Shown here: positions 1 through 64,000 of the stretch, in pieces
Position numbering within the stretch: position 1 is the stretch's first letter
Layout of the letters: every line of letters begins with the position of its first letter
Assembly: GCF_018408705.1 (NCBI RefSeq)
Contig: NZ_AP023420.1
Location: 2,827,575 to 2,891,574 of the forward strand
Length of the DNA: 64,000 bases
Source of the DNA: Pusillibacter faecalis
GTDB taxonomy: Bacteria > Bacillota > Clostridia > Oscillospirales > Oscillospiraceae
Reading direction: 5' to 3'
Translations under genes and position numbers: made by a program
The notes under the pieces: generated by a model
Databases searched by the model: none
What the model was told of the DNA's origin: nothing
What the model saw: the letters and a program-made list of their open reading frames with translations, nothing else

Positions 1-1
1 G

Positions 2-3000
2 GAAAAGCGGGTGGAGCTCCATCTGCACACCAAGATGAGCAATATGGATGCCCTGACGGATACCAAGGAGGCCATCCAGCAGGCGATTCGTTGGGGCCAT
101 CCCGCCATTGCCATTACGGATCACGGTGTGGCCCAATCTTTTCCTGACGCATGGCACGCCGCTGGGGACAAGATTAAGATTCTCTACGGCATGGAGGGGT
201 ATTTCATCAACGATGTGGATGACCGTATTGCGGTCCATGGCCCCCAGGACCAGCCGCTGGAGGGGGAGATTGTCTGCTTCGATATCGAGACTACAGGCTT
301 GAAAGTAGACCGGGAGACCATCACAGAGATCGGCGCAGTGGTGTTGAAAAACGGCGAGATTGGGGAGCGTTTCCAGACCTTCGTGAATCCGGAACGCCGC
401 CTGACGCCAGAGATTATCGGACTGACCGGCATTACCGACGAAATGCTCAAGGATGCCCCCTCGCTGAAAGAGGCGCTGACGGCCTTTTTGGAGTTTGTGG
501 ACGGACGCCCCTTAGCGGCCCACAATGCGGAGTTTGACATAGGCTTCATCCGGGCGGGCTGCCGTCAGGTGGGATTGGAATTTGCACCCACCTATGTGGA
601 TTCCCTGATTCTGGCCCAGAACCTGCTGCCGGATTTGAGCAAGCACAAGCTGGACATCGTGGCGGAGCGCCTGGATCTGCCCGCCTTCAACCACCACCGG
701 GCCAGTGACGACGCCGCCACGGTGGGCTACATGCTGATCCCCTTCTGGAAGATGCTCCATGACCGGGGGGTTTATACCCTGCAAGCGGTGAACGGAGAGA
801 TGGAAAAGCTTCGGCCCCTCTCTGGAAAGACCAAGCGCCAGCCCAAGCACATAATCCTCATTGCCCAGAACAAGGTAGGACTGAAAAACCTCTATCAGAT
901 GATATCCGCCTCGAACCTGAAATACTTCCGGCGGGTGCCCACTGTCCCCAAGAGCCTGCTGCGTGAGCACCGGGAGGGGGTGCTGGTGGGCTCTGCCTGC
1001 GAGGCGGGAGAGCTGTTCCGGGCAGTGGCGGACCACAAGGACTGGGAGGAGCTCAAGCGCATTGCCTCCTTCTACGATTACCTGGAGATTCAGCCCCTGT
1101 GCAACAACGCCTTCATGCTCCGCAACGGCGACGTGCAGTCGGAGGAGGACCTGCGAGAGTTCAACCGAACGATTGTCCGTCTAGGGGAGGAACTGGGCAA
1201 GCTGGTGTGCGCCACCGGCGACGTCCACTTCCTGGAGCCGGAGGACGAGGTCTACCGCCACATCCTGCTGGCGTCCAAGAAATTCCCGGACGCCAACGAG
1301 CCGCTGCCTATCTACTTCAAAACAACAGATGAAATGCTCCGGGAGTTTTCGTATCTTGGAAAGGAGAAGGCTTATGAGGTGGTAGTGACCAATACCCGCC
1401 GCATCGCGGACATGGTGGAGACCTTTCCACTGCTTCCCAAGGAGCTGTTTCCGCCCCGTTTGGAAAACTCGGAGGAGGATCTGAACCGCCTGGTGTGGGA
1501 GAAGACCCACCGACTCTACGGCGAGAATCCGCCCAAGCTGATTGTAGACCGGCTGAACGTGGAGCTGGGTGGTATTCTGGGCAAGTACGACGTGGTGTAC
1601 ATGTCTGCCCAAAAACTGGTGCAGCGGAGTTTGGAGAACGGCTATCTGGTAGGCTCTCGGGGATCGGTGGGCTCGTCGCTGGTGGCTTATATGTCCGGCA
1701 TCACCGAGGTCAACTCGCTGCCGCCCCACTACCGCTGTCCCAAGTGCAAGAACAGCGAATTTATCATGGACGGCTCTTACGGCTGCGGAGCGGACATGCC
1801 GGACAAGGTGTGCCCGGTGTGCGGCGAGCAGTATATCAAGGACGGCTTTGACATCCCCTTTGAGACGTTCCTGGGCTTTGGCGGAGGCAAGGTGCCGGAT
1901 ATTGACCTGAATTTCTCCGGCGAGTATCAGGCGCGGGCCCACCGCCACGCCATTGAGATGTTCGGTGAGACCCAAGTGTTCCGGGCGGGCACCATCGGCA
2001 CCCTGGCGGAAAAGACCGCCTACGGGTTTGTAAAAAAGTATCTGGAGGAAAACGGCATTACAGCAGGACGGGCGGAGGAGAATCGGCTCACCTTGGGATG
2101 CGTGGGCGTCCGGCGCACCACCGGCCAACACCCCGGCGGGCTTGTGGTGGTACCCGACGATTTGGAGATGGAGGACTTCTGCCCGGTGCAGCACCCGGCA
2201 GACGCCGACGACTCCGATACCATTACCACCCATTTTGAATATCACTCCATGGAGGATAACCTCTTAAAGCTGGACATGCTGGGACACGATGACCCCACTA
2301 TGGTCCGCATGATGCAGGACCTTACCGGTGTGGACCCCCACGATATTCCTCTGGACGATCCGGAGACGATGTCGATCTTCACCTCCAGCAAGGTGCTGGG
2401 ATATGAGAATGACGAGATTCTCGGCCCCACCGGCGCTGTGGCGATCCCGGAGTTCAACACCCGTTTTACCCGTCAGATGCTGATAGATACCCAGCCCAAG
2501 GATTTCAACACCTTGGTGCGGCTCTCCGGCTTCTCCCACGGAACCGACGTGTGGCTGGGCAACGCCCGGGAGCTGATCGTCAGCGGCACTGCCAGCGTTT
2601 TGGAGACGGTGGGCTGCCGGGACGATATCATGCTGTATCTCATCTCCAAGGGACTGGACGCCAAGATGAGCTTCAAGATCATGGAGTCCGTCCGAAAAGG
2701 CAAGGTGAAAAAAAACGGCTTTGAGGAGGGTTGGGTGGAGGCCATGCGGGAGCATGAGGTACCGGAGTGGTACATCGACTCCCTGGCAAAAATCGGCTAC
2801 CTCTTTCCAAAAGCTCACGCGGTGGCCTATGTGATGATGGCCTTCCGCATTGCCTGGTACAAGGTCCATGAGCCCTTGGCCTTCTATGCAACCTTTTTCT
2901 CTGTGCGGGCCAAGGCCTTTGACGCGGAGTACTGCTGCGCTGGTATGGATGCGGTGAAGCGGAAAATCCGGGAGATTGAGAACAATAAGGATGCCACCGC

Positions 3001-3328
3001 CGTGGAGCAGAACCTGCTGACCACGCTGGAGGTGTGCTACGAGTTCTATCTCCGGGGCTTCCATTTTGACACCATTAATATTTATAAATCTGACGCCGCC
3101 AAGTTCCTAGTGACGGATGGCGGGCTGCTGCCGCCCTTTACCAGCGTCCACGGCCTGGGTGAGGCGGCCGCTCAGGACACGGTGGAAAAACGCGCCGGTA
3201 AGAGCTTTGTCTCCATTGAAGAGTTTGCCACCTGCTGCAATAAGCTCTCCAAAACCCACATCGAGCAGCTCAAAGCCCTGGGCGCTTTTGCAGGGATGGC
3301 GGAGACCAGCCAGATGACCCTTTTTTAA
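2..3328 (+). CDS. polC: DNA polymerase III subunit alpha, PolC type (5' truncated by window edge)
   Basis: Replicative Gram-positive polymerase with built-in 3'-5' proofreading. The reading frame is open from base 2, so the start lies outside the window; about 330 N-terminal residues are missing if the protein has the usual length of about 1,430. The fragment begins in the PHP domain (HLHTKMSNMDA). Counting from the GTG at base 11, a DEDDh exonuclease is inserted at about residue 88 (FDIETTGL). A zinc-binding segment with CPKC and CPVC pairs lies near residues 576-607, and the polymerase motif PDIDLNFSGEYQ near 628. The C-terminus ends QMTLF, matching a beta-clamp binding peptide. No clear terminator follows the stop. 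Confidence 0.97.
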   Translation, partial: EKRVELHLHTKMSNMDALTDTKEAIQQAIRWGHPAIAITDHGVAQSFPDAWHAAGDKIKILYGMEGYFINDVDDRIAVHGPQDQPLEGEIVCFDIETTGLKVDRETITEIGAVVLKNGEIGERFQTFVNPERRLTPEIIGLTGITDEMLKDAPSLKEALTAFLEFVDGRPLAAHNAEFDIGFIRAGCRQVGLEFAPTYVDSLILAQNLLPDLSKHKLDIVAERLDLPAFNHHRASDDAATVGYMLIPFWKMLHDRGVYTLQAVNGEMEKLRPLSGKTKRQPKHIILIAQNKVGLKNLYQMISASNLKYFRRVPTVPKSLLREHREGVLVGSACEAGELFRAVADHKDWEELKRIASFYDYLEIQPLCNNAFMLRNGDVQSEEDLREFNRTIVRLGEELGKLVCATGDVHFLEPEDEVYRHILLASKKFPDANEPLPIYFKTTDEMLREFSYLGKEKAYEVVVTNTRRIADMVETFPLLPKELFPPRLENSEEDLNRLVWEKTHRLYGENPPKLIVDRLNVELGGILGKYDVVYMSAQKLVQRSLENGYLVGSRGSVGSSLVAYMSGITEVNSLPPHYRCPKCKNSEFIMDGSYGCGADMPDKVCPVCGEQYIKDGFDIPFETFLGFGGGKVPDIDLNFSGEYQARAHRHAIEMFGETQVFRAGTIGTLAEKTAYGFVKKYLEENGITAGRAEENRLTLGCVGVRRTTGQHPGGLVVVPDDLEMEDFCPVQHPADADDSDTITTHFEYHSMEDNLLKLDMLGHDDPTMVRMMQDLTGVDPHDIPLDDPETMSIFTSSKVLGYENDEILGPTGAVAIPEFNTRFTRQMLIDTQPKDFNTLVRLSGFSHGTDVWLGNARELIVSGTASVLETVGCRDDIMLYLISKGLDAKMSFKIMESVRKGKVKKNGFEEGWVEAMREHEVPEWYIDSLAKIGYLFPKAHAVAYVMMAFRIAWYKVHEPLAFYATFFSVRAKAFDAEYCCAGMDAVKRKIREIENNKDATAVEQNLLTTLEVCYEFYLRGFHFDTINIYKSDAAKFLVTDGGLLPPFTSVHGLGEAAAQDTVEKRAGKSFVSIEEFATCCNKLSKTHIEQLKALGAFAGMAETSQMTLF

Positions 3329-3371
3329 CTGCCGGCGGTGAAAAATGTGTGGGCTGTTCGGCGGATAGTTC

Positions 3372-3400
3372 TTGCAGTCTTTCAAGCTTTGTGGCATAAT
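3372..3400 (+). promoter_or_regulatory. SigA-type promoter for degV
   Basis: TTGCAG (3372-3377) and CATAAT (3395-3400) are separated by 17 bases. The -35 overlaps a possible TTG start of a longer reading frame, which argues that translation begins at the downstream ATG. Confidence 0.6.
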
Positions 3401-3461
3401 TGTCCTAATACGGTCAAGAGGCAGATATTTAGGATTTGTGAAAGATTTAGGTGAGACGGTT

Positions 3462-4328
3462 ATGAACCCACAAAAGATCGCTTTGCTGACGGACTCCTGT
3501 GCGGACCTCTCTGTGCAGATGGTGCAGGAATATCACATTTTTGTGGTGCCGCTGCGGATTCTCTGTGCAGATGGGGAATATGCCGACGGGGTGGATATCC
3601 ACGGCGCGGACATCTACCGCCGCCTGCACAATGGCGAGCTGCCCCAAACGTCGCTGCCGTCAGGCGCGTATATTGAAAAGGTGCTGCGGCAGATTTGGGA
3701 AGAGGGATATGACGGCGTGATTGCTGTCATGCTCTCCAGCGGACTTTCCGGGACGTATAATTTGGTGCGCCTGGCGGCGGAGGAATGCGGGAATTTGCTG
3801 CCGGTGCGGGTGTTTGACTCTGTCAGCGGATCGCTGGGGCAGGGGGCCACAGTGCTGCAACTGGCCGAGGATATCCGCGGCGGCATGAGCTGGGAGGAGC
3901 TAACAGAGCGCCGGGCGCCGCAGCTGATTGCAAATACCTTCCCCTTTTTCTCTGTGGACACGTTGGAGTATCTGCAAAAGGGCGGGCGCATCGGCAAAGT
4001 GACCGCCACGGCGGGAACGCTTTTGCAGATCAAGCCGATTATTACCTTTGCCGACGATGGACAGCTCAAATCCATTGCCAAGGTGCGGGGCCGGAACCAG
4101 GTCATCAGCAAGCTGATTGAATTGACTGTGCAGCGCTGCGGCGAGCACCGGCGCTATAATCTGGCGGTGGCCAACGGCGGCGCGCCGGAGGAGATGCAGC
4201 TGGTGCGCCAGAGGCTGACGGAGGCCCTGCCCAACTACGACCACATCTGGGAGGGCGAAATCGACGGCACGCTCAGCGTTTATATTGGCGACGGCGTGCT
4301 GGGCGCTGCGGTCCAAGTATTAGATTAA
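3462..4328 (+). CDS. DegV family fatty-acid-binding protein
   Basis: A 288-residue protein of the DegV/EDD family, which binds a fatty acid; FakB members present fatty acids to the FakA kinase for phospholipid synthesis. Visible family marks are the N-terminal IALLTDSCADL strand and turn, the SSGLSGTY loop that contacts the lipid carboxylate, and a C-terminal domain ending in the IGDGVLG glycine-rich segment. ATG 3462 is chosen because AGGTGAG lies just upstream and the promoter covers the alternative TTG. The gene stands alone and is closed by a terminator hairpin. The exact lipid specificity cannot be read from sequence. Confidence 0.9.
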   Translation: MNPQKIALLTDSCADLSVQMVQEYHIFVVPLRILCADGEYADGVDIHGADIYRRLHNGELPQTSLPSGAYIEKVLRQIWEEGYDGVIAVMLSSGLSGTYNLVRLAAEECGNLLPVRVFDSVSGSLGQGATVLQLAEDIRGGMSWEELTERRAPQLIANTFPFFSVDTLEYLQKGGRIGKVTATAGTLLQIKPIITFADDGQLKSIAKVRGRNQVISKLIELTVQRCGEHRRYNLAVANGGAPEEMQLVRQRLTEALPNYDHIWEGEIDGTLSVYIGDGVLGAAVQVLD

Positions 4329-4330
4329 AA

Positions 4331-4362
4331 ATGACCCGTATCCGAGAGGATACGGGTCATTT
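4331..4362. terminator. Bidirectional terminator between degV and the convergent AbrB gene
   Basis: A perfect 13-bp stem (4331-4343 with 4348-4360) has a GAGA loop, with A residues before and TTTGTT after. The stop codon of the opposing gene lies inside the stem. Confidence 0.8.
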
Positions 4363-4602
4363 GTTCAGGTTGTTGATGCACGCCTTGCACAGCCAGGTGC
4401 GGTTTGGCAGGGGTCTGAGGTTTTCCGTACCCCGGCAGATCAGGCAGGAGGGGGTCTGCTTTTTTAAAATCAGGGTCTGTTGCTGGGGGTCCACCTGGAC
4501 GCTGAGGATATCGCCTTCCCGGAGGGCCAGGGCACGGCGGCCATCCACCGGGAGCACAACGCGTCCTAATTCGTCCAGGCTTCGTTCAAAGTTGTATTCC
4601 AT
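4357..4602 (-). CDS. AbrB/SpoVT-type regulator with C-terminal zinc ribbon
   Basis: An 81-residue protein. Residues 1 to about 45 form a swapped-hairpin AbrB DNA-binding domain (LGRVVLPVDGRRALALREGD). The C-terminal part carries CLIC and CKAC pairs 18 residues apart, which look like a four-cysteine zinc site. AbrB-type proteins are small transition-state or autoregulatory DNA binders. A GGGAGGCG ribosome site precedes the ATG, and a consensus-like promoter lies upstream. The target genes are unknown. Confidence 0.8.
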   Translation of the reverse strand: MEYNFERSLDELGRVVLPVDGRRALALREGDILSVQVDPQQQTLILKKQTPSCLICRGTENLRPLPNRTWLCKACINNLNK

Positions 4603-4623
4603 CGTATCGCCTCCCTTTTCTTA

Positions 4624-4652
4624 ATTTTAGCATAATTCCAGAAAATAGTCAA
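4624..4652 (-). promoter_or_regulatory. Promoter of the AbrB-type gene
   Basis: Read on the minus strand, TTGACT, a 17-base spacer and TAAAAT lie about 22 bases before the start codon. Confidence 0.7.
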
Positions 4653-4725
4653 TATATACATGGGAATAGATTATTAACGCCAGAGCTGGTCACACTATAA
4701 ACTGTACCTGGAATGAGGTATAGTT

Positions 4726-5067
4726 ATGATGAATGCAAAAGCGGTTGGAAAAAGGCTGCAAGCCCTTCGCCGGTCTGCGGGCTTGACACAGGAAAATGTG
4801 GCGGAGGCGTTAGGAATCAGCGATAACTATGTCTCCAACATTGAGACAGGCCGGGATATCTGCTCTATGGTGGTTCTATTGGGGATGGCGAATTTGTATC
4901 ATGCCAGTATGGACTATATTTTGGGGGAGAGCCTTGCGTATAACCTGGATAAAGAAGCGGACGGTGAGCGCCGTGCCGCGCTGCTGCATGAGATCAGCCG
5001 TCTGGACGAGGTGTCGTGTGGGCATCTGCTTAAATACATCCGCTTGATGCGGGATACAGAGCAATAA
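4726..5067 (+). CDS. XRE family transcriptional regulator
   Basis: A 113-residue protein with an N-terminal Cro/CI helix-turn-helix at residues 8-62 (LTQENVAEALGISDNYVSNIE) and a short C-terminal tail that is probably for dimerisation. A GAGG ribosome site precedes two in-frame ATG codons (4726 and 4729); the first is used here. The gene is single and ends at a strong hairpin. Its targets are not evident. Confidence 0.85.
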   Translation: MMNAKAVGKRLQALRRSAGLTQENVAEALGISDNYVSNIETGRDICSMVVLLGMANLYHASMDYILGESLAYNLDKEADGERRAALLHEISRLDEVSCGHLLKYIRLMRDTEQ

Positions 5068-5100
5068 AAAAGGACTGCCGTGATCCGGCAGTCCTTTTTT
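5068..5100. terminator. Bidirectional rho-independent terminator
   Basis: The 9-bp stem 5071-5079 with 5087-5095 is flanked by six A and six T residues. It can serve both the XRE gene and the convergent amidohydrolase gene. Confidence 0.9.
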
Positions 5101-5105
5101 GAGTT

Positions 5106-6458
5106 TTAAGATAGATACGCACGGCAACAGGCCCGGGCTTCTTCCGCTACCCGTTCTTCGTCCACAGAGACCAGCCGGCCTTCCCGGACCACGACCCGGC
5201 CGTTTACCACGGTCCAGTCCACAGGGCCCCGGAGGCCCACCGTTGCAAGGGCGTCGGCGGGGCTGTACTCCGCCCCAGTCAGCTCCAGACGGCGGGAGTC
5301 CACCAGGAAGAAGTCGGCGCACTTCCCAACCTCCAAAGAGCCGATGTCCTCCCGGCCCAGCAGGCGGGCGCTGCCTCGGGTAGCCAGTTTGAGCACTTGG
5401 TAGCCGGAGGGAGCTGCGCCGCTGGCATGGAGCCGGTGCAGAAGATAGCACACCCGTAACTCCTCCATGAGGGACGAGCCGTCGTTGCTGGCGGAGCCGT
5501 CCACCGCCAGCCCCACTGGGACGCCCAGGGCCAACATCTCCGGAACCCGGGCAACGCCGGAACTGAGCTTCATATTGGAGATGGGGCAGTGAGCAACGCC
5601 TGTGCCGGTTCTGGCCAGCTCCCGCAACTCCTCGTCGTTGAAGTGGATGCCATGGGCGTACCATACGTCCGGCCCGGTCCAGCCCAGAGACGACATATAT
5701 TCCAGCGGGCGCACGCCGTGATTTTCCAGCGTCCAGCGCTCCTCGTCCCGGGTCTCGCACAGGTGGGTGTGGAGCCGCACGCCGTACTGCCGGGCCAGAA
5801 CCGCGCTCTGCCGCAACAGCTCCGGGCTGACGGAGAAGGGGGAGCAGGGGGCCAGAGCCACCTGATGCATGGAGCCGGGGCGGGGGTCGTGATAGACCTC
5901 AATCACCCGGGCGGAGTCCCGCAGAATTTCGTCCACCGTCTGTACCACGCTGTCCGGCGGCAGGCCGCCATCCTTACGGCTCAGGTCCATGCTGCCCCGG
6001 GAGGCAAACATCCGCACACCCAGCTCCTCCGCGGCGGCAAACTGCGCGCCTAGCAGATCCCCGGCTCCGGCGGGGAAGACGTAGTGGTGGTCAAAACAGG
6101 TGGTGCATCCGTGCTTGAGAAGCTCGCCCATGCCAGTGAGGGAGCTGAGGCGGACCACGTCCCGGTTCAGCCCCTTCCAAATCTCATACAGGGCGGTAAG
6201 CCAGTCAAAGAGCTCCAGGTTCTGTACTTGGGGCAGATTGCGGGAAAAGACCTGGTAGAGATGGTGATGGGTGTTGACGAGCCCTGGATAGCACCAGAGA
6301 TGGCTTCCGTCAATCACAGTGTCGGCGGTATCTTGCAGACGGGGGCCGATGTCCGCAATCCAGCCGTCCTTACAAAGAAGGTCCACCTGGTGGATGATGG
6401 AGTCACGATCATCGCATGTCACCAGGGTATGGAGATTTTTGATCAGCAGAGTGGACAT
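5106..6458 (-). CDS. 8-oxoguanine deaminase-like amidohydrolase
   Basis: A 450-residue metal-dependent deaminase of the TRZ/ATZ amidohydrolase group. The metal ligands are visible in order: NTHHHLYQ (about residue 62), HTHLCET (about 230), HGIHFND (about 265), HCPISNMKLSSG (about 290) and VDGSASND (about 316). That pattern, especially NTHHHLYQ and DGSASND, matches 8-oxoguanine deaminase as I recall it; other purine or S-adenosylhomocysteine deaminases are possible. ATG 6458 was chosen because GGAAAGGAG lies just upstream and the longer reading frame adds an unrelated tail. It probably has its own transcription, because a hairpin separates it from the symporter gene upstream. Confidence 0.85.
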   Translation of the reverse strand: MSTLLIKNLHTLVTCDDRDSIIHQVDLLCKDGWIADIGPRLQDTADTVIDGSHLWCYPGLVNTHHHLYQVFSRNLPQVQNLELFDWLTALYEIWKGLNRDVVRLSSLTGMGELLKHGCTTCFDHHYVFPAGAGDLLGAQFAAAEELGVRMFASRGSMDLSRKDGGLPPDSVVQTVDEILRDSARVIEVYHDPRPGSMHQVALAPCSPFSVSPELLRQSAVLARQYGVRLHTHLCETRDEERWTLENHGVRPLEYMSSLGWTGPDVWYAHGIHFNDEELRELARTGTGVAHCPISNMKLSSGVARVPEMLALGVPVGLAVDGSASNDGSSLMEELRVCYLLHRLHASGAAPSGYQVLKLATRGSARLLGREDIGSLEVGKCADFFLVDSRRLELTGAEYSPADALATVGLRGPVDWTVVNGRVVVREGRLVSVDEERVAEEARACCRAYLS

Positions 6459-6526
6459 TATGACACGCTCCTTTCCACCTTCCAGTATAGAGGGAAGAAG
6501 GACAAAGGTCAACGGAGAAATCAAAG

Positions 6527-6550
6527 CGGAGGCCGCAGAAGCGGCCTCCG
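6527..6550 (-). terminator. Terminator of the dapF-symporter operon
   Basis: A perfect 10-bp GC-rich stem (6527-6536 with 6541-6550) has a TTCT loop on the minus strand and a moderately T-rich stretch after it, directly past the symporter stop codon. Confidence 0.65.
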
Positions 6551-6555
6551 GTCTG

Positions 6556-7830
6556 TTAAAGCTGCCTGCCGGCGCGCTGTAGCCAGTTTTTCCCGTCCAC
6601 AAAGCGGGAGACCAGGAAGCTTGCCACATAGTCCCCGGCGGAGTTAATCATGGTGGCGGGAGGGTCCACCAGATTGCCGATAGTCACCAAGATGGGGAAG
6701 GCAATCTCCATATGATCAGCGAAGAAGATGGAGCAAATGATATACTCCCCAATATATCCGCCGCCTGGGACGCCGCTCATGCCCACAGAGGACAGCACCG
6801 CCACCAGCACCACCGGAACCAGCTGGGAGAATGTAAACGGCTGCCCGAACACGCCGAATACAAAGGCGATTTTCAGCACGCAGGAAAAGCAGGAGCCATC
6901 CATGTGCATGGTGGCGCCCAGAGGCAGTACCATGTCGGTGACATCCTTGGAGATGCCAGTGTCGGCGGCGGCCTCCATATTGGTGGGGATGGTGGCCACG
7001 GAAGAGCAGGTGCCCAGAGAGACGATGGCGGGCTTGGCAATGTGGGCGAACATGGTTTTGACCGCGCCTTTTCCGCCTCCAAACCAGGCAAATAACGGCC
7101 ACGCCGTGAAGATATAAAGGAAGCAAAGCGGATAGTAGACTGCCAGGGCTCGAACATAGTTCTCCACGATCTGAGAACCGTAGGTAGCCACCAGATCGGC
7201 AAAGAAGCCGAAGAAGGCGATGGGGGCATAGTAGGTGACGAGCTGGACGAATTTCAGCATGACCTCCGCCAGGTTATCCAGAAATTTTCCAACCAGGGTT
7301 TCCCCACCGCCAGTCAGGTTCACCGCAAAGCCAAAGAGTAAGGAGAATACGATCAACGGCAGCATGGCCTGCCGGGACAGCAGCCCCACAAAATCCTCGG
7401 CGGTGAAGAAGTTGACGATCAGCTCGGACAAGGAGGCGTAGTCGCCCATCTCCCCGGTCTGAAACTCCGTCCAAGGGGTGAGGACCGGAGGAAACAGCCG
7501 CATCAGAACGAACATGATCACAGCCGCGATCGCGCCGGTAACAACAAAGGTGGCCACGGTGACGCCCATGATTTTTCCGGCCCGCCTGCGGCTTTTCATG
7601 TTGGCCACAGCGCTGGAGATGGAGGCGAAGACCATGGGAACCACGATACAGAACATGAGATTGATGAATACCGTGCCCAAGGGCTTGAAGATGGTGGCGC
7701 CAGCCTCCAACACAGTTCCATCGGCGTCCTTCACCACAGGGAAAAACCAGCCCACAGCGGCGCCGGCCACCATGGCTCCCAGCATGATGGCCAGGAAGAC
7801 ATAATTCCTTTTGACAGACGTTCTCTCCAT
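6556..7830 (-). CDS. Dicarboxylate/amino acid:cation symporter (DAACS family)
   Basis: A 424-residue polytopic membrane protein, about the usual length for sodium- or proton-coupled glutamate/aspartate/serine carriers (GltP, SstT). The sequence shows many hydrophobic segments, the serine-rich re-entrant stretch SLGTCSSVATIPTN, and MHMDGSCF at the position of the family's NMDGT substrate and cation site. Cysteines in these motifs are unusual. ATG 7830 is preferred because GGGAG lies 8-10 bases upstream; the GTG three codons earlier would overlap that site. It starts 16 bases after dapF, so the two are probably cotranscribed. Confidence 0.88.
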   Translation of the reverse strand: MERTSVKRNYVFLAIMLGAMVAGAAVGWFFPVVKDADGTVLEAGATIFKPLGTVFINLMFCIVVPMVFASISSAVANMKSRRRAGKIMGVTVATFVVTGAIAAVIMFVLMRLFPPVLTPWTEFQTGEMGDYASLSELIVNFFTAEDFVGLLSRQAMLPLIVFSLLFGFAVNLTGGGETLVGKFLDNLAEVMLKFVQLVTYYAPIAFFGFFADLVATYGSQIVENYVRALAVYYPLCFLYIFTAWPLFAWFGGGKGAVKTMFAHIAKPAIVSLGTCSSVATIPTNMEAAADTGISKDVTDMVLPLGATMHMDGSCFSCVLKIAFVFGVFGQPFTFSQLVPVVLVAVLSSVGMSGVPGGGYIGEYIICSIFFADHMEIAFPILVTIGNLVDPPATMINSAGDYVASFLVSRFVDGKNWLQRAGRQL

Positions 7831-7846
7831 GCGAACCACTCCCTTC

Positions 7847-8689
7847 TCAAAATAGATTTAGATCTTCGTCCGTGACCTCGCCTTTGCAGACCACATTCGT
7901 AGGGCCGGTCAGATAGAGGCCGGTCACTTGAGAGCCGGCATGCTCCACATCTATGGTCAGCGTTCCGCCCTTCATGTCAACCCGGACGTTTCGGCCAGTT
8001 ACCCTCCCCAGCAGAGTCAGCACCGCAACCACGGACCCGGTGCCAGTGCCGCAGGCATAGGTGAAATCCTCCACACCCCGCTCAAATGTCCGCTCGTAAA
8101 GCAAGTCATCGCCCAGGATTTCGTAGAAATTGACATTGGCGCCCTTGGGGAAAGCTGGGTGCCACCGGAGCTTTCTGCCAAGCTCCCGCAGCTGAGATTC
8201 ATCGGCGTCCCTCAGATTGGGATAGGGCACCACGGCATGGGGAAGGCCCGGATTACCCAGTTCCACATAGGAGCAGGGATGCCGGATGCCGTCTACCTCC
8301 ACGGGGGCGTCCAGCTTCACTGTGGTGGGATCGTTGAGGCGGACCCGGTACAGCCGCTGGGTGATACGCCGTCCCGTGACAATGCCGGCGGTGGTCTCCA
8401 CCGTCTGGGTCTCCCCGGCGAGACCCAGTTCATATCCGTATCGGCAGATACACCGGGCGCCGTTGCCGCACATCTCGCCCACGCTGCCGTCACTGTTGAA
8501 AAACAGCATTTTATAGTCTCCGCCCTGGGTGGGGGCATCCACCACCATCAAGCCGTCCGCGCCGATGGACAGATGCCGCTGGCACAGCGTCCGAGCGGCC
8601 TGCGGCAAACACTCCGCCGGCAGGTGCTCCTCTAAGTTGTTCAGCACCACAAAGTCATTTCCAGCTCCGTTCATTTTCCAAAATCGCAA
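7847..8689 (-). CDS. dapF: Diaminopimelate epimerase
   Basis: Interconverts LL- and meso-diaminopimelate in the lysine and peptidoglycan pathway. The 280-residue product has both catalytic cysteines in their motifs, EMCGNGARC (Cys about 74) and YACGTGTGS (Cys about 222), plus the N-terminal KMNGAGNDF. A TTG start at 8689 (reading LRFWKMNGAGND) is chosen. It aligns with the usual N-terminus and has AAAGGGGGGA 7 bases upstream, whereas the ATG inside KMNGAG would remove a conserved strand. A TATAAT-like -10 lies at 8712-8717 on the minus strand. Confidence 0.95.
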   Translation of the reverse strand: MRFWKMNGAGNDFVVLNNLEEHLPAECLPQAARTLCQRHLSIGADGLMVVDAPTQGGDYKMLFFNSDGSVGEMCGNGARCICRYGYELGLAGETQTVETTAGIVTGRRITQRLYRVRLNDPTTVKLDAPVEVDGIRHPCSYVELGNPGLPHAVVPYPNLRDADESQLRELGRKLRWHPAFPKGANVNFYEILGDDLLYERTFERGVEDFTYACGTGTGSVVAVLTLLGRVTGRNVRVDMKGGTLTIDVEHAGSQVTGLYLTGPTNVVCKGEVTDEDLNLF

Positions 8690-8798
8690 AGCGATCCCCC
8701 CTTTATACTTTATTATAACCGCACAGAACGCACATGAACACCAGAAAAGATGCTGAAAAACATGCATATCCTGCGGTAAGAGAAAGAGGAGAATCGGC

Positions 8799-8827
8799 TT
8801 GATTTGTCTTACAAAAGCCGGTATGAT
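8799..8827 (+). promoter_or_regulatory. Promoter of the TetR-type gene
   Basis: TTGATT and TATGAT are separated by exactly 17 bases, ending 28 bases before the chosen start codon. Confidence 0.55.
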
Positions 8828-8855
8828 AGAGATCAGCGGAGGGGAGGAAGCACGG

Positions 8856-9452
8856 ATGCCAAGAAAAAATAGCCGAAATACCAAGGGCCGCATCATTGCT
8901 GCAGCGTGGAAGCTGTTCTATGAGCAGGGCTTTGAGGAGACCACAATTGAGGATATTGTCTATGAATCAGAGACTTCCAAGGGGTCCTTTTATCATTACT
9001 TCAAGGGAAAAGATGAGCTGATGGGGACCCTGGCCAATGTCTTTGATGAGAAGTACGAGCAGTTGATGGTGGAGATGGACCCGGGGCTGGACGCCATGGA
9101 AAAGCTGATCTATGTGAATCATGAGCTATTTTCCATGATTGATGGCGGTGTGTCTATGGACTTGCTTTCCCGCCTCCTCTCCACACAGCTGCTGGCCAGG
9201 GGAGAAAAGCACCTGCTGGATCGCAGCCGGACTTACTTCAAGGTGCTGCGGCAGATCATCTCCGAAGGACAGCGGCGGGGAGAGCTGCGGACGGACTGGA
9301 CGGTTAACGAGGTTGTAAACGCCTATGCACTGTGGGAACGGGCACTGCTGTATGATTGGTGTCTCTGTGGCGGAGAGTATTCCCTGGTGGACTACACTGA
9401 TCGTGTCACACCCATGTTCTTGGAAAGCTACCGGACGAGCGGTAGAGATTAG
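8856..9452 (+). CDS. TetR/AcrR family transcriptional regulator
   Basis: A 198-residue repressor-type protein. The N-terminal helix-turn-helix (residues 8-55) reads IIAAAWKLFYEQGFEETTI then SKGSFYHYFKGKDEL, the classic TetR signature. The C-terminal ligand-binding half is helical and not assignable. ATG 8856 has GGGGAGGAAG upstream; the longer frame begins inside the -35 box. The next gene in the same direction is a sodium symporter, and a long perfect palindrome lies between them, so the regulator may act on that gene. Confidence 0.88.
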   Translation: MPRKNSRNTKGRIIAAAWKLFYEQGFEETTIEDIVYESETSKGSFYHYFKGKDELMGTLANVFDEKYEQLMVEMDPGLDAMEKLIYVNHELFSMIDGGVSMDLLSRLLSTQLLARGEKHLLDRSRTYFKVLRQIISEGQRRGELRTDWTVNEVVNAYALWERALLYDWCLCGGEYSLVDYTDRVTPMFLESYRTSGRD

Positions 9453-9537
9453 ATAGTGTCTAACGGATAGAATGATATTGCATACAAGCTTTTGTGCAGG
9501 ATTAAAGCTTGATATATCAAAGATTAGATCGGTTTTT

Positions 9538-9577
9538 ACAGAATTTAGTATAGAATAAATTCTATACTAAATTCTGT
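9538..9577. promoter_or_regulatory. 40-bp perfect palindrome, possible operator or AT-rich terminator
   Basis: Two 19-bp arms (9538-9556 and 9559-9577) are exact inverted copies with a 2-base AA centre. A T-rich stretch follows, and a TATGAT -10 candidate sits at 9602-9607. It could terminate the TetR gene or act as a regulator binding site for the symporter. Confidence 0.55.
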
Positions 9578-9640
9578 ATTTTATTTTATAAAAATATATG
9601 TTATGATAACGCCTATGGATATTGAAAAAGGAGAGAACAT

Positions 9641-11170
9641 ATGACAACCTCACAACTTTGTATTTGCCTTGCCATTGTGGCCTATCTGGCTGTGATGCTG
9701 GGCATCGGCATCTGGTGCGCGAAGAAAAACAACTCTGTGGACGACTTCTATTTGGGTGGGCGGAAGCTTGGCCCGTTTGTTACCGCCATGAGCGCGGAGG
9801 CAAGCGACATGTCCTCCTGGCTGCTGATGGGCCTGCCAGGCGTCGCCTATCTCAGCGGTTTGGCGGAGGCCAGCTGGACTGCAATCGGCCTGGCGGTAGG
9901 GACTTATCTGAACTGGCTGATCGTGGCCAGACGTATCCGCCGTTATTCTCACCGACTGGGTGCTATCACAGTGCCGCAGTTTTTTTCCAAGCGGTGGAAG
10001 GATGAACGAAATCTGCTCTCCGCAATTGCGGCGGTGGTGATCATCGTGTTTTTCATCCCCTATCTGGCCTCAGGCTTCTCAGCCTGCGGAAAACTGTTTG
10101 CAAGCCTATTTGGGACAAACTACCTGACAGCTATGATCATCAGCGGCGCTGTGATTGTTATTTACACCGTCACAGGCGGCTTTTTAGCTGCCAGCTTCAC
10201 GGATTTGGTGCAGTCTATTATTATGACGGTGGCACTGCTGATCATCCTGATCTTTGCAACAGGGCAGGCCGGAGGGATGGATGCTGTGATCAGCAATGCA
10301 CAGTCCCTGACCGGCTATCTCTCGCTGTCCAACATCCATGATCCGGCGACTGGCGGCTCTAGTCCCTATGGACTCTTGACGATTTTCTCTCTGCTGGCTT
10401 GGGGACTGGGCTACTTTGGTATGCCCCACATTTTACTGAGGTTCATGGCAATTGAGGATGAAAAGAAATTGTCCCTCTCCCGCCGTGTTGCCACCACCTG
10501 GGTGGTAATCTCCATGGGAGTTGCGGTTTTCATTGGCTTGGTGGGCAATGCCATGACTGCCAACGGCACTATGGAGCAGCTGGCAGACTCAGAGACAATT
10601 ATTGTGCAGATTTCCAGCCTCCTTAGCCAATATGGGATTCCGGCAGCTCTGCTTGCGGGTGTCATTTTGGCGGGTATCCTGGCCGCCACGATGTCCACGG
10701 CAGATTCTCAGTTGTTGGCGGCGTCCTCCTCGGTATCTCAGAATCTGTTTGCGGAATTTTTTGGGGTGAAGTTTACTGCCAAGCAGGGGATGCTGGTGGC
10801 ACGGGGGACCATGGTTGTGATCTCTCTGGTTGCCATGTTCCTGGCCAGGGACCCCAACAGTTCTGTGTTCCGTGTGGTGTCCTTTGCCTGGGCAGGCTTC
10901 GGCGCGGCCTTTGGGCCAGTTGTGTTGTTTGCATTGTTCTGGAGACGCTCCAACCAATGGGGAGCGTTGGCCGGTATGCTGGCCGGCGGAGCCATGGTGT
11001 TTATCTGGAAATACCTGATTGCTCCTATGGGCGGCGCCTGGGCGATTTATGAATTGCTGCCTGCCTTCATTGTGGCATCCATCGCCATCGTCGTGGTCAG
11101 CCTGTTAACGGCTCCGCCAGAGCAGTCTGTAACGGAGACCTTTGATGCAGTGGGAAAGCAGGCGTATTGA
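9641..11170 (+). CDS. Sodium:solute symporter, PutP-like
   Basis: A 509-residue SSS-family carrier with about 12-13 membrane helices. The start MTTSQLCICLAIVAYLAVML is typical of PutP. The family segments DFYLGGRKLGPFVTAMSAEASDMSSW, TVTGGFLAASFTDLVQ and GILAATMSTADSQLL contain the conserved sodium and substrate residues. Proline is the most likely substrate by resemblance; pantothenate or other solutes cannot be excluded. AAAAGGAGAG precedes the ATG. It is downstream of a TetR gene and a long palindrome, which may control it. Confidence 0.9.
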   Translation: MTTSQLCICLAIVAYLAVMLGIGIWCAKKNNSVDDFYLGGRKLGPFVTAMSAEASDMSSWLLMGLPGVAYLSGLAEASWTAIGLAVGTYLNWLIVARRIRRYSHRLGAITVPQFFSKRWKDERNLLSAIAAVVIIVFFIPYLASGFSACGKLFASLFGTNYLTAMIISGAVIVIYTVTGGFLAASFTDLVQSIIMTVALLIILIFATGQAGGMDAVISNAQSLTGYLSLSNIHDPATGGSSPYGLLTIFSLLAWGLGYFGMPHILLRFMAIEDEKKLSLSRRVATTWVVISMGVAVFIGLVGNAMTANGTMEQLADSETIIVQISSLLSQYGIPAALLAGVILAGILAATMSTADSQLLAASSSVSQNLFAEFFGVKFTAKQGMLVARGTMVVISLVAMFLARDPNSSVFRVVSFAWAGFGAAFGPVVLFALFWRRSNQWGALAGMLAGGAMVFIWKYLIAPMGGAWAIYELLPAFIVASIAIVVVSLLTAPPEQSVTETFDAVGKQAY

Positions 11171-11215
11171 TTCCTCAACAGAGTGACTTGCTGGCGTAAG
11201 ATCCGGCTTTTTTGC

Positions 11216-11255
11216 ATCGCCTGCCGCTATGGTAACAAGCATAGCGGCAGGCGAT
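11216..11255. terminator. 15-bp hairpin after the symporter gene
   Basis: Perfect arms at 11216-11230 and 11241-11255. Neither strand has a T-tract directly after the stem, so this is a terminator-like or mRNA-stabilising hairpin rather than a textbook terminator. I see no gene or other clear signal between 11,256 and 11,517. Confidence 0.45.
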
Positions 11256-11517
11256 AAATATATGATCAGAGAATCAAAAGACTGCAGCTGTTCCGTAAAT
11301 CACATCGTATGTATGTTCGGAGAGATTCTGCGCAGCAAATCCAAGCAAGGAGCTCCGGATATTTATGAAAGGAAGACCCTAGGCTTGAAAAAATCCTTCC
11401 TATGAAAAAACCGCTGAAACCCTTGCAGCACAAGGGATATTATGGAAAATAGAATCGAGAGACAATCCATGAAGAAGATTTTTCGACAAAAAACCAAAAA
11501 AAGATTGGAAAAAGGTA

Positions 11518-11546
11518 TTGACAAAGGGGAGAAGATTTGGTAATCT
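11518..11546 (+). promoter_or_regulatory. rRNA operon promoter P1
   Basis: TTGACA at 11518-11523, 17-base spacer, TAATCT at 11541-11546. Confidence 0.75.
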
Positions 11547-11612
11547 AACAAAGCTGTCCAGCAGCACAGCGGGATGCACCACAGAGCGGCGAAAAAAAGC
11601 CAAAAAAAGTGG

Positions 11613-11641
11613 TTGACAAATGAAAGCTGATCTGCTATAAT
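11613..11641 (+). promoter_or_regulatory. rRNA operon promoter P2
   Basis: Perfect consensus TTGACA (11613-11618) and TATAAT (11636-11641) are spaced by 17 bases, exactly 95 bases downstream of P1. Tandem promoters are typical of rRNA operons in Firmicutes. Confidence 0.9.
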
Positions 11642-11673
11642 GGACTTCCGCCGATAAAGCGGCGTGTACCTTG

Positions 11674-11691
11674 TAAATTAAACAACGTAAC
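11674..11691 (+). other. 5' arm of the 16S processing stem
   Basis: This 18-base stretch is an exact reverse complement of 13448-13465 beyond the 16S 3' end. The long stem enclosing 16S is the expected RNase III cleavage substrate. Confidence 0.75.
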
Positions 11692-11847
11692 GAACGAAAA
11701 GCACCAGACGGACGGTTCGAAAGAACCGACGAAGAGCTCCGGGCTTCGGGTTGAGTCAATTACCGAAGGGACGGAGCAAAAGAATGAAGCTATGGAAATA
11801 GCTCTATGAAAGATTAGCTCAAGCCGGAAGGCTTGTGTTGATACGAT

Positions 11848-13388
<1,541 letters not shown>

Positions 13389-13447
13389 AGACCTCAAGTA
13401 CTGAAAGAAGTGCTTGAAACATCCTGGTCAGCGTTTGGTTTTTAAGA

Positions 13448-13465
13448 GTTACGTTGTTTAATTTA
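13448..13465 (+). other. 3' arm of the 16S processing stem
   Basis: Exact reverse complement of 11674-11691, located in the 16S-tRNA spacer. Confidence 0.75.
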
Positions 13466-13505
13466 GAGGGCATACGTCCGAAAGGCGGAGGGGAGCCCGG
13501 AGAAT

Positions 13506-13581
13506 GGGGGTTTAGCTCAGCTGGGAGAGCGCCTGCCTTGCAAGCAGGAGGTCAGCGGTTCGAACCCGCTAATCTCCACCA
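13506..13581 (+). tRNA. tRNA-Ala (TGC anticodon)
   Basis: A 76-base cloverleaf with acceptor GGGGGTT paired to AATCTCC including two G-U pairs, anticodon loop CTTGCAA, the TTCGAAC T-loop and an encoded CCA end. It lies in the 16S-23S spacer. Confidence 0.96.
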
Positions 13582-13584
13582 GAC

Positions 13585-13661
13585 GGGCCTGTAGCTCAGC
13601 TGGCTAGAGCGTACGACTGATAATCGTAAGGTCGGTGGTTCGAGCCCACTCAGGCCCACCA
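13585..13661 (+). tRNA. tRNA-Ile (GAT anticodon)
   Basis: A 77-base cloverleaf with acceptor GGGCCTG paired to CAGGCCC, anticodon loop CTGATAA and encoded CCA. It is 3 bases after tRNA-Ala, the standard Ala-Ile spacer pair. Confidence 0.96.
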
Positions 13662-13860
13662 AGCAAGAGATTTGCTTTTGGATTTGAAGACCCAACTGCG
13701 AGGTTGGATCTTCAAATCTGACTGCAAAAGCAGTTAGAGGATTTCTGTTTCAAAGCGACAGTGTGTTTGAAATGGGAAAAGGAGAAAGAACAAAGTGGCG
13801 CGAGCTTTGCCGAGAGGGAAAGCAAGTGAAGTGAAGTTTCTTTCGACGATCTGCACCTTG

Positions 13861-13876
13861 AAAACTGAACAATGTG
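13861..13876 (+). other. 5' arm of the 23S processing stem
   Basis: AAAACTGAACAATGTG is an exact reverse complement of 16995-17010 after 23S, and the pairing extends outward with few mismatches. The preceding ACCTTG gives the ACCTTGAAAACTGAA motif common in Firmicute rRNA spacers. No gene is present in the rest of the spacer, 13,662-14,107. Confidence 0.7.
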
Positions 13877-14107
13877 AATGAAAGTGAAGTAAGGCAACAG
13901 AGAGGCGCCATACGGAAGTATGGCACGTGAATTTAATTGTGGAACAACATCTGAAAAGATGAGGGTACAATTACAATTTCAAGAATCTGTGAAGCCTGCA
14001 TAATTCTTTAAACGAGAACCAAGATTTCTCTGACAACTCGGGCAGAGGCCGCGACTCCCATTCCCAAAGCAAAGTGGAGATGGAGGTAAGCGGACTTTGC
14101 GGCGAGC

Positions 14108-16956
<2,849 letters not shown>

Positions 16957-16994
16957 CGAAAGAAGAAGCAGGCGGCCTGAAAGAATAAGTAAGA

Positions 16995-17010
16995 CACATT
17001 GTTCAGTTTT
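16995..17010 (+). other. 3' arm of the 23S processing stem
   Basis: CACATTGTTCAGTTTT pairs perfectly with 13861-13876. Confidence 0.7.
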
Positions 17011-17076
17011 GAGGGTGCAGACGCGCACACCTCGGACAGAAAGAGAGGAGCTGGAGAGCTTGTGAAAGCTTTCTTT

Positions 17077-17106
17077 GCATACTTTCTTTCTCGAAAGAAA
17101 GTATGC
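17077..17106. repeat. 14-bp hairpin abutting tRNA-Lys
   Basis: The perfect arms GCATACTTTCTTTC and GAAAGAAAGTATGC have a TC loop. The 3' arm runs two bases into the tRNA acceptor. A similar polypyrimidine hairpin occurs at 31852-31875. Confidence 0.6.
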
Positions 17107-17180
17107 ACCTTTAGCTCAGTTGGTAGAGCAACTGACTCTTAATCAGTGGGTCCCCGGTTCGAGTCCGTGAAGGTGCACCA
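17105..17180 (+). tRNA. tRNA-Lys (CTT anticodon)
   Basis: A 76-base cloverleaf with acceptor GCACCTT paired to AAGGTGC, anticodon loop CTCTTAA, T-loop TTCGAGT and CCA end. It follows 23S. Confidence 0.94.
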
Positions 17181-17181
17181 T

Positions 17182-17256
17182 GGCCCGTTGGTCAAGTGGT
17201 TAAGACAGCGGCCTCTCACGCCGTTAACATCGGTTCGAATCCGGTACGGGTCACCA
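17182..17256 (+). tRNA. tRNA-Glu (CTC anticodon)
   Basis: A 75-base cloverleaf with acceptor GGCCCGT paired to ACGGGTC, anticodon loop CTCTCAC and CCA end, one base after tRNA-Lys. Confidence 0.93.
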
Positions 17257-17376
17257 TGTCAAAGCAAGCTGCGGACCACAGGCTTCCGCGCAAGCGCGAA
17301 AGCTGGTTCCCTCCGCTGCTTTTCCTTTCCGAATCGCAAATGTTGCACTGGTTTGCGGCTTGGGGATAGAAATCTC

Positions 17377-17405
17377 TTGACAAAAGAGTGCGAACAGTGT
17401 ATAAT
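17377..17405 (+). promoter_or_regulatory. Perfect-consensus promoter for 5S rRNA
   Basis: TTGACA (17377-17382) and TATAAT (17400-17405) have a 17-base spacer, ending 34 bases before 5S. It lies inside the rRNA cluster, so 5S can be made independently of 16S-23S. Confidence 0.85.
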
Positions 17406-17439
17406 ATAGTTTGTTTTCCGGGCTAACCGGATGACATAA

Positions 17440-17555
<116 letters not shown>

Positions 17556-17560
17556 TCTTT

Positions 17561-17597
17561 CCCCCGACAGGAAAACTGTCGGGGGGGTACTTTTTTA
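17561..17597 (+). terminator. Terminator after 5S rRNA
   Basis: A perfect 10-bp stem (17561-17570 with 17576-17585) has a GAAAA loop, with six T residues at 17591-17596. Confidence 0.85.
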
Positions 17598-17612
17598 TTG
17601 TCACGTGATATC

Positions 17613-17641
17613 TTGTGACCCGAATATGGATATGGTACAAT
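17613..17641 (+). promoter_or_regulatory. Promoter of the vanW-like gene
   Basis: TTGTGA and TACAAT with a 17-base spacer, ending 24 bases before the start codon. Confidence 0.6.
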
Positions 17642-17665
17642 AGCCGCGTGGAGGTGAGGGAACAA

Positions 17666-18490
17666 ATGGTAAACCCCACAGACCGCTCCTTGCACCAGCC
17701 GATCTCACGGAGTTGGCTCCGCCTGCGGCTTGGGAAGGCCTACTATACCTGGAGGCGATATCTTCTCTGGGGCGCTCCTCGTTTCCACTGGGCAAGGACG
17801 CGGCAGCGGGAGATGCTGTCCTATGTCCAATTCGCGCACCAGACACCGCTGTTCCGACAGCTGCGGGGCGAGGAGATGAAGCTCCAGAGGAACAAGGTTG
17901 TCAATCTGAAGCTGGCAGCCGCCCGGCTGGATGGTATCCTCCTATTCCCAGGCGAAACATTTAGCTATTGGAGAATCATTGGAAAGCCTACCCGGAAAAA
18001 GGGCTACTTGGACGGTATGGTACTTTTTCTAGGGCAGATTGGCAGCGATGTGGGCGGTGGACTTTGTCAGCTCTCCAATCTTATCTTCTGGATGACCCTC
18101 CATACGCCTCTGACGGTTGTGGAGCGCTACCGGCACTCCCACGATGTCTTTCCGGATGCCGATCGGACCCAGCCTTTTGGCAGCGGCGCCACCTGTGCCT
18201 ATCCACACAGAGATTTGATGATCCGCAATGATACGGACCAGGTTTTCCAACTGCACGTATGGGTGGGGGAGGAATATCTGGAGGGAGAATGGCGTGCCAC
18301 GCGTATTCCTGAGCACCGCTATGAAATTCTAGAGAGAAATCCCAGAATAGAACAGGCGGCCTGGGGCGGCTATATTCGGCACAATGAGCTGTTCCGCTTG
18401 ACCTATGACCAGGAGGGACGGCTTCTGGGAGAAGAGTTTCTTTTATCCAATGATGCGATTATGATGTATAGCCCGCTTTTGTCTGAGTGA
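17666..18490 (+). CDS. VanW family protein
   Basis: A 274-residue VanW-type protein. VanW is an accessory protein of vanB clusters with no settled biochemical role, and chromosomal paralogues are common in Clostridia. The diagnostic core is LLFPGETFSYWRIIGKPTRKKGY, then GGGLCQLSNLIFW and the histidine-containing ERYRHSHDVFPDADR. ATG 17666 is chosen for the strong GGAGGTGAGGG site directly upstream; the longer frame would begin upstream of the transcription start. No signal peptide is seen, so a cytoplasmic or peripheral location is likely. Vancomycin resistance should not be inferred, as no other van genes are present. Confidence 0.88.
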   Translation: MVNPTDRSLHQPISRSWLRLRLGKAYYTWRRYLLWGAPRFHWARTRQREMLSYVQFAHQTPLFRQLRGEEMKLQRNKVVNLKLAAARLDGILLFPGETFSYWRIIGKPTRKKGYLDGMVLFLGQIGSDVGGGLCQLSNLIFWMTLHTPLTVVERYRHSHDVFPDADRTQPFGSGATCAYPHRDLMIRNDTDQVFQLHVWVGEEYLEGEWRATRIPEHRYEILERNPRIEQAAWGGYIRHNELFRLTYDQEGRLLGEEFLLSNDAIMMYSPLLSE

Positions 18491-18511
18491 TCACATGGAT
18501 AAAACCGGCGG

Positions 18512-18540
18512 TTGTCTTTTTTTGCCGGACATGTTACACT
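18512..18540 (+). promoter_or_regulatory. Promoter of the prsW-like gene
   Basis: TTGTCT, 17-base spacer, TACACT, ending 26 bases before the ATG. Confidence 0.5.
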
Positions 18541-18566
18541 GAACGGCAGAGAGAGGAGCCATTATT

Positions 18567-19295
18567 ATGTTCTATATTTTGCCAATCCTGCCTGTTTTAC
18601 CGATTTTAATAGTTTATATTCTGGCTGCAATTCTGCCAGCAATTTTTTTGCTGCGCTTTATTTACCGCCATGACACGGTGGAAAAGGAGCCGCCTGGGCT
18701 GCTGGCTCTTTTACTGCTGATGGGCGTGGTGTCTGCGGTTTGCTCTGGCTTCCTGGAAAGTTTGGCGGAGTCTCTTCTGAAACTTCTGGTATCTCCCAGC
18801 AGCCCAATCTATGTGGTGCTGACGGCCTTTCTCGTGGTGGCTATGATCGAAGAAGGGACCAAATTCTGGCTGATGAAGTGCTGTACTTGGCGGCATCCGG
18901 CTTTTAATTATCGTTTTGATGGAATTGTCTATGCGGTGTTTGTATCTCTGGGGTTCGCCGCATTTGAAAATATCCAGTACATTTTGCATTATGGTCTGTC
19001 TGTGGCGTTGCCCAGGGCATTGCTGGCGGTACCGGGGCATATGGCTTTTGCAGTATATATGGGAGTTTTTTATGGCCGCGCAAAACGTAGTGAAAGCCAA
19101 GACGATGGAGCTGGAGTCCGGAGGAATCTATGCCTTGGATATGTGTGGGCGGTATTTCTCCACGGATTCTATGACACCTGTGCAATGATCGGCAGCATTC
19201 GCGCAACAGTGGTGTTTGTCATCTTTATTGTAGTGGTGTTTTTCCAGGTTTACCGGCTGCTCAGACGGGAGTCTGCAGCCGATGCGCCGATTTAA
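18567..19295 (+). CDS. PrsW family intramembrane metalloprotease
   Basis: A 242-residue polytopic membrane protein, related to the PrsW protease that starts anti-sigma-factor destruction in Bacillus. About seven hydrophobic helices are evident. The four family motifs are present: EEGTKFW (about residue 95), FENIQY, PGHMAFA and HGFYD. These glutamate and histidine residues form the metal site of the CPBP/PrsW group. GAGAGAGGAG precedes the ATG. No anti-sigma gene is adjacent, so the substrate is unknown. Confidence 0.87.
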   Translation: MFYILPILPVLPILIVYILAAILPAIFLLRFIYRHDTVEKEPPGLLALLLLMGVVSAVCSGFLESLAESLLKLLVSPSSPIYVVLTAFLVVAMIEEGTKFWLMKCCTWRHPAFNYRFDGIVYAVFVSLGFAAFENIQYILHYGLSVALPRALLAVPGHMAFAVYMGVFYGRAKRSESQDDGAGVRRNLCLGYVWAVFLHGFYDTCAMIGSIRATVVFVIFIVVVFFQVYRLLRRESAADAPI

Positions 19296-19300
19296 GAAAT

Positions 19301-19346
19301 CCCCGCCCTGCGCGTTTTCCATAGAGGCGCACGGGCGGGGGCTTTC
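19301..19346. terminator. Terminator between prsW-like gene and the convergent glycosyltransferase gene
   Basis: An 8-bp CCCCGCCC/GGGCGGGG stem (19301-19308 with 19333-19340), extended by TGCGC/GCGCA, is followed on the plus strand by CTTTCTTT. Confidence 0.75.
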
Positions 19347-19347
19347 T

Positions 19348-20649
19348 TTATTGGAGAAAGTTCTGGATGTTTCCGTTAATACGTTCCATCATGGCGTGAT
19401 ACTGAACACATTCCTCCTGGGTAAAGCCATCCAGGCGGATTGCCTGCCAGTCTGCCAATGCGATTTCTAGATCCCGCAGAACCGACGCGCTTTCCGCCGT
19501 GAGTACCGGACAGCGCTCGTCTGCGTCGGAGGGAGTCTCTGTCTCAATCAGGCCTTTTCCGCCCAGGCGCTGCAAGGAGAGCGTGAGTGTGCCGCGAGAC
19601 AACCCCGTGAAGTCTGCCAGCTCCCGCCGGGTACAGGGACGTTCCAACTGTCGCAGGGCCAGTAGGAGCAGTGCCTCCTGTGTGGACAGGTCATTTTTCA
19701 AAGCTGCGGTTTCCAGATGGTATTCCAGCAGCTTTCGGTTCCGGAAGGAATCGCACAGGCAGCCCTGTCCCAAAAGACCGCCGGAGCAGGCGCGTACCCG
19801 CTCACTTCCAAGCCGCTGTGCGGTAGGAAGGGGAGGAACTGCGCCATCTCCCGCGGCATCCACCAGGAAGCGGTAGACCTTGAGCCGGCTGCGCTCGTAC
19901 TCTTCCTCATCCAGAACCTCTTTAAAAAACTGTTGGTAGTATTCAAATACGCTCAACTTCATTTTTACTGTTTTGGTGAGGCTGAGTCCTTGGGTGGCCA
20001 GAGAGCCTTTCGTTTTTACATAGTAATAGATCGGAAGTTGCAGCGCATAAAAACGCTTGGCACGGCGGATATATTCCAGATTGAACATGAAGTCCTCGCA
20101 CCAGCTGATCTCAGGGTCCATGCGCAGACGATATTGTTCCACCAGCTTCCGGCGATAAAGCTTATTCCAAAGGACGCCGTAATAAAAATCCGCCGGATTT
20201 TCCATCATGTGGGCGGCATAGGCTTCACGGGTCATCAGCGTGTCCTCATCAATATCGCCCTTGCGGGAGAGCCGTTCCCCCACAACCCGGTAGAAGTCGG
20301 CAATCACCAGGTCGCATCGGTGGTTTTCCGCCGCCCGCACTAGGGAACGGGTGGCATCCGGCGTGATCCAGTCGTCGCTATCTAAAAACTGCAGATAGAC
20401 GCCTTGGGCATGGTCCAGGGCATGATTCCTTGCCGCAGAGACGCCGGCGTTCTTCTGATGAAAGACCCGGACCCGGGCGTCCTGAGCGGCATAGGCATCG
20501 CAGATGGCGCCAGAGCCATCCTGACTGCCGTCATCCACCAGCAGCAGCTCAAAATCGGTGTATTGCTGGTCCAGAATGCTGTCTACACAGCGTTGAATGG
20601 TGTTCTCCGCATTGTAGACCGGCACAATAATACTGACATTTGGTTCCAT
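19348..20649 (-). CDS. Family 2 glycosyltransferase fused to a MarR-like winged helix domain
   Basis: A 433-residue single frame. Residues 1 to about 230 are a GT-A glycosyltransferase with VSIIVPVYNAENTI, LLVDDGSQDGS, NAGVSAARNHAL and the metal/nucleotide-binding DSDDW, plus the acceptor-side WCEDFMFN. Residues about 310-433 read as a winged helix with TRRELADFTGLSRGTLTLSLQRLGGKGLIETE, the pattern of MarR-type regulators. The frame is open throughout, so the fusion is not a sequencing artefact caused by a stop. The sugar donor is unknown. A GGAG site precedes the ATG and a good promoter lies upstream. Confidence 0.8.
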   Translation of the reverse strand: MEPNVSIIVPVYNAENTIQRCVDSILDQQYTDFELLLVDDGSQDGSGAICDAYAAQDARVRVFHQKNAGVSAARNHALDHAQGVYLQFLDSDDWITPDATRSLVRAAENHRCDLVIADFYRVVGERLSRKGDIDEDTLMTREAYAAHMMENPADFYYGVLWNKLYRRKLVEQYRLRMDPEISWCEDFMFNLEYIRRAKRFYALQLPIYYYVKTKGSLATQGLSLTKTVKMKLSVFEYYQQFFKEVLDEEEYERSRLKVYRFLVDAAGDGAVPPLPTAQRLGSERVRACSGGLLGQGCLCDSFRNRKLLEYHLETAALKNDLSTQEALLLLALRQLERPCTRRELADFTGLSRGTLTLSLQRLGGKGLIETETPSDADERCPVLTAESASVLRDLEIALADWQAIRLDGFTQEECVQYHAMMERINGNIQNFLQ

Positions 20650-20682
20650 AGGTGACGCTCCTTGTAAACAAATACGATCTCT

Positions 20683-20711
20683 ATTCTAGCATAGGAAGCG
20701 TGTACCGTCAA
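20683..20711 (-). promoter_or_regulatory. Promoter of the glycosyltransferase-MarR gene
   Basis: On the minus strand, TTGACG, a 17-base spacer and TAGAAT, ending 33 bases before the ATG. Confidence 0.65.
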
Positions 20712-20796
20712 ATCCGGGCTGGCAGTGCCGGAGCGAAGATATGTGGATTCCCTCTTTTTCGATAAGGTTCCCACTGATTGGAATTGCCCGATCAAT

Positions 20797-20895
20797 CTAT
20801 ATTTTATTCTTGCCATTTAACATTACTACAAGTACCCCTGTGCCTATCGCAATGACCGCGTAAAGTATCAATAACCAAAATAAGGTAGAATCCAT
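20797..20895 (-). CDS. Possible 32-residue single-helix membrane peptide
   Basis: The frame begins MDSTLFWLLILYAVIAIG and ends NGKNKI: a short N-terminus, about 22 uninterrupted hydrophobic residues and a basic C-tail. This looks like a genuine transmembrane peptide, but no good ribosome-binding site precedes the ATG, so expression is doubtful. Apart from this and the hairpin at 20953-20995 I see nothing else in the 20,712-21,059 gap. Confidence 0.35.
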   Translation of the reverse strand: MDSTLFWLLILYAVIAIGTGVLVVMLNGKNKI

Positions 20896-20952
20896 CACTT
20901 CAAAAGGAAAAAGGGAGTGTGAGTCCTCCCTGTTCTAGATTTGTGTTGATAT

Positions 20953-20995
20953 AAGGATACCCGGCAAATCGATGAAAGGTTTGCCGGGTATCCTT
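20953..20995. terminator. 16-bp hairpin
   Basis: AAGGATACCCGGCAAA (20953-20968) pairs perfectly with 20980-20995. No T-tract follows on either strand. It may end the convergent SnoaL-like transcript weakly or be a repeat remnant. Confidence 0.45.
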
Positions 20996-21059
20996 GTTAT
21001 GTATCCAGAAACTATCTGCCAAGTGCAAGGGTAATTCAGTTTTTTATTTTGTCTCTCGC

Positions 21060-21428
21060 TTAAACTGGATTCCATTCAATCGGTAGGTTATGTTCTTTCA
21101 AAAAGGATAGTTTATCCCAATATCCTCTTTGGAACAAAATCTTTCCATTCACCACGTGAAAAAATCCGCAGCCTCTCAGCCCTAACGGGTCTTTCCACTC
21201 TAAAATTGCCCACTGTCCATCTTCAAATATATGCTCTACAATGCAAGTCATATCCGCCGAAGCAAACTCGTTCGTGAACATTGCTCGAATTGCTTCAATT
21301 CCGACAGCGGGTTCATTGGTTACTTGATGATTTGTTGCATCTTCGTGATAAAGACTTGTAATTTCTTCTACATCATGGTTATTAAAAGCATCTACCCACT
21401 TACACACTACCTCTTTTGGTCTCAACAT
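21060..21428 (-). CDS. SnoaL-like / NTF2-fold protein
   Basis: A 122-residue protein with the cone-shaped NTF2-like fold pattern: VVCKWVDAFNNHDVEEITSLYHEDA at the N-terminus and a central AIRAMFTNEF, then alternating strands. Members include ester cyclases and small isomerases, and many are uncharacterised; no catalytic assignment is made. ATG 21428 is chosen because GTGGAGGTG sits 8 bases before it, although a GTG within that site could also start translation. The gene is AT-richer than its neighbours, which suggests acquisition. Confidence 0.75.
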   Translation of the reverse strand: MLRPKEVVCKWVDAFNNHDVEEITSLYHEDATNHQVTNEPAVGIEAIRAMFTNEFASADMTCIVEHIFEDGQWAILEWKDPLGLRGCGFFHVVNGKILFQRGYWDKLSFLKEHNLPIEWNPV

Positions 21429-21605
21429 AATATCTTTCACCTCCACAACTTCAAATTTATTTAATTGGCATTATAACACATATACGCTATTTTTCTTTTA
21501 ATCATTATAGAATATAAAACTGTTTTGTGCAAGGCACACTGGCGAAATCGCCGGAGTTACAACCCGTCAGCCATCATCTTGAACAGGGAGTGTGAGCCTA
21601 TGACC

Positions 21606-21634
21606 TTGACTTTCCCGGCTGCTTATGGTAAAAT
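21606..21634 (+). promoter_or_regulatory. Promoter of the SCIFF operon
   Basis: TTGACT (21606-21611), 17-base spacer, TAAAAT (21629-21634), 64 bases before the precursor start. Confidence 0.65.
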
Positions 21635-21698
21635 TCCTCTGATAAGCCAGCCGTCCCCTGCGGAACGGCCCGATCATGAAAAGAATGGAGAGAGCGTC

Positions 21699-21845
21699 AT
21701 GGAAAGAATCAAGACTCTGGAGACCCGGAACCTGTGCGAGAGCGCCAAGAACGGCGGCTGCGGCGAGTGCCAGACCTCCTGCCAGTCCGCATGCAAAACC
21801 AGCTGCGGCGTGGCCAACCAGAAGTGTGAGAACACCGGGAAATAA
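21699..21845 (+). CDS. scfA: SCIFF ranthipeptide precursor
   Basis: A 48-residue six-cysteines-in-forty-five (SCIFF) peptide, the most conserved ribosomal natural product precursor of Clostridia. The leader MERIKTLETRNL is typical, and the core CGECQTSCQSACKTSC then VANQKC is nearly invariant. Cysteines fall at 13, 21, 24, 28, 32, 36 and 43, one more (Cys13) than the family name implies. Residue 37, after the CKTSC stretch, is glycine; in the characterised peptides I recall, threonine is the thioether acceptor there. The maturase gene follows after an attenuating hairpin. Confidence 0.95.
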   Translation: MERIKTLETRNLCESAKNGGCGECQTSCQSACKTSCGVANQKCENTGK

Positions 21846-21876
21846 AAAAGCCGCCGCCGGAAGGCGGCGCTTTTTC
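21846..21876 (+). terminator. Intra-operon attenuating terminator between precursor and maturase
   Basis: A GC-rich hairpin of GCCGCC/GGCGGC type is flanked by AAAAAAG and CTTTTT. It begins one base after the precursor stop codon. Read-through would allow lower maturase expression than peptide expression. Confidence 0.75.
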
Positions 21877-21894
21877 TGTCAGAGAGGACCTGCT

Positions 21895-23277
21895 ATGGTA
21901 CATCAATATCAACTGAATGGATACAACATCGTCTTGGACACTTGTTCTGGCGGCATCCACGTGGTGGACGAGGTGGCCTATGACGTGATCGCAATGTTTG
22001 AGACCCACACGCCGGAGGAGATCGTCTCTACCTTGTTGGAAAAGTACGACAGCCGCCCTGACGTGACGGAGGAGGATGTGCGGACGTGCATTGCCGACGT
22101 ACAGAGCCTGAAGGATAGTGGGAAGCTGTTCACCCCGGATACCTTTGCGGAGATGGCGGGCACATTCAAGGAGCGATCCGGTGACGTGGTGAAGGCGCTG
22201 TGCCTACACGTGGCCCATACCTGCAACCTCAACTGCGGGTACTGCTTTGCCAGCCAGGGCAAGTATCACGGTGATCGGGCGCTGATGAGCTTCGAGGTGG
22301 GCAGGCGGGCTCTGGACTTTCTCATGGATCACTCCGGCAGCCGGCGGAACCTGGAGGTGGATTTCTTTGGCGGCGAGCCGCTGATGAACTGGGACGTGGT
22401 CAAGCGTCTGGTGGCTTATGCCAGAAGCGTGGAGAAAGAACGAGGGAAGAACTTCCGCTTCACTCTCACCACGAACGGTATGCTGATTGACGACGACGTG
22501 ATCGACTTTGCCAACCGGGAGATGAGCAATGTGGTGCTGTCCCTGGATGGCAGGAAGGAGATCAACGACCGGACTCGGGTGGATTATGCGGGAAACGGCA
22601 GCTATGACCGGATTGTACCCAAGTTCCAGAAGCTGGTGGCGGCCCGTGGCGGGAAAAATTATTACATGAGGGGAACCTTTACCCACGCCAACCCGGACTT
22701 CACGAAGGACCTCTTCCATATGGCCGATGATCTGGGCTTCACGGAGCTGAGCATGGAGCCGGTGGTTTGCGCCCCGGGGGACCCGGCGGAGCTGACAGCG
22801 GAGGACTTGGATACCGTTAAGGAGCAGTACGAGCTGCTGGCGAAGGACATGCTGCGCCGGGAGCGGGAGGGACGGCCCATCACGTTCTATCACTATATGC
22901 TGGACCTGACCAGTGGGCCCTGTGTTTACAAGCGGATCTCCGGCTGCGGCTCTGGTACGGAATACATGGCTGTGACGCCCTGGGGAGACCTGTACCCCTG
23001 CCACCAGTTCGTGGGGGAGGAGGCATACAAGCTGGGAGACGTGTGGAACGGCGTGACGAACACAGCTCTGCGAGAGGAGTTCCGCGCCTGCAACGCCTAC
23101 GCCCGCCCTGACTGTGCCGACTGCTGGGCGAAGCTCTACTGCTCCGGCGGCTGTGCCGCCAACGCCTATCATGCCACCGGCTCCATCCGGGGTGTGTACG
23201 AAGCCGGCTGCGAGCTCTTCCGCAAGCGGATTGAGTGCGCCATCATGATGAAAGCAGCGAAAGAGACTGCTCTATGA
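21895..23277 (+). CDS. scfB: Radical SAM SCIFF thioether maturase
   Basis: A 460-residue radical SAM/SPASM enzyme that installs sulfur-to-alpha- or beta-carbon cross-links in the SCIFF peptide. An N-terminal peptide-recognition region (residues 1-95, beginning MVHQYQLNGYNIVLD) precedes the cluster motif CNLNCGYC at about residue 109. The C-terminal SPASM region is rich in cysteines (CGSGTEYMAVTPWGDLYPC, then CADCWAKLYCSGGC) for auxiliary 4Fe-4S clusters. ATG 21895 matches the conserved start of the family. Its stop overlaps the start of the next gene as ATGA. Confidence 0.95.
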   Translation: MVHQYQLNGYNIVLDTCSGGIHVVDEVAYDVIAMFETHTPEEIVSTLLEKYDSRPDVTEEDVRTCIADVQSLKDSGKLFTPDTFAEMAGTFKERSGDVVKALCLHVAHTCNLNCGYCFASQGKYHGDRALMSFEVGRRALDFLMDHSGSRRNLEVDFFGGEPLMNWDVVKRLVAYARSVEKERGKNFRFTLTTNGMLIDDDVIDFANREMSNVVLSLDGRKEINDRTRVDYAGNGSYDRIVPKFQKLVAARGGKNYYMRGTFTHANPDFTKDLFHMADDLGFTELSMEPVVCAPGDPAELTAEDLDTVKEQYELLAKDMLRREREGRPITFYHYMLDLTSGPCVYKRISGCGSGTEYMAVTPWGDLYPCHQFVGEEAYKLGDVWNGVTNTALREEFRACNAYARPDCADCWAKLYCSGGCAANAYHATGSIRGVYEAGCELFRKRIECAIMMKAAKETAL

Positions 23278-24611
23278 ACACGCCCATCGCGGACTTTGTC
23301 CGGCGGTACGCCGCCTCTGATGCCGTTCGTTTTCACATGCCAGGTCATAAGGGACGGCCCTTCCTGGGCTGTGAGCCTTGGGATATCACGGAGATCGCCG
23401 GGGCCGACGCATTGTATGAGGCGGAGGGCATCATCGCTGAGAGTGAGAAAAACGCCGGGGCTCTCTTCGGCTCCCGCCGCACCTGCTATGCAACCGAAGG
23501 CGCCAGCCAGTGTATCCGGGCCATGCTGTATCTGGCAGTGACGGCCGGAAAGTCTCGGACCGTGGTGGCTGCCCGAAATATCCACCGCGCTTTTATATCC
23601 GCCGCCGCATTGCTGGACTTGGAGGTGGTGTGGCTCTGGCCGGAGGAGAGCCGTTCTCTTTGCGGCTGTCCCATCTCAGAGAAAAATCTGGAGCAAACGC
23701 TCTCTGCTCTCCCGGAGCCGCCTGCCGCCGTATATCTCACCAGCCCGGATTACCTGGGGGGCATGGCGGATATCTCTGCGCTGGCGCCCATCTGCCACCG
23801 GCATGGGGTGCCGCTGCTGGTGGATAACGCCCACGGGGCCTATTTGCGTTTCCTGCATCCCTCCTGCCATCCGCTGGACCTGGGAGCGGACCTGTGCTGC
23901 GACTCTGCCCACAAGACGCTGCCATCCCTCACCGGTGGGGCGTATCTTCACGTGTCCAAAACAGCGCCGGAGGCTTTGGCGGGGAGGATGAAGGAGGCAA
24001 TGGCTCTCTTTGGTTCCACCAGCCCCTCCTACCTGATTCTGGAATCTTTGGACCTTTGTAATCGCTATTTGGCGGAGGATTATCCCGCCCGTCTGGCGGA
24101 GACGGTGGAGCGCCTTGCGGCGCTGCGGACAAAGCTGGCGGAGGCCGGCTGGCGGACGGAACTTAGCGATCCGCTGCGGCTGACGGTTTCCGCGCCGCAG
24201 GGTATCGCCGGCTGGGACCTGGCGGCGCGCCTGCGGCGCTCCGGCGTGGAGTGCGAGTATGCGGACCCGGATTTCCTGGTGCTGATGGCCACGCCGGAAA
24301 ACGCACCGGAGGACGGGGCGCGGCTTTTGCAGGCGCTGGGGACCAGCTGGGCGCCTGCGGCGGACCACCCGCCGCTGCCCCTGGCGAGAGGGGAGAGGGT
24401 GTGCTCCATTCGGCAGGCCATGTTCTCTTCCAGAGAGATAGTCCCGGCGGCGGAGGCCCTGGGCCGGATCTGCGGTGCACCCATTGTCGGTTGTCCCCCG
24501 GCGGTTCCCGTGGCGGTGAGCGGGGAACGCATTACACCGGAGGCGCTGGCGCTGTTTATATACTACGGAATGAATACTGTGGAGGTTTTAGAGGAGAAAC
24601 CGCCTGTGTGA
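23274..24611 (+). CDS. Orn/Lys/Arg decarboxylase-like PLP enzyme
   Basis: A 445-residue fold-type I PLP enzyme resembling the short, wing-less Orn/Lys/Arg decarboxylases (YaaO/SpeA type). Family marks are FHMPGHKGRPFLG at the N-terminus, ATEGASQCIRAML in the cofactor phosphate region, DNAHGAYL (cofactor aspartate and histidine) near residue 180, and CDSAHKTLPSLTGGAYL with the Schiff-base lysine near residue 212. The start overlaps the maturase stop as ATGA, so translation is probably coupled. This links a polyamine or amino acid decarboxylase to the SCIFF operon; substrate unknown. Confidence 0.85.
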   Translation: MNTPIADFVRRYAASDAVRFHMPGHKGRPFLGCEPWDITEIAGADALYEAEGIIAESEKNAGALFGSRRTCYATEGASQCIRAMLYLAVTAGKSRTVVAARNIHRAFISAAALLDLEVVWLWPEESRSLCGCPISEKNLEQTLSALPEPPAAVYLTSPDYLGGMADISALAPICHRHGVPLLVDNAHGAYLRFLHPSCHPLDLGADLCCDSAHKTLPSLTGGAYLHVSKTAPEALAGRMKEAMALFGSTSPSYLILESLDLCNRYLAEDYPARLAETVERLAALRTKLAEAGWRTELSDPLRLTVSAPQGIAGWDLAARLRRSGVECEYADPDFLVLMATPENAPEDGARLLQALGTSWAPAADHPPLPLARGERVCSIRQAMFSSREIVPAAEALGRICGAPIVGCPPAVPVAVSGERITPEALALFIYYGMNTVEVLEEKPPV

Positions 24612-24640
24612 GCAGACACAGACGGTTTCTCTTGCGTTTT
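24594..24640 (+). terminator. Terminator of the SCIFF operon
   Basis: The 9-bp stem GAGAAACCG/CGGTTTCTC (24594-24602 with 24623-24631) and an inner CTGTGT/ACACAG stem enclose the stop codon. TTGCGTTTTC follows. Confidence 0.65.
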
Positions 24641-24660
24641 CAGGGAGAATCCGGTAGAAT
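24632..24660 (+). promoter_or_regulatory. Promoter of the 24,686 gene
   Basis: TTGCGT, 17-base spacer, TAGAAT, overlapping the tail of the preceding terminator. Confidence 0.5.
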
Positions 24661-24685
24661 CAGAGGATGAGAGGGGATGGTTTCT

Positions 24686-25264
24686 ATGAGAGCAAAGAGG
24701 TGTATGTGGTTGCTGGGAGGGCTGGTGGCCCTTTGTGTATGCGCCGCGTGGCTCTATCAGAGCGCCTACCCGATTGCACCGGACCGGAGCAACGCGGCAG
24801 AGTGTATTCAGGACTTCTATCTCCACGGCAGCACTGCGGAGCCGCCTGTGGTCAAGCTTTACGATGCCGTCACCTTAGGGGATAGAACTTACGTCCTTCT
24901 GGAGCTGGGAGAGAACCTGGATCTGGGCCGCGCCATTCTGGAGCGCAGCCTAACCGGGCGGTACCGGGTGGCGGGTCTCGGCTATGGCGGCGGGAGCTTC
25001 CGGGATGAGATCGTGGAAACAGACGGGAGGAAATACCTGCTGCTGGGAGGAAGAAACACCGGAGAGCAGATCACCTGCGCCACGTTCACCTTGGACGGGA
25101 CCGCCTATCAGACAGAGATCCCACGTCAGTCCCGTTTCCTGGTCTGCACGGAGGTGGACAGCCGGACAGAGGCCAGCCATCTGGATTTGGAAACCCTGAC
25201 TTGGTACAATGCTCAGGGAAAGGAAGTCGCTGTCGACTACATACGACCCATCAGCGGGAGGTAA
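24686..25264 (+). CDS. Hypothetical membrane-anchored extracytoplasmic protein
   Basis: A 192-residue protein I do not recognise. A positively charged start (MRAKR) is followed by one hydrophobic helix (residues about 7-24, WLLGGLVALCVCAAWLY), then a soluble region with regularly spaced strands. This indicates an N-terminally anchored protein outside the membrane. A cysteine in the helix could be read as a weak lipobox, but the flanking residues do not fit well. ATG 24686 is chosen because GAGGGG is 9 bases upstream; ATG 24677 would abut that site. Confidence 0.7.
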   Translation: MRAKRCMWLLGGLVALCVCAAWLYQSAYPIAPDRSNAAECIQDFYLHGSTAEPPVVKLYDAVTLGDRTYVLLELGENLDLGRAILERSLTGRYRVAGLGYGGGSFRDEIVETDGRKYLLLGGRNTGEQITCATFTLDGTAYQTEIPRQSRFLVCTEVDSRTEASHLDLETLTWYNAQGKEVAVDYIRPISGR

Positions 25265-25284
25265 GAGATTATTCAGAAGAAACT

Positions 25285-25313
25285 AGCGGGAGCATCCAAT
25301 GGATGCTCCCGCT
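25285..25313 (-). terminator. Terminator of the rbsK-SGNH operon
   Basis: A perfect 13-bp stem (25285-25297 with 25301-25313) has a short loop. On the minus strand TAGTTTCTTC follows. It also ends the plus-strand gene convergently. Confidence 0.7.
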
Positions 25314-25316
25314 TAG

Positions 25317-25895
25317 TCATGGCATTGTGTGAGAAGAAATGGACTCCAGCGTATCCTGCATCCGCAGGGCGAAGACGCGGTGCCCCTCCTCAGAGTAGTG
25401 GACACCGTCAAAGGCCATTTCAATGTCCCAGGCGCCGGGATTCGCGTAATGAATGCCCAGCCGCCGGGCCAGCGCCTTGTAGTAATCCGCCAGCTTGGCG
25501 GACTCCGTTACCAGCCGTTCCTCCGTCACCCAGGTGCCGGAGACCATGGGAACCGGTGTCAGCAGAAGGAGCGGATAGGCGGTGAGGCGGCCTAAAAACG
25601 CCTCCATCCGCGCAGCGACCTCCTGAGCCGAGAGACCCTGCATCATGTCGTTGCTGCCCAGGAACACCACTGCCTGGTCAAAGGGGCTGGCGGCGGCAAA
25701 GAGCGCCTCCGCATCCCGGAGTTCACCGGGAAGGTGGGGAATCTCCCGGCCGTTCAGACCGGCATTGAGCACCTCCCAGCCGGTGGCGCGAGCCAGCCGA
25801 TCTGTCCAGCGAACATCCGGCGGATAGGGCTTTCCCAGAGGGGAGCGGGGGTCATGGCCGTAGGTATCAGAGTCGCCATAACATAAAATCCGCAT
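25317..25895 (-). CDS. SGNH/GDSL family hydrolase
   Basis: A 192-residue esterase-type protein. Block I reads LCYGDSDTYG with the nucleophile serine, block III FLGSNDMM with the oxyanion asparagine, and block V DGVHYSEEGH with the catalytic aspartate and histidine. No signal peptide is present, so it acts in the cytoplasm, perhaps on acetyl or acyl esters. AGGAGGT precedes the ATG. It lies 22 bases after the ribokinase gene and is probably cotranscribed, suggesting a role in handling a sugar or nucleoside derivative. Confidence 0.85.
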   Translation of the reverse strand: MRILCYGDSDTYGHDPRSPLGKPYPPDVRWTDRLARATGWEVLNAGLNGREIPHLPGELRDAEALFAAASPFDQAVVFLGSNDMMQGLSAQEVAARMEAFLGRLTAYPLLLLTPVPMVSGTWVTEERLVTESAKLADYYKALARRLGIHYANPGAWDIEMAFDGVHYSEEGHRVFALRMQDTLESISSHTMP

Positions 25896-25917
25896 GCGGG
25901 TTTACCTCCTATCCAAG

Positions 25918-26913
25918 TCAAGCTTTCAGTACATCTAAACGGGCGGGAGCCTGACAGCCCCGTTCCCGCATTAGGGTCAGAACCTCTTCCAGTGTGGGCA
26001 AGGAGGGCATGGCGCCCATCCGAGAGACAGTCAAAGCTGCGGTATAGGCGGCAAACTCCAGTGCCTGTGCATGGGACAGCCCCAAAGTCACCCCCACAGC
26101 CAGAGCACCTACGAAGGAGTCGCCGGCAGCAGTGGGGTCCGCCACATGCCTCATGGACACACAGGGGATATAGGTCAGGCCGTCCGCCTTAACCACAACG
26201 GCACCATGTCCGCCCAAGGTGATGACAATGTGCTCCACACCTTTGTCCCACAGCTTTGCGGCGATGTTTCTCAGATCACTTTTCAGAGGGCCCTCTGCGT
26301 CCGTTCGAAGCGGTAAGTGGGTCTCCATCGAGGCCTCCTGCTCATTGGGGATCAGCCAGCTCACCAAGCTCAACAGCTCGTCGTCCAGCTCCGTGGCGGG
26401 GGCGGGGTTCAGCATCACCGGCACACCGGCCTCCTTGGCCCATCGAGCCACCGTCCGGTTCACCTCAATGGGGATTTCCAGCTGTAGCAAAACCAAATCA
26501 TAGCTGCCAATCTCCTCCCGCAACCAAGAGATTTCTTCCAGCTTCAAGGTTTGATTGGCACCTGGAATCACAACAATGCGGTTTTGTGCGGTGTGCTCCA
26601 TGACCTCCAGCGTTACATGTCCTACGCCGGAGCTCACGCCCTTGTGTACCGCCACATGGTCCAGATGGATGCCGGCTGCCCGCAGCGGCTCCAATAGTTT
26701 TTCTCCAAAGAGATCGTCTCCTACACAGCCCATCATGGTGACTTCAGCACCCAGACGGGCACATTGAAGTGCCTGATTGGCCCCCTTTCCCCCGGGAGCC
26801 ATATGGAATTCTCTGCCATAAACGGTTTGACCAGCGGGGGGAATTCGCTCGGTGGTGGCAATGACGTCCATCACGAAACTGCCCACGGCCAAGATACGTG
26901 GTTTTCTCTGCAT
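25918..26913 (-). CDS. rbsK: Ribokinase
   Basis: A 331-residue PfkB-family sugar kinase that phosphorylates ribose (or a close analogue) at O5. The substrate motif GGKGANQALQCARLG lies near residue 41, and the second PfkB signature DPTAAGDSFVGALAVG near residue 267 carries the catalytic aspartate. Residues LNPAPA and IPNEQEA match ribokinase more than fructokinase. It heads a two-gene unit with the SGNH hydrolase. A -10/-35 pair and an overlapping inverted repeat lie directly upstream. No ribose transporter is adjacent. Confidence 0.9.
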   Translation of the reverse strand: MQRKPRILAVGSFVMDVIATTERIPPAGQTVYGREFHMAPGGKGANQALQCARLGAEVTMMGCVGDDLFGEKLLEPLRAAGIHLDHVAVHKGVSSGVGHVTLEVMEHTAQNRIVVIPGANQTLKLEEISWLREEIGSYDLVLLQLEIPIEVNRTVARWAKEAGVPVMLNPAPATELDDELLSLVSWLIPNEQEASMETHLPLRTDAEGPLKSDLRNIAAKLWDKGVEHIVITLGGHGAVVVKADGLTYIPCVSMRHVADPTAAGDSFVGALAVGVTLGLSHAQALEFAAYTAALTVSRMGAMPSLPTLEEVLTLMRERGCQAPARLDVLKA

Positions 26914-26940
26914 GTGTTGTCTACTCCTGCTTCTTGCTTC

Positions 26941-26980
26941 GTCGTATGGTCTATTATACGACTTTCAAAAAAAAATGCAA
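26941..26980 (-). promoter_or_regulatory. rbsK promoter with candidate operator
   Basis: On the minus strand, TTGCAT (26975-26980), 16 bases, TATAAT (26953-26958). The inverted repeat GTCGTAT/ATACGAC (26941-26947 and 26956-26962) overlaps the -10 and would place a repressor on the polymerase site. Confidence 0.6.
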
Positions 26981-27079
26981 GAGCTTTCAAAAAAATAGAA
27001 AAAAACGATTATATTTAGTTAAAAAGTGAGATATAAGATTGAGGAGATCAACCTATCTTCCATCCGCTACAGCTGGTAT

Positions 27080-28282
27080 TCAGGAAATCGGCACATAGCC
27101 TGTCCGTTCTACCAGCTCCTGGCCCTCCTGGGAGAGAATCCACTGCAAAAGGGCGGTTGCGGCTTCGCTTCGCTCCTCAAGAGGTGGTTCCCCCACGCGG
27201 GAGGCGGTGACAGCATAGAACGCAGAGGTGATGGGATAGCTCTCGTTCCGGATGCTCTCCCGGGTGGGCTCCACACCGTTCAGAGCCAGCAGCCGGATAT
27301 CCCCATTTTGCACCATTTCTGTTGCGTAGAACCGGAAGGAGAAGCCGATGGCGTTTTGATAATTTCGATAGCTGGCCACTTCTCGGATAATGCCGCCCAT
27401 CCCGGCGATGCGTTCCTCTTCCTCCGGTTCCAGCAAGGGCAAGCCCTCCATCAGCCGCAGCAGGGCGGACTGGCTGCCGCTGTTCTCCGCCCGCTGAAAG
27501 GGGCGGATGCTTTGCCGGTTGCCGCCCACCTGGGACCAGTTGGTGATCTCCCCCGTGTAGATGCCCTGAATCTCCTCTACGGACAGATTTGTGACTGGGT
27601 TGCGGCTGTTGACGAAGAAGACAAAGGCCTCCTTGCCGATCGGGGTCAGGTGCAGTTCCACCCCTGCCTCCTCCGCCATGTCCAGCTGGTCCTGGGAGGG
27701 GGCGGCGGCAAAGATCATGTCCGTATTGCCCTGTACCAGCCGCTCATAGGCTTCGATGGTGCCAGTACAGGCTACCTGCCCGTTGCCGTCGGCGGTAGAA
27801 GTATAAAGGGGGTATTCTCCTTCCGGATAGACCGCCTGGACAAAAGCGGCGTACACTGGGTACAGGGCCGTAGCTCCGTCCAGACGCAGTGTCTGCCGGT
27901 GATCCAGTTCCAGAGAGGCCGGACCGTCCAAGGCGGCCAGCTGGTTATCCTCGCTGAAAGGCTCATACTGCCACAACAGGAGGTCTCGGTCATCCACCGT
28001 GGCCAAGCTCTCCCGATAGGCGCCTATTCCGATGGACACCACACAGCCCATGCAAACCAGAAGCGCGCACATACCCAGCCCCCGCTTCACTTTAGGAGAG
28101 AAATAACCACTGGCGGAGAGAATCCATGCCGCCATCACGGCAATCCCGGCTACGGGAATCACCCGGGTGACATAGAGGGGAAACATGCCCATGCTCCCAA
28201 AGAAGAACAAGATCAGCAGGGCTCCGCCGAAAAACAGTAGAATAGGAATTGCAATGCCGATCGCCCGCAACAATTTTTTCAT
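27080..28282 (-). CDS. Membrane-anchored PstS-like substrate-binding protein
   Basis: A 400-residue protein. The first about 95 residues form three hydrophobic helices (GIAIPILLFFGGALLILFFFG and two more). The remainder is a type 2 periplasmic-binding fold resembling phosphate-binding PstS, with RLDGATALYPVYAAFV, PIGKEAFVFFVNSRNPV, LSVEEIQGIYTGEITNW and NSGSQSALL. The multi-helix anchor replaces the usual lipoprotein signal. No permease or ATPase genes are adjacent, so it may sense rather than transport. Its start overlaps the upstream XRE gene stop as ATGA, indicating coupled translation. Confidence 0.82.
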   Translation of the reverse strand: MKKLLRAIGIAIPILLFFGGALLILFFFGSMGMFPLYVTRVIPVAGIAVMAAWILSASGYFSPKVKRGLGMCALLVCMGCVVSIGIGAYRESLATVDDRDLLLWQYEPFSEDNQLAALDGPASLELDHRQTLRLDGATALYPVYAAFVQAVYPEGEYPLYTSTADGNGQVACTGTIEAYERLVQGNTDMIFAAAPSQDQLDMAEEAGVELHLTPIGKEAFVFFVNSRNPVTNLSVEEIQGIYTGEITNWSQVGGNRQSIRPFQRAENSGSQSALLRLMEGLPLLEPEEEERIAGMGGIIREVASYRNYQNAIGFSFRFYATEMVQNGDIRLLALNGVEPTRESIRNESYPITSAFYAVTASRVGEPPLEERSEAATALLQWILSQEGQELVERTGYVPIS

Positions 28283-28734
28283 GACGTTCCCTCCAAGTCT
28301 CTCAACTGCTGCCGGATTTCCTCCAGGTCAAAGGAGGAGCACACCCGCCCGTCCTCTGGGTCCAGCGCCCGGTAGTGCTGGGAGAGCAGGTTCTGCTGGA
28401 TGGTATAGGGGCCGAGCGTCTCCACGAACCGCCACCACACCTTGCCGCCCATCGTCTTGGGATAGGAGGGCCGTAGGTTCTGAAAGGCCAGGGCCCGCAC
28501 CAGCTCCCCGGCCTCGCCCCCCAGCAGGCCGGAGAGCACCTGGCTGCCGGAGAAAATGGAGCACAGTGCCACGGCCCCGGTCCACCCCAGAGAGGAGCGT
28601 CCCTTCTCAATCTCCACCAGCGTCTTTTTGGAAATTCCCAGTACACGGGCCATCACATCCTGTGTAAAGCCGTACTCCGTTCGTACCAGTTTTACCTGCC
28701 GGTCCAGCTCCGCGACAAAAGTTTCCCGCGTCAT
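28279..28734 (-). CDS. XRE family regulator coupled to a PstS-like protein
   Basis: A 151-residue protein with a helix-turn-helix at about residues 14-60 (RTEYGFTQDVMARVLGISKKTLVEIEKGR) and a C-terminal region with no recognised domain. ATG 28734 is preferred, with AGGGATG about 10 bases upstream; GTG 28743 is an alternative. A perfect 14-bp palindrome covers its -10 box, so autoregulation is likely. The ATGA overlap with the binding-protein gene suggests the two proteins work together in sensing. Confidence 0.8.
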   Translation of the reverse strand: MTRETFVAELDRQVKLVRTEYGFTQDVMARVLGISKKTLVEIEKGRSSLGWTGAVALCSIFSGSQVLSGLLGGEAGELVRALAFQNLRPSYPKTMGGKVWWRFVETLGPYTIQQNLLSQHYRALDPEDGRVCSSFDLEEIRQQLRDLEGTS

Positions 28735-28759
28735 CGGTCTCACATCCCTGTCGTTGGTG

Positions 28760-28793
28760 GTGTAATTTTACACTTTATTTTCCAAAACGTCAA
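28760..28793 (-). promoter_or_regulatory. Promoter and palindromic operator of the XRE/PstS-like operon
   Basis: On the minus strand, TTGACG (28788-28793), 17 bases, TAAAAT (28765-28770). GTGTAATTTTACAC (28760-28773) is a perfect palindrome over the -10. Confidence 0.65.
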
Positions 28794-28863
28794 GTTTGAA
28801 TTTAAAACTTCCCTTATTTAGACAGACATCTTGACAAAGTTTTAGGGAAAATACCGCTTTCTC

Positions 28864-28921
28864 TTGACAATATCGCCTTACGATATTATGCTGAAAATAA
28901 AAGGATATCGCGTTTCGATAT
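28864..28921 (+). promoter_or_regulatory. padR promoter with two identical operator palindromes
   Basis: TTGACA (28864-28869), 17-base spacer, TATGCT (28887-28892). The spacer is itself a palindrome, ATATCG-CCTTA-CGATAT (28870-28886). The same half-sites recur as ATATCG-CGTTT-CGATAT at 28905-28921, 35 bases downstream and just before the ribosome site. This is the layout of an autorepressed PadR gene. Confidence 0.75.
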
Positions 28922-28934
28922 TGGGGGTGAGCGG

Positions 28935-29249
28935 ATGGCCAGGGAACCGCTGCGGGTGTTGACAGAGAGTATGTTTTATGTTCTGCTCTCGCTGCTGCGG
29001 CAGGAGCGGTGCGGCACGGAGATCGTAGAGTTCGTGGACAACACCACTGCCGGCCGGGTACCCCTGGGACCGGGGACGCTGTACACCATCCTGGGAAAGT
29101 TCGTGGAGGAGCGGCTCATTGAGGAGACGGCGGTGGAGGGCCGGAAGCGGACCTACCGCATCACGGAGCGGGGACGGGCCCTTTACCGGCAGGAGCTGAG
29201 CCGCCTGAAGCTGTGCGTCGAGGACGGAGAGCGGGAGGGATGGGGATGA
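28935..29249 (+). CDS. PadR family transcriptional regulator
   Basis: A 104-residue short PadR repressor, a winged helix with a C-terminal dimer helix. The signature LTESMFYVLLSLLRQERCGTEI and the wing LGPGTLYTILGKFVEERLIEE are clear. GGGGGTGAG precedes the ATG. Two identical palindromes in its promoter suggest it binds there and represses the operon. The next two genes encode DUF2812 membrane proteins, a pairing that recurs in Firmicutes. Its stop overlaps the next start (ATGA). Confidence 0.9.
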   Translation: MAREPLRVLTESMFYVLLSLLRQERCGTEIVEFVDNTTAGRVPLGPGTLYTILGKFVEERLIEETAVEGRKRTYRITERGRALYRQELSRLKLCVEDGEREGWG

Positions 29250-30382
29250 AAGATAAAAAGCGGATGCTGATGCCTGAAACCAGCCTGGAGACCGGGACCA
29301 TGGAGAGCTGGCTGGAGGAGATGTTTGCGAAAGGGTGGCAGTTGGAAGAATGCGGCTTCCGGTTTGCCAGATTTCGGCGGACGGAGCCCACGCAGGTCCG
29401 CTGCCGGTTGATGCCTATGCCGAAAAATGAGTCTCTGGATATCCGGCGGGAGCGGGAGGAGCTCTTTAACGAGATGGGGTGGGAATATCTCACCAACAAA
29501 GTGGACCAGTATGACATCTATATTTGTCGAGACCCCCATGCCCCAGAGCTGGAGACAGACCCGGTGGCCGCCGCCTGGGCACGGGACAGGATGTTGCGGA
29601 AAGAGCGGCGCAACCTGATTTTGACTTGGCTGGCACTGGTGGCGGTGATCATGCTGGTAATTAGTCGGATTGTTCGCTCCGAGACCCCAGTAGAGACGTT
29701 GATCCGCAGCGTAGGGATCAGCGCACCACTGAGCATGCTGATGCTTGTGTGGGCGGTGTGGGAAACGGCGGCTTTTTTGCGCCGGGTCCGGTTTCTCCGC
29801 AGGCAGATGGATGCTGGGTTGCCCCGTTCCCGCGCAGGGTCTTGGCGGGGGGAGCGCCGTCGAGCGGGGCTTATCTTGGGCGCTACAATCCTGATGGATA
29901 TTTTGGTGATCGGCTATCCTCTCTCCCAGCTGGGCACCAGCTGGGGGGCGGACCTGGAGGAGCTGGACCGGCCCATTCCCTGCCTCATGGGCTGGCAGGT
30001 GGACGAGACGCTCACCCAGGCGGACCGCACCTCCGGCGTCTGCCTGATGAATCCCACGTTCCTGACCCCTGGACACTATGATGTTTGGGACTATTATCCC
30101 GGTGAGCGGAAGCTCATCAACCAGGGCGATGTGCTGCTGCTTTCATTCCTGGCGGAGCCCCTCTACCGAGAGTGGCAGGAGCGGATTCGGGACTATGCAG
30201 AAGGGAATGTGATCGAGCTGGACGATCCGGGCTTTGACGGCGTGTCCTTGGGCCGCCGGGGAGAGGACACCTTCCTTGTTCTCTGGCAGGGACGAGTCGT
30301 GTTATACGTAGGAGCCTTTGGGGTTACTGGTGTGGAGAAGCATCTGGACGAGTATGCCGACGTACTGGCGCAGTTCCAATGA
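29246..30382 (+). CDS. DUF2812 domain membrane protein (first copy)
   Basis: A 378-residue protein. The N-terminal region (residues 1-110) carries the DUF2812 pattern: MESWLEEMFAKGWQLEECGF, a strand with the conserved CRLMPMP and EMGWEYL. Two hydrophobic helices follow near residues 125-180 (LILTWLALVAVIMLVIS), then a third near 215 and a soluble C-terminal domain. DUF2812 proteins have no established function but commonly follow PadR genes. ATG 29246 overlaps the padR stop and has GGGAGGG 6 bases upstream. Confidence 0.82.
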   Translation: MKDKKRMLMPETSLETGTMESWLEEMFAKGWQLEECGFRFARFRRTEPTQVRCRLMPMPKNESLDIRREREELFNEMGWEYLTNKVDQYDIYICRDPHAPELETDPVAAAWARDRMLRKERRNLILTWLALVAVIMLVISRIVRSETPVETLIRSVGISAPLSMLMLVWAVWETAAFLRRVRFLRRQMDAGLPRSRAGSWRGERRRAGLILGATILMDILVIGYPLSQLGTSWGADLEELDRPIPCLMGWQVDETLTQADRTSGVCLMNPTFLTPGHYDVWDYYPGERKLINQGDVLLLSFLAEPLYREWQERIRDYAEGNVIELDDPGFDGVSLGRRGEDTFLVLWQGRVVLYVGAFGVTGVEKHLDEYADVLAQFQ

Positions 30383-30395
30383 GGGGGAGGTACCG

Positions 30396-31607
30396 ATGAG
30401 TGAGCTGGGAAAAGTGGATTCCTATGACGAGCTGCGGCCGGCCAACATCTACGACGTGGCAGCCAACGAGACTTGGCTGGAAGACCAGTCCGCCCAAGGC
30501 TGGCATTTAACGGGCTTTTCCGGCTGGAGTGGGCTCTTTGCGCGGGGGGAGCCCAAACACTGCCGCTACCGGATGCAGCCCTTGCCAAAAAAGGAAAAGG
30601 CCCCAGACCCGGCGCTAATGGAGGCATACCAGGAGATGGGCTGGACGTATGTTGCCACGCTCCCCGGCACCTTCCATGTCTGGCGGTGCGACGACCCCGG
30701 GGCGCCGGAGCTGGACACGGACCCGGTGGTCCAGGGCCTGGGCTATGGCTACCTGAGGCGGAGGATGGTCCGGGACCGCGTGTGGAATCTGCTGGCGTTG
30801 GCGGCAGCGATATACTTCCTGTCGGCGGTGAACTGGGCCTCCGACACGCCGCTGCTGGACACCCTGGAGGAATTTGCACCCGGGGAGCTGACGGTGCGGC
30901 TGCTGGCCGTGGTGCTGTGTGTGGTGGTGATGGTGTGCGAGGTCCGGGCGATGCGCCGCCTGCTGCGGTCGCTGCGGGAGGGCATTCCCCTAAAGCGGCC
31001 CCGGCCCTACCGGCGGCAGAAATGGCTGGCCCGGTGTCTGTATGGTGCGTTGATCGGCATCCTCCTGCTGCATCTGGTGGGAAACCTCCGAAATATAAAT
31101 GGGAATAGCCTTACTAACGGCTGGGACGGCGGAGACACCCATTCTGTGCCCAAGGCTGGCGTGGTCTATGTGGACCTCCGGGATCTGGAGGGAGCGGAAC
31201 AGACGGAGTTTTGGAGCTGCCGCACCAAGGTCCTCGAGCTCTGTCCCCGGATGTACGAGACCCGCCAGCTGTCCCTGGGAGAGGCGGAGGGACCCCTCCA
31301 GCCGGGAGATTCCTATCCGGTGATCTCCTCCGCAGAGACCACCCACTACCGCCTGCTGACGGAGGGCTTAGCTCGGCGGCTTGTGAAGGAGCTGAGCCGG
31401 GGTCGAATCGCCTCTCTGGGAGTTTACGGCCACCCCGCCCTGACGGCGGCGGAGACCGACAGCCTGGATGAACTCTGGTGGGGCGAGGACCGGTACTACC
31501 AGTTTGTCCTGGCCCGGCTGGGCCGGCAGGTGCTCTTCCTCCGGTACGAGGGAGAGACGGACCTGTGGCAGGCGGAGGCCTATTTTGCATCGCTGCTGAA
31601 AAAATAA
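30396..31607 (+). CDS. DUF2812 domain membrane protein (second copy)
   Basis: A 403-residue paralogue of the preceding gene with the same order of parts: an N-terminal DUF2812 half (TWLEDQSAQGWHLTGFSG, CRYRMQPLP, EMGWTYV), hydrophobic helices around residues 130-190 and 215-235, and a C-terminal soluble domain. GGGGGAGG precedes the ATG. Sequence identity between the two copies is moderate, so the duplication is not recent. Both probably act in the membrane under PadR control. Confidence 0.82.
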   Translation: MSELGKVDSYDELRPANIYDVAANETWLEDQSAQGWHLTGFSGWSGLFARGEPKHCRYRMQPLPKKEKAPDPALMEAYQEMGWTYVATLPGTFHVWRCDDPGAPELDTDPVVQGLGYGYLRRRMVRDRVWNLLALAAAIYFLSAVNWASDTPLLDTLEEFAPGELTVRLLAVVLCVVVMVCEVRAMRRLLRSLREGIPLKRPRPYRRQKWLARCLYGALIGILLLHLVGNLRNINGNSLTNGWDGGDTHSVPKAGVVYVDLRDLEGAEQTEFWSCRTKVLELCPRMYETRQLSLGEAEGPLQPGDSYPVISSAETTHYRLLTEGLARRLVKELSRGRIASLGVYGHPALTAAETDSLDELWWGEDRYYQFVLARLGRQVLFLRYEGETDLWQAEAYFASLLKK

Positions 31608-31653
31608 ATGGGGGTCCTTCCTCATATAGTGCTTACAAAGAGGGGGGAGCAGG

Positions 31654-31851
31654 ATGGATGCCTTTGAGCAGAGCGCCAGTGTTTATGCGCTGGCGTTGAC
31701 GTTGGCCAAGAGCATGAGCACAGAGGAGCTAACCCGCACAGCTCTGCTGCTGACGCAGCTGGGTACCACACTGGCGACCCTGGCTGGATTGCAGAATCTG
31801 AACCAGAGCAGTAGCTCCCAGGAGCTGGCAGACCTCTCCGGCCTCCGGTAA
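31654..31851 (+). CDS. Small DUF6774-like protein
   Basis: A 65-residue helical protein beginning MDAFEQSASVYALALTLAK and containing LTRTALLLTQLGTTLATLAG. The pattern resembles the small DUF6774 family of gut Clostridia, from memory only. AGAGGGGGGAGCAGG precedes the ATG. No function is known. It is followed by a polypyrimidine hairpin. Confidence 0.65.
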   Translation: MDAFEQSASVYALALTLAKSMSTEELTRTALLLTQLGTTLATLAGLQNLNQSSSSQELADLSGLR

Positions 31852-31875
31852 TCCTTTTTCTTGAAAGAAAAAGGA
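31852..31875. repeat. Polypyrimidine hairpin repeat
   Basis: TCCTTTTTCTT, GA, AAGAAAAAGGA is a perfect 11-bp palindrome straight after the stop codon. It is similar in kind to the hairpin at 17077-17106 and is probably a dispersed repeat or terminator. Confidence 0.5.
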
Positions 31876-32057
31876 CCAAAAGCGAGCGCGTTACGGGGAT
31901 CTGGCAGGTGCGGTGGCCTGGCAGCTTGACAACGGAGCTTGGCGGGATGAGAGCGCTCTGAATGAGCCCCGATGAGGGAGAAAGCTGGCGAAAAAGTCCG
32001 GCTCCACGCTGCGTTTGTTGCGGATGTGGGCCGGATTTGCTATACTGGGGTCAGGTG

Positions 32058-32201
32058 ATGAAGATGAATCGGGAGAGAACCGGGATGTTGATCGCGGAGG
32101 CCCGGAAACAGAAGAATATGACGCAAAAGGATCTGGCTGCGGCGCTCCATGTCTCTGACCGGGCGGTTAGCAAATGGGAGCGCGGGGATTCACTTAGATA
32201 A
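32058..32201 (+). pseudogene. XRE regulator gene truncated by Element 1
   Basis: The frame reads MKMNRERTGMLIAEARKQ then MTQKDLAAALHVSDRAVSKWERG, a normal XRE helix-turn-helix. It stops within a few codons (DSLR) where such proteins would continue through about 60-200 more residues. GGTCAGGTG precedes the ATG. The break coincides with the change from GC-rich chromosomal sequence to element sequence, so this marks the left insertion point at about 32,195. The remaining 3' part is not in the window. Confidence 0.75.
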
Positions 32202-32262
32202 AGATACCACACCATTCCCACGCTGACTTTTGCTCAACCGATACAGCCGGAGGGCTGGATAA

Positions 32263-32314
32263 CAAGAAAAGGCGGTATGCGCCCCGTAGAGGGGTAGCGT
32301 ACCGCCTTTTCTTG
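32263..32314 (+). terminator. Long hairpin near the left end of Element 1
   Basis: 15-bp perfect outer arms (32263-32277 with 32300-32314) and an inner CCCC/GGGG stem, with CTTTTCTTG at the 3' side. It would insulate the element from host transcription. Confidence 0.6.
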
Positions 32315-32350
32315 TGGGGGGTTTCCAAAGGGGGCAACGCCCCCATTTGG

Positions 32351-32381
32351 CACACGACTTTGCGAAGCAAAGTGTAGTGTG
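32351..32381. other. oriT-like hairpin of Element 1
   Basis: CACACGACTTTGC, GAA, GCAAAGTGTAGTGTG forms an imperfect stem followed by TTATAC. A similar sequence is, from memory, common near transfer origins of Tn1549-type elements. The rest of 32,202-32,553 has no gene. Confidence 0.35.
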
Positions 32382-32558
32382 TTATACGCTCTGTCGGCGT
32401 TGCCGTGAAAATGCCGTTGCCGCCGGGGAGGGGCGGCAGGAAAACAGGGCTGTGCTTGTGTGGCGTGGAGCCGCAAGCGCAGGTCTGTTTTCATCAGCAG
32501 ACAGGGCGTATATGAAAGCCCCCGTCCCTCGTCCTACGCTCCGACTTGTGGACAAAGT

Positions 32559-34055
32559 GGAGCTGTTGACAAAATCCCTTTTCCCCCAAATTATGCTACA
32601 ATAAGAGGGAAAGGCGGTGGCGGAATGCAACTCAAATTCCACACAGTGACCATCGAGGATCTCATGCCTCAGGATCACTTCCTGCGGCGGCTGGAGGCCG
32701 CTTTGGATCTCTCTTTCGTGCGCGTGGAAACCGCTCACCTGTACAGCCGGCGGTATGGGCGTCCGCCCATCGACCCGGTGGTGCTGGTGAAATACCTCCT
32801 GGTGGGCTTTCTGTACGGCATCCCCTCGGAGCGTCAGATCGAGCAGCGGATCCAGACGGATGTAGCCCTGCGCTGGTATCTGGGCCTGGATCTGTTTGAC
32901 CGGGTGCCGGATCACAGCACCATCTCCCAACTGCGGCGGCGAAAGCCGAGTTTTCGGAAGATCTTCCGGCGGCTGTTTGAGGAGGTGGTGGGGGCAGTGC
33001 GTCGCCAAGGGTCTGGCTAGTGGACGGCTGGTCGGAACAGATTCCACCCATGTGAAGGCCAACGCATCCTGGGCATCAGAGGAACTGGTGGAGTTGCCGG
33101 AGAGTCCCGGAGTATACTGGGAACGGTTGGACACCTATGAGGAAGAGGGTCTGGAGGAATTGGAACGCCGGACAGGAAAACGGCGAAAGAAGCGGGTCAA
33201 ACAGATCAAAAAAGATCGGCGTCAGACCAGGAAGTGGGTCAGTCGGACAGACCCGGAATCCGGACATATGAAACGTCCGGGGAAGCCACGCGGGCAACAT
33301 TACCTCGCTCATCAGACGGTAGATACGGACTGCGGCGTGATCTTGGATGTAACGGTAACACCCGGCGATGTCTATGACTCTGTGCCCTACCTGGAGCAAA
33401 TTGAGCGGATCCACAGGAGTATCCTGCCTATCCAGGCCGCGACGGCGGATGCCGCCTATGACTTCCCGCTGGCCCATCAGGCGCTGAAGGAGTTGGAGAT
33501 CCAATTTTTCGTCCGTCCACAGGCAGTTCACGACCGCACCAATGTGGAACTGAAACGGGAGGCATTTCAATATGATGAGAGTTTGGATGCCTATGTCTGT
33601 CCCAACGGCAAGTTGCTGCGCCTGAATACGCTCCACCGCAGTGCCAGCGGGCTGTACTGGCTGTATCTGGCGGACAAACAGGATTGCCAACGCTGTCCTC
33701 TGCGCAAAAAATGCCTGAGCCAGCAGGACAAGCGGGGCGCGCGGAAGTTGGAGCACAGTTATTTTACGGCGCAGCGGAAGCGGAATTTATCGCGCCTGAG
33801 CGATCCGATCTACCGGGAAGCCCTCAAGAAGCGGCAGATCTGGTGTGAGGGCACCTTTGCCGCTCAAAAGAGAGGTCACAATTTAACGCAGATATTGCGG
33901 CGAGGTTTAGAGGCAGCGGAGGATCATTGCCTCCTTTCAGCGACCGCTTTGAACCTGAAACGGATGATATGGGCCATGAAATGACGCCACAGGGCGTCTT
34001 TTTTCTGCTCAATTTCCTATTGCTGTTTTTCTGAGACTACTTTGTCAACGGCTCC
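32559..34055 (+). mobile_element. IS1182-family insertion sequence
   Basis: The terminal inverted repeats are 32559-32573 (GGAGCTGTTGACAAA) and 34041-34055 (TTTGTCAACGGCTCC), with one mismatch. They are flanked by the 5-base direct repeat AAAGT at 32554-32558 and 34056-34060. Removing the element and one repeat restores a continuous sequence. It holds one transposase gene with a frameshift. Confidence 0.85.
32625..33984 (+). pseudogene. IS1182 family transposase, frameshifted
   Basis: The N-terminal frame (32625-33020) has the DUF772-type start LMPQDHFLRRLEAALDLSFV and VLVKYLLVGFLYGIPSERQ. The second frame (about 32,990-33984) continues with GTDSTHVKANAS, HQTVDTDCGVILDVTVTPGD and ATADAAYDF, including the DDE aspartates, and a CQRCPLRKKCLS zinc pair. 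The frames join exactly if one G is removed from the GGGGG run at 32990-32994, giving FEEVVGQCVAKGLASG. This is a one-base insertion, or less likely a programmed shift. Without correction the transposase is inactive. Confidence 0.85.
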
Positions 34056-34259
34056 AAAGTGTCCCGAAGTTGTGGCTACACTCCCGGAAAAGTAACAGGA
34101 CAGCGGGTAACCGTCAAGGCTGAAATGAACGGGTTTACACCCGGCCTTGACCGCCACCCGCCGTCCCACTGAATGGGTGGACAAGGCGGCCAATCCCTCA
34201 AAGTGCTTGTCCGCGCTCTTTCTGATTTTGAGGTATTCAGTTTTTCAAAATTGAATAAT

Positions 34260-34294
34260 CAAAATAAATTTTTTCGATTGAAAAAATTTTATTT
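34260..34294 (-). terminator. AT-rich terminator of aadE
   Basis: A near-perfect AAATAAATTTTTTC/GAAAAAATTTTATTT stem with a GATT loop overlaps the aadE stop codon. The preceding 34,061-34,259 has no gene. Confidence 0.5.
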
Positions 34295-35156
34295 GTTATC
34301 ATCTTCAATGCCATATTTTTTCTTTTGCCGAATCACATAATTACTGATTTTTTCATCATATAGTGGATACTGGTAATCCAACTGGCATGCCACTTCTGAC
34401 GAAACCTCCCGGAACAATGCCATACATTGTTCAAAGGATTCCCACATATGGGGATAGGAATCCATATTATAAGTGGACATAAGTCGTTCCCACAATTCCT
34501 CTGGGACATATTGCTTCATAAATTTATAGTTTTTTCCCAAACTGAAATGAAATCCCTGTTTGATACCAATCAGCCAGGAAATCATGCGAAGCAATTCTTT
34601 TCGTACTATATCATTCATATGGTCAATAGCAAAAAGAATTTCTTTGCGGCATAAGCCCTTTACTACATATGTTGTAGTATTCCAAAATTCATTACAGCAA
34701 TCGTCAAACATTCTTTGAGTAGGCTTCTGCAAGTGGTAGTCTATATCCGTTGGTATTGGCGGCTTTACGATACGGTTGTCTTTATCCAACAGTAACTTTA
34801 CCAGTTTATCCCATGTAAAATACTCGTCTATCAGTTCCAGCGGCAGCAAAGTTAAATCTATCTTAACATCATCAGTAAACAGCATTAAATATGAAAATCC
34901 CTTTTCTACAGCTGGAAATAATTCCATATCTTCCGGCTTTTGCAGAATCAACCTTTCACCAAATATATCTAGCCATTTATCATCACTTGTGAAGCTGTCC
35001 ATATCCGTAACAAAAAAAAGTAATATCAAAATCCTGAAAATCATCAGGCGGAATATTTGTATTTGTTCTAGATCCTTCCAAAGTAACCATGCGAATGCGT
35101 TTGTCTGTTTTTGCAAAATTCAAAACAATATCATAAACTTCCTTTTCTGATCTCAT
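34289..35156 (-). pseudogene. aadE: Aminoglycoside 6-adenylyltransferase ANT(6)-Ia-like, frameshifted
   Basis: Intact enzymes adenylylate streptomycin at position 6. Here residues 1-50 (MRSEKEVYDIVLNFAKTDKR, the nucleotidyltransferase strand EGSRTNTNIP and the catalytic DFDITFF) are in one frame. The rest (VTDMDSFTSDDKWLDIFGERL through KKKYGIEDDNK) is in another. The frames join perfectly if one T is removed from the run of eight at 35012-35019 (plus-strand A-run). GGAGGAG precedes the ATG. As written, the reading frame is dead; a read-level check is needed because the change is in a homopolymer. Confidence 0.92.
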
Positions 35157-35361
35157 TTTTATCTCCTCCAATTATTGAAATAGGTGTGAAACCATTTTAG
35201 GGCTTTCCCGCCTTGATTACCCTTTAGCAAAGACGGGCGGGACTGTCAACGGCGGCGCATGAAATGCGCCGTTCATCTTGACCATTGACTGGCTCGGCTG
35301 GCTTTGCTATTTATTTTCTAAACTTTTATGCTTGTAGTTTTCGAGTTTCTTTCAGAATTGT

Positions 35362-35992
35362 TTAAGAATTTTTCAAATAGTATTCATTCAATATATCTGC
35401 TAAGGCTTTTGGATTTTCTTCATTGACAACATGGCCTGTATTCTCAATAATTTTCAATTCTGCGCTTCTAATACTTTGTGATAAGTAATCCGCTGATTTC
35501 ATATTTGCACTGTCTTTCTTTCCGCAAAGAATTAAAGTGGGGCACTTAATATTTTTCACCCTATCACTGAAATCTAAATTCTTCATAGTGTCCCCTAAAG
35601 CAAATGTGTTCTTTTTATCAAATGCCATAGTTTCAAAAATAGATTTTGGTAAAAATCTGAAAATTATATTTTGAAAACTAAATGCTACTTTCGGGACTTT
35701 ATATGGCGTTCCGATTAAAACTAATGTTTTCACTTTTTGCGGGAAATCCAAAGCAAAATTCAGAGCCAAAAATACCACCTAATGAAAGACCGCATAAATG
35801 AATTTGTCCGTCAAATTCGTTACAATATTTTACAAATGAAGAATATAGATTTTCGTAGCTTGCCTCTTTCCCTTCAAGGATGGAGGATAAATTTGGACAT
35901 ACAATATCTTCGTTGTTTGTCATGTATGAAATTGTTTTTTCCCAACTTGTTGCTTTGTGTCCTGAGCCGTGAACAAATATTTTTGTTGCCAT
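35362..35992 (-). pseudogene. Alpha/beta hydrolase, frameshifted
   Basis: The first frame gives MATKIFVHGSGHKATSWEKT with the oxyanion HGSG and the nucleophile elbow CGLSLGG. The second frame supplies NFALDFPQKVKTLVLIGTPY, the lid, CPTLILCGKKDSAN with the acid residue, and NTGHVVNEENP with the catalytic histidine. They fuse to GLSLGGILALNFALDF if one T is removed from the run at 35768-35772 (A-run on the plus strand). AAAGGAGA precedes the ATG. The substrate of the ancestral enzyme is unknown. The gene is AT-rich like aadE. Confidence 0.85.
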
Positions 35993-36017
35993 AAGTATCT
36001 CCTTTGAATTTTATGTT

Positions 36018-36818
36018 TTATTTTCCTGCCTGCTCAATCATCTTCTTCGCCAACTGCTGGAACAGGTCGGCAGTTTCTTTGTCCATCGGCGCAAGCTGTC
36101 CGATCTGTCCGGCTATCATCGCTGTTACATCGTCAATGGAAAGCGGGTTTTGTTTCTGCTCCGCCATAGTGTCCCGCATGGCTTGGAACATAGCGGCGGT
36201 CACAGCTTCTCCCGGCTGTTCCCCGTTGTCAATGTCTTTCTTAATGTCCCGCAGGATAGCAAGGAACACATTTTTGATTTTCTCTATCTCCGCTTCATGT
36301 TCCCCCATCTTCTGAGCGTTCAAAAGCTGTAAATCCTGCTTTGCTTCCGCCCGGTGTTCCGGGTGTTCTTTCATCAGGTCGGACAGGGAAGCCGTTGCCA
36401 TCTCGATAAGCTGGTTTCGTGCCATTATCCCCTTTGCCGCCGTGTCCTGAAAATAAATCCGTATCAAATCTATCAGCTTGGGAAAATTCCTGTGTTCCAG
36501 TAAGCGATTGAGTATTTGCACATCAACAGCACCCGTCACAAGCCCCCTCACGGCTCCCTCGGACAAGCCTAATTCAGAAATATCGTAGCTTTTGCGGACG
36601 CTCACGGTAGACAAGCCCAGTATGTAGTCTGTCGATACCTTAAATTCCTTTGCCACACCTATGAGAATATCACTGCTGACCGTTCTCGTTTCGCCGCTGA
36701 CAATGCGGCTCAACTGGGAAGCGGAAACGCCTATCTTCTCCGCAAGTTCCTTTTGTGTGATATGGTTTCCGTTGCATAAATCGGAAATCCGCTGTCCGGG
36801 TGTTCCGGGTAAAGCCAT
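36018..36818 (-). CDS. XRE family regulator of Element 1
   Basis: A 266-residue protein with helix-turn-helix residues about 12-65 (ITQKELAEKIGVSASQLSRI) and a long helical C-terminal domain (AKEFKVSTDYILGLS onward), typical of transposon-borne regulators near mob genes. ATG 36818 has GGAGGAGGTG upstream. It is divergent from the VLP-repA-mob operon, and the 130-base region between them holds two promoters and several TGCAAT boxes, so it probably controls both directions. Confidence 0.8.
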   Translation of the reverse strand: MALPGTPGQRISDLCNGNHITQKELAEKIGVSASQLSRIVSGETRTVSSDILIGVAKEFKVSTDYILGLSTVSVRKSYDISELGLSEGAVRGLVTGAVDVQILNRLLEHRNFPKLIDLIRIYFQDTAAKGIMARNQLIEMATASLSDLMKEHPEHRAEAKQDLQLLNAQKMGEHEAEIEKIKNVFLAILRDIKKDIDNGEQPGEAVTAAMFQAMRDTMAEQKQNPLSIDDVTAMIAGQIGQLAPMDKETADLFQQLAKKMIEQAGK

Positions 36819-36845
36819 AGACACGCACCTCCTCCGCATACTTCC

Positions 36846-36952
36846 ATTATACAGGATGATTGCAAAAATGCAATTTCCAAAGTGTAAACTTCATCAAAAT
36901 GCAATTCTCGCAAAATTCCGGGGATTGCATTTTTTTCGTGTAGACTTAGGAT
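36846..36952. promoter_or_regulatory. Divergent promoters with TGCAAT-type boxes
   Basis: Minus strand: TTGCAT (36868-36873), 16 bases, TATAAT (36846-36851). Plus strand: TTGCAT (36925-36930), 16 bases, TAGGAT (36947-36952). ATTGC/GCAAT boxes at 36859-36874 and again at 36899-36930 could bind the divergent XRE regulator. Beyond it, 37038-37060 holds a perfect CTTCGGGACA/TGTCCCGAAG hairpin. No gene is seen in 36,953-37,132. Confidence 0.5.
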
Positions 36953-37132
36953 AGTTCATCGATGGACAGCACCTTGAAAACAGAATGACCGTCCGAAAAG
37001 GAATACCCCGGCTGGGGAAGCACCGCAAGGAGCCGGACTTCGGGACAAAATGTCCCGAAGCTGCGGGGAGCGTGCCAAAGCTGGAAATCCTTTCGGGGAA
37101 AACGGCAACGGAAAGCAAAATGGAGGGAACGC

Positions 37133-37546
37133 ATGAGAAATAACCCCTATAAAGACTTGCCGCCGCTGGAACGCAGGCCGGACGGTTCCCTTTACCGCAT
37201 GACACCGGCACAGAGGAAACAGGCGGCCAGCCTGATACGCCGGGAGTGCTGTTGCTGTGAGGACGGCAACTGCATTGTCCTTGACGATGGGGACACCTGC
37301 ACCTGCCCGCAGACGGTTTCTTTCTCGGTCTGCTGTAAGTGGTTCCGCTGGGCGGTCTTGCCGCTGGACGGGACGCTGGAAGCGGAGATTTTCCGGGATA
37401 AGGACTTGAAACGCTGTGTGGTCTGCGGCGGTGTGTTCGTCCCCAAATCCAACCGGGCAAAATACTGCCCCGGCTGTGCCGCCAGAGTTCACAGGCGGCA
37501 GAAAACAGAAAGTGAACGGAAAAGGAGGTCTGCTGTGGACAGTTAG
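37133..37546 (+). CDS. Cysteine-rich VLP domain protein (Element 1 copy)
   Basis: A 137-residue protein with clustered cysteines: RRECCCCEDGNC, CTCPQ, CKWFRWAVLP and a C-terminal CVVCGGVF with KYCPGC zinc ribbon. The wider family is named for these motifs and occurs almost only on conjugative and mobilizable elements, function unknown. ATGGAGGG lies just before the start. It leads the repA-mobV gene set of Element 1, and a paralogue occurs in Element 2 (47733-48098). Confidence 0.85.
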   Translation: MRNNPYKDLPPLERRPDGSLYRMTPAQRKQAASLIRRECCCCEDGNCIVLDDGDTCTCPQTVSFSVCCKWFRWAVLPLDGTLEAEIFRDKDLKRCVVCGGVFVPKSNRAKYCPGCAARVHRRQKTESERKRRSAVDS

Positions 37547-37657
37547 GAGCGAAAAAAGCCTTGATTTATCAGGCTTTGCAAGCCCCAAACCGGGGCAGGT
37601 GGTATAAAGTATCGCCCGCCCCGGAAAACGGGCTTCTAACCGTCCACAAAACGCACT

Positions 37658-38215
37658 ATGACAAATACCATCTATATCCATCAGCCGGAAAAAGGCGTTC
37701 AGCTTCACCCGGCTCCCGAATTTCCTCTTTGAAGCCCCCCACATTCAAGCCCCTGTCCAACGAGGCAAAGGTTCTGTACGCCTTTATCCTGCGCCGGACA
37801 GAGTTGTCCCGCAAGAATGGGTGGGCGGATGACTGCGGACGGATTTTCCTGTATTACCCCATCTGCGAGGTGGTTGACCTGCTCCACTGTGGGCGGCAGA
37901 AAGCGGTGAACACCCTGCGGGAACTGCAATACGCCGGACTGGTGGAAATCCAGAAGCAGGGCTGTGGAAAACCCAACCGCATTTTCCCAAAATCCTATGA
38001 AGCGGTTCCAAACACTGACTTCAAGAAATCCCGTTCTGGTACGCCGGAGGACTGAAAACCGTACCCATGAAGTACGGAAACCGCCCCTCTTGAAGTACGA
38101 AAACCGGACGGTATATAGAAATACAAAGATTAAAATGATTTATTTATATCCATTCCATTCCTATCGTATCAGAGATAATTCCGGCGGGATTTTCCCTGTG
38201 GAAAACCCCGGATAG
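37658..38215 (+). pseudogene. repA: Replication initiator protein A, multiply frameshifted
   Basis: The expected start MTNTIYIHQPEKGVQLHPAP is in one frame and stops at a TGA. The next block FKPLSNEAKVLYAFILRR through YYPICEVVDLLHCGRQKA, the RepA_N winged-helix region, is in a second frame. The tail VRKPPLLKYENRTVYRNTK is in a third. The first shift fits two single-base insertions near 37,727-37,750. RepA_N proteins start replication of plasmids and element circles, so decay here would cripple autonomous replication of Element 1. Confidence 0.75.
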
Positions 38216-38239
38216 GAAAGGAATGGGGAAAGGAGCAGA

Positions 38240-39184
38240 ATGGCACAACACGCAATTTTGCGGTTTGAGAAGCACAAGGGCAACCCGGCAAGGCCGCTGG
38301 AAGCCCATCACGAAAGACAGAAAGAACAATACGCCAGCAACCCCGACATTGACACAAGCCGGAGTAAATACAACTTCCATATCGTCAAGCCGGAGGGACG
38401 CTATTACCACTTCATTCAGAGCCGTATCGAGCAGGCTGGATGCCGGACGAGGAAAGACAGCACACGGTTTGTCGATACGCTGATAACCGCCAGCCCGGAG
38501 TTCTTCAAGGGGAAATCCCCAAAAGAGATACAGGCGTTCTTCCAAAGGGCGGCAGATTTCCTCATTGGCCGGGTAGGACGGGAAAATATCGTGTCGGCGG
38601 TGGTACACATGGACGAGAAAACGCCCCACCTGCATTTGACCTTTGTTCCGCTGACAAAGGACAACCGCCTGTGCGCTAAGGAGATTATCGGCAACCGGGC
38701 AAACCTGACGAAGTGGCAGGACGATTTTCACGCCTATATGGTGGAGAAATATCCCGACTTGGAGCGTGGGGAAAGTGCCAGCAAGACAGGCCGGAAGCAT
38801 ATCCCCACCCGGATTTTCAAACAGGCGGTTTCCCTCTCCCGGCAGGCAAGAGCCATTGAAGCCGCCCTTGACGGCATTAACCCGCTGAACGCCGGAAAGA
38901 AAAAAGAGGAAGCCCTCTCCATGCTGAAAAAGTGGTTCCCGCAGATGGAGAACTTCTCCGGGCAACTGAAAAAGTACAAGGTCACAATCAATGACCTGTT
39001 GGCGGAGAATGAGAAGCTGGAAGCAAGGGCAAAGGCCAGCGAAAAAGGAAAGATGAAAGATACGATGGAACGGGCAAAGCTGAAAAGCGAACTGGACAAT
39101 TTACAGCGGCTGGTTGACCGTATCCCGCCGGATATACTGGCGGAACTGAAACGTCAGCAGCGGCACACGGTAAAGGAAAGGTGA
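38240..39184 (+). CDS. MobV family relaxase
   Basis: A 314-residue Pre/Mob-type relaxase that nicks oriT to start mobilization. Motif I MAQHAILRFEKHKG is at the start, the asparagine-containing KYNFHIVKPEG near residue 48, and motif III AVVHMDEKTPHLHLTFVPL near residue 125 with the metal histidines HxDExxPHxH. The C-terminal third is a coiled coil (LLAENEKLEARAKASEKG). The reading frame is intact, unlike the neighbouring repA. Confidence 0.92.
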   Translation: MAQHAILRFEKHKGNPARPLEAHHERQKEQYASNPDIDTSRSKYNFHIVKPEGRYYHFIQSRIEQAGCRTRKDSTRFVDTLITASPEFFKGKSPKEIQAFFQRAADFLIGRVGRENIVSAVVHMDEKTPHLHLTFVPLTKDNRLCAKEIIGNRANLTKWQDDFHAYMVEKYPDLERGESASKTGRKHIPTRIFKQAVSLSRQARAIEAALDGINPLNAGKKKEEALSMLKKWFPQMENFSGQLKKYKVTINDLLAENEKLEARAKASEKGKMKDTMERAKLKSELDNLQRLVDRIPPDILAELKRQQRHTVKER

Positions 39185-39256
39185 TAGATATAAGCAGAAA
39201 TTTTCGCCGCCTTTGTGCGGCATTGTACCTTGAAAACTGAATATGGAGGACACTGG

Positions 39257-39451
39257 ATGGCAAAAAGCGAAAGCGATATTTTCACACCCCGGACAGGGCA
39301 GGTCATACAAGCAGAGAACGGCACGCAGTATTTTGTATGTGGGAACAACCGTATAAAAATCTCCGAACACTTCGCCGCAGGCGGGAAGCCCCTCGGTGAT
39401 CTGATTGTAGATGTGGTGCGGCATACCGCAGAAAAAGCCGCTTCAACCTGA
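39257..39451 (+). CDS. Small transposon-encoded protein upstream of the recombinase
   Basis: A 64-residue protein beginning MAKSESDIFTPRTGQVIQ and containing YFVCGNNRIKISEHF. GGAGGA precedes the ATG. Small proteins like this commonly precede serine recombinase genes in mobilizable transposons, but I cannot name a family. The leader before it (39227-39241) carries ACCTTGAAAACTGAA, the same motif found beside 23S rRNA at 13856. Confidence 0.6.
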   Translation: MAKSESDIFTPRTGQVIQAENGTQYFVCGNNRIKISEHFAAGGKPLGDLIVDVVRHTAEKAAST

Positions 39452-39472
39452 TAGCCCATCATTGATAACACG

Positions 39473-39522
39473 CCCACGCTTATGATATAATTGCCATAGA
39501 GCAAAAGTATTGTAAGCGTGGG
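39473..39522 (+). terminator. Hairpin in the recombinase leader of Element 1
   Basis: CCCACGCTTA (39473-39482) pairs with TAAGCGTGGG (39513-39522), followed by TTGTTTCTTT. It probably limits read-through into the recombinase gene. Confidence 0.5.
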
Positions 39523-39551
39523 TTGTTTCTTTAGAAGGAGGATTTTTAACG

Positions 39552-39741
39552 GTGAAACAACCTTACAATACTACGATTTACAACACGGCGCTTTATATGA
39601 GATTGAGCCGGGACGATGAAAACTATGGTGACAGCGTAAGCATTGAAACACAGCGGACAATCCTGCAACAGTACGCAAAGGAACAGGGGCTTCATGTAGT
39701 CGGTGAGTATGTGGACGATGGCTGGTCGGGGACGAACTTTG
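39552..39741 (+). pseudogene. Serine recombinase of Element 1, N-terminal fragment
   Basis: A GTG start after GAAGGAGGA gives YNTALYMRLSRDDENYGD with catalytic Ser19 and continues to VDDGWSGTNF. Related recombinases then go on with ERPGF and about 450 more residues. Here the frame leaves homology at about 39,741 and stops after VEVR. The break is the left end of Element 2, so Element 1 has lost its recombinase unless Element 2 excises. Confidence 0.88.
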
Positions 39742-39743
39742 TT

Positions 39744-39790
39744 GAGGTAAGATAACGATACCTTTTTTGCAGAGGGTGTTATCTTACCTC
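39744..39790. repeat. 13-bp inverted repeat at the left end of Element 2
   Basis: GAGGTAAGATAAC (39744-39756) and GTTATCTTACCTC (39778-39790) are perfect inverted copies within 50 bases of the junction. It may be the recombinase binding site or a terminator for the recombinase gene, which ends at 39804. Confidence 0.6.
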
Positions 39791-39803
39791 TTTTTGATGT
39801 ATG

Positions 39804-41525
<1,722 letters not shown>

Positions 41526-41580
41526 CTATATTATACCACATACCGCTGCCTGTGTCATGTATAAAATGTGAAGAAACGCC

Positions 41581-41748
41581 CTATTTCCGGGCGTTTGCGG
41601 GGTTCAGCTCCATGTCCTTGCGAATGAGCTTCTTTATCTTTTTATCCAGTGTGTCCGTTGCGCGTTCACTTGCGGACGAACATACAAGGTAAGTAACTTT
41701 TCCGATTTTATGCTCCGTTGTGGTAACGGGCGTCTGGTTTTGCGTCAA
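41581..41748 (-). CDS. Transposon-encoded TnpW family protein (Element 2)
   Basis: A 55-residue protein ending KKIKKLIRKDMELNPANARK with the TnpW-like core IGKVTYLVCSSASERATDTLD. A TTG start at 41748 is preferred because AAAGGGGGA is just upstream. It lies upstream of and in line with the recombinase. TnpW proteins accompany serine recombinases of Tn4451-like elements; their role is unclear. A second member is at 53534. Confidence 0.7.
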   Translation of the reverse strand: MTQNQTPVTTTEHKIGKVTYLVCSSASERATDTLDKKIKKLIRKDMELNPANARK

Positions 41749-42222
41749 AGAAAATCCCCCTTTCTTTCGCAAACATATAATACAGTCTATGAATAGCAGC
41801 AAGTCCACTATTCAAGAAAACAAAGGCTTTAATCGGACGGTTATTAGCATAACCTCATGGGAATTTCACCCCGGCATGGTTCTCATGCAGCCCTACCCAT
41901 TGCCTGCGACGCTCTTAACGCTCGGACTGTGGCTGTAAGGAAGTATCATTGTATATTTTGCGTGTCGTCGCCCGCAAGCCGCTACACTTGCTTTCCGGCG
42001 CGGTGTTGGTCGCTCGGCTGTCCGGGCGGGGATAACCTCACCCGGATAGCGTCATGGCGCACCCACCGTATGGCTCGGCGCAAAAGGAACGTATCCGATT
42101 TGCCCTATGCTGCGCCGCCGTTATCTTGCGCCGCTTTCTTTGTCAAGGTTCAGAATGGCTTTGCTGCCGCGTCAGCAGCGGAACGGAAAAGGGGGAGAGA
42201 GAAAGCGTCCCGCCGCTGCGGT
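41749..42222. other. Intergenic region without a recognisable gene
   Basis: This stretch of about 470 bases is GC-rich and has open frames on several strands, but none has a good start or a known family. I see no clear promoter or hairpin. Confidence 0.5.
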
Positions 42223-42489
42223 TTATTCCTCTGCCTTAAAGGTGAGGACAGCCATCATCAGTTTTGCTTGCAGCCGTTCCCGAATGTCGTGGTCTACGCC
42301 AAAATAGACGTTCCCGCGCTCGTCGTACAGCTTCCGCATGGAGAGGCGGGCTATGTAGCCGCTGAAATGCTGCAAGACAATCTTCATAGCGTCCGGGTCG
42401 CCCTTTGTCGCTGCCAAAATGACAGGATAGGGAACAAGGGCTTTTTCCGGGTAGCCGGGTTCGTTACCATTCGTCCCATTCATCAGCAT
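42223..42489 (-). CDS. Conjugative-transposon helix-turn-helix protein (HTH_16 type)
   Basis: An 88-residue protein with PVILAATKGDPDAMKIVLQHF and IARLSMRKLYDERGNVYFGVD, then RLQAKLMMAVLTFK. This matches the small helix-turn-helix protein of Tn916-like elements (Orf8 type). It overlaps the 3' end of the sigma factor gene by 26 bases, so the two are translationally coupled. GGAGGAAA precedes the ATG. The pair probably controls excision or transfer. Confidence 0.8.
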   Translation of the reverse strand: MLMNGTNGNEPGYPEKALVPYPVILAATKGDPDAMKIVLQHFSGYIARLSMRKLYDERGNVYFGVDHDIRERLQAKLMMAVLTFKAEE

Positions 42490-42895
42490 TTTCCTCCAGA
42501 TATTTTTTTAGCAGCTCAAAAGAGCTTGTCCGCCTGTACTGTATCGTGCTTCTCGACGTATCGAACAGCTCCGCAATCTCGGTGTCGTTCATTCCCTCGA
42601 AATAGTACAGGAGTACGGCTTTGCGCTTTTCTTCCGGCAAAGTACGGATTGCTTCAAGAAGCAGCTTCGGCGTGATTTTCTTCCCGGCTCTTTCAAAGGC
42701 GATTTCCCCTTTGAAATATTCATCAAAGGTATGAAGCTGCCGCGCTTCTTCTAAGGTCAAGTCGGAAAAGGTAATCTCCCTTGCCTTATGCCTGTGCAGC
42801 TCTTTGTGAGCGTCACACGCTTCATTGTGCAGTACCGTATTACAAAACTTCTGGAAAGCGCACTGTTTTATAAACTCCCTGCGATTAGGTTCCAC
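42464..42895 (-). CDS. Sigma-70-like factor of conjugative elements
   Basis: A 143-residue protein similar to Tn916 Orf7. Residues about 85-140 form the region 4 helix-turn-helix (LPEEKRKAVLLYYFEGMNDTEIAELFDTS, then IQYRRTSSFELLKKYL). A GTG start at 42895 with AAAGGGGGTGAG upstream is chosen; the longer frame starts with unrelated low-complexity sequence. In Tn916 this gene helps turn on excision genes. Confidence 0.85.
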   Translation of the reverse strand: MEPNRREFIKQCAFQKFCNTVLHNEACDAHKELHRHKAREITFSDLTLEEARQLHTFDEYFKGEIAFERAGKKITPKLLLEAIRTLPEEKRKAVLLYYFEGMNDTEIAELFDTSRSTIQYRRTSSFELLKKYLEENADEWDEW

Positions 42896-43070
42896 ATTCT
42901 CACCCCCTTTCTCGTTGGAAAGTTGGTGGTGCTTCCCCCTTTTCGCGGGGCAATACTGCCTTTTGAAAAAAACGCCGAAGATTTTCGGATTTTTTTCAAA
43001 AAATTTTTTGAGCAGCAAAATACGCCTGTCCGAAAAGCCCGGACAGACGTATAGGTATTGTAAGCGGTAT

Positions 43071-43181
43071 TCAGATGATTAGACAGTTCATATTGATAGA
43101 CGTAGTTTTCCCCGGCGGTGGTCGGGCTTTTTTTGATGTGTCAATGACCGTCGGATTTTGTCGATATGGTATGTGCTTCAT
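43071..43181 (-). CDS. Possible 36-residue peptide
   Basis: An ATG at 43181 with AGGAGGT 6 bases upstream opens a frame MKHIPYRQNPTVIDTSKKAR continuing to a TGA at 43071. It is basic and proline-rich with no family I recognise. The ribosome site is strong, so translation is plausible. It could also be a leader. Confidence 0.45.
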   Translation of the reverse strand: MKHIPYRQNPTVIDTSKKARPPPGKTTSINMNCLII

Positions 43182-43358
43182 GGCGGCTACCTCCTTTTAG
43201 CCGCCGCTTTTAACAGTGATACCGCGTCATTTCATTAGAAGATAAAAAGAAACGGCGGCTTTGGTTTTTCAAAGCTGCTGCGGAAATCAAAGAACGACAA
43301 GCAACAGTTCTGATTTTGCTCCAATATGGTTATTGGGGGCACAAATTAAATCAAAAAA

Positions 43359-43401
43359 GAGCCGATAACAGCAGTATTTCAAACTGCATATTATCGGCTC
43401 T
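43359..43401 (-). terminator. Terminator of the rRNA methyltransferase operon
   Basis: GAGCCGATAA pairs with TTATCGGCTC across an inner loop, just beyond the methyltransferase stop codon. Confidence 0.6.
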
Positions 43402-43431
43402 GCGTCTGTGCGTCTGGCTCTTTTAATTAAA

Positions 43432-44421
43432 TTATTTTTGTTGTTTTTTGGCTTTATTATATGTATTAGCTAACTGTCCACAAGCTGCTTTAATCTCTCT
43501 ACCATGAGAAACTCTCATGGTAACTTCAAGTCCTGTTTGCTCTAATTGATGTTTGAACGCAACCATTTCTTGTTTTTGTGGTGCTCTAATTTTTGAATTA
43601 CTCGTCGGGTTGTATTGCAGCACGTTAATCATAACATTTTTGCCCTTAAACCATTTTGCAAGTTGCCTTATATCTGAGGAACGGTCATTTATACCTGGTA
43701 AAAGCAAATACGCAAATACCACTTTTCGATTATGCCTTTGTGAATAGGACAATGCTTGCTTAACAACATCTTCAATAGCGTACATGTGCATATGAGGAAT
43801 GATGCAGTTTCTCGCAGCCTGTGTTGCTGCATGTAAAGATATTGTCAACTGAATTTTTAGATGTTCTTCGCGCAATTTTTTTAATTGATTAACTGGACCA
43901 ACTGTTGATACGGTAATGCCGTCGGTTGGAAAGTTAAGTCCATTTCTATCTCGAAGAATATGGATTGCTGCAATCAAGTTGTCGTAATTGAATAAAGGTT
44001 CTCCCATTCCCATAAAAACGATACGATTTACTTTTTGACGTATCAATATGACCTGTTGCACAATTTCAGATGGTGTTAGATTACGAACGAAACCATTGCG
44101 TCCGGACTCACAAAAAATACAGCCAACAGAACAACCAACTTGCGTACTTACGCAAACAGTCCCACCATCTCGCCGTTTAATAAAAACCGTTTCGATATAC
44201 CTGTTGTCTTTCAATTCATAAACATACTTTTCAGTATCGCTACTTTTATAGACTTTTTTTGTTGATATTGATAGATTTTTTTTGTGAAATGGCTGTTTAT
44301 ACAATTCCGCATATAAGGCTCTTGCTTTATCCTCTCCAATTACTTCCGACATTTCTTTGTAAGTAAATCCGTATGGGTCATTCAATATTTCCGTAAGTGT
44401 ACTTTTAGGTAAGTGTTTCAT
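43432..44421 (-). CDS. RlmN/Cfr-like radical SAM 23S rRNA methyltransferase
   Basis: A 329-residue enzyme of the family that methylates A2503 of 23S rRNA; Cfr members give resistance to phenicols, lincosamides, oxazolidinones, pleuromutilins and streptogramin A. The cluster motif is CSVGCIFC (about residue 98), followed by ESG rather than the usual ATG/AST. MGMGEPLFNYDN and the C-terminal cysteine in KAACGQL (methyl carrier) are present. The N-terminus (MKHLPKSTLTEIL) is not that of canonical Cfr, so C2 versus C8 specificity is open. It starts directly after the KTR gene stop and is AT-rich, behind an attenuator. Confidence 0.88.
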   Translation of the reverse strand: MKHLPKSTLTEILNDPYGFTYKEMSEVIGEDKARALYAELYKQPFHKKNLSISTKKVYKSSDTEKYVYELKDNRYIETVFIKRRDGGTVCVSTQVGCSVGCIFCESGRNGFVRNLTPSEIVQQVILIRQKVNRIVFMGMGEPLFNYDNLIAAIHILRDRNGLNFPTDGITVSTVGPVNQLKKLREEHLKIQLTISLHAATQAARNCIIPHMHMYAIEDVVKQALSYSQRHNRKVVFAYLLLPGINDRSSDIRQLAKWFKGKNVMINVLQYNPTSNSKIRAPQKQEMVAFKHQLEQTGLEVTMRVSHGREIKAACGQLANTYNKAKKQQK

Positions 44422-44607
44422 TTAATATCCTTCCTTTTGTTTTTCAGAGTTTTTGATTATGATTTCTAATTTTTCAACATCAATGATATGTGTTAATTTA
44501 CATTTAGGGCAGAAAAGAGGAAAATTTCTTAATACCGTATTATAAAATACTTGAACCCTCGTCTTTCCGTTACAAATTGGACATTTTATCCAATATTTTT
44601 CAAGCAT
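44422..44607 (-). CDS. Cysteine-rich KTR domain protein
   Basis: A 61-residue protein, MLEKYWIKCPICNGKTRVQV then FPLFCPKCKLTHIIDVEKLE: two CPxC pairs forming a zinc ribbon around the KTR motif. The family is usually found beside ribosomal-protection tetracycline genes such as tet(M) in conjugative elements. ATG 44607 has AAAAGGAGAAA upstream. Here it precedes an rRNA methyltransferase instead of following a tet gene, and both sit behind the same attenuator. Confidence 0.88.
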   Translation of the reverse strand: MLEKYWIKCPICNGKTRVQVFYNTVLRNFPLFCPKCKLTHIIDVEKLEIIIKNSEKQKEGY

Positions 44608-44625
44608 AATATTTCTCCTTTTGTG

Positions 44626-44894
44626 CAAAAAAATACAGGTCAATTCTCAACATGAGCATTGACCTGCATTTATACATATAACACTACAACAAAATTAAGG
44701 CATAGTTTTTATACTATGTCTATACATCGTTAGTTTTGTTGTATAGCATACGCAAAATAAGCATGACAAAAAAGCCCATATTGAAAATGGGAAAAATCTT
44801 TTTTGATTTCAATGCTTATCGAATACGCATGCTATGTAACATAAACATTTCCCCCTTTTAATAATACTATACAAAAAAAGCGGCTAATTGTCAA
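44626..44894 (-). promoter_or_regulatory. tet(M)-style transcription attenuator with leader peptide
   Basis: Promoter TTGACA (44889-44894), 17 bases, TATAGT (44866-44871). A GGGGGA site then serves the 8-residue leader MLHSMRIR (44842-44816). Next come a CCCAT/ATGGG hairpin with six T (44765-44791), a paired ACAACAAAATTAA/TTAGTTTTGTTGT stem (44686-44698 with 44730-44742), and a strong terminator 44638-44664 with a T-run right before the KTR gene. The leader coding region also partly pairs with downstream sequence near 44745-44765. Ribosome stalling should favour read-through. Confidence 0.7.
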
Positions 44895-44988
44895 CATATA
44901 CATATGAATTATTTTGGCTAACTGATTGAATTGTGTAGACATATCCAAGAAGAAAGGGGAACAGTAAAATGTAACAGGGTGAATAACT

Positions 44989-45342
44989 ATGGCAAAAAGA
45001 CCAGTACCGAAATACGATTTCAAGGCTTTTGGGGCAGCGATAAAGGCGGCGCGGACAGGGCGCAAGGAGAGCCGCAAGAAAGTGAGCGACGAAATGTTTA
45101 TCTCGCCGCGCTACCTTGCGAACATTGAGAACAAGGGGCAGCACCCAAGTTTACAGATTTTCTTTGAGCTTATGCTCCGCTACAATATATCCGTAGACCA
45201 GTTTCTTTTGGAAACGCCGCCAGAGAAGAACACGCAGCGGCGGCAGCTTGACGCGCTTCTTGACGGTATGAGCGATACAGGCATACGGATTGTGAGCGCA
45301 ACGGCAAAGGAGATAGCGGAAGTCGAAACAGAGGGCAGATAA
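44989..45342 (+). CDS. XRE family regulator of Element 2
   Basis: A 117-residue protein with an unusual helix-turn-helix (FGAAIKAARTGRKESRKKVSD, then ISPRYLANIENKGQHPSLQIFFEL) and a tail after VDQFLLETPPEK. This small regulator type is common in Tn1549-like elements upstream of mob genes. The ribosome site (CAGGGTGA) is modest. It probably controls transfer genes; its binding site is unknown. Confidence 0.82.
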   Translation: MAKRPVPKYDFKAFGAAIKAARTGRKESRKKVSDEMFISPRYLANIENKGQHPSLQIFFELMLRYNISVDQFLLETPPEKNTQRRQLDALLDGMSDTGIRIVSATAKEIAEVETEGR

Positions 45343-45480
45343 GAAGTGTCCGTCAGAATTGAATAAGGTTTAGAGAGCGTTGTAATCTTTTTTTGAGGAT
45401 TGCAGCGTTTTTCTTTTGCGGAAGTTTGGCAAAACCGGGCATAGCTCCGTAGTAAGGCATAAGGGATAAAAACATTCGTA

Positions 45481-45573
45481 GCAAGCATAGGAAGCGGGTA
45501 CCCACTTCCGTATTTTCCCCTCCCGCGCTGCGGCGCGTCGGTTGAAAATTGCTTGTTGGGAAGTGTCCCAAAC
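45481..45573. repeat. oriT-like inverted repeat copy 1
   Basis: GCAAGCATAGGAAGCGGGTA through the GGGAAGTGTCCCAAACC end is about 93 bases. Its reverse complement recurs at 52721-52815. The two copies match almost completely at both ends and differ in the middle. It lies just before mobC, the expected place of the transfer origin. No gene is in 45,343-45,603. Confidence 0.65.
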
Positions 45574-45603
45574 CCTCGGAACGGAAAGGAAAGGAGCGAA
45601 TAC

Positions 45604-45933
45604 ATGAACGGACGCAAAAGAACGGTGCAAATCAAATTCAGAGTGACGGAAGCGGAACGGGATTTAATACTGGAAAAAATGAAGCTCGTACCCACCCGGA
45701 ACATGGCGGCATATCTGCGGAAGATTGCCATTGACGGGTATATCATTCAGATAGACCATGCCGATATAAAGGCAATGACCGCAGAGATACAGAAAATCGG
45801 TGTCAACGTCAACCAGATAGCACGCCGCGTAAACGCGACGGGGAACGCATACCAAGAGGACATAGAGGAAATAAAGGGGGTGCTTGCGGAGATATGGCGG
45901 TTACAAAGATTAAGCCTATTAAAAGCACTCTAA
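45604..45933 (+). CDS. mobC: Relaxosome accessory protein MobC
   Basis: A 109-residue MobC/NikA-type protein with a ribbon-helix-helix N-terminus (VQIKFRVTEAERDLILEKM) and the MobC core IGVNVNQIARRVNATGNAY. It binds oriT and recruits the relaxase. AAAGGAGCG precedes the ATG. Its 3' end overlaps the relaxase start by 40 bases, indicating coupled translation. Confidence 0.92.
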   Translation: MNGRKRTVQIKFRVTEAERDLILEKMKLVPTRNMAAYLRKIAIDGYIIQIDHADIKAMTAEIQKIGVNVNQIARRVNATGNAYQEDIEEIKGVLAEIWRLQRLSLLKAL

Positions 45934-47240
45934 GCAAAGCCCTTGACTATATCGAAAACCCGGACAAGACGGACGGAAAAATGCTTGTGTCCTCTTTCGG
46001 CTGCTCCTATGAAACGGCAGATATTGAATTTGAATATACCTTGTCCCAAGCACTCCAAAAGGGGAACAATTTAGCCTTTCATCTGATACAGTCCTTTGAG
46101 CCGGGGGAAGTCGATTATCAGAAAGCCCATGAAATCGGAAAGCAGCTTGCCGACGCGGTAACAAAGGGGCAGCATGAATATGTACTCACGACGCACATTG
46201 ACAAAGGACACGTCCACAATCACATTATTTTCTGCGCCGTAAATTTCGTAGACCACCGCAAATATAATTCCAACAAAAGGAGCTATTACGGCATACGGAA
46301 CATGAGCGACAAGCTGTGTCGGGAAAATGGCTTGTCCGTCGTCGTTCCCGGCAAGGGCAGCAAGGGAAAGAGCTATGCGGAGTACCAGGCAGAAAAGACG
46401 GGTACAAGTTGGAAAGGCAAGCTAAAGATTGCCGTTGACGCGCTTATCCCCCAAGTTTCCAGTTTTGAGGAATTGTTGCAGCGGTTACAGGCGGCGGGCT
46501 ATGAGATAAAGCCGGGGAAATATGTGTCATGCCGCGCCCCCGGACAGGAACGCTTCACCCGTCTTAAAACCCTCGGCGCGGATTATACAGAGGAAGCCAT
46601 AAGGGAACGGATAGCGGGCAGACGGGCAAAGGCGGCGAAAGCCCCCAGAGAGCAGCGCGGCGTTTCGCTGCTTATCGACATTGAGAACAGTATCAAGGCG
46701 GCGCAGAGTAAGGGCTATGAACAGTGGGCGAAAATCCACAATCTGAAACAGGCAGCAAAGACCATGAATTTCTTGACGGAACATAAGATTGAACAGTACG
46801 CGGATTTAGTCAGCCGGATTGAAGAAATGGCAGCGGAAAGCGGACAGGCGGCAGACGCATTGAAGGACGCGGAAAAGCGGCTTGCGGACATGGCGGTGCT
46901 TATCAAGAATGTTTCCACCTACCAAAAGACAAAGCCCGTCTATGACGCATACCGCAAGGCAAGGAACAGGGAGAAGTACCGCGCCGGACAGGAACAGGCG
47001 ATTATCCTACATGAAGCCGCCGCAAGGTCGCTGAAAGCGGCGGGCATTGCAAAGCTCCCGAACCTTGCCGCGCTGCAATCGGAATATGAAGCCCTCCAAG
47101 CGCAGAAAGAAGCCCTTTATGCCGACTATGGGAAGCTGAAAAAGAAAGTCCGGGAATACGATATTATCAAGCAGAACATTGACAGCATTTTACAGGCAGA
47201 CAGGCAGCCGGAACGGGAAAAGGGAACAGAGCGCGGATAA
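45894..47240 (+). CDS. MOBP family relaxase
   Basis: A 448-residue relaxase of Tn1549 type that cleaves and covalently binds one strand at oriT. The N-terminus AVTKIKPIKSTLSKALDYI contains the catalytic Tyr about 19 in DYIENPDKT. Motif III is THIDKGHVHNHIIFCAVN near residue 100 with the three-histidine metal site. After residue 250 it becomes helical with repeated coiled-coil segments (RIEEMAAESGQAADALKDAE). The gene is intact and translationally coupled to mobC. Confidence 0.93.
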   Translation: MAVTKIKPIKSTLSKALDYIENPDKTDGKMLVSSFGCSYETADIEFEYTLSQALQKGNNLAFHLIQSFEPGEVDYQKAHEIGKQLADAVTKGQHEYVLTTHIDKGHVHNHIIFCAVNFVDHRKYNSNKRSYYGIRNMSDKLCRENGLSVVVPGKGSKGKSYAEYQAEKTGTSWKGKLKIAVDALIPQVSSFEELLQRLQAAGYEIKPGKYVSCRAPGQERFTRLKTLGADYTEEAIRERIAGRRAKAAKAPREQRGVSLLIDIENSIKAAQSKGYEQWAKIHNLKQAAKTMNFLTEHKIEQYADLVSRIEEMAAESGQAADALKDAEKRLADMAVLIKNVSTYQKTKPVYDAYRKARNREKYRAGQEQAIILHEAAARSLKAAGIAKLPNLAALQSEYEALQAQKEALYADYGKLKKKVREYDIIKQNIDSILQADRQPEREKGTERG

Positions 47241-47303
47241 GGATAGCAAAATCCCCGCCGCTGTGCTATGATAGGGCTATCAAAAAGCAGAGGAGCGTTG
47301 AGC

Positions 47304-47555
47304 ATGGAAAACCAGAAAATGCCGGAATATGAAACCATACGCGCCGCCGTTGCCGGGGAAAAATGGGCGGTGGAGAAAGTCGTGGAGTGCTACAAGGACG
47401 AAATCGACAGGCTATCGACGGTAGCGGTCAGACAGCCGGACGGAAGCACGAAACAGGAAATCAACGAAGATATGCGCCAGTCCATCACAAAGAAGCTGAT
47501 AGAAGCCCTCCCGCAGTTCCCGCTTGAAGAAATGGAAAAGGGAAATGTCAGATAG
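47304..47555 (+). CDS. Small helix-turn-helix-like conjugative element protein
   Basis: An 83-residue protein with YETIRAAVAGEKWAVEKVVECYKDEIDRLS and RQSITKKLIEALPQF, a layout like the HTH_16 protein at 42223. GAGGAGCG precedes the ATG. It follows the relaxase with a 63-base gap and is closed by a strong terminator. A regulatory role in transfer is inferred. Confidence 0.75.
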   Translation: MENQKMPEYETIRAAVAGEKWAVEKVVECYKDEIDRLSTVAVRQPDGSTKQEINEDMRQSITKKLIEALPQFPLEEMEKGNVR

Positions 47556-47566
47556 GCAAAAAAAGA

Positions 47567-47610
47567 ACAGGGCGCGGAAGCCAGTATATGACTTCCGCGC
47601 CCTGTCTTTT
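47567..47610 (+). terminator. Terminator of the mob operon of Element 2
   Basis: A perfect 14-bp stem ACAGGGCGCGGAAG (47567-47580) with 47592-47605, followed by CTTTTTA. Confidence 0.85.
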
Positions 47611-47732
47611 TATGGGTGCTGTTTTCGTGAATGTTACGCAGTAGAACGCCATTTTTGGGGGTAAAGGTATAAAGTATCGCCTATCCGATTTTCACGCCCG
47701 GAAAGCCCTGTAAATCAAGGGATTTTCCGCGC

Positions 47733-48098
47733 CTACTGCGTAACAGGGGCGCGTCTTTTCCTCATGCGCTCGGCGGCTTGTCTGCGGGTGATACGTTTCC
47801 GGCAGACGGGGCAGTATTTGACACTGTTAGAGGTTGACGCAAAGAACGCGCCGCACTCGGTACATTTCTTCTTATCCCCTGTCTGGTAAAGCTCCGCATA
47901 AAGCAGCCTGTCGGCGGGAAGCACCGCAACCCGGAACCACTTGCAGAGAAGCGAATAGGAAATGAGCTGCGGACATACGCACTCGTCCCCGTCGTCCAGT
48001 AAGATACAGTTCCCGTTATCATAATTGCAGCACGTCCGGCGCACAAGGGCGTTGACTTTCCGGCTCTGGGGCGGCGTCAGCCGCTTAACCCCGTTCAT
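47733..48098 (-). CDS. Cysteine-rich VLP domain protein (Element 2 copy)
   Basis: A 121-residue paralogue of the Element 1 protein, with RRTCCNYDNGNCILLDDGDE, CVCPQ, CKWFRVAVLP and CTECGAFF plus KYCPVC zinc ribbon. The conserved order of cysteine groups is the same. The start overlaps the upstream stop by ATGA. Function is unknown; the family is restricted to mobile elements. A 16-base sequence GGTATAAAGTATCGCC lies just beyond both VLP genes (37601 and 47666). Confidence 0.85.
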   Translation of the reverse strand: MNGVKRLTPPQSRKVNALVRRTCCNYDNGNCILLDDGDECVCPQLISYSLLCKWFRVAVLPADRLLYAELYQTGDKKKCTECGAFFASTSNSVKYCPVCRKRITRRQAAERMRKRRAPVTQ

Positions 48099-48301
48099 AC
48101 TTCATCAGCGGCGTAAATGGGAAGCTCTGCAAATTCCGCTTCGGTCAAAGCGTCCACTTTGGAAAGGGTGCGCTTTGCAAGCTCCCGCATATCCGCGTCC
48201 ATGTAGGGCAGCGCGGCGTTGACATTCTCAATCAAAGCCCGCTTGCCGCCCTCGTTGTAAATGCTCAAAAGGTTTGTTTCTTCAACAGTCAGTCTAATCA
48301 T
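48095..48301 (-). CDS. Transposon-transfer assisting family protein
   Basis: A 68-residue protein beginning MIRLTVEETNLLSIYNEGGK and containing DMRELAKRTLSKVDALTEAEF. This matches, from memory, a small family annotated as transposon-transfer assisting. ATG 48301 with GGAGGT 7 bases upstream is chosen over ATG 48307. It overlaps its neighbours on both sides, so the four genes from 52587 to 47733 are one unit. Confidence 0.7.
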   Translation of the reverse strand: MIRLTVEETNLLSIYNEGGKRALIENVNAALPYMDADMRELAKRTLSKVDALTEAEFAELPIYAADEV

Positions 48302-48303
48302 GC

Positions 48304-49257
48304 TCATACCTCCATATCGTGATTTTTTGTTTTTGCCGCCGCCTTTTTCGGGGCGGTCTTTGCCTTGTCTGCTTTAAGCTGCGCCCGGATAGAGGGGCGG
48401 GGCTTCCTTATCTCCCTGTCCCGGTTCTCCCCCTTGTCAATCAGCGCATACGTCCCATGTCTGCCCTCGATTTTGGAAAAGGAAAGGGTCTTGTAGGGCA
48501 GCATGGAGAAAAGGCGGTCAGTGTCCTTTGTGGCTGCAAGCCGCATGAACGCCGGGGAAAGCTCTGCCATGAAATGGGTCTTGTTCGGGCTGTTCGGCTC
48601 GTAATGCCGCTTCATTTCCCGCACAATGCGCCGCGCTTCCGTTTCAATCAGCCCGTCCCGCAAAGCGGCAATATGCGCCTTGAAATCCCCCGGCGAAAGC
48701 TGCTCCCGGCTGCGCCGTTCTTCCTGTAAGAGCGATTGCAGCGCGTCCGGGTCGTTGGGTACGGCTTCAAAGCGTTCAAATTTCCCAAGCTGCGGGTCTG
48801 GGGTTCCGTCAAAATATCTCCCGGCTTCCTGTACCCTTTCCCCATGCTCATAAATCAGCTTCACCGTATCGGCGGGCAGCTCCTTTTCCTTGACGCGCTC
48901 ATAATGTTTAGAGTAGTCCAGTTCGTACAGATTGCCCTTGATTTTCCCGCGCTCCTTTCCCGTCAGCTCGATTGCATAGGCAAGAACGCGGTCGCTTGTC
49001 TGCTCCATGTAGAAACGCCATGTGTTGTGGGGCGCGGTGTCTTTGAGGAAAACGTCGCGCTCCCGGAAACAGTGCGTCCCGGACGGGCGGCAGAACCACA
49101 AAAGTGTTTTGTCCTCCCTGTGGGGGCTTGCCGCCGCCTTTGCGATAATCTCTTTGTCAATGTCTAAGTCGCTCTGGTAAAAGCCTGTGTTCTGCTTCAT
49201 AATCGCTTCAAGGGAAGCAAACAAATCCATGTTTTCAAATTTGCTCTGTTCCGGCAT
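48304..49257 (-). CDS. Conserved Tn1549-type element protein with PSIRAQL tail
   Basis: A 317-residue protein with no catalytic motif I recognise. The middle has GTHCFRERDVFLKDTAPHN and a helical region. The end is a basic tail starting PSIRAQLKADKAK. The same tail pattern ends the neighbouring antirestriction fusion, suggesting a shared signal. The gap to that gene is 3 bases. Proteins like this are carried by many VanB-type elements without known function. Confidence 0.65.
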   Translation of the reverse strand: MPEQSKFENMDLFASLEAIMKQNTGFYQSDLDIDKEIIAKAAASPHREDKTLLWFCRPSGTHCFRERDVFLKDTAPHNTWRFYMEQTSDRVLAYAIELTGKERGKIKGNLYELDYSKHYERVKEKELPADTVKLIYEHGERVQEAGRYFDGTPDPQLGKFERFEAVPNDPDALQSLLQEERRSREQLSPGDFKAHIAALRDGLIETEARRIVREMKRHYEPNSPNKTHFMAELSPAFMRLAATKDTDRLFSMLPYKTLSFSKIEGRHGTYALIDKGENRDREIRKPRPSIRAQLKADKAKTAPKKAAAKTKNHDMEV

Positions 49258-49260
49258 GGG

Positions 49261-52200
49261 TCAGCTCCTTTCCAAGTCCTGTGACTTCTGCTTTGCGTTT
49301 TTCTTCTGTGCCTTTTCCTTGTCGGCTCTAAGCTGCGCCCGGATAGAGGGTTTCTTTTCCGGCTTCGCTCCCTTGCCGCGCTCCTTGTCGGCTTTGACAG
49401 CGTTAGCCAGGTCAACAAGGGAAATCTGCTCGCCCGCCTTTACCTTTGCTTCCAGTTCGTCAACGGTGGGGGTGTTGTTGATGATACCGTCAATCATGTT
49501 CCCGTTCTGCTCTGTGGTCTGCTCGGCGGTTTTCAAGGGATTGTCCCGCTGCGCCTGTTCTGCGGCAACGGCAAACGCCCGCGTCCCATTCCCCATAATC
49601 AGATACTTTCCGTCGTCCGACTGGTGGTGAAAGCCATATCCGGCGGCTTCTATCTGCTCCCGGCTCATGGCGGTCACATGGAAAGTCCCCCTCGGTGTCT
49701 TGACAGTTTCGCCCGTTTCCAAGTCGTCCGGGGTAAGCTGCTTTTGCTCCTGTAAAAACTCCGGCACTTCCCGAAAACCTACACTGTCAACGAAATGCGC
49801 CGCGTCCTGTCCGTCCTGATGAAGCACTACCACGTCGGAAACGGAAAGGCTGTGTCCCTTAAAATCTTTGGGGTGGTCGATATTGAAACAGGTGTAAATA
49901 TCTTCAAGGGAAGTTTCCGGCGCAAGGGGCGCGGAATAGACAAGCTCATAGTTCGCCCTGTCAACCACATTTCCCGCCGCCTGCAGGCGGTCGTATGGCT
50001 CAAAGCGGAAATCCCTTGTTTCGTCCCCGCCCTTTATCTGGTAAATGGAAAAGGTGTCTTTGTCCTGTCCGGCGGTCTGCGCCGTTTCCTGTGCCTTTGC
50101 GTAAAGCTGCTTCACGTCGCCCTCGGTCAGCTCGCCGCTTTTGAGCTGCCCCATAAGCTCGCGGCATTTCTCCGGCGTTCCCGTATAAAGCACGTCGCCC
50201 ATTTTCGCCCGCCCGTTCTCCTGTGTCACATAGGCTTGCAAGAGGTAGCTGTTTTCCCGGCTGTCGCTGTAAGGGTTCCGGCGCACTCTGTAAATCGTTT
50301 CCGGGGTAAAGGCTTCTTTCGGGGCTGCGCCCGCTTTTTCCTGTGCGCCGGATTTTCCCGGTGCGGCTGCTTCCGGATCCGGCTTCTCCGGCGCGGCTTC
50401 CTGTCCCTCTCTGGTGGGCTGCTCCTGTCCGGCGGTCTGCTCCTTGTCCTGTGCCTTTTGCAGCTCCGCTAAGTTCTCGTCTATGGAATTGATAATCTCG
50501 GCGGCTGCGCTGCGTATCGTTTCAAGGGAGCTTTTCAGCTCGGACAGCTCCCGCCCGCTGCTCCACCCGGCGACATAGCCGAAAGAGTAGTCCGACGTGT
50601 CAAGCCCGTAATGTTGGCAGACAGTATAGGCGACGCTTTCCGCTTCGACTTCGCGGGTGCGGCGGTCAACGTGGGGCTGCTGCTCGTCCTTTGGCGCGTT
50701 GAGGTCAATGTCGTGCAGCTTCGCATGGGCGATTTCGTGAATAGCGGTCTTTAAGGTCTGTAATTCGCTCATGCCCTCGTTGATAGCAATGCGCTTGTCC
50801 TCCAAGTGGTAGTAGCCATGAGAGCCGCCCTCGATATTCTCAAAGGCGATAGGAACGGGGGAAGTCTTTTCAAGGGCTGCGAAAAAATCCTTGTAGCGGT
50901 CAACGTCGCCTGTCAGCTCGTCAACCGCAATGTCCGGCAGCTCCTTTCCCTCGGTCTGGGAAACGTCAAAGACGGATACCACCTTGTAGGCGGGTATGGT
51001 GACTTCCTTTTCCTCGGTGACGGGCTTCCCGTCCTTGCCGATAACGGGCTTCTGCGTGTGCGGGTCGATTTTCTGCATTTCCTGTTTGATTTTATAGGGT
51101 GACGGAGCAATGATTTTAATTCCCTTTTGCCCTTTCATCACGTTTCGTTCAAAGTTGTTCTTCCAAGCGGAAAAGCCCGCCACAAGGGAAGCGTCCGGCT
51201 TCTGCATGGCGATAAGGACGGTGTTTCGGAAGCTGTAATTATGGAATTTTGACATGACTTTCAGATATTCCCGGTAACGCTCGCTGTCAAAGAGTTCCGC
51301 AATACCCTGTTCCAGACGGTCGGTAATCTCTTTGAGCTTTTCGGCGGGCTTCTCGCTCGTCAGCACGATAGGGATAACCGGGCGCGGCTCCTGTGGCTGC
51401 TCTGCGGTCTGCGCCGTTCTCTGCCCCGGCGCGGCTGCGTCCATTTCTACCTTTGACGGGTCGGGTCTTTCCGGCTGCGGGGGCTGCGGCGTTACCCGGT
51501 ATTCCTCCGGCACGTCGCGCCCGTCGTACCATTCTGTAAAGGTGTTGCGGTTGTTGTAGATATAGCCCTTTTCGGTAAACATACCGTCGTCGTTAATGGA
51601 AGCGTCCCGCCCGTATTCCTCATACATGAAATACTTTTTCGCTTCTTCGGGAAGTTCCGGTTCTTCCAGTTCATCAACCAGATAACGCCCGTATTCTTCT
51701 TCATTGTGGACGGACGGATAAATCCAGTAGCAGTCAAGGTTCTGTGCAAGGTTGATAATGTCCTGTAAGCTGTCGGCATGGTCGCCGTATTCAATGGCTG
51801 CAATGAATTTCTCCCGGTCGTCGTCAAACTGCATTTCCAAGAGCTTCCCTAAATAGTTCAGCTCGTCGGGGTGGGAATACTCGCTTAAATGCTCCGTCAA
51901 GCCGGGGATAGTGGATTGAAATTCTGTGAAATGCCATTCCTCATAGTGCTTGAAGTCAATCCCGATACGGTCAAAGACTTCTTTCAGATGTTCGGCAGTC
52001 GTGGGGAATGTCACCCATTCGCCCGCGGGTCTGCCCTCGGTGTACTTCCCAAGATTGGAAAGATAGCCGCTTAAAATCGGTTCTGCCATTTGTTCGCTCC
52101 TTTCTTTTTCAATCATGCGGTGCATAAGCTCAAAATCCTCAATGCTCATGCTCCCGTCAAATACATAGGGGTTAAAATCCTCCCCGTCCCGGTAGGGCTT

Positions 52201-52587
52201 TTCGGAAAAGGGAAGCCCCGCTTCATGGGCGGCTGCCCTCGCTTCCTCGATAACCTCCGGGGGAAGCCTGTCGTCATGCGCTCCGATAAAACCGTCAATG
52301 TCGTTCATGCTGTTTTCGTAGTGGTAACGCACTCCGGCGGTCAGCTCGTCAAGGCTCATGTCCTCGCCTAAATGCCCGCAATAGTAGCCGTTTAAGATAA
52401 CGGCGGCGGGGTCAATGCTTTTTATTTCCTCTAACCGGCTCCTGTCCTCCGGGTAGAGCGTATCGTCCATATCAAGATGAAAATATTCCGCGTTCCATGA
52501 ACGCCCCTGTTTCCAGAACGCCACCCATGCGATACCGTCCCTAAGCTCGTCTTGATAGTCCTTTACGGTGTCCCGTAAACTTGCCAT
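49261..52587 (-). CDS. Multidomain antirestriction protein (ArdA/ArdC-like fusion)
   Basis: An 1,108-residue single frame. Residues 1-165 are an unassigned N-terminal region. Residues about 170-385 resemble ArdA, a DNA-mimic inhibitor of type I restriction (ELNYLGKLLEM, EYGRDASINDDGMFTEKGYI). Residues about 415-560 match the ArdC ssDNA-binding N-domain (KFHNYSFRNTVLIAMQKPDA, then WKNNFERNVMKGQKGIKI). A zincin site HEIAHAKLHD lies near 614. Beyond about 840 are YodL-like (FSIYQIKGGDETRDFRFEPY) and DUF4316-like parts, and a PSIRAQLRADKEK tail. It would protect incoming element DNA. GGAGG precedes the ATG. Confidence 0.82.
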   Translation of the reverse strand: MASLRDTVKDYQDELRDGIAWVAFWKQGRSWNAEYFHLDMDDTLYPEDRSRLEEIKSIDPAAVILNGYYCGHLGEDMSLDELTAGVRYHYENSMNDIDGFIGAHDDRLPPEVIEEARAAAHEAGLPFSEKPYRDGEDFNPYVFDGSMSIEDFELMHRMIEKERSEQMAEPILSGYLSNLGKYTEGRPAGEWVTFPTTAEHLKEVFDRIGIDFKHYEEWHFTEFQSTIPGLTEHLSEYSHPDELNYLGKLLEMQFDDDREKFIAAIEYGDHADSLQDIINLAQNLDCYWIYPSVHNEEEYGRYLVDELEEPELPEEAKKYFMYEEYGRDASINDDGMFTEKGYIYNNRNTFTEWYDGRDVPEEYRVTPQPPQPERPDPSKVEMDAAAPGQRTAQTAEQPQEPRPVIPIVLTSEKPAEKLKEITDRLEQGIAELFDSERYREYLKVMSKFHNYSFRNTVLIAMQKPDASLVAGFSAWKNNFERNVMKGQKGIKIIAPSPYKIKQEMQKIDPHTQKPVIGKDGKPVTEEKEVTIPAYKVVSVFDVSQTEGKELPDIAVDELTGDVDRYKDFFAALEKTSPVPIAFENIEGGSHGYYHLEDKRIAINEGMSELQTLKTAIHEIAHAKLHDIDLNAPKDEQQPHVDRRTREVEAESVAYTVCQHYGLDTSDYSFGYVAGWSSGRELSELKSSLETIRSAAAEIINSIDENLAELQKAQDKEQTAGQEQPTREGQEAAPEKPDPEAAAPGKSGAQEKAGAAPKEAFTPETIYRVRRNPYSDSRENSYLLQAYVTQENGRAKMGDVLYTGTPEKCRELMGQLKSGELTEGDVKQLYAKAQETAQTAGQDKDTFSIYQIKGGDETRDFRFEPYDRLQAAGNVVDRANYELVYSAPLAPETSLEDIYTCFNIDHPKDFKGHSLSVSDVVVLHQDGQDAAHFVDSVGFREVPEFLQEQKQLTPDDLETGETVKTPRGTFHVTAMSREQIEAAGYGFHHQSDDGKYLIMGNGTRAFAVAAEQAQRDNPLKTAEQTTEQNGNMIDGIINNTPTVDELEAKVKAGEQISLVDLANAVKADKERGKGAKPEKKPSIRAQLRADKEKAQKKNAKQKSQDLERS

Positions 52588-52720
52588 AGTGAAAAACCTC
52601 CTTTCTCTGCGGCAGCGTCATAAGCTGCATTTTTTGGCTGCATGGTCTACTACGGGTACGCCCGCATTTCTGCCAAATATTTTTGAAAATTTTTAGAGGG
52701 TGAAGCCCTCCGCAAAAGAG

Positions 52721-52815
52721 GGTTTGGGAAACTTCCCAACAAGCAAAATCCCCGTCCGGCGCGTCAGCGTCGCAACGGGGATTTACGGAAGTGGGTACCC
52801 GCTTCCTATGCTTGC
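52721..52815. repeat. oriT-like inverted repeat copy 2
   Basis: Inverted copy of 45481-45573. The 27-base outer segment with the GGGTACCC palindrome is identical, as is the GGTTTGGGAA end except for one base. It sits between topB and the antirestriction gene. The rest of 52,588-52,826 shows no gene. Confidence 0.65.
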
Positions 52816-52826
52816 TATTCAAGTTT

Positions 52827-53495
52827 TTAGTTCTTCTGCACTTCGATACGGTAGTTGACGTATTTCCCGCCAGTGTCAGCCAAAACGATAATTCCGTCGT
52901 AGGTCTTGCCTGTTTTCGGGGAATACAGCTTTTTCACGTTCACTTTGCCGGATTTAAGGAGCGCGGCGGCAATCTTCGGGGAAAAAGCGGTCTTGCGTTC
53001 CTCGAAAAAGCGGTCATTCTTCCACATGACAAAGGCACATTCTTTGTTGCTGCAATAATAGTTTTTCTTCCCCTCATGGACGGGGGAACCGCACCGGGGG
53101 CATTTGCCGATAGAGGGCTTTTCCTCTCTGAACAAGCCCTTTTTATCCTCCTGTACGGCGGCGTGTGTCTGCACAAGCTCCCGCGTCATAGCTTCAATGC
53201 CGGACAGAAATTTGCCGGGGTCTGCGGCTCCCTTTGCTATCTGCGTCAGATTGTTTTCCCATTCTGCGGTAAGCTGCGGGGAAGTGAGCATATCCGGCAA
53301 GACTGATATAAGGGCGGCTCCGTTTTGCGTGGGGATAAGCTGCTTCCCCTTGCGCTCCGCAAAGCCGCCCTTTACCAGTTTTTCAATGACGGCGGCGCGG
53401 GTGGCGGGAGTGCCAAGCCCCCGGCGTTCCGCGTCCGGGTCGGTGTCCCCGTTCCCGGCTCGCTCCATAGCAGAGAGAAGCGACGCTTCTGAAAG
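52827..53495 (-). pseudogene. topB: DNA topoisomerase III, C-terminal fragment
   Basis: The frame from the junction reads LSEASLLSAMERAGNGDTDP, GLGTPATRAAVIEKLVKGGF and a C-terminal zinc ribbon (KCPRCGSPVHEGKKNYYCSN), about 220 residues. These are the last third of TopB proteins carried by Tn1549-like elements. The N-terminal Toprim and active-site tyrosine regions are missing. Upstream of residue LSEA the frame meets a stop and unrelated sequence, marking the left end of Element 3. Confidence 0.88.
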
Positions 53496-53533
53496 CTTTT
53501 GTCAAGGGGGTGCGTGGATATTTTTCATATTAC

Positions 53534-53731
53534 TTACGCAGATTCTCTCTCTGCTTCTGCCTGAATAATACGTTTCAACCTGTCCTCCGCAGTCAAACCG
53601 CTACTATGGTCAAAAAACACTTTGACTTTATAATTTGTTTTGCCTTGCTTAATCACAAAAACTCCATCCGGTTTGTTTTTCTCCGAATGGTTATTTGGGG
53701 TGGGTAGTGTACTGTTCACAATATTTGTCAT
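53534..53731 (-). CDS. Transposon-encoded TnpW family protein (Element 3)
   Basis: A 65-residue protein with KPDGVFVIKQGKTNYKVKVF and LTAEDRLKRIIQAEAERESA, the TnpW pattern of a strand-rich core and a basic helix. ATG 53731 has AAGGAGGAAT upstream. It is the gene closest to the left junction. Its relation to the recombinase is unknown. Confidence 0.75.
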   Translation of the reverse strand: MTNIVNSTLPTPNNHSEKNKPDGVFVIKQGKTNYKVKVFFDHSSGLTAEDRLKRIIQAEAERESA

Positions 53732-53930
53732 ACGATATTCCTCCTTGAATGAAAAAGCCCGACAAGGAAAGGTCTGACAACGAAGTTCCGACAACGGACA
53801 TCAGAAAACCTTTTTTCTTTATCGGGCGATACTATCTTTTTACTATTTCCTTTTTCTTTATAATATTGGTTGTCATGGTTGTCAGAGAGGGAAAAGTGCC
53901 GCAATATCAAGGCTTTCGGGATTTTTGCCC

Positions 53931-53972
53931 GACAACCAGACCGACAACCGGCTCGACAACCGAAGCGACAAC
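53931..53972. repeat. Four 12-base iterons (GACAAC)
   Basis: GACAAC recurs at 53931, 53943, 53955 and 53967, exactly 12 bases apart, three of them in CGACAACC context. Further GACAAC copies lie at 53776 and 53790. They sit directly beyond a VapE helicase gene, so a replication origin or replication-control site is possible. Confidence 0.5.
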
Positions 53973-53978
53973 GGGCTT

Positions 53979-55355
53979 TTATTTTTGCTTCAACCATTCT
54001 TCTGGAAGTCCTAACTGTTCCATTTCCTCTGTCGGGATTTCTTGAAAACCATCCATGCTGTTGTCAGGCTCGTTGTCGTTCCTAATACGCTCCCAGCCTT
54101 TTTGTCGGCGGTAAGGCTCTGGAAAATACCTCGGATTGCTGAACGCCATCCAGCCTGTGACAGCGTTATTCATAATGTCATTGATCTCTCGCAGTTCCCA
54201 TTGTTTCGGTTCGTCATAATCATGCCCCAGTGCTTCCTTATAAAGCTGTTTGGAACAGACCATGCTGCCGGAATAGCGTTCCAGATAGTCTAAAATCTGT
54301 CCTGCCTTTGTGTCCTCCGGCATAAAATCCTTTTGGTGGGCTTTCAGATAATCGTTCATAGCCGGACTGAATCTCAGACGGAAATTGCCGCTTCTGTAAA
54401 TCTCCATAGCTTCTGCCCACATCTGATTGATATACTCTCTGGAAGCCTGTTCATCCGCCAAAATATGAACCTCAGCCCTTTCAGGATAGACCATAACCGG
54501 AACGAAGCGGCGGTTGCCTGTTCGGTCAAGGGGAAGAAAGTCAAGGGTATTAGAAGAACCTCCAAACACACATTGTCGTTTTCTGTCTGCCGGATGTGTT
54601 TCATACGGTATCTTATAGGTTTCCTTTTGGCGGCTCAGAAAGGACTTGATTTCTTCAATGCTCTTAGCGTTAGCGGTTGCAATCATTTCCGACATTTCAA
54701 TAATCCAATGCCCCTGCATTTTGCGGTACACATTTTCATCATCCAGCTTTTTCAAGTCATCAGAGAACCAATCATCATTGACCGCAAGCAAACGGAAGAA
54801 AGAGGACTTTCCGGCTCCCTGACCGCCTACAAGACAGAGCATTACCTCAAATTTACACCCCGGCTTAAAGGCTCGTGAGATAGCACCCAGCAGAAACAAC
54901 TTCAATGCTTCATAGGTGTAATCATCTGTATCAGAACCGAGAAAGCGGTGCAGACAGAAGCGTATGCGTTCTGTTCCGTCCCATTGCAAGGCATTGAGAA
55001 AATCACAGACAGGGTGGTAACGATTTTCATTGGCAATAACCGCAACTGCGTCTATGATTTTCTTCTCTACGGTCAATCCATAGTTTTCTTCAAAATATAG
55101 GAGCAGATATTTCACATCCACATCCGTCAATGTCGGGCTGTCACGATACCAACCGAGGGGCTTCACAATGTCGATTCTTTCGGTCAGAAGATTTTTTCGG
55201 ATAGCCCCTTTCAAAAGTGGGTCATATTGCAGAACACGCTTATAATTTGCGGCAGTATTATAAACCTTACCTTTCTCGCTCTGCTCTAAGCTGTTTCGGA
55301 TTTCTTCTACTGTGCATGGTTCTGTCTGCTGACAGTTCTGCAATTCGCTGTTCAA
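53979..55355 (-). CDS. VapE family helicase/primase-type ATPase
   Basis: A 458-residue protein of the virulence-associated E family. The Walker A motif is VGGQGAGKSSFFRLL near residue 180, with the DNA-directed ATPase features DDLKKLDDENVYRKMQGHWIIEMSEM (Walker B) and FGGSSNTLDFLPLDRTGNRRFVPV. It is probably the element's replicative helicase. A TTG start at 55355 has AAAGGAGGTG 7 bases upstream. Its 5' end overlaps the CHC2 gene by 89 bases, so the two are translationally linked. Confidence 0.9.
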   Translation of the reverse strand: MNSELQNCQQTEPCTVEEIRNSLEQSEKGKVYNTAANYKRVLQYDPLLKGAIRKNLLTERIDIVKPLGWYRDSPTLTDVDVKYLLLYFEENYGLTVEKKIIDAVAVIANENRYHPVCDFLNALQWDGTERIRFCLHRFLGSDTDDYTYEALKLFLLGAISRAFKPGCKFEVMLCLVGGQGAGKSSFFRLLAVNDDWFSDDLKKLDDENVYRKMQGHWIIEMSEMIATANAKSIEEIKSFLSRQKETYKIPYETHPADRKRQCVFGGSSNTLDFLPLDRTGNRRFVPVMVYPERAEVHILADEQASREYINQMWAEAMEIYRSGNFRLRFSPAMNDYLKAHQKDFMPEDTKAGQILDYLERYSGSMVCSKQLYKEALGHDYDEPKQWELREINDIMNNAVTGWMAFSNPRYFPEPYRRQKGWERIRNDNEPDNSMDGFQEIPTEEMEQLGLPEEWLKQK

Positions 55356-55905
55356 GTTTTAACACCTCCTTTCTCTGTTCTGCCACAAGTGCTTTTCGTT
55401 CCTCCAATGAACCATACAGAAGAATATCAAGTAGATATTCGATATAGTTCTTCTTATACAGTGCTTCTGCAAACAGGGGATTCCATTCCTCATCCGGCTG
55501 TTTAGGAGCGTATTTCTTTTCCCATTCTCTAAGAAGATGAAAATAATCCGTCAGCACCTTGTAGCAATGATTTTCTTCTTTTTGATACTTCTGTTCCGGT
55601 GTCGGCTCACGAATACGAGGGCGAATACTGGGCTTTTGTCGGCTGTCATAGTTAAGACCAAAATCTTCAGCAAGTTTGACAGCAGCTTCCCTCAGCCCGA
55701 TACCGAATAGCTTCGCTGTCAGATCAACAGCGTCTCCGGTTGCCCCGCAGCCAAAACAGTAATAGCGTTCATCCAGCTTCATACTGGGGGACTTATCCGA
55801 GTGAAACGGACAGCACGCCATACCAGTGCGACCCACTTTCAAGCCATAGGCTTCTGCGGCTTGTCGGGCAGTAACATTTTCTTTTACAACTTCAAATACA
55901 TTCAT
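55267..55905 (-). CDS. CHC2 zinc-finger DnaG-type protein
   Basis: A 212-residue protein whose N-terminal half is a DnaG zinc-binding domain, GMACCPFHSDKSPSMKLDER with YYCFGCGATGDAVDL. The Toprim catalytic core is absent. The C-terminal half is a helical linker with a coiled-coil tail. With VapE it likely forms a split primase-helicase for element replication. ATG 55905 has AAAGGAG upstream. Confidence 0.88.
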   Translation of the reverse strand: MNVFEVVKENVTARQAAEAYGLKVGRTGMACCPFHSDKSPSMKLDERYYCFGCGATGDAVDLTAKLFGIGLREAAVKLAEDFGLNYDSRQKPSIRPRIREPTPEQKYQKEENHCYKVLTDYFHLLREWEKKYAPKQPDEEWNPLFAEALYKKNYIEYLLDILLYGSLEERKALVAEQRKEVLKLEQRIAELSADRTMHSRRNPKQLRAERER

Positions 55906-55927
55906 GTGACTCCTTTCCAGAAACGAA

Positions 55928-56055
55928 AAAAGCACCTGTCATTTTCAAAACGAAAATAGCAAGTGCCTTAAAGTTCCATATTTAATTTTAGGTGCAAAAA
56001 AGCAGGAGACCTTTTTCAGATTTCCTGCTTAGTAAAGCTTTGAAGATTTAATTGT
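55928..56055. repeat. Cassette repeat A (copy of the mob 3' end region)
   Basis: The 128 bases starting AAAGCACCTGTCATTTTCAA are nearly identical to repeat B (56664-56789), and the first 60 bases also match repeat C at the real mob end (57486-57545). It contains an AAGCAGGA/TCCTGCTT terminator hairpin downstream of cargo gene P. Confidence 0.75.
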
Positions 56056-56106
56056 GGTTGGGTTGCCAGTTATACAAACTGGAAATTTTCTTTTAGAATG
56101 AATTAT

Positions 56107-56574
56107 TTAATTTCTACAATAGCACCATATTTCGTATGCGGAAGATATTGTACCTTTAAATAAGTATTTTTTATCAATATACCTTGAAAATACTGTGATT
56201 TCGATTTCATCATCTTTAACTTTATCATATAGAAAAATACTTCTTCTTTCAGAAGATATATCTGCACCACCATGAGATTGTTCAGTTACATATCCTTCTG
56301 CATAACTATACTGTTTGTTTATGATGTAAGGCATATCTAAAACAAAATCTTTCAAATATAAGATTAAAAGAATAGCTACTATAACAAGAATGGTATTAGC
56401 CAATCGAAGAAATATTATATCATTTTTTCCAGTATATTCTTTTTTTATCGCTTCTTTATCAAAAAATATCGAATAGATAAGTTTTCTTTTTTTAATTAGA
56501 TAGATAATGCAAGCAATTAACGCTATAACAAATAATGAAACTCTTATAAACAATCTAAATATAGCAAAATCCAT
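56107..56574 (-). CDS. Cargo P: small membrane protein of unknown function
   Basis: A 155-residue AT-rich gene. Helix 1 covers residues about 8-27 (LFIRVSLFVIALIACIIYLI) and helix 2 about 57-75 (ANTILVIVAILLILYLKDFV), with a soluble C-terminal part. AAGGGGATG precedes the ATG and the shared cassette promoter lies at 56610-56641. I recognise no family. It lies between repeats A and B. Confidence 0.7.
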   Translation of the reverse strand: MDFAIFRLFIRVSLFVIALIACIIYLIKKRKLIYSIFFDKEAIKKEYTGKNDIIFLRLANTILVIVAILLILYLKDFVLDMPYIINKQYSYAEGYVTEQSHGGADISSERRSIFLYDKVKDDEIEITVFSRYIDKKYLFKGTISSAYEIWCYCRN

Positions 56575-56609
56575 AATATCATCCCCTTAAACTTCAAGTT
56601 TGTTGCTTA

Positions 56610-56641
56610 CATTATACTTCATCAACCTAAAGAATGGAAGA
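56610..56641 (-). promoter_or_regulatory. Shared cassette promoter, copy L1
   Basis: On the minus strand, TTCCAT, 17 bases, TATAAT. The same about 31 bases recur upstream of cargo Q (57432-57463) and cargo Y (60829-60860) with one or two changes. Confidence 0.6.
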
Positions 56642-56663
56642 TTTTTTCTTGCCTCCCAAAGCA

Positions 56664-56789
56664 AAAGCACCTGTCATTTTCAAAACGAAGACAGCAAGTG
56701 TCTTAGAGTTCCACATTCTATTTTGAGTGCAAAAAAGCAGGAGAACTTTTCAGATTTCCTGCTTAGTAAAGCTGTGAAGATTTAATTGT
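56664..56789. repeat. Cassette repeat B
   Basis: A 126-base copy of repeat A with scattered differences, including the terminator hairpin. It keeps the GAGTTCCA that encodes the last codons of mob in repeat C, but no mob gene is here. Confidence 0.75.
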
Positions 56790-56847
56790 AGTCAGTTTTT
56801 CTTATACCATCCGAAATTTATACTTTAATGTTCTCTCATAACAAAAA

Positions 56848-57357
56848 TCAATTTTGTCCTCCAACAAAAATACCGTTTGGGGGATTATCCCATATAAAAT
56901 TATCCTCAGCCACTTCGCTCTCCAATGCAATTTCAATTTTATATATCCCCACATTTTGAGCATTTTCATCATCCTCACTATACATATAAAAATTCATACA
57001 ATACCGTTCCTTCTCTGTCAATATGAGATACATACCATCCAATTCCGTTTTCCTTTTACCATAGTTGCTTTCACTTGATGATGCACAATCGCCCTCAAAA
57101 CTTTGGATACTGCCCTCAATATAATCGAAAAAATCAGAGATTTCAGTGTCTAAATTCTCAATGCTCTTTTTGCTTTCTTCGGAAAATAGAGATTTGAGTT
57201 TCTCTGAATCCTGTTGCTTACATGCCTCGATAATTTGTTGACACATCTTATCCGTTTCATTTTGTTCAGAGCTAAACCAGTCATTGAAATATTTGTTAGA
57301 GCAGCCTGTTAAACCGAGTATAATAATCACACTGGAAAGCAACAATACTTTTTTCAT
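56848..57357 (-). CDS. Cargo Q: DUF5104-like lipoprotein
   Basis: A 169-residue protein with a type II signal peptide, MKKVLLLSSVIIILGLTGCS: lipobox LTGC with Cys19. The mature part starts with an acidic helical region (ETDKMCQQIIEACKQQDSEK) and then strands, resembling DUF5104 lipoproteins from memory. It is anchored outside the membrane. AAAGGATG precedes the ATG and promoter copy L2 is upstream. No partner is identified. Confidence 0.75.
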   Translation of the reverse strand: MKKVLLLSSVIIILGLTGCSNKYFNDWFSSEQNETDKMCQQIIEACKQQDSEKLKSLFSEESKKSIENLDTEISDFFDYIEGSIQSFEGDCASSSESNYGKRKTELDGMYLILTEKERYCMNFYMYSEDDENAQNVGIYKIEIALESEVAEDNFIWDNPPNGIFVGGQN

Positions 57358-57431
57358 ATAATTACATCCTTTACTGAATAATTGCAAAATCACTTATTGG
57401 ATTAAGGTCATTACAAAAAATTTCTTACTAT

Positions 57432-57463
57432 CATTATACTTCATCAACCTAAAGAATGGAAGA
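57432..57463 (-). promoter_or_regulatory. Shared cassette promoter, copy L2
   Basis: Nearly identical to L1 and L3; TTCCAT, 17 bases, TATAAT on the minus strand, upstream of cargo Q. Confidence 0.6.
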
Positions 57464-57485
57464 TATTTTCTTACTCCCTAAAGCA

Positions 57486-57545
57486 AAAGCACCTGTCATT
57501 TTCAAAGTGAAAACAGCAAGTGCTTTAGAGTTCCATATCCTGTTT
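57486..57545. repeat. Cassette repeat C (mob 3' end)
   Basis: The parental copy. It includes the last codons and stop of mob and the adjoining downstream sequence, which repeats A and B duplicate. Confidence 0.7.
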
Positions 57546-58757
57546 TTTGCTTTTTGCCTGATCCGTCCGGCTGACTTCACGCTCTGCAATTTCTTTCTTT
57601 TTGCGGCTCAACTGCTCTATAATAGAATTTTTGGCTTTCTTCTTGATTTGCTCCGTTCCGGCTTTTTTGACCTCCGGTTTCATCAGCGTGGTTTGGATTT
57701 TCTGAATGGTTGATTTCATAGCGTTTGTGATTCTGGCAATCACGCCATCCAATCGTTTCACTGCATACTCAACTTCTTTCTTTGAAGCCTTACGCTCAGG
57801 GGAGAGAACCCACGCTTTAGACTGCTCCACCAGCTTAATATCCTCCTTGTGCGTTTCCAGTTTTACAGTATCAGCAACGACCTCAACCGCCTTGTCATAG
57901 GCAATATCGGCAACCTCGTCCACCAGAGCTTCCACATCTTCAATCTTCATCGTGAGTTCTTCCAACTTTTGCTCCTGTGCTGCCAGTTGCTCCTTTTGCT
58001 TGAAAAGAATATAGTCCTGTTTTTCCAGATAAGCACGACCACCATATTCCGGTTCTTCTTCCAGTTGTAAGCCATGCTTTTTCGCCACATCAAACAACAG
58101 CACTCGGCAGGCTGAATCGAAAGTCATCTTGCGGTTATTTTTTCTTCCGACAGGCTTCTCCGGTTCTGGCAGTTCAAACCCCAGTGCTTCCAAAGCCTTT
58201 TCCTGTTGTGGGGCAATCTCCCCATATTGATTTTCACAGTCGAACACATGACGCTCGTGAATATGAGGGGTGCTTTCATCCAAGTGCAGTGCCCAATTCA
58301 GGATATGGACATGAGAGCCGAAACGCTCATTTACGATTTCCATAAATTCTGTGACGATCTCAATGAGCAGTTCTGGTGGAACATGATTATCAAGCGTTCC
58401 AATCTGATAGACCGTTTCCTCTGGGCAGGTCTTTTTGCTTTTGAGCAAATCTCCGGTTTCCTTATTTCTTTCAGGGTGTCGGTTCTTCACATTTCTTTCG
58501 TTCTGTCCGGTCACAAAATCACGATACCGCTGACGATAAAAAAGCTGTTCCACATCTTCAAAAGTGGCAGACAGCTCATTTTCCTTTTCGGGATTTTTGA
58601 AATTGCGGAAGCCATTGTAACAGTCCCAATAGAGATTTTGTTTGGCTCGTTCTTCGTCAATGTGTTCGCTGTTGGCAATGTCAAAACTGCGGTCATTGTG
58701 CTTCGGATTATAAACGCCATTCTTTCCGGCTCGTCCATTGTGCCTTGTTAATTTCAC
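57525..58757 (-). CDS. Mobilization relaxase of Element 3
   Basis: A 410-residue Mob protein. The N-terminal part has HNGRAGKNGVYNPKHNDRSF and the metal-site motif NWALHLDESTPHIHERHVF near residue 160, typical of MobA/MobV-like enzymes in Tn4451-like transposons. From residue 250 it is a long coiled coil (LAAQEQKLEELTMKIEDVEA). A GTG start at 58757 has GGAGGAAC 7 bases upstream. A strong hairpin 90 bases upstream is the likely transfer origin. Confidence 0.85.
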   Translation of the reverse strand: MKLTRHNGRAGKNGVYNPKHNDRSFDIANSEHIDEERAKQNLYWDCYNGFRNFKNPEKENELSATFEDVEQLFYRQRYRDFVTGQNERNVKNRHPERNKETGDLLKSKKTCPEETVYQIGTLDNHVPPELLIEIVTEFMEIVNERFGSHVHILNWALHLDESTPHIHERHVFDCENQYGEIAPQQEKALEALGFELPEPEKPVGRKNNRKMTFDSACRVLLFDVAKKHGLQLEEEPEYGGRAYLEKQDYILFKQKEQLAAQEQKLEELTMKIEDVEALVDEVADIAYDKAVEVVADTVKLETHKEDIKLVEQSKAWVLSPERKASKKEVEYAVKRLDGVIARITNAMKSTIQKIQTTLMKPEVKKAGTEQIKKKAKNSIIEQLSRKKKEIAEREVSRTDQAKSKKQDMEL

Positions 58758-58842
58758 ATGAGTTCCTCCTTCTTTTTGATTTCCCCGACAGGGGAGAAGG
58801 GCAGCGAAGCTGATTCCTTGCGGCTTTCTGCGTCAAGTAATA

Positions 58843-58877
58843 CCCAGTACTAAGTGGCGAAACGCCACTTAACTGGG
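58843..58877. other. Candidate oriT hairpin of Element 3
   Basis: The nested perfect palindromes CCCAGT (58843-58848) / ACTGGG (58872-58877) and TAAGTGGCG (58851-58859) / CGCCACTTA (58863-58871) have an AAA loop. The position just upstream of the mob gene is where oriT is expected. The rest of 58,758-59,040 has no gene. Confidence 0.6.
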
Positions 58878-59040
58878 CAAGGCTGCCGCCCTTGACCTGC
58901 ACAGGGGTATTGCATTCCCTGTACCCATGCACAAAGGGTTGCACCCTCTGTACTCCCGCCCGAACAAACTGACTTCGCCCCGTCTCAAGCTCTGTCAGTT
59001 CCTTCGGTTTTACAAAACAGTCCACCGGACTATTTTGCAA

Positions 59041-59119
59041 AAAGAAAAACCGACGCATGATTGCTTTACGCTCAATACATCGGTTTCTTCATCTGACCTT
59101 GACGGTCATATTCAGTTGT
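59041..59119. repeat. Cassette repeat D1
   Basis: 79 bases almost identical to D2 (60075-60152). It contains an AAACCGA/TCGGTTT terminator-like stem, downstream of cargo X. Confidence 0.75.
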
Positions 59120-59143
59120 GGCAGATTAGACAATTTGAAAAAA

Positions 59144-59893
59144 TTACTCTGGCATATCTACTGAATAACTTAGATTGTTTCCTCTCTTGTCGCTCTTTAA
59201 ATCATCATAATACCATAGATACATCGTTCTGTCATATACATTGATTTCAATAACACCATCTGGCTTTTGACCTTCTACTTCTAATGAGTAAATTTCCTTA
59301 TCATGTGCATAGCCAAAAACAAATCTGGTATCTGGATAATTTGGATTCAAGTCCTGTTGAAAATCACTTAATTTTAAAGATGAATGAATTAGTTCTGTAA
59401 TATCAGATATAAGAATGCTATCCGCTTTAGTTGTAACCGGTGTAGCATTCATAAACGCATATTGTACAGTTGTTTCCTCCACCTGTTTTTTGCAGCGTGC
59501 CATCACAAAACCTTGAACGGGATCATTATCGCTTCCTGCCCGATAGAAAATCGTATCATACTGTTTGCCATTCCATATATGCAATATTTCATCAACATGA
59601 TTAAGAAAATCTTCTGGAACAGAAAATTCTTCATTTTCAGTATTCAAAGGAGAATTCAAAATAGCTTCTTCGACAGAACTATAATATATGAGTTCAGAAT
59701 CCTTTTTATCGTAATCGCTCAAATTGAATTCGACATATGCATTGTCTTTATTGTCATCTTCCGGAACATAAGTATAGCGACCATTTTCAATATGGTCATC
59801 ATAATCAACAAACAGTCCAATACATATCAGTGCTGCAAAAATCAAAAAGACTATTCCTATAATGATTAGCAATATTTTCAAAAATTTTTTCAT
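59144..59893 (-). CDS. Cargo X: membrane-anchored protein of unknown function
   Basis: A 249-residue AT-rich gene. One N-terminal helix (residues about 5-27, LKILLIIIGIVFLIFAALICIG) anchors an extracytoplasmic domain with FNLSDYDKKDSELIYYSSVE and WNGKQYDTIFYRAGSD. No family is recognised. AGAAGGTGG precedes the ATG. It lies between repeats E1 and D1. Confidence 0.7.
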   Translation of the reverse strand: MKKFLKILLIIIGIVFLIFAALICIGLFVDYDDHIENGRYTYVPEDDNKDNAYVEFNLSDYDKKDSELIYYSSVEEAILNSPLNTENEEFSVPEDFLNHVDEILHIWNGKQYDTIFYRAGSDNDPVQGFVMARCKKQVEETTVQYAFMNATPVTTKADSILISDITELIHSSLKLSDFQQDLNPNYPDTRFVFGYAHDKEIYSLEVEGQKPDGVIEINVYDRTMYLWYYDDLKSDKRGNNLSYSVDMPE

Positions 59894-59986
59894 ACAAAAG
59901 TCCACCTTCTTGCTTCATTTCAGTAAATTATATCATACCGATATGAACAATTCAATTTACACTCTATCAAGTAGTTTTTTTACTTA

Positions 59987-60054
59987 CCTGTAACGCACAT
60001 TTCTGCAAAATCCATAGTCCCCGATACTTTCCTCACAGGCGATATACAGTCGGA
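59987..60054. repeat. Cassette repeat E1
   Basis: Starts CCTGTAACGCACATTTCTGC and ends TCCTCACAGGCGATA. It matches E2 (60892-60950) with a few substitutions and marks the upstream edge of the cargo X unit. Confidence 0.75.
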
Positions 60055-60074
60055 ATTCTGTCAGCTCATGAAAT

Positions 60075-60152
60075 AAGAAAAACCGACGCATGATCGCTTT
60101 ACGCTCAATACATCGGTTTCTTCATCCGACTTTGACGGTCATATTCAGTTGT
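60075..60152. repeat. Cassette repeat D2
   Basis: A 78-base near-copy of D1, directly downstream of cargo Y. It contains the same terminator-like stem. Confidence 0.75.
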
Positions 60153-60180
60153 CTAACATCGTACTGTTATAAAATCTATG

Positions 60181-60750
60181 TCATTTACGATTCTTCTTAT
60201 GCTGATTTGTCCAGTAAGATTTTACAGGGATTCTTCTTCTCTCTATATCTTCCATAAATTCTTCTTTATCGATATTACTATCAATGGTAAATAGCTTTTC
60301 CCCATTTACATATACACGCACAGAACCTTTTTTTCTCTCGCAGTAGGTAATATCCCCAAAACGAAAAGTTCTCTTTTTTCCAAAAGTTGACCGCCATGTG
60401 ATTTCATCTCCGTTCACTTCCAGTTTCCACATTACCATATTGACTATTCCGCTTATGCCTACTAAAAAAAATATTCCAAATATACAAATGACAAACATAT
60501 CTTCTTTTTCCCTAAGACTCATAGCCGTACAACAAGCAAAAAAAATTGTACCTACGATAAATGCCACGACAAGGAATTTCTCTGTTTTTATTGTATAATG
60601 CGTTCTAATTATTCCCTTTTTCTGTTCTTCCTCTCGTTCTTTAGCTCTCTTTTGTTGAAGATTTACAAGATATTTCAAAAGAAGAAGTACAACTAAATAG
60701 GGGCCTATTTGTGTAATTATATTCAAACACATTCGTAAAAAATCATTCAT
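60181..60750 (-). CDS. Cargo Y: membrane protein with PH-like C-terminal part
   Basis: A 189-residue protein with helix 1 near residues 11-30 (IGPYLVVLLLLKYLVNL) and two more helices around residues 57-110. The C-terminal domain (KLEVNGDEITWRSTFGKKRT, FRFGDITYCERKKGSVRVYV) resembles the bacterial PH-like fold of small membrane proteins. GGAGGG precedes the ATG and promoter copy L3 lies upstream. Function is unknown. Confidence 0.7.
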   Translation of the reverse strand: MNDFLRMCLNIITQIGPYLVVLLLLKYLVNLQQKRAKEREEEQKKGIIRTHYTIKTEKFLVVAFIVGTIFFACCTAMSLREKEDMFVICIFGIFFLVGISGIVNMVMWKLEVNGDEITWRSTFGKKRTFRFGDITYCERKKGSVRVYVNGEKLFTIDSNIDKEEFMEDIERRRIPVKSYWTNQHKKNRK

Positions 60751-60828
60751 TTTTTGCCCTCCATAGTTCCAGCTATATAAAAATGATTGTTTGAAATCGA
60801 GTATTAAAAACCTCAATTTTTCATATCT

Positions 60829-60860
60829 CATTATACTTCATCAACTTAAAGAATGGAAGA
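60829..60860 (-). promoter_or_regulatory. Shared cassette promoter, copy L3
   Basis: Third copy of the TTCCAT, 17-base, TATAAT module, upstream of cargo Y. Confidence 0.6.
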
Positions 60861-60891
60861 AAAAATTTTGTGTACAGAGTTCCTGTTCAAA

Positions 60892-60950
60892 CCTTGTAAC
60901 GCACATTTCCGTAAAATTTATAGTCTCCGATACTTTCCTCACAGGCGATA
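60892..60950. repeat. Cassette repeat E2
   Basis: Near-copy of E1, just downstream of the backbone gene at 60998. Confidence 0.75.
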
Positions 60951-60997
60951 GGCAACGGTCAAAACATCAGGTTTGCACCTGACATTTTAACCGCATA

Positions 60998-61306
60998 TCA
61001 GCCCTGATTATCACAGTATCCCTGCTGGCTGTTCAGCCCATGCTTTTTCGCATATTCACTGGCTTTCTGTCTGCGTTCCTCACTGTAAGGCGGCAGGAAA
61101 CGGATAGACAGACGGGACTTTGCCAGCTCATAAGAAACACCGCCTTGAACATTGGATTTTTCCAGTCGGCAAAGGTCAGGGTACTTCTTAGCAAAAGCAG
61201 CCAACCTCTTTTTCAATCCGGCGTTGTGGGTGTAGATATTTGCCTTGTCCTCGCCCTCATTAAAGAGAACGATTGTTTCTTTCTCAATCTTCGTCAGTCT
61301 CGTCAT
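60998..61306 (-). CDS. Conserved Tn4451-type small protein
   Basis: A 102-residue basic protein with IEKETIVLFNEGEDKANIYT, LKKRLAAFAKKYPDLCRLEK and YSEERRQKASEYAKKHG. It looks DNA- or protein-binding and helical, but I cannot name a domain. GGGAGGG precedes the ATG. It overlaps the upstream gene by 23 bases and belongs to the backbone, not to the cargo cassettes. Confidence 0.72.
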   Translation of the reverse strand: MTRLTKIEKETIVLFNEGEDKANIYTHNAGLKKRLAAFAKKYPDLCRLEKSNVQGGVSYELAKSRLSIRFLPPYSEERRQKASEYAKKHGLNSQQGYCDNQG

Positions 61307-61532
61307 AGCAGCCCTCCCTATGGTTTTTCAACACACGCAGCTTGCAGTAAAAGCAGCGATACCACCTTTCAACACCCTCAGCACTCAGCTTGACGGAAAG
61401 CATATAAAACAGCTTCTTCGCCACTGGATCGGGTGCAAGGGCAGCTACCATACGCAAACGCTCGACAGTTGCTTTCAGGTTCGGACAGCCAAAGGCATAA
61501 AGGGCTTCCATTTCATTCCGGTTCATCTTCAT
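61284..61532 (-). CDS. Conserved Tn4451-type small cysteine-containing protein
   Basis: An 82-residue protein, MKMNRNEMEALYAFGCPNLK then LAPDPVAKKLFYMLSVKLS, with a C-terminal cluster WYRCFYCKLRV. AAGGAGGAAAAC precedes ATG 61532. Overlap with the next gene indicates coupled translation. Function is unknown; similar genes accompany Tn4451-like transposons. Confidence 0.72.
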   Translation of the reverse strand: MKMNRNEMEALYAFGCPNLKATVERLRMVAALAPDPVAKKLFYMLSVKLSAEGVERWYRCFYCKLRVLKNHREGCYDETDED

Positions 61533-61641
61533 TGTGTTTTCCTCCTTAAAGTTTGATAAATGAAAAGCGACAGACACTTCATAAGGAAATACCTGTCGCT
61601 TCGTTTACGATACAAATTTGTTGGTTTTGGACTTGATAAAA

Positions 61642-62025
61642 TCAGCAGTAAATCATTTCCTGTCTGATGATTTCTTCGGCTCGGTTACGGATAGAGTTCA
61701 TGGACTGTACCCACAACATCTGATTGTCTGCTTTCATGGTTTCGGTCACGCCCTCGGCTTGTTTCATCTGCTCAATGATAAGGCTGCACCTTTCCGTTGC
61801 CTGTTCGTTCAGATCAGCAAGGTAAGTATGCAGTTCGCCGGATAAACAGAGGGCAGAGAACCTTGCAGGGCGGTACTGCTCCAAATATGTCCTGTGCAGT
61901 CTGCCCCACATACCGATAGGGCGGTGTTCCTCCGGTAGCTTCAAGTCCGGCACATAGTAATCACCCACAAGAACATAGTCCAGACCGTTGCTTTCGTCAT
62001 GGATTCGTAGTTTCAATTCTGTCAT
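61642..62025 (-). CDS. Transposon-encoded protein TnpV
   Basis: A 127-residue protein with YVLVGDYYVPDLKLPEEHRP, IGMWGRLHRTYLEQYRPARF and a helical C-terminus with MNSIRNRAEEIIRQEMIY, the TnpV family pattern. AAAGGAGAAAA precedes the ATG, which overlaps the recombinase stop as ATGA. It is therefore made together with the recombinase; its role in excision is undefined. Confidence 0.85.
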   Translation of the reverse strand: MTELKLRIHDESNGLDYVLVGDYYVPDLKLPEEHRPIGMWGRLHRTYLEQYRPARFSALCLSGELHTYLADLNEQATERCSLIIEQMKQAEGVTETMKADNQMLWVQSMNSIRNRAEEIIRQEMIYC

Positions 62026-63944
62026 GCTATTTTTTCTCCTTTCACTTTTTGCCGATTTGATTTGCTTGTGGCGTTCTGTTCAACACACACATTGCTATCA
62101 GAGCTTTTTTCTTCTGCTATACGCTCATGCTCCGCAAATTCTTTTGATTTCTCACGAATCTTTTTCATATACTTACGATTGGATTCTCGTTTTCTGCGAA
62201 GTCGTTCCGCCTCTTTTTCAGCAGCAATCCTTTCTTCCTCGGTTGGTTCATGCTGCTCCACAGGTACTTGAAATTGCCCGACATAGTTAAGATATATCTC
62301 CACCTCTGTGGTGCGGTCTGCACCTTTTCCTTGTGGCTCGTGAACCAGTATTTTGTCGATAAATTCATTTATCATGGCAGGAGTAAGTTCTGTAATGTTC
62401 TCATACTTTTTAACCAGCTTTAGAAAACGCTCCACATTATTTTGACCGCCTATAATCCGTTGCATATCAGCGGTGTCAGTCTCAATAATCTTGTTCAGCT
62501 CGTTCTGCTCATTTTCATAATCAGTAAGCATACTCTGAAAAAGTCTGTCCGGCAATCTTCCAATCACATTATCTTCATAGATTTTCCTGATAAGCATATC
62601 CAGTTCGTGAACTCGCTTCTGATTTCTTTCAATGCGGTTTTTTACAGTTTCAGAAACAGCAATATCTTTCATCGCCGATTCTTCTTGCAGAGAATAAACA
62701 AACTCCCGCTCATTCAAAGAAACATAATGGCAAGTCTCCTGTATGGTTTTCAGAATGATGCTTTTAAGTGCTTTTGTTGAAATATGGTGGCAAGTACAAT
62801 GTCGGTCATACTTCTGATAAGCAAGATTATATGTGGAACATTCATAACAATCTGCCGGATTGGAATAACTTGTCCTTTTTTCGCCTTTGGCAGTATAGTA
62901 TATTCTTTCTCGCCCTTTCCGCTGCCTGTGATTATACATCGGCGCACCACAATCAGCACAGTAAATCTTTCCGGTCAGAACATTAGGCTCGCCCATAGGA
63001 TCTGCTTTTCTTACATTCTGTCTTAACTTTTGAGCAAGCAGCCATGTTTCTTCATCGACAATAGGCTCTTGTGTATCATCAAAAACCACCCAATCTTCCT
63101 TATCTGCCCTTTTCGTCTTTTTGTCCTTATAGGAATTTTTGAATGTCCTGAAATTGACAGTCTTTCCGATATACTCTGGTCGGGCAATCAGAGTAGTAAC
63201 CTGATTTCCTCGCCACATATACGGATTTTCTTTGTCATAGTTGCTTGCATGATTTCCAAGTCCCTTTTTGCCAAGATAATAAGATGGTCTTTCAATTTTT
63301 TCTTCTGAAAGTTCTCTTGCTATCTGATAAGGTCCTTTTCCCTCAATAGTCATGCGATAAATTCTGCGGACTACTTCAGCAGCTTCTTCATCAATAATCC
63401 AATGGTCGGGGTTTTCGGGGTCTTTCAAATAGCCGTATGGTGGGATATTACTTGTATGAGCGTTGCCGGAAGAACCTCTGGATTTCAGTACAGCTTTAAT
63501 TTTCTTACTTGTGTCCCTGACAAACCACTCATTCATGATATTCAGAAAAGGGGCAAACTCACTGGTTTCTTGACGGTCACTGTCAATACCATTATTGATT
63601 GCTATAAATCGAACTTCCTTTTCTCTAAACAGAATGTCAGTGAAAAAACCTACTTGCAGATGATCTCTGCCGATTCTGGACATATCTTTGCAGATACAGG
63701 CAGTGATTTCTCCGTTTTTAACACCTTCAACAAGTCTGTTCCATGAAGGTCTGTCAAAAGTCGCTCCACTCCAACCATCATCGGTAAAATGAACAAGATT
63801 CGTAAAACCATGTTTCATAGCATAATCTTCAAGCATTTGCTTTTGATGAACTATACTGTTACTCTCTCCAGCATTATCATCATCACGAGACAGTCTTTCA
63901 TACAAAGCAGTAATGCCATTGCTTCTATCTTTTTTTCTTCTCAT
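62022..63944 (-). CDS. Large serine recombinase of Element 3 (TnpX/TndX-like)
   Basis: A 640-residue recombinase. The catalytic domain has TALYERLSRDDDNAGES (Ser19), DDGWSGATFDRPSW and DMSRIGRDHLQVG. The recombinase domain includes NIPPYGYLKDPENPDHW. The zinc ribbon begins CADCGAPMYN, followed by a long coiled coil and a basic C-terminal tail (RLRRKRESNRKYMKKIREKS). The gene is intact and lies near the expected right end, so Element 3 may be mobile on its own. AAGAAAGGAG precedes the ATG. Confidence 0.95.
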   Translation of the reverse strand: MRRKKDRSNGITALYERLSRDDDNAGESNSIVHQKQMLEDYAMKHGFTNLVHFTDDGWSGATFDRPSWNRLVEGVKNGEITACICKDMSRIGRDHLQVGFFTDILFREKEVRFIAINNGIDSDRQETSEFAPFLNIMNEWFVRDTSKKIKAVLKSRGSSGNAHTSNIPPYGYLKDPENPDHWIIDEEAAEVVRRIYRMTIEGKGPYQIARELSEEKIERPSYYLGKKGLGNHASNYDKENPYMWRGNQVTTLIARPEYIGKTVNFRTFKNSYKDKKTKRADKEDWVVFDDTQEPIVDEETWLLAQKLRQNVRKADPMGEPNVLTGKIYCADCGAPMYNHRQRKGRERIYYTAKGEKRTSYSNPADCYECSTYNLAYQKYDRHCTCHHISTKALKSIILKTIQETCHYVSLNEREFVYSLQEESAMKDIAVSETVKNRIERNQKRVHELDMLIRKIYEDNVIGRLPDRLFQSMLTDYENEQNELNKIIETDTADMQRIIGGQNNVERFLKLVKKYENITELTPAMINEFIDKILVHEPQGKGADRTTEVEIYLNYVGQFQVPVEQHEPTEEERIAAEKEAERLRRKRESNRKYMKKIREKSKEFAEHERIAEEKSSDSNVCVEQNATSKSNRQKVKGEKIA

Positions 63945-64000
63945 GCTGAACTCCTTTCTTCAATTCCTATCCACTCCTTACGCTCACAAAATATCACATC

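Follow-up and report, generated by a model that had tools for sequence, protein, structure and literature searches.

Organisation of the Locus

The window (the whole 64-kb stretch of Pusillibacter faecalis DNA analysed here) carries the mrmA locus at 43432-44894 on the minus strand, in the order promoter, leader, nested hairpins, terminator, KTR gene and radical-SAM gene. The preliminary description of this DNA, made from the letters alone, had read a promoter, a leader, hairpins, a terminator and two genes at this site, and all of them were found there on that strand. The features are given below in window positions.

44866..44894, minus strand: promoter, TTGACA-17-TATAGT, 11 of 12 consensus matches
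44816..44842, minus strand: leader ORF, MLHSMRIR-stop, ATG at 44842, the proposed macrolide sensor
44809..44835, minus strand: 5' arm of the outer stem, within and just past the leader ORF (helices 1-2 of the fold)
44767..44805, minus strand: hairpin 1, terminator-like, core stem 44791-44775, six T at 44773-44768
44774..44783, minus strand: CAATATGGGC, the 3' half of hairpin 1, one proposed antiterminator partner (10 of 10 pairs with the terminator 2 loop)
44743..44766, minus strand: 3' arm of the outer stem (from fold and alignment)
44687..44732, minus strand: middle hairpin, helices 5-6, four pairs changed on both sides
44627..44671, minus strand: terminator 2, strong intrinsic terminator, hairpin 44671-44631, seven T at 44633-44627
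44648..44657, minus strand: GCTCATGTTG, loop and 5' arm of terminator 2, the other proposed antiterminator partner (from complementarity)
44422..44607, minus strand: KTR-domain gene, cysteine-rich, 61 aa, first gene of the operon (PF14205, E 3.6e-21)
43432..44421, minus strand: mrmA, RlmN/Cfr-like radical-SAM methyltransferase, 329 aa (PF04055)
43391..43423, minus strand: remnant of a KTR C-terminus, KEPDAQTQSR-stop, directly past mrmA (from sequence alignment)

The ribosome site of the leader is GGGGG at 44855-44851, 5' of the MLHSMRIR frame. Starting from an in-frame ATG two codons upstream, the peptide would be MFMLHSMRIR, but that ATG is 2-3 bases away from the G run and the 86%-identical lineage lacks it. 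Terminator 2, at -22.5 kcal/mol for a 60-base piece, sits just 5' of the KTR gene. Promoter-like hexamers, judged by eye, occur at the equivalent site in five relatives.

Identity of the Methyltransferase Gene

As judged from its sequence, the second gene is a known gene, a new allele of the recently described mrmA. Its protein is 85.6% identical to that of an ORF exactly bounded by both published mrmA cloning primers. In 11 distinct loci these primers match exactly the two ends of an ORF of 984 bases; ten of the 11 share one identical protein, L098 differs by one change, and two further loci match one primer each. The earlier suggestion of an unrecognised resistance gene is therefore out of date, given the identity of ∼86% and the primer match to the gene published in 2025 (PMC11983580). 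A plasmid record that is 100% identical over 2.5 kb (NZ_OY725736) annotates the gene as rlmN (WP_004607971.1).

A phylogeny against RlmN and Cfr, which the preliminary description had proposed as a check, was built from 73 rows (49 of the 76 loci L007-L082, the RlmN of the host, three Cfr and 20 Mrm sequences). In this tree, made by a quick method and with Mrm rows chosen by their likeness to the window protein, the 20 Mrm rows form one clade (SH-aLRT 100) on its own stem of 1.76 changes per column, with the Cfr rows elsewhere; the gene of the window is neither housekeeping RlmN nor Cfr. In an NCBIfam search, the window protein falls below the cut-off of the RlmN model TIGR00048 (270.9 against 290 bits) and far below those of the Cfr models (197.6 against 530 and 191.1 against 550 bits), with no model specific to MrmA among the matches. 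Residues C97, C101 and C104 form the CxxxCxxC motif, and C90 and C314 align with the methyl-carrier cysteines of RlmN and Cfr; C90, C97 and C314 are invariant across 47 aligned rows, and C101 and C104 are present in at least 90%. Cfr, Cfr(B) and Cfr(C) share the RlmN/Cfr superfamily and the catalytic cysteines with the window protein, but lie in a separate clade at 32-35% identity, and the published MrmA drug spectrum differs from theirs. A Cfr-like phenotype was dropped as a candidate, the protein being under the Cfr cut-offs and in another clade.

The published MrmA, an RlmN-like methyltransferase, is encoded on Tn6105, which lies inside Tn6110/Tn7806 in Clostridioides difficile (PMC11983580); the window gene likewise encodes an RlmN-like radical-SAM enzyme on a mobile element, but is a different allele. 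Expressed in E. coli delta-tolC, MrmA raised the MIC of erythromycin from 2 to 512-1024 (reported as 512-fold), of pristinamycin IA from 64-128 to 1024 (tabulated values; the text gives 4-fold) and of quinupristin/dalfopristin from 1.5-2 to 6, whilst those of tylosin, pristinamycin IIA, clindamycin, tiamulin, chloramphenicol and linezolid were not raised (PMC11983580). The MIC table in that source covers no tetracycline, and its authors state the target adenine as unknown. Expression there was driven by an arabinose promoter, which counts against the attenuator explanation developed below. By analogy, the resistance phenotype of the window allele would be that in print for this 86%-identical protein. 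Four of the five drug classes for which the preliminary description had proposed MIC tests are the Cfr set, and according to the same source MrmA raised the MIC of none of clindamycin, chloramphenicol, linezolid and tiamulin. An independent association of the mrmA region with macrolide resistance comes from C. difficile, for which the models of azithromycin and clarithromycin resistance include a rule on a stretch of Tn6110 lying 136 bp downstream of a gene for a 23S rRNA methyltransferase (PMC5037627).

The Leader Peptide

MLHSMRIR is probably a sensor of the ErmD/ErmK/MefE kind and not of the tetracycline kind. A strict regular expression, requiring a ribosome site and a short ORF that ends in a hydrophobic residue followed by [RK]X[RK]-stop, matched MLHSMRIR alone in the 64 kb, and gave 0, 0, 1, 0 and 0 matches in five shuffled windows. 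Table 3 of PMC4335068 lists MTASMRLR (mef, MefE), MTHSMRLR (ermD) and related leaders, and MLHSMRIR shares His3, Ser4, Met5, Arg6 and Arg8 with the ErmD leader. Arg-X-Arg is described as an arrest motif (PMC10314930; PMC8298421), with Arg6 and Arg8 of ErmDL required for arrest by telithromycin (PMC8298421). With erythromycin, the RLR of ErmDL is largely dispensable, Ser4 and the neighbouring context being what count (PMC8298421), and the TlrB leader, with its RYR, is not stalled by erythromycin (PMC6851288); R-X-R alone therefore leaves the drug unsettled.

The erm(K)/erm(D) and mef(E)/mef(A) attenuators combine a short leader that ends in or runs through M-R-X-R and has its own ribosome site with inverted repeats and an intrinsic terminator ahead of the resistance gene, as in the window (PMC4335068; PMC10314930; PMC8298421). 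Their leaders read MRLR whereas that of the window reads MRIR, the window has a tet-type topology and, unlike these systems, controls a radical-SAM methyltransferase; the likeness is one of peptide and described layout. Another parallel is tlrB (RlmAII), the macrolide-stalled leader of which, MIIQFIRYR, also ends in R-X-R and switches on a 23S rRNA methyltransferase; tlrB nevertheless methylates G748, responds to tylosin and has another leader (PMC6851288).

The leader is conserved, with MLHSMRIR found in 16 of 28 loci and MLHSIRIRK (L104), MIINFMRIR (L107) and MFSYNYI in one each, in a census that includes copies and re-fetches of one record (L084 and L127 share a record). Nine of the 28 loci, two of them with <350 bases upstream, lack any known leader pattern, which counts against the explanation, though the census used already-known patterns and is hence blind to new kinds. 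ORFs in other genomes with the published primer ends carry the MLHSMRIR leader. Between the window and the 86%-identical lineage, two bases differ across the eight leader codons, both synonymous, and four of the five leader codons changed between the window and L104 are synonymous. In L103 and L112 (74% identity), the architecture is kept with the leader MFSYNYI, without R-X-R, and this counts against a macrolide sensor.

The genes found beside mrmA fit a macrolide resistance gene, though they would also fit a general resistance island. A Mef-like MFS protein scores 542 bits against the MefA model, which has a cut-off of 675; blastp relatives of this protein are encoded immediately 5' of mrmA in L115 and L128, and in L083 at a distance of ∼1.9 kb on the upstream side. 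For an RlmA-type 23S methyltransferase in L083, which scores 177 bits against NF008300 (cut-off 303), blastp found relatives next to mrmA in L115 and ∼4 kb off in L121 and L132, and the leaders of these genes read MTAHMRLR (L083), MTAYMRLR (L115) and MVTFMRLR (L121). In L129, a tet gene (1284.5 against 1100 bits, NF033148) is followed by KTR-mrmA, and in L107 the order is a Mef-like MFS gene (350 bits), HflX, the mrmA relative, tetB(P) and tetA(P).

The L107 sequence is a Paraclostridium plasmid, in which the leader MIINFMRIR, closer to the tlrB leader, is followed by a TACCGC...GCGGTA hairpin (3201-3330). This is laid out like the RlmA leader of L115, and is a second macrolide-type leader kind before an mrmA relative.

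Leader RNA Fold and Candidate Switch

Eight leaders were aligned, and the OFF fold of the window was scored against the alignment, with 500 shuffles and slid versions for comparison. Within the alignment, 92.6% of cells pair, and eight pairs are changed on both sides, a number that none of the 500 shuffles reached and for which slid versions gave 0-2; three such pairs lie in helix 1 of the outer stem. The covariation thus supports the OFF fold. Counting against the explanation, further pair types are not above shuffles (432 of 500 reach the count), and helix 2 and the core of hairpin 1 vary mostly through lost pairs in L103 and L104, partly a matter of misalignment. MAFFT misplaces hairpin 1 of these two leaders, and the antiterminator was therefore counted on hand-anchored strings. 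Hairpin 1 as the sole attenuator was dropped, as it is modelled with or without a stalled ribosome, which makes terminator 2 the likelier decision point.

The 3' half of hairpin 1 is complementary to the loop and 5' arm of terminator 2, with 10 of 10 pairs in the window, L091, L084, L108, L102 and L104, 9 of 10 in L103 and 6 of 10 in L100. Slid partners gave 1-6 pairs (window, L108, L104 and L103), and complementarity of equal quality appeared in 7, 4, 6 and 23 of 300 shuffles for these four leaders, respectively. In L100 and L118, terminator 2 is inverted in place, such that the hairpin is kept and the antiterminator pairing is broken, which counts against the explanation. An insertion in L085 and L126 replaces the terminator 2 stretch between the leader and the KTR gene.

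The probability of the antiterminator was modelled with the leader free and with the leader covered, for transcripts cut at the loop end or three bases further on:

Window: loop end 0.34 free, 0.99 covered; +3 bases 0.99 free, 1.00 covered
L091: loop end 0.00 free, 0.99 covered; +3 bases 0.47 free, 1.00 covered
L108: loop end 0.00 free, 0.99 covered; +3 bases 0.00 free, 1.00 covered
L102: loop end 0.00 free, 0.99 covered; +3 bases 0.00 free, 1.00 covered
L084: loop end 0.74 free, 0.99 covered; +3 bases 1.00 free, 1.00 covered
L103: loop end 0.00 free, 0.76 covered; +3 bases 0.00 free, 0.79 covered
L104: loop end 0.88 free, 0.90 covered; +3 bases 0.32 free, 0.91 covered
L100: loop end 0.00 free, 0.00 covered; +3 bases 0.00 free, 0.00 covered

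Covering the leader clearly favours the antiterminator in four of the eight leaders; the effect depends on the cut in the window, L084 and L104, and is absent in L100. The ON state of the free RNA at one cut in the window, L084 and L104 counts against a macrolide attenuator. When a 35-base occlusion was scanned along five leaders, covering the leader ORF raised the antiterminator in four, L104 being high anyway; occluding the 3' arm also raised it in the window, L091 and partly L103, and in the window and L104 so did occluding a stretch in the middle. Once transcription has passed through the complete terminator, six of seven leaders are modelled as folding back into terminator 2, and so the switch would have to be kinetic. 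Taken together, the conserved pairing and the models support a kinetic switch, short of proof.

A search with the terminator 2 sequence (≤1 mismatch) found it in seven of 391 class genomes, all among the eight that hold an mrmA relative (E 1e-100). Given that the terminator occurs only with mrmA in the 391 genomes searched, the idea of a free-standing mobile leader RNA was dropped. A relative of the leader on plasmid LC810154 was also discarded, in which 44 bases matched, but before an ORF unlike KTR or mrmA. Scanning viral contigs at 15 bases (75 stretches) proved too permissive to be of use.

Mobile Setting and Spread

The locus lies on a mobile element, the other genes of which flank it on both sides:

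44989..45342, plus strand: HTH regulator
45604..47240, plus strand: MobC-like protein and MobA/VirD2-type relaxase
42464..42898, minus strand: sigma-70-like regulator
39804..41507, minus strand: large serine recombinase

The plasmid record NZ_OY725736 similarly has a relaxase, MobC, a topoisomerase, an ArdA-domain protein and a serine recombinase around its rlmN-annotated gene. A match to pemK RNA (Rfam RF02913, 60.1 bits) adjoins the serine recombinase at 41855-41952. An ORF resembling a mobilisation protein lies beside the element at 38240-39184 and also occurs near mrmA in L121, so that mobile elements may be nested at this place.

Relatives of mrmA were found at E 1e-100 or better in 11 of 394 order genomes and eight of 391 class genomes (the two sets overlap), and at 1e-120 in three of 60 relatives. 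Identical mrmA proteins are present in genomes of several families, a sign of horizontal transfer.

In two plasmids tet(S) is followed by a KTR gene, and when the end of this gene is aligned with the remnant past mrmA, 43 of 48 bases agree. Because the tail of KTR recurs just after mrmA, the latter may have entered a KTR gene close to its 3' end. L103 has a stretch like the remnant both before and after mrmA. Protein P0008 is an in-frame KTR-mrmA fusion, and in P0010, found on 34 contigs, mrmA is joined to a kinase-like N-terminus.

Proposed Mechanism and Alternatives

The reading that we favour, with a probability of roughly 0.8, is that the window carries an mrmA operon (the KTR gene and mrmA) on a mobile element, regulated by a transcription attenuator in which a translating ribosome senses the macrolide. 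In the absence of drug, the ribosome would complete MLHSMRIR and depart, the leader ORF would pair with the 3' arm, and hairpin 1 would be kept closed; terminator 2 would then form and transcription would end before the KTR gene. With a macrolide present, the ribosome would stall at M-R-I while its A site holds the final Arg codon, and would mask the 5' arm. This would release the 3' arm, which together with the 3' half of hairpin 1 could then pair with the arm and loop of terminator 2, allowing the polymerase to continue into KTR and mrmA. The MrmA so induced would methylate 23S rRNA and reduce the binding of 14-membered macrolides and streptogramin B. The preliminary view of a ribosome modifier behind an attenuator is upheld to the extent that an apparent ribosome-mediated transcription attenuator precedes such a gene, and one of a resistance kind. 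In the open-licence literature, as far as it was accessible, no description of a leader attenuator for mrmA was found, and the words "leader" and "attenuat" are absent from the main text of PMC11983580.

The preliminary description had called this a tetracycline-type attenuator, in which a tetracycline-stalled ribosome on the leader would turn the operon on. The topology does stand, since in single-sequence folds the leader RNAs of tet(S) (L219), the L129 tet gene and the tet gene of the host (L228) share with the window an outer stem between leader ORF and 3' arm, a six-T hairpin and a strong terminator before the gene; that KTR follows tet(S), and KTR-mrmA the L129 tet gene, also speaks for this reading. 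The sensor, on the other hand, does not, as all three tet leaders read MRQGILK, including the genome's own, and the window has MLHSMRIR. By blastn, the tet(S) and L129 leaders match the window leader over no more than 15 bases (E 0.14 or worse), and when a comparable antiterminator was searched for under strict rules, tet(S) gave none and L129 gave matches inside hairpin 1 only. Control by tetracycline is therefore quite improbable. The related remark that no tet gene is present holds within the 64-kb window, but not for the host, which has a tet ribosomal-protection gene with its MRQGILK leader ∼290 kb from mrmA (C1:2577800-2581500). Alternatively, the leader might act on translation or mRNA stability, as partly described for tlrB, whose leader combines transcription and translation attenuation (PMC6851288); the arrangement of the L107 leader and hairpin, like that of the L115 RlmA leader, leans the same way. 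In the window, however, the structure nearest to the KTR gene on its 5' side has the shape of a terminator, a long stem followed by seven T, and the KTR ribosome site sits past terminator 2, outside its stem, so that such a device is unlikely here.

A further alternative is that mrmA is a captured housekeeping-type RlmN, expressed through the terminators and without a resistance role in the host. This is very improbable, considering that the protein is under the RlmN cut-off and in a clade with a stem of its own, and that RlmN residues are replaced in the Mrm rows, such as at position 237 (Glu in 27 of 27 RlmN rows, Ala in 20 of 20 Mrm rows). The host, moreover, keeps a separate RlmN that is 35% identical to the window protein, and the 86%-identical protein gives erythromycin resistance in the published work (PMC11983580).

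Significance

Beyond this locus, it is conceivable, although we hold the idea at somewhat less than even odds, that mobile elements of Firmicutes reuse one attenuator chassis with swappable sensor peptides, MRQGILK for tet and MLHSMRIR for mrmA. The mrmA relatives would then have gained macrolide leaders at least twice, with MLHSMRIR in a tet-like and MIINFMRIR in a TlrB-like chassis, and as the leader codons are also the 5' arm of the OFF stem, the same 24 bases would fix both the choice of drug and the fold.

The macrolide-attenuator reading links a recently described resistance gene, which the NCBI record still labels as rlmN, to what is likely its inducer in nature. Provided that the switch operates in the way proposed, mrmA would be a dedicated, drug-induced macrolide resistance gene that is nearly unchanged across several families, and induction could mask resistance until exposure to the drug. 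The mrmA leader would also offer a short, defined system in which to study how macrolides are selected by MRIR as against MRLR.
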